Assembly: GCA_001873005.1 (NCBI GenBank)
Contig: MNYE01000008.1
Coordinates: forward strand, 1 to 5,726
Direction: 5' to 3'
From: Dehalococcoidia bacterium CG2_30_46_9
Lineage (GTDB): Bacteria > Chloroflexota > Dehalococcoidia > GIF9 > AB-539-J10
Length of the DNA stretch: 5,726 nt
The notes under the pieces are model-generated. The model saw only the letters and a program-made list of their open reading frames with translations, made no database searches and was not told the origin of the DNA. Each line of letters opens with the position of its first letter. Position 1 is the first letter of the stretch. Below are positions 1 through 5,726 of the stretch, in pieces. The position numbers and the translations under genes were made by a program.

Positions 1-1
1 A

Positions 2-190
2 GTCCACATAGCCTGCAGGGATAGGGAGGTCCTCTTCACAGAAATCAAGGAGTTACCCCGGAAGCCTATGGTTACTCATCAAAAGCAACAAAACTCTCAA
101 TCAAAGAGGAAATACGTCCCTCCCCCGGACCATCCCTGGAGAAGATACAGCCTCCAATCTCAACGCACCAGCCAGGCATTACCGGTGTGA
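2..190 (+). CDS. Transposase C-terminal fragment (ISNCY/IS1202-like, integrase core family), cut by window edge
   Basis: This frame is open from the left edge and stops with TGA at 188-190, giving 62 residues of a protein that begins outside the window. The visible part has a beta-rich tail reading VHIACRDREVLFTEIKELPR, then a basic stretch (QKQQNSQSKRKY) and the motif PPPDHPWRRY at about residues 40-49. From memory, the pattern '..I.Y..REL.F.EI.ELP..' followed by a basic linker and 'P.DHPWR' is typical of the C-terminal end of ISNCY/IS1202-type transposases with an rve (DDE) catalytic core. The catalytic core itself would lie upstream, so its integrity cannot be judged. The tandem 17-bp repeats just downstream fit an IS end. 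A related IS481-like transposase is the main alternative. Confidence 0.7.
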   Translation, partial: VHIACRDREVLFTEIKELPRKPMVTHQKQQNSQSKRKYVPPPDHPWRRYSLQSQRTSQALPV

Positions 191-200
191 GGTTACCAGA

Positions 201-243
201 GGACATTTCTAATGAGTTAAAGTAGGGGACATTTCTAATGAGT
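201..243. repeat. Two tandem 17-bp direct repeats at IS terminus
   Basis: The 17-mer ggacatttctaatgagt occurs at 201-217 and again, identical, at 227-243, with a 9-bp spacer and a period of 26 bp. Paired subterminal direct repeats like these just outside a transposase gene are most simply read as transposase-binding sites. Confidence 0.75.
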
Positions 244-265
244 CTTGACATTCTGGCATTTAAAG

Positions 266-367
266 AGGTTGTTTATTTTGTCACCCTGACCCTGAAACAA
301 GTTCAGGGGAAGGGTCTAGATTCTTCGCTACGCTCAGAATGACAGCTGGGGGTTGCTAAACACTCTC
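266..367. repeat. Composite palindromic repeat, copy 1 (intergenic)
   Basis: The block starts with aggttgttta (266-275) and ends with gttgctaaacactctc (352-367). Its outer ends are imperfect inverted repeats: 265-275 pairs with 357-367 at 9 of 11 positions. Inside are two stem-loops. The first has GTCA at 280-283, a stem CCCT/AGGG at 284-287 and 311-314 that encloses a second palindrome ccctgaaacaagttcaggg (290-308), then TCT. The second lies on the minus strand at 318-343 and has GTCA, stem TTCT/AGAA, loop of 11 nt, then TCT. No coding function is seen. It shares both ends with the block at 536-635. Confidence 0.8.
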
Positions 368-404
368 CATTTAAGCGAATTGTTAAGCAAAGGCTTAATA
401 AAAC

Positions 405-479
405 TGGAGCGGGTGATGGGATTCGAACCCACGGCTCCTTGCTTGGGAAGCAAGCACTCTACCGCTGAGTTACACCCGC
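405..479 (-). tRNA. tRNA-Gly (anticodon CCC)
   Basis: Read on the minus strand this folds into a complete cloverleaf. The 7-bp acceptor stem is GCGGGTG (479-473) with CACCCGC (415-409); the discriminator is U and CCA is encoded in the genome (407-405). The anticodon stem CTTGC/GCAAG closes a 7-nt loop TTCCCAA whose middle bases CCC (447-445) read the glycine codon GGG. The T-arm has the standard GGTTCGAATCC. Length is 75 nt with CCA. A U discriminator agrees with bacterial glycine tRNAs. It is transcribed away from purQ and lies between two directly repeated copies of a composite repeat. A weak 6-bp stem just downstream (383-398) lacks a U-tract, so no convincing terminator is visible. Confidence 0.97.
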
Positions 480-492
480 CCAAACTGTATTT

Positions 493-521
493 ATTTTAAC
501 CCTAAAATCCATAGCTGTAAA
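493..521 (-). promoter_or_regulatory. Sigma70-like promoter for tRNA-Gly
   Basis: On the minus strand a -35 box TTTACA (521-516, 5 of 6 consensus) is followed after exactly 17 bp by a -10 box TAAAAT (498-493, 5 of 6). A start about 7 nt downstream of the -10 box falls near 486, only a few bases before the mature tRNA 5' end at 479. Confidence 0.7.
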
Positions 522-535
522 GTGATCTAGTCCCA

Positions 536-635
536 AGGTTGTTTAATAATGCTTTCCTCCTTGTCACCCTGAACTTGTTTCAGGGTCTCGGGAGATGCCG
601 AAACGAGTTCGGCATGACAGTTGCTAAACACTCTC
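536..635. repeat. Composite palindromic repeat, copy 2 (intergenic)
   Basis: This block has the same left end (aggttgttta, 536-545) and right end (gttgctaaacactctc, 620-635) as the block at 266-367, in the same orientation. Inside it are two hairpins in opposite orientation. On plus: GTCA (563-566), stem CCCT/AGGG, loop gaacttgtttc, TCT (586-588). On minus: GTCA (618-615), stem TGCC/GGCA, loop gaactcgtttc, TCT (595-593). The two loops differ at one base while the stems differ but remain paired. The head-to-head arrangement is like a REP-pair (BIME). Open frames that cross it on both strands are repeat translations, not genes. Confidence 0.8.
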
Positions 636-650
636 ATAGTCCAGATAGAT

Positions 651-882
651 GGGTGACACTTTATATGCTTGTGAAATTGGGTAATAACCCCTATGTCATT
701 GCGAGCCGAAGGCGTGGCAATCTTGTTACGAATGCGGGATCTGTTACAGTTAGAGTAAGGAATCTCGCTCAGAGATTGCGGAGCCTGTTCCGAGCGCAAG
801 CGAGGAATCCCTATCCCCAGTTTGCTTCGGCTACGCCTCGCAACCACTATCGCTCCTCGCAATGACGAAAAAAGGGTGTCAC
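651..882. repeat. Nested inverted-repeat block, possible MITE or element remnant
   Basis: The outer ends are inverted: gtgacac at 653-659 and gtgtcac at 876-882, each in a similar setting (gggtgacacttt on the left, aaagggtgtcac on the right). Nested inside is a 172-bp unit (695-866) with perfect 11-bp inverted ends, gtcattgcgag and ctcgcaatgac. That unit starts with GTCA, stem TTGC/GCAA (699-702, 717-720), TCT (721-723), and its right end has GTCA-TTGC on the minus strand. It contains smaller internal near-repeats around ggaatc and agattgc. No credible gene lies here. An element remnant that later received a palindromic repeat is one reading; a single long imperfect palindrome is another. Confidence 0.6.
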
Positions 883-908
883 TAATCATATGAACGAGTA
901 CAATTTAC

Positions 909-937
909 TTGAAAAATCTGGCTCCAAGGTGGATAAT
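909..937 (+). promoter_or_regulatory. Sigma70-like promoter for the purQ-purL-DUF1015 cluster
   Basis: TTGAAA (909-914, 5 of 6) and GATAAT (932-937, 5 of 6) are separated by 17 bp. Transcription would start near 944 and leave a leader of about 60 nt before the purQ start at 1003. I see no purine riboswitch fold or recognisable PurR-type operator in that leader, only a weak 5-bp stem (965-969 with 983-987). Confidence 0.6.
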
Positions 938-1002
938 TTTCTAAACCCTGGTCTTTACTGGAATAATGGAGCAAAAATACCGCCATTGCCTTTGTTTGCA
1001 GT

Positions 1003-1704
1003 ATGAAATTCGGAATTATTGTTTTTCCTGGCACCTGGAGTGACCAGGATTGTTATTATGCCCTTCATGACATACTGGGGCAGGAAGCTGATTATATCTG
1101 GCATAAAGAAACAAAACTATCTGGTTATGATTGTCTCATTCTTCCGGGAGGTTTTTCCTATGGCGATTATCTTCGGGCAGGGGCTATAGCCCGTTTTTCG
1201 CCAGTTATGGCCGCAGTGGAGCAGTTTGCTGACAAAGGGGGCCTGGTTATTGGCATCTGTAACGGATTTCAGATTTTGTGTGAGGCGGGACTTCTCCCTG
1301 GGGTATTGTTGCCTAATAGCAGCCTGCAATATCGCTGTCAGTGGGTCAATCTCAGGGTGGAAAATAGCAATTTACCCTTTACTTCTAAATGCTGCCAAGA
1401 ACAAGTATTAAAGATTCCAATTTCTCATTACGAAGGTAACTATTATACTGATGAAGCTACCCTGCAGGGATTGGAAATCAATGGTCAGATTGTTTTTTGT
1501 TATTCTACCTCTTCTGGTAAGATAACTAACGAGGCCAATCCTAACGGTTCCTTGCGTAATATTGCTGGGATCATAAATAAGAAAGGCAACATATTAGGCA
1601 TGATGCCTCATCCCGAGCGAGCTTGCGAGTCACTTCTAGGCAGCACAGATGGCAATATAATTTGGGAGTCAATCATTGAGCACTACCAAGGAAGCTCTGG
1701 ATAG
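1003..1704 (+). CDS. purQ: Phosphoribosylformylglycinamidine synthase subunit PurQ (glutaminase)
   Basis: PurQ hydrolyses glutamine and passes the ammonia to PurL for conversion of FGAR to FGAM in cytosolic de novo purine synthesis. The 233-residue product has the usual length and is a class I glutamine amidotransferase throughout: N-terminal [20 protein letters not shown], the [20 protein letters not shown] block (about 47-65), nucleophile Cys86 in GICNGFQIL, and the catalytic His203/Glu205 pair in MMPHPERA. The ATG at 1003 is chosen because the family N-terminus begins exactly there, although no Shine-Dalgarno sequence precedes it. Its last 29 bp overlap the start of purL, implying translational coupling. 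PurS, the usual small bridging subunit, is not found upstream, where only repeats, a tRNA and an IS end occur. Confidence 0.96.
1664..1678 (+). promoter_or_regulatory. Ribosome binding site and TTG start of purL
   Basis: GGGAG (1664-1668) lies 7 nt before TTG at 1676. This decides the purL start, which is inside the end of purQ. From this TTG the protein reads [18 protein letters not shown], matching the usual N-terminus of small PurL proteins, and no ATG or GTG nearby does better. Confidence 0.75.
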
Positions 1705-3955
1705 AGTTGCCCTAAGCGAAGACGAATATAAACTCATTGTCCAGCGTCTGGGCAGAGAACCCAACGAGGTAGAGCTGGGAATGTTGGGTTCTTTATGGAG
1801 CGAGCATTGCGGCTATAAGCATTCCAAACCTCTGCTTAAGTTCTTACCGTCCAAAGGCAAGGGTGTGATGGTCAAAGCAGGGGAGGAAAATGCTGGAGCA
1901 ATAGATATTGGTGATGGGATGGTTGTGGTGATGAAAATGGAATCTCATAATCACCCCTCAGCAGTTGAGCCTTATCAAGGTGCCGCTACCGGCATAGGTG
2001 GCATTGTGCGTGATATCTTTACTATGGGCGCTAGACCTATTGCTCTGCTTAACTCACTCCGTTTCGGTCCTTTGACTCAAGCTCGCAACCGCTATTTATT
2101 TAACGGTGTCATTGCTGGCATTGCTGCCTATGGGAATTGTTTAGGCATACCTAATGTCGGGGGCGAAATCTTTTTTGCTGATTGCTATTCCACCAACCCC
2201 TTAGTCAATGTTTTATGTTTGGGAATTGCTGAAAAGGGTAAGTTAGTTAGGGCTAAAACCAGTGGTGCCGACGACTTGCTTGTGCTGGCAGGAGCCGATA
2301 CCGGGCGTGATGGGATTTACGGTGCATCAGGATTGGCGTCGCGTACTTTCGAAGATGAGCGGGAATTAAGGCCAACAGTTCAGGTAGGTAATCCTTTCTT
2401 AGAGAAACTGCTTATAGAGGCGTGCCTTGAGCTAGCTCAAACTGACTGGATAGTTGGCATGCAAGACCTGGGAGCTGCCGGACTCACCAGCGCTACTGTA
2501 GAGTCTGCTGCTAGAGGCGGATGTGGCATGGAAATAGATGTGCTCAAAGTGCCTCGCCGTGAAGAAGATATGACACCTTACGAGGTGATGCTATCAGAAT
2601 CACAAGAGCGGATGCTGGTGATTGTGAAGAAAGACTACAAAGATAGAGTGAAGAGTCTATTTGATCGCTGGGAAATTCCCTCCAATGTCATTGGTCGAGT
2701 TAGCAACAATGGTTTGGCTGTAATTAAGGAGGGGGATAAGGTTGTCGCTCAAATCCCCGTGAGCTTGCTTGTTTCTCCCCCTTTTTATCGCCCACGGGTG
2801 AAAAAACCATCATGGATTACTGAACTTCAATCTTTTAAGGCCAACACTGTTCCTGATCTTAAGCCAAGGCAATGTAATTCCGTTCTACTTCGCCTGCTTG
2901 CTTCCCCCAATATTGCCAGCAAAGAGTTGGTCTATCGGCAGTATGACCACCAGGTAATGAATAATTCTGTCGTTCTTCCTGGTAATGACGCTGCCGTCCT
3001 GCGTATTAAGCCTTCGCCCAAACCCTCTCCCTTGAAGGGAGAGGGCAAGGAGAGGGTGAAAGGCATTGCTCTGACTACCGATGGCAACAGTAGATACTGC
3101 TATCTTGATCCTTTTTTGGGCGGGGTGATTGCGGTAGCTGAGGCGGCACGAAATTTGGTTTGTAGTGGTGCTGAGCCTCTGGCTATTACTGACTGCCTTA
3201 ACTTTGGTAATCCGGAAAGAAAAGACGTAATGTATTGCTTAGAGCAATGCATTAAGGGCATAGCTCGAGCCTGTCGCGAGTGGCAAATTCCAGTCATAAG
3301 TGGCAACGTCAGCCTTTATAATGAAACCAAGGGCAACGCTATTTATCCTACTCCGGTTATAGGGATGGTGGGTCTCTTAGACGACATAAATACCTATTGC
3401 ACTATCTCTTTCAAAGACGAGGGCGATTTAGTATTCCTGCTGGGTAATCTTCTGCCTCCTGGCGACAATGAGAACGGTCTTGGCGGCAGTGAATATCTGG
3501 AATTGGTTCACGGCTTAGTGAAAGGCAAGCCGGCTATTGCTCTCGATTTGGAAAAAAGAGTGCAGTGTTGCTGTTTGGAAGCTATAAAGAAAGGAATTAT
3601 TAAATCAGCCCATGATTGTTCTGATGGTGGGTTGGCGGTAGCCATCGCCGAAAGCTGCATCATGGGCAACATTGGCTTTCAGAGTGAAGGAGTCCATCCT
3701 GAATCAAGTTCAGGGCAGGACTCCAGACTAGACTCAATTCTTTTTGGAGAACATCAATCCCGTATTGTGGTATCAATAGTGCTTAGTTCGGTAGTTAAAT
3801 TAACTAAGATAGCTAGAAAATGGCAAGCACCTTTGACCTTCCTGGGCAAGGTTGGGGGAGGACGTCTGGTTATCGAAAGTTGTATTGACTTGCCTTTGAC
3901 GAAGGTGAGAGGCGCCTGGTGTGGCGGCCTGTCAAAGGTGATGTTTGCCGTTTAA
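1676..3955 (+). CDS. purL: Phosphoribosylformylglycinamidine synthase subunit PurL (small form)
   Basis: PurL uses ATP and ammonia supplied by PurQ to turn FGAR into FGAM. The 759-residue product is the small (PurLQS-type) form with two tandem AIRS-like halves. Visible landmarks are [14 protein letters not shown] with His44, [20 protein letters not shown] with His91 (both match active-site histidines of the family), [28 protein letters not shown], then in the second half [53 protein letters not shown] and [12 protein letters not shown]. It starts at a TTG inside purQ and ends 2 bp before the DUF1015 gene. Two palindromic repeats lie in frame, at residues about 445-463 and 672-683, between conserved blocks and probably in surface loops. 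All core motifs are intact, so the enzyme is expected to be active. Confidence 0.97.
3019..3060. repeat. Palindromic repeat in frame inside purL
   Basis: A near-perfect hairpin has 11-bp arms, ccctctccctt (3023-3033) and aagggagaggg (3035-3045), around a single central g. It is followed by a partial repeat of the right arm, agagggtgaa (3051-3060). It encodes the low-complexity stretch [15 protein letters not shown] (residues 449-463) between AVLRIK and IALTTDGN, which normally sit close together in PurL. A related hairpin is in the DUF1015 gene at 4515-4553. Confidence 0.8.
3689..3724. repeat. Palindromic repeat in frame inside purL (second site)
   Basis: The core cctgaatcaagttcaggg (3698-3715) matches the intergenic hairpin core at 290-308 with one base change. 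Outer arms ggagtcc (3689-3695) and ggactcc (3718-3724) extend the stem. It encodes [12 protein letters not shown] (residues 672-683) just before the conserved [10 protein letters not shown] block. Confidence 0.65.
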
Positions 3956-3957
3956 AT

Positions 3958-5454
3958 ATGGAAATTCGTCCTTTTTGTGGCATACGCTACAGCAAGAAAA
4001 TAGTGGGAGATTTGGCTTCGGTCATTTGCCCACCCTACGATGTCATCACACCGGAGACGCAGAAGTGTTACTACCAGAGGAGTAACTACAATATCATTCG
4101 CCTGGAATATCCCTGTCCTGAAAACCCTGAACTTGTTTCAGGGTCAGGATTACAGCCTACAGAATATCCTGAACTTGTTTCAGGATATAAGAAAGCGGCT
4201 GCTATCTTCCGAGAATGGCTTGAGAGAGGTATTCTTAAGTTTGATGATATTCCGGCTTTTTACCTCCATGATTGCTATTTTACTTACCTGGGCGTGGAAA
4301 AGAGACGGCGTGGGCTCATAGCCTGTCTTAGATTGGCACCCTGGGGTAGTGGTATATATCCTCACGAAGAAACTTCTTTGAGGGATAAAAGCGATCGTCT
4401 ACAGCTTATGAGAGCTTGTCAAGCTAATTTTAGCCCGCTATTCTGTCTTTATCAGGATCCCAAGAAAGAAATTACCTCTATATTGTCTGAGGTGGCACAA
4501 AGCAGCCCAATAATCTCCTCTCCCTTGACGGGAGAGGATGAAGGTGAGGGTGATCAAAGGCACATCGTCTGGGCAATAACTGAGTCTAAACTCCAGCAAA
4601 GGCTGTCCGCTCTCAGCCATCAGGTATCACCTGTTATTATGGCTGACGGACATCACCGCTATGAGACAGCTCTCATTTATCAGCAAGAAAGAACACGTCT
4701 ATCGCCAAAGTCTGGATCTTCGCAAGCCTTTAACTATGTGATGGTAAGTTTGGTTGAGTTTTCTGACCCTGGTTTGTTTATTTTCCCTGTTCACAGACTG
4801 GTGCGGAGTATAAAGCCTCTCTCCCACCCCTCGACAGATAAGGTGGGAGGAGGGGAGGGCCTCCCTCTCTCCTGCCTGATAAACCGACTCGAGGATTTCT
4901 TCACCTTAGAATTTATACCACTCGTCCCTCGCCAGATAAGGTGGGAGGTGAGGAGGGCCTCCTCTCTAAATGCATCTATCATTTCCAGTTCAAGGGTACG
5001 CCTATCCTCACGTCCCTCGCCAGATAAGGTGGGAGGAGGGGAGGGCCTCCTCTCTAATCGTCCTGAGCGAAGCGAAGGATCTCTCGGTGTTTTAGGTTTG
5101 AAACACGGATATCTAGCGCTCCTGAGGGAACGGCAAAATGTTTCCCTCATAGATATGCTGCCAGCCAATCGGTCCCAGGTTTACCAAAAGTTCGACATAA
5201 GTATTCTCAACCACGTTATTCTCGATAAGATACTGGGGCTCAGCATAGAGGAAGGAAATATTGCCTATACTGCGGATGCTGCTGAAGCCCAACAGCGGGT
5301 GGAGAGTGGAGAGTGCCAGCTAGCCTTTTTAGTGAATCCTCCACAGACAAAAACGATCAAAGCTGTTGTTGATGCTGGAGATAGAATGCCCCGGAAATCG
5401 ACCTATTTTTATCCCAAGATGCCTGCTGGGCTAATAATTAATTCCCTCGATTAA
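3958..5454 (+). CDS. DUF1015 family protein with in-frame repeat insertions
   Basis: The product is 498 residues; family members are, from memory, roughly 400-430, and the excess is about what the repeats would add. Family motifs are present in order: MEIRPFCGIRYSKK at the start, VICPPYDVI (22-30), YPHEETS (134-140), IMADGHHRYETALIY (227-241) and MPRKSTYFYPKMPAGLI (477-493). No signal peptide or membrane segment is seen, so it is probably cytosolic. Its biochemical role is not established to my knowledge. The ATG at 3958 is chosen because the family N-terminus starts there; a GTG at 3919 would add 13 non-conserved residues inside purL. It begins 2 bp after purL stops, with only a distant AAAGGTG (3934-3940), so coupling to purL is likely. 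Seven repeat units lie between the conserved blocks at about residues 53-77, 187-199 and 289-375, and none breaks the frame. Confidence 0.9.
   Translation: MEIRPFCGIRYSKKIVGDLASVICPPYDVITPETQKCYYQRSNYNIIRLEYPCPENPELVSGSGLQPTEYPELVSGYKKAAAIFREWLERGILKFDDIPAFYLHDCYFTYLGVEKRRRGLIACLRLAPWGSGIYPHEETSLRDKSDRLQLMRACQANFSPLFCLYQDPKKEITSILSEVAQSSPIISSPLTGEDEGEGDQRHIVWAITESKLQQRLSALSHQVSPVIMADGHHRYETALIYQQERTRLSPKSGSSQAFNYVMVSLVEFSDPGLFIFPVHRLVRSIKPLSHPSTDKVGGGEGLPLSCLINRLEDFFTLEFIPLVPRQIRWEVRRASSLNASIISSSRVRLSSRPSPDKVGGGEGLLSNRPERSEGSLGVLGLKHGYLALLRERQNVSLIDMLPANRSQVYQKFDISILNHVILDKILGLSIEEGNIAYTADAAEAQQRVESGECQLAFLVNPPQTKTIKAVVDAGDRMPRKSTYFYPKMPAGLIINSLD
4116..4149. repeat. Palindromic repeat in DUF1015 gene, site 1
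   Basis: The core ccctgaacttgtttcaggg (4125-4143) is identical to the intergenic copy at 567-585. Outer arms tcctga (4116-4121) and tcagga (4144-4149) pair as well. It is read as ENPELVSGSG (residues 55-64). Confidence 0.85.
4164..4188. repeat. Palindromic repeat in DUF1015 gene, site 2
   Basis: Perfect 10-bp arms, atatcctgaa (4164-4173) and ttcaggatat (4179-4188), surround loop cttgt. The loop and inner stem match site 1, while the outer stem differs yet remains fully paired. It is read as YPELVSGY (residues 70-77), in the same frame as site 1, 15 bp after it. Confidence 0.85.
4515..4553. repeat. Palindromic repeat in DUF1015 gene, site 3
   Basis: Arms cctctccc (4517-4524) and gggagagg (4530-4537) enclose loop ttgac, followed by the partial repeat gatgaaggtgagggtga. 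This belongs to the family seen in purL at 3019-3060. It is read as SSPLTGEDEGEGD (187-199), acidic and low in complexity, between ILSEVAQ and HIVWAI. Confidence 0.75.
4821..4870. repeat. 43-bp repeat in DUF1015 gene, copy 1 of 3
   Basis: The shared unit is 4828-4870. Inverted arms ctcccacc (4821-4828) and ggtgggag (4842-4849) form a hairpin. It is read as HPSTDKVGGGEGLPLS (residues 290-305), the same frame as copy 3. Confidence 0.85.
4924..4967. repeat. 43-bp repeat in DUF1015 gene, copy 2 of 3, read in a different frame
   Basis: The shared unit is 4926-4967 and differs from copy 3 at only one base. It begins 98 bp after copy 1, which is not a multiple of three, so the translation is shifted: VPRQIRWEVRRASSL (residues 323-337) instead of the GGGEG-type peptide. 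Confidence 0.85.
5012..5055. repeat. 43-bp repeat in DUF1015 gene, copy 3 of 3
   Basis: The shared unit is 5014-5055, beginning ccctcgccagataaggtggg. It is read as PSPDKVGGGEGLLS (353-366), the same frame as copy 1. It abuts the next repeat after 4 bp. Confidence 0.85.
5060..5082. repeat. Short hairpin repeat in DUF1015 gene, after the 43-bp repeat
   Basis: The stem TCCT/AGGA (5061-5064, 5076-5079) encloses gagcgaagcga and is followed by TCT (5080-5082). Except for one loop base and the paired stem change, this matches the minus-strand hairpin at 318-343 (stem TTCT/AGAA, TCT). It is read as RPERSEGS (residues 368-375). Confidence 0.75.
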
Positions 5455-5480
5455 CTGGCATCTTCCACGTCTTTTCTGGT

Positions 5481-5509
5481 TTGAATTGTGATAAACTATC
5501 TGGTATTAT
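5481..5509 (+). promoter_or_regulatory. Sigma70-like promoter for the downstream VOC-family gene
   Basis: TTGAAT (5481-5486, 4 of 6) and TATTAT (5504-5509, 5 of 6) are 17 bp apart, within the 138-bp gap after the DUF1015 gene. The start would be near 5516, leaving a leader of about 77 nt. No clear terminator for the purine cluster is visible in 5455-5480. Confidence 0.55.
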
Positions 5510-5581
5510 GCCTTACCGAGGCAAAGAGTCCTAGCGTAAAGGAAACACTGTTCACGACTAAGAGAGCTGCAAATATTTGGC

Positions 5582-5588
5582 AGGAGGT
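5582..5588 (+). promoter_or_regulatory. Strong ribosome binding site of the VOC-family gene
   Basis: AGGAGGT lies 4 nt before ATG 5593 and is a near-complete Shine-Dalgarno match, unlike the weak or absent sites of purQ and the DUF1015 gene. Confidence 0.85.
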
Positions 5589-5592
5589 AGAA

Positions 5593-5726
5593 ATGAAAAT
5601 TAGAAAGATAGAGCATTTAGGTATCGCGGTAAAGGATATAGAGAAGGGGGTATCTTTTTACAGGGATGCACTGGGTCTCAGCGTGCCTGCTGTCACAAGG
5701 GATGAAGCAATGGGAGCCACTATAGC
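5593..5726 (+). CDS. VOC/glyoxalase-family protein, probable methylmalonyl-CoA epimerase (5' part only)
   Basis: Only the first 44 residues are inside the window. They read MKIRKIEHLGIAVKDIEKGV, then SFYRDALGLSV, the first beta-alpha-beta module of the vicinal oxygen chelate fold. His8 in EHLGIAV is at the position of the first metal ligand in this family, and the 'H.GIAV.D.E....FY...LGL' pattern is the one found in methylmalonyl-CoA epimerases, which interconvert the 2R and 2S forms of methylmalonyl-CoA. Other VOC enzymes share this start, and the rest of the metal site lies outside, so the exact function is not proven. It has its own promoter and a strong ribosome binding site and is probably transcribed separately from the purine cluster. 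Confidence 0.75.
   Translation, partial: MKIRKIEHLGIAVKDIEKGVSFYRDALGLSVPAVTRDEAMGATI

Follow-up and report, generated by a model that had tools for sequence, protein, structure and literature searches.

TGTC-tagged REP-like palindromes in a Dehalococcoidia genome and their association with a small GIY-YIG nuclease gene

Tagged hairpins at the locus

The analyzed window, i.e. the whole stretch of 5,726 nt, comprises bases 1-5726 of contig C37 in a genome of 1.08 Mb that is 82.75% complete. It contains purL, for which Dehalococcoidia and Chloroflexota records were the nearest (identities up to 75%), an open reading frame at 3919-5454, a tRNA-Gly gene on the minus strand (405-479) and, on either side of the latter, two inverted-repeat units that were termed type B (Table 1). 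The original prediction placed five hairpins of a single architecture in this region, and all five were recovered where they had been described. A hairpin rule was formulated with these hairpins already known and demands GTC, a perfect 5-bp stem opening with an A-T pair, and C[CT]. Matches to this rule in the window were exactly the five hairpins, while 300 dinucleotide shuffles of the window gave a mean of 0.21 matches (maximum 2) and the remaining 63 trinucleotide tags averaged 0.38 matches under the same rule (maximum 3). One subfamily pattern was matched 33 times across the genome and its reversed control was not matched at all.

The hairpins had been described as flanked by GTCA on the 5' side and TCT on the 3' side. 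The flanks are indeed fixed, but the closing base pair is formed by the A of GTCA and the initial T of TCT, and the tag is therefore TGTC and not GTCA, which leaves TGTC (5') and CT (3') as the unpaired parts. The first stem pair is A-T in all five hairpins and the second is T-A in three. Window tails read CTC in two hairpins, CTA in two and CTT in one; a CTC tail was present in 41 of 42 family copies, which were picked by eye among 81 scanner matches in this genome. Hairpins 563-588 and 593-618 have 8-bp stems and the other three share a 5-bp outer stem. Folding as single-stranded DNA was better than in shuffled sequences for 280-317 (z = -3.5), 563-588 (z = -3.7) and 593-618 (z = -4.2). Hairpins 318-343 (z = -0.25) and 695-723 (z = -1.25), which have only the 5-bp outer stem, folded no better than shuffles.

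Covariation of the paired stems, as originally claimed, was confirmed with 15 distinct copies that we chose from the genome copies and the window, with kinship among the copies left uncorrected. Pairing was found in 97.5% of the alignment cells and reached at most 48.3% when the structure was slid. Double-change cells numbered 13, compared to 3.9 in shuffles (reached by 0 of 500), and the covariation score of 0.37 (0.16 shuffled) lay above all 500 shuffles. Four of eight pairs changed on both sides (2.2 shuffled, reached by 11 of 500), and eight further pair types were counted (6.7 shuffled, reached by 95 of 500). A few GU pairs are tolerated in the stems.

Several palindromes are nested within others. 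The loop of 280-317 is replaced by an inverted CCCTGAA..TTCAGGG hairpin (290-308), and hairpins within the loop or stem of other hairpins were also observed in the L185:1364 region and at L200:3968-4082. The bare CCTGAA..TTCAGG core seems to insert by itself into palindromes. Several palindromes also lie in frame within open reading frame 3919-5454, at 4125-4188 and 4810-5085 (PELVSG twice, DKVGGGEG twice, PERSEG), and are similar to the in-gene palindromes of Rickettsia reported in PMC3733652. A different palindrome, CCCTCTCCCTTGAAGGGAGAGGG, lies in frame within purL (residues 449-461, window 3023-3045); at least six of eight relatives, and by eye all eight, lack the 13 residues in question.

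Table 1. Hairpins, inverted-repeat units and associated features of the window
Feature	Position	Strand	Evidence
Left CATTTAA of a probable 7-bp target duplication, separated from the unit by one extra base	257..263	.	sequence; in register 3 mismatches in 7
Type B unit, diverged copy, 103 bp; ends GAGGTTGTTTA.. / ..TAAACACTCTC	265..367	+	unit alignment
TGTC-tagged hairpin, second inverted hairpin (290-308) replacing the loop	280..317	+	sequence, folding, rule scan
TGTC-tagged hairpin GTCATTCTGAGCGTAGCGAAGAATCT, 5-bp outer stem	318..343	-	folding, rule scan
Right probable target duplication CATTTAA	368..374	.	sequence, duplication scoring
Type B unit, 101 bp	535..635	+	copy alignment, relative search
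Left terminal inverted repeat AAGGTTGTTTAATAA	535..549	+	copy alignment
TGTC-tagged hairpin GTCACCCTGAACTTGTTTCAGGGTCT	563..588	+	pattern search, copy alignment, folding, rule scan
TGTC-tagged hairpin GTCATGCCGAACTCGTTTCGGCATCT; outward-tag pair with 563-588	593..618	-	pattern search, copy alignment, folding, rule scan
Right terminal inverted repeat, minus-strand reading GAGAGTGTTTAGCAA	621..635	-	copy alignment
TGTC-tagged ATTGC-type hairpin; begins a composite ending in inverted GTCATTGCGAG at 856-866	695..723	+	sequence, folding, rule scan
Bare core palindrome CCCTGAACTTGTTTCAGGG, no tag, in ORF 3919-5454	4125..4143	+	sequence
Bare palindrome ATATCCTGAACTTGTTTCAGGATAT, no tag, in ORF 3919-5454	4164..4188	+	sequence

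Inverted-repeat units and target duplications

Four of the five window hairpins reside inside two inverted-repeat units of 101-103 bp that the original prediction had overlooked. Copies were aligned from 326 kb of the genome, i.e. 41 stretches consisting of 20 that carried matches, 20 taken in contig order and the window itself. Many hairpins of the genome are paired with their tags pointing outward and lie within longer conserved units, though not every copy is paired. Two types of unit were distinguished. Type A has the ends GTAACTACACAGCC and GTAACTACTCACC (pattern GTAACTAC.CA.CC), and type B is bounded by GAGGTTGTTTA and GAGAGYGTTTA (pattern GAG.G.GTTTA). The last 16 nucleotides of the type B right end are identical at 352-367 and 620-635 of the window. 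The 101-bp type B unit was found at seven further places in this genome with 93-101 matched bases and 74-99% identity, and flanks are shared between two of these places on C82 and also between C9 and C111. Among 60 other relatives no full copy of this unit was found and three short core matches were confined to one genome; a search of viral contigs for the type B right end together with the tag returned no hits.

Target duplications were scored for both types. Six of ten type A units have a duplication with at most one mismatch over 8 bp (shuffled mean 1.0, maximum 5). For type B, four of seven units were positive over 7 bp; two of these four represent one repeated C82 locus, and the observed value was reached by the shuffles (mean 0.87, maximum 4). 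Both type B copies of the window were scored as misses, as the 7-bp duplication is out of register by one base in one copy and the other retains only a decayed trace. Terminal inverted repeats combined with a target duplication are the hallmarks of MITEs and both are found in type A and type B units. Like bacterial MITEs, these units are approximately 100 bp in length, with terminal inverted repeats and duplications of 7 or 8 bp; unlike MITEs, they contain hairpin pairs with a fixed tag and, in one copy, a nuclease gene, and no cognate transposase was found. Judging from these sequence features, a second enzyme of the transposase type probably spread the inverted-repeat frames in this genome. 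The transposase search for the unit ends covered Y1 enzymes and yielded no owner of type A or type B ends.

Y1 and RAYT transposases

The original prediction compared the hairpins to REP elements and attributed their mobility, by inference, to RAYT/TnpA_REP (HUH Y1) transposases. The REP-like plan, with one architecture, paired stem changes and a fixed tag, was retained, while the link to RAYT/TnpA_REP was not. No match to the Y1_Tnp profile was detected in this genome at its 82.75% completeness. A Y1 match exists in 94 of 294 genomes of the class, and the 30 best Y1 loci from these genomes had GTC-tagged hairpins neither on both sides nor on any side. Twenty RAYT-like loci gave none with hairpins on both sides and one with a hairpin on any side, so that the proposed search for a Y1 or RAYT gene flanked by the same hairpins ended at 0 of 30 and 0 of 20 loci. 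Other palindromes adjoin the RAYT-like gene in three of eight loci listed (G150, G116 and G019) and are headed by GGTAGG in two of them. RAYT/Y1 was rejected as the mobilizer on the basis of the missing genome match, the missing flanked Y1 loci and the other palindromes at RAYT-like genes. The RAYT-like genes of G150, G116 and G019 are located at L142, L143 and L144, and in G150 two REP systems may be present together with GTCA hairpins.

A GIY-YIG nuclease gene between hairpins

Two matches to PF01541 were obtained in this genome. One is located on a 619-aa open frame and was taken for a putative UvrC. The second lies between two GTCA hairpins and type A ends, in a gene-bearing type A element of 435 bp (C134:1100-1534) whose two hairpins enclose an intact open reading frame for a GIY-YIG nuclease. 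This reading frame runs into the downstream hairpin, where the TGA of a TGAC serves as its stop codon. As the loop of the upstream hairpin is interrupted by another hairpin, the locus counts as a miss under the both-sides rule used below. Gene-less units of this genome match the C134 element in their hairpins and ends, and a version of the window's type B unit that carries the gene was not encountered.

A relative of the GIY-YIG gene is present in 125 of the 294 class genomes, with up to 16 copies. The best-scoring locus was taken from each of the 30 best genomes; eight of these 30 loci have a stop codon in the matched stretch. A strict scan for 8-bp stems was tried first and found hairpins on both sides at only 8 of 30 loci, a shortfall due to the 5-bp outer stems of the ATTCT and ATTGC types; the stem length required by the rule was subsequently lowered to 5 bp. 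Dehalococcoidia loci were seen before the rule was fixed and are therefore regarded as the discovery set, while plasmid, viral-contig and Armatimonadota loci served as replication sets with the rule unchanged. Outward-tagged hairpins were found on both sides of the GIY-YIG gene at 17 of 30 Dehalococcoidia loci and on any side at 28 of 30. The purL control gave 0 of 30 and 2 of 30, respectively. Within the same Dehalococcoidia loci, random places were flanked on both sides in 0 of 287 cases (35 on any side) and other open reading frames in 1 of 274 (95 on any side), and among the remaining 63 tags none exceeded 1 of 30 for both sides.

The association recurred in the replication sets. From plasmids, 33 records matched and 16 loci were scored, with near-duplicates skipped and some relatives remaining; hairpins were present on both sides in 9 of 16 and on any side in 13 of 16. 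Viral-contig loci, the first 34 by rank out of 50 with 16 weaker or cut loci left out, gave 9 of 34 and 17 of 34. None of the 50 plasmid and viral loci was flanked on both sides when five permuted tags were used. In the Armatimonadota set, i.e. the phylum set of genome G332, 71 of 291 genomes had a match, and 30 scored loci included 12 with hairpins on both sides and 25 with a hairpin on any side (next tag, 1). One locus of the Eggerthellales (Actinomycetota) likewise had hairpins on both sides. Loci without both hairpins by the rule amounted to 13 of 30 in Dehalococcoidia, 18 of 30 in the Armatimonadota set, 7 of 16 on plasmids and 25 of 34 in viral contigs. No match to the GIY-YIG protein was found in phage records.

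Palindromes with a CGTC tag occur on both sides of the plasmid gene in Azospirillum lipoferum, Rhizobium, Neorhizobium, Shinella, Sphingobium and Aeromonas, and a Planktothrix plasmid locus has TGTC palindromes in this arrangement. A CCA tail is common beside the GIY-YIG gene in other genomes. The stop codon of the gene is the TGA of TGAC in 12 of 30 loci and ends the downstream hairpin in ten of these 12, as judged by eye. Additional arrangements were noted. Genome G008 has four copies of a GIY unit (L307, L308, L309 and L310; 86-94% identity) in another inverted-repeat frame with GGCTCTTTTTCA-like ends, which we take to resemble ISL3 ends, and the hairpin tag in these units is TCC/CCC instead of GTC. 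Locus L318 (G146:C1:576300-578430) is a tandem GIY-YIG pair that is 98% identical over 688 bp with ATTGC hairpins in between. In Sinorhizobium (L237, 1040-2060), a second GIY-YIG copy, truncated at its 3' end and accompanied by its own palindromes, was recognized by eye just upstream of the full gene.

The encoded protein

The GIY-YIG domain was identified with PF01541 (E = 4.9e-17). In an alignment that covered 19 of 30 sequences, Y10, Y21, G23, R31, H35, E68 and N87 are invariant, which includes the catalytic Tyr, Arg and Glu of GIY-YIG nucleases. The protein model has a pLDDT of 88.5, and the best PDB folds retrieved with Foldseek were UPF0213 (1zg2), followed by Slx1 and UvrC. Slx1 is a nuclease that prefers branched DNA, in agreement with PDB titles. 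The protein resembles homing endonucleases, Slx1, UvrC and UPF0213 in its PF01541 catalytic domain, conserved residues and structural matches. It differs from them in being a single domain, with no intron or intein seen and with tagged palindromes on its flanks. Among the 120 relatives listed, identity ranges up to 99% and some sequences at 78-80% are named Nitrospinae, Nitrospirae or WOR-3, while the best other copy of the class that was listed has only 66% identity. As the matches named for other phyla exceed the best other class copy listed, the sequence comparison suggests that the GIY-YIG gene was transferred between phyla.

Presence and absence of cassettes and genome-wide association

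Cassettes differ between close relatives at three places, in Azospirillum, Sinorhizobium and Sphingobium. Azospirillum lipoferum 4B has palindromes, the gene and again palindromes in the gap between sufB and sufC, and in A. oryzae, A. ramasamyi and strain B510 this gap has neither the gene nor such a palindrome. Between gltA and lpxB, one Sinorhizobium carries the gene with palindromes and another (L302) a single palindrome. At the fnrL/regulator site of Sphingobium, two filled plasmids have the cassette, two others (L303, L304) have a lone palindrome tagged on each end, and one has neither. The solo palindromes at these gene-less sites are tagged or nearly tagged at both ends. All allele comparisons involve diverged relatives, in which exact insertion points and target duplications are not readable.

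Two hairpin patterns were counted and summed over the 294 class genomes. The GIY gene is present in 64 of 90 genomes with at least 20 hairpins compared to 61 of 204 others (OR 5.8). The corresponding numbers for Y1 are 42 of 90 and 52 of 204 (OR 2.6), a weaker association. A GIY match is missing in 26 of the 90 hairpin-rich genomes, 15 of which also lack Y1, and some genomes are incomplete. Permutation within families for the ATTC pattern gave an observed value of 53.7 for GIY (permuted sd 8.5) and 19.2 for Y1 (sd 6.5), and the Y1 association had p = 0.006 when conditioned on the GIY gene. The stem type at the gene tends to be the one that predominates in its genome (7 versus 19 genomes, p = 0.006), with stem types assigned partly by eye and four of the 30 loci left out that had other, mixed or no type. 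This agreement fails in 6 of 26 genomes, including the present one, which has 67 ATTGC and 36 ATTC matches and ATTC-type flanks at the gene. The top hairpin count among the 294 genomes was observed in G264, where 642 ATTC-type hairpins in 2.5 Mb occur together with two GIY-YIG matches.

Relation to known palindrome families

A class of REPs with an unpaired CGTC, TGTC or CCTC was described by Di Nocera, De Gregorio and Rocco (2013, PMC3733652), with an 8-9 bp stem, A/T at the first two stem positions, a CCA tail and dimers that are mostly of the HH type. According to that paper, these elements "apparently lack a dedicated transposase" and the hosts listed there are Proteobacteria, Chlorobi, Bacteroidetes, Spirochaetes and Thermotogae, with Chloroflexi not among them. 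Judged against this written description, the window hairpins appear to belong to the CGTC/TGTC class by their tag and pair order; their stem length agrees less closely, and their tail deviates from it. All five carry the TGTC variant tag, open their stems with A-T and have a short 3' tail; the 8-bp-stem copies have 5-nt loops, outward-tag (HH) pairs are formed (280/343 and 563/618) and copies exist inside genes. Differences from the published class as described there are a tail of CT followed by C, A or T instead of CCA, and 5-bp stems with an inner bulge in some hairpins. Two species named in that paper also have the gene arrangement reported above. A. lipoferum carries CGTC palindromes on both sides of the GIY-YIG gene, and in Sinorhizobium meliloti a CGTC palindrome was found upstream by the rule and downstream by eye with one extra base.

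REPtrons and REPINs of the GTAG type provide a second comparison, and REPINs are thought to be moved in trans by RAYTs. Inverted pairs of tagged hairpins, a gene-bearing copy between hairpins and gene-less copies elsewhere are common to both systems. The gene found here, however, encodes a GIY-YIG nuclease unrelated to HUH/Y1 enzymes and the tag is GTC instead of GTAG; neither a flanked Y1/RAYT gene nor a GTAG-type tag was found. No link between GIY-YIG nucleases and REPs was encountered in the open-licence papers searched, and a subscription paper may contain one.

A proposed role for the nuclease and alternative explanations

The link between gene and hairpins is strong. We propose that the hairpins are TGTC-tagged REP palindromes that are, with somewhat better than even probability, mobilized by the small GIY-YIG nuclease. 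That the nuclease moves the hairpins appears likely in view of the REP-RAYT logic, the polymorphic cassettes and the Slx1-like fold of the model. The enzyme is predicted to recognize the hairpin and to cut near the tag. Once the extruded hairpin is nicked or cut by this enzyme, the cassette would be copied through repair or recombination into a new site or an existing palindrome; the solo palindromes at gene-less sites, which have a tag or near-tag at both ends, fit such copying. Gene-less pairs could be deletion derivatives moved in trans, as is assumed for REPINs and RAYTs. Several observations speak against this nuclease reading. The terminal repeats and the duplications of 7 or 8 bp in this genome look like the work of a transposase and not of a GIY-YIG enzyme. 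The four G008 copies sit in another frame with a TCC/CCC tag, more than a quarter of the hairpin-rich genomes (26 of 90) have no GIY match, and Y1 retains a smaller association. Many GIY-YIG loci also lack a hairpin on at least one side by the rule, six of 26 genomes do not show the stem-type match, and type B units like those of the window were not found with the gene.

One alternative explanation, which appears unlikely, is that the hairpins came first, were spread by something else and are landing sites of a selfish GIY-YIG gene. The GIY-YIG family includes homing nucleases according to PMC1564403. Such homing is also consistent with the single palindromes at gene-less Sphingobium (L303, L304) and Sinorhizobium (L302) sites and with the lack of the gene in 26 of 90 hairpin-rich genomes. 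Nevertheless, those relatives of Azospirillum that lack the cassette have no palindrome of this kind there, the abundance of ATTC-type hairpins follows the gene within families, and the stop codon of the gene was placed by eye inside a hairpin in 10 of 30 loci. Slightly less likely is a MITE-like scenario, in which a DDE-type cut-and-paste transposase spreads the units via their terminal repeats, with the hairpin pairs as filling and the GIY-YIG gene uninvolved. This explanation draws on the terminal repeats, the target duplications of type A (6/10) and type B (4/7, a value that shuffles reach) and the G008 units with another terminal repeat. Against it stand the recurrence of the hairpin-gene association on plasmids, on viral contigs, in the Armatimonadota set and at one Actinomycetota locus, where no shared terminal repeat was noticed in passing, and the hairpin plan common to two unrelated frames of one genome; moreover, the search for a transposase with these ends, limited to Y1, found none.

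Two further explanations are very improbable. Transcription terminators or RNA stability elements maintained by selection without any mobility would be compatible with the stable stems of three of the five hairpins, their intergenic position and the tolerance of a few GU pairs. Arguments against such a function are that near-identical pairs keep their ends conserved at unrelated places, that target duplications exist, that the elements are patchily distributed among relatives and that some copies lie inside reading frames. Mobilization by RAYT/TnpA_REP transposases is mostly refuted and retains the least credibility. The REP-like plan and the relation of Y1 presence to hairpin counts (OR 2.6), which is still seen within families once the GIY gene is conditioned on (p = 0.006), are in its favor; these points are opposed by the lack of a Y1 match in the genome, by 0 of 30 and 0 of 20 loci with GTC hairpins on both sides, by the other palindromes beside RAYT-like genes in three of eight loci, and by a tag of the CGTC/TGTC kind in place of GTAG.

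Mobilization by the GIY-YIG nuclease can be extended to a broader proposal, whose chances of being right or wrong we consider balanced. Single-domain GIY-YIG nucleases would be the dedicated mobilizers of CGTC/TGTC palindromes across bacteria and would constitute a separate hairpin-nuclease-hairpin class with Slx1-like, structure-selective cutting of extruded tagged hairpins. Gene-less pairs would then be REPIN-like parasites, and existing palindromes would serve as homing sites. A fixed gene partner would fill the transposase gap stated for CGTC REPs in the 2013 paper (PMC3733652), and the origin and spread of the palindromes would become a biochemical question about one protein of approximately 100 residues. 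If true, the proposal would suggest a role for the very common and uncharacterized "GIY-YIG nuclease family proteins" and would mean that REP systems have evolved with a nuclease unrelated to HUH enzymes.
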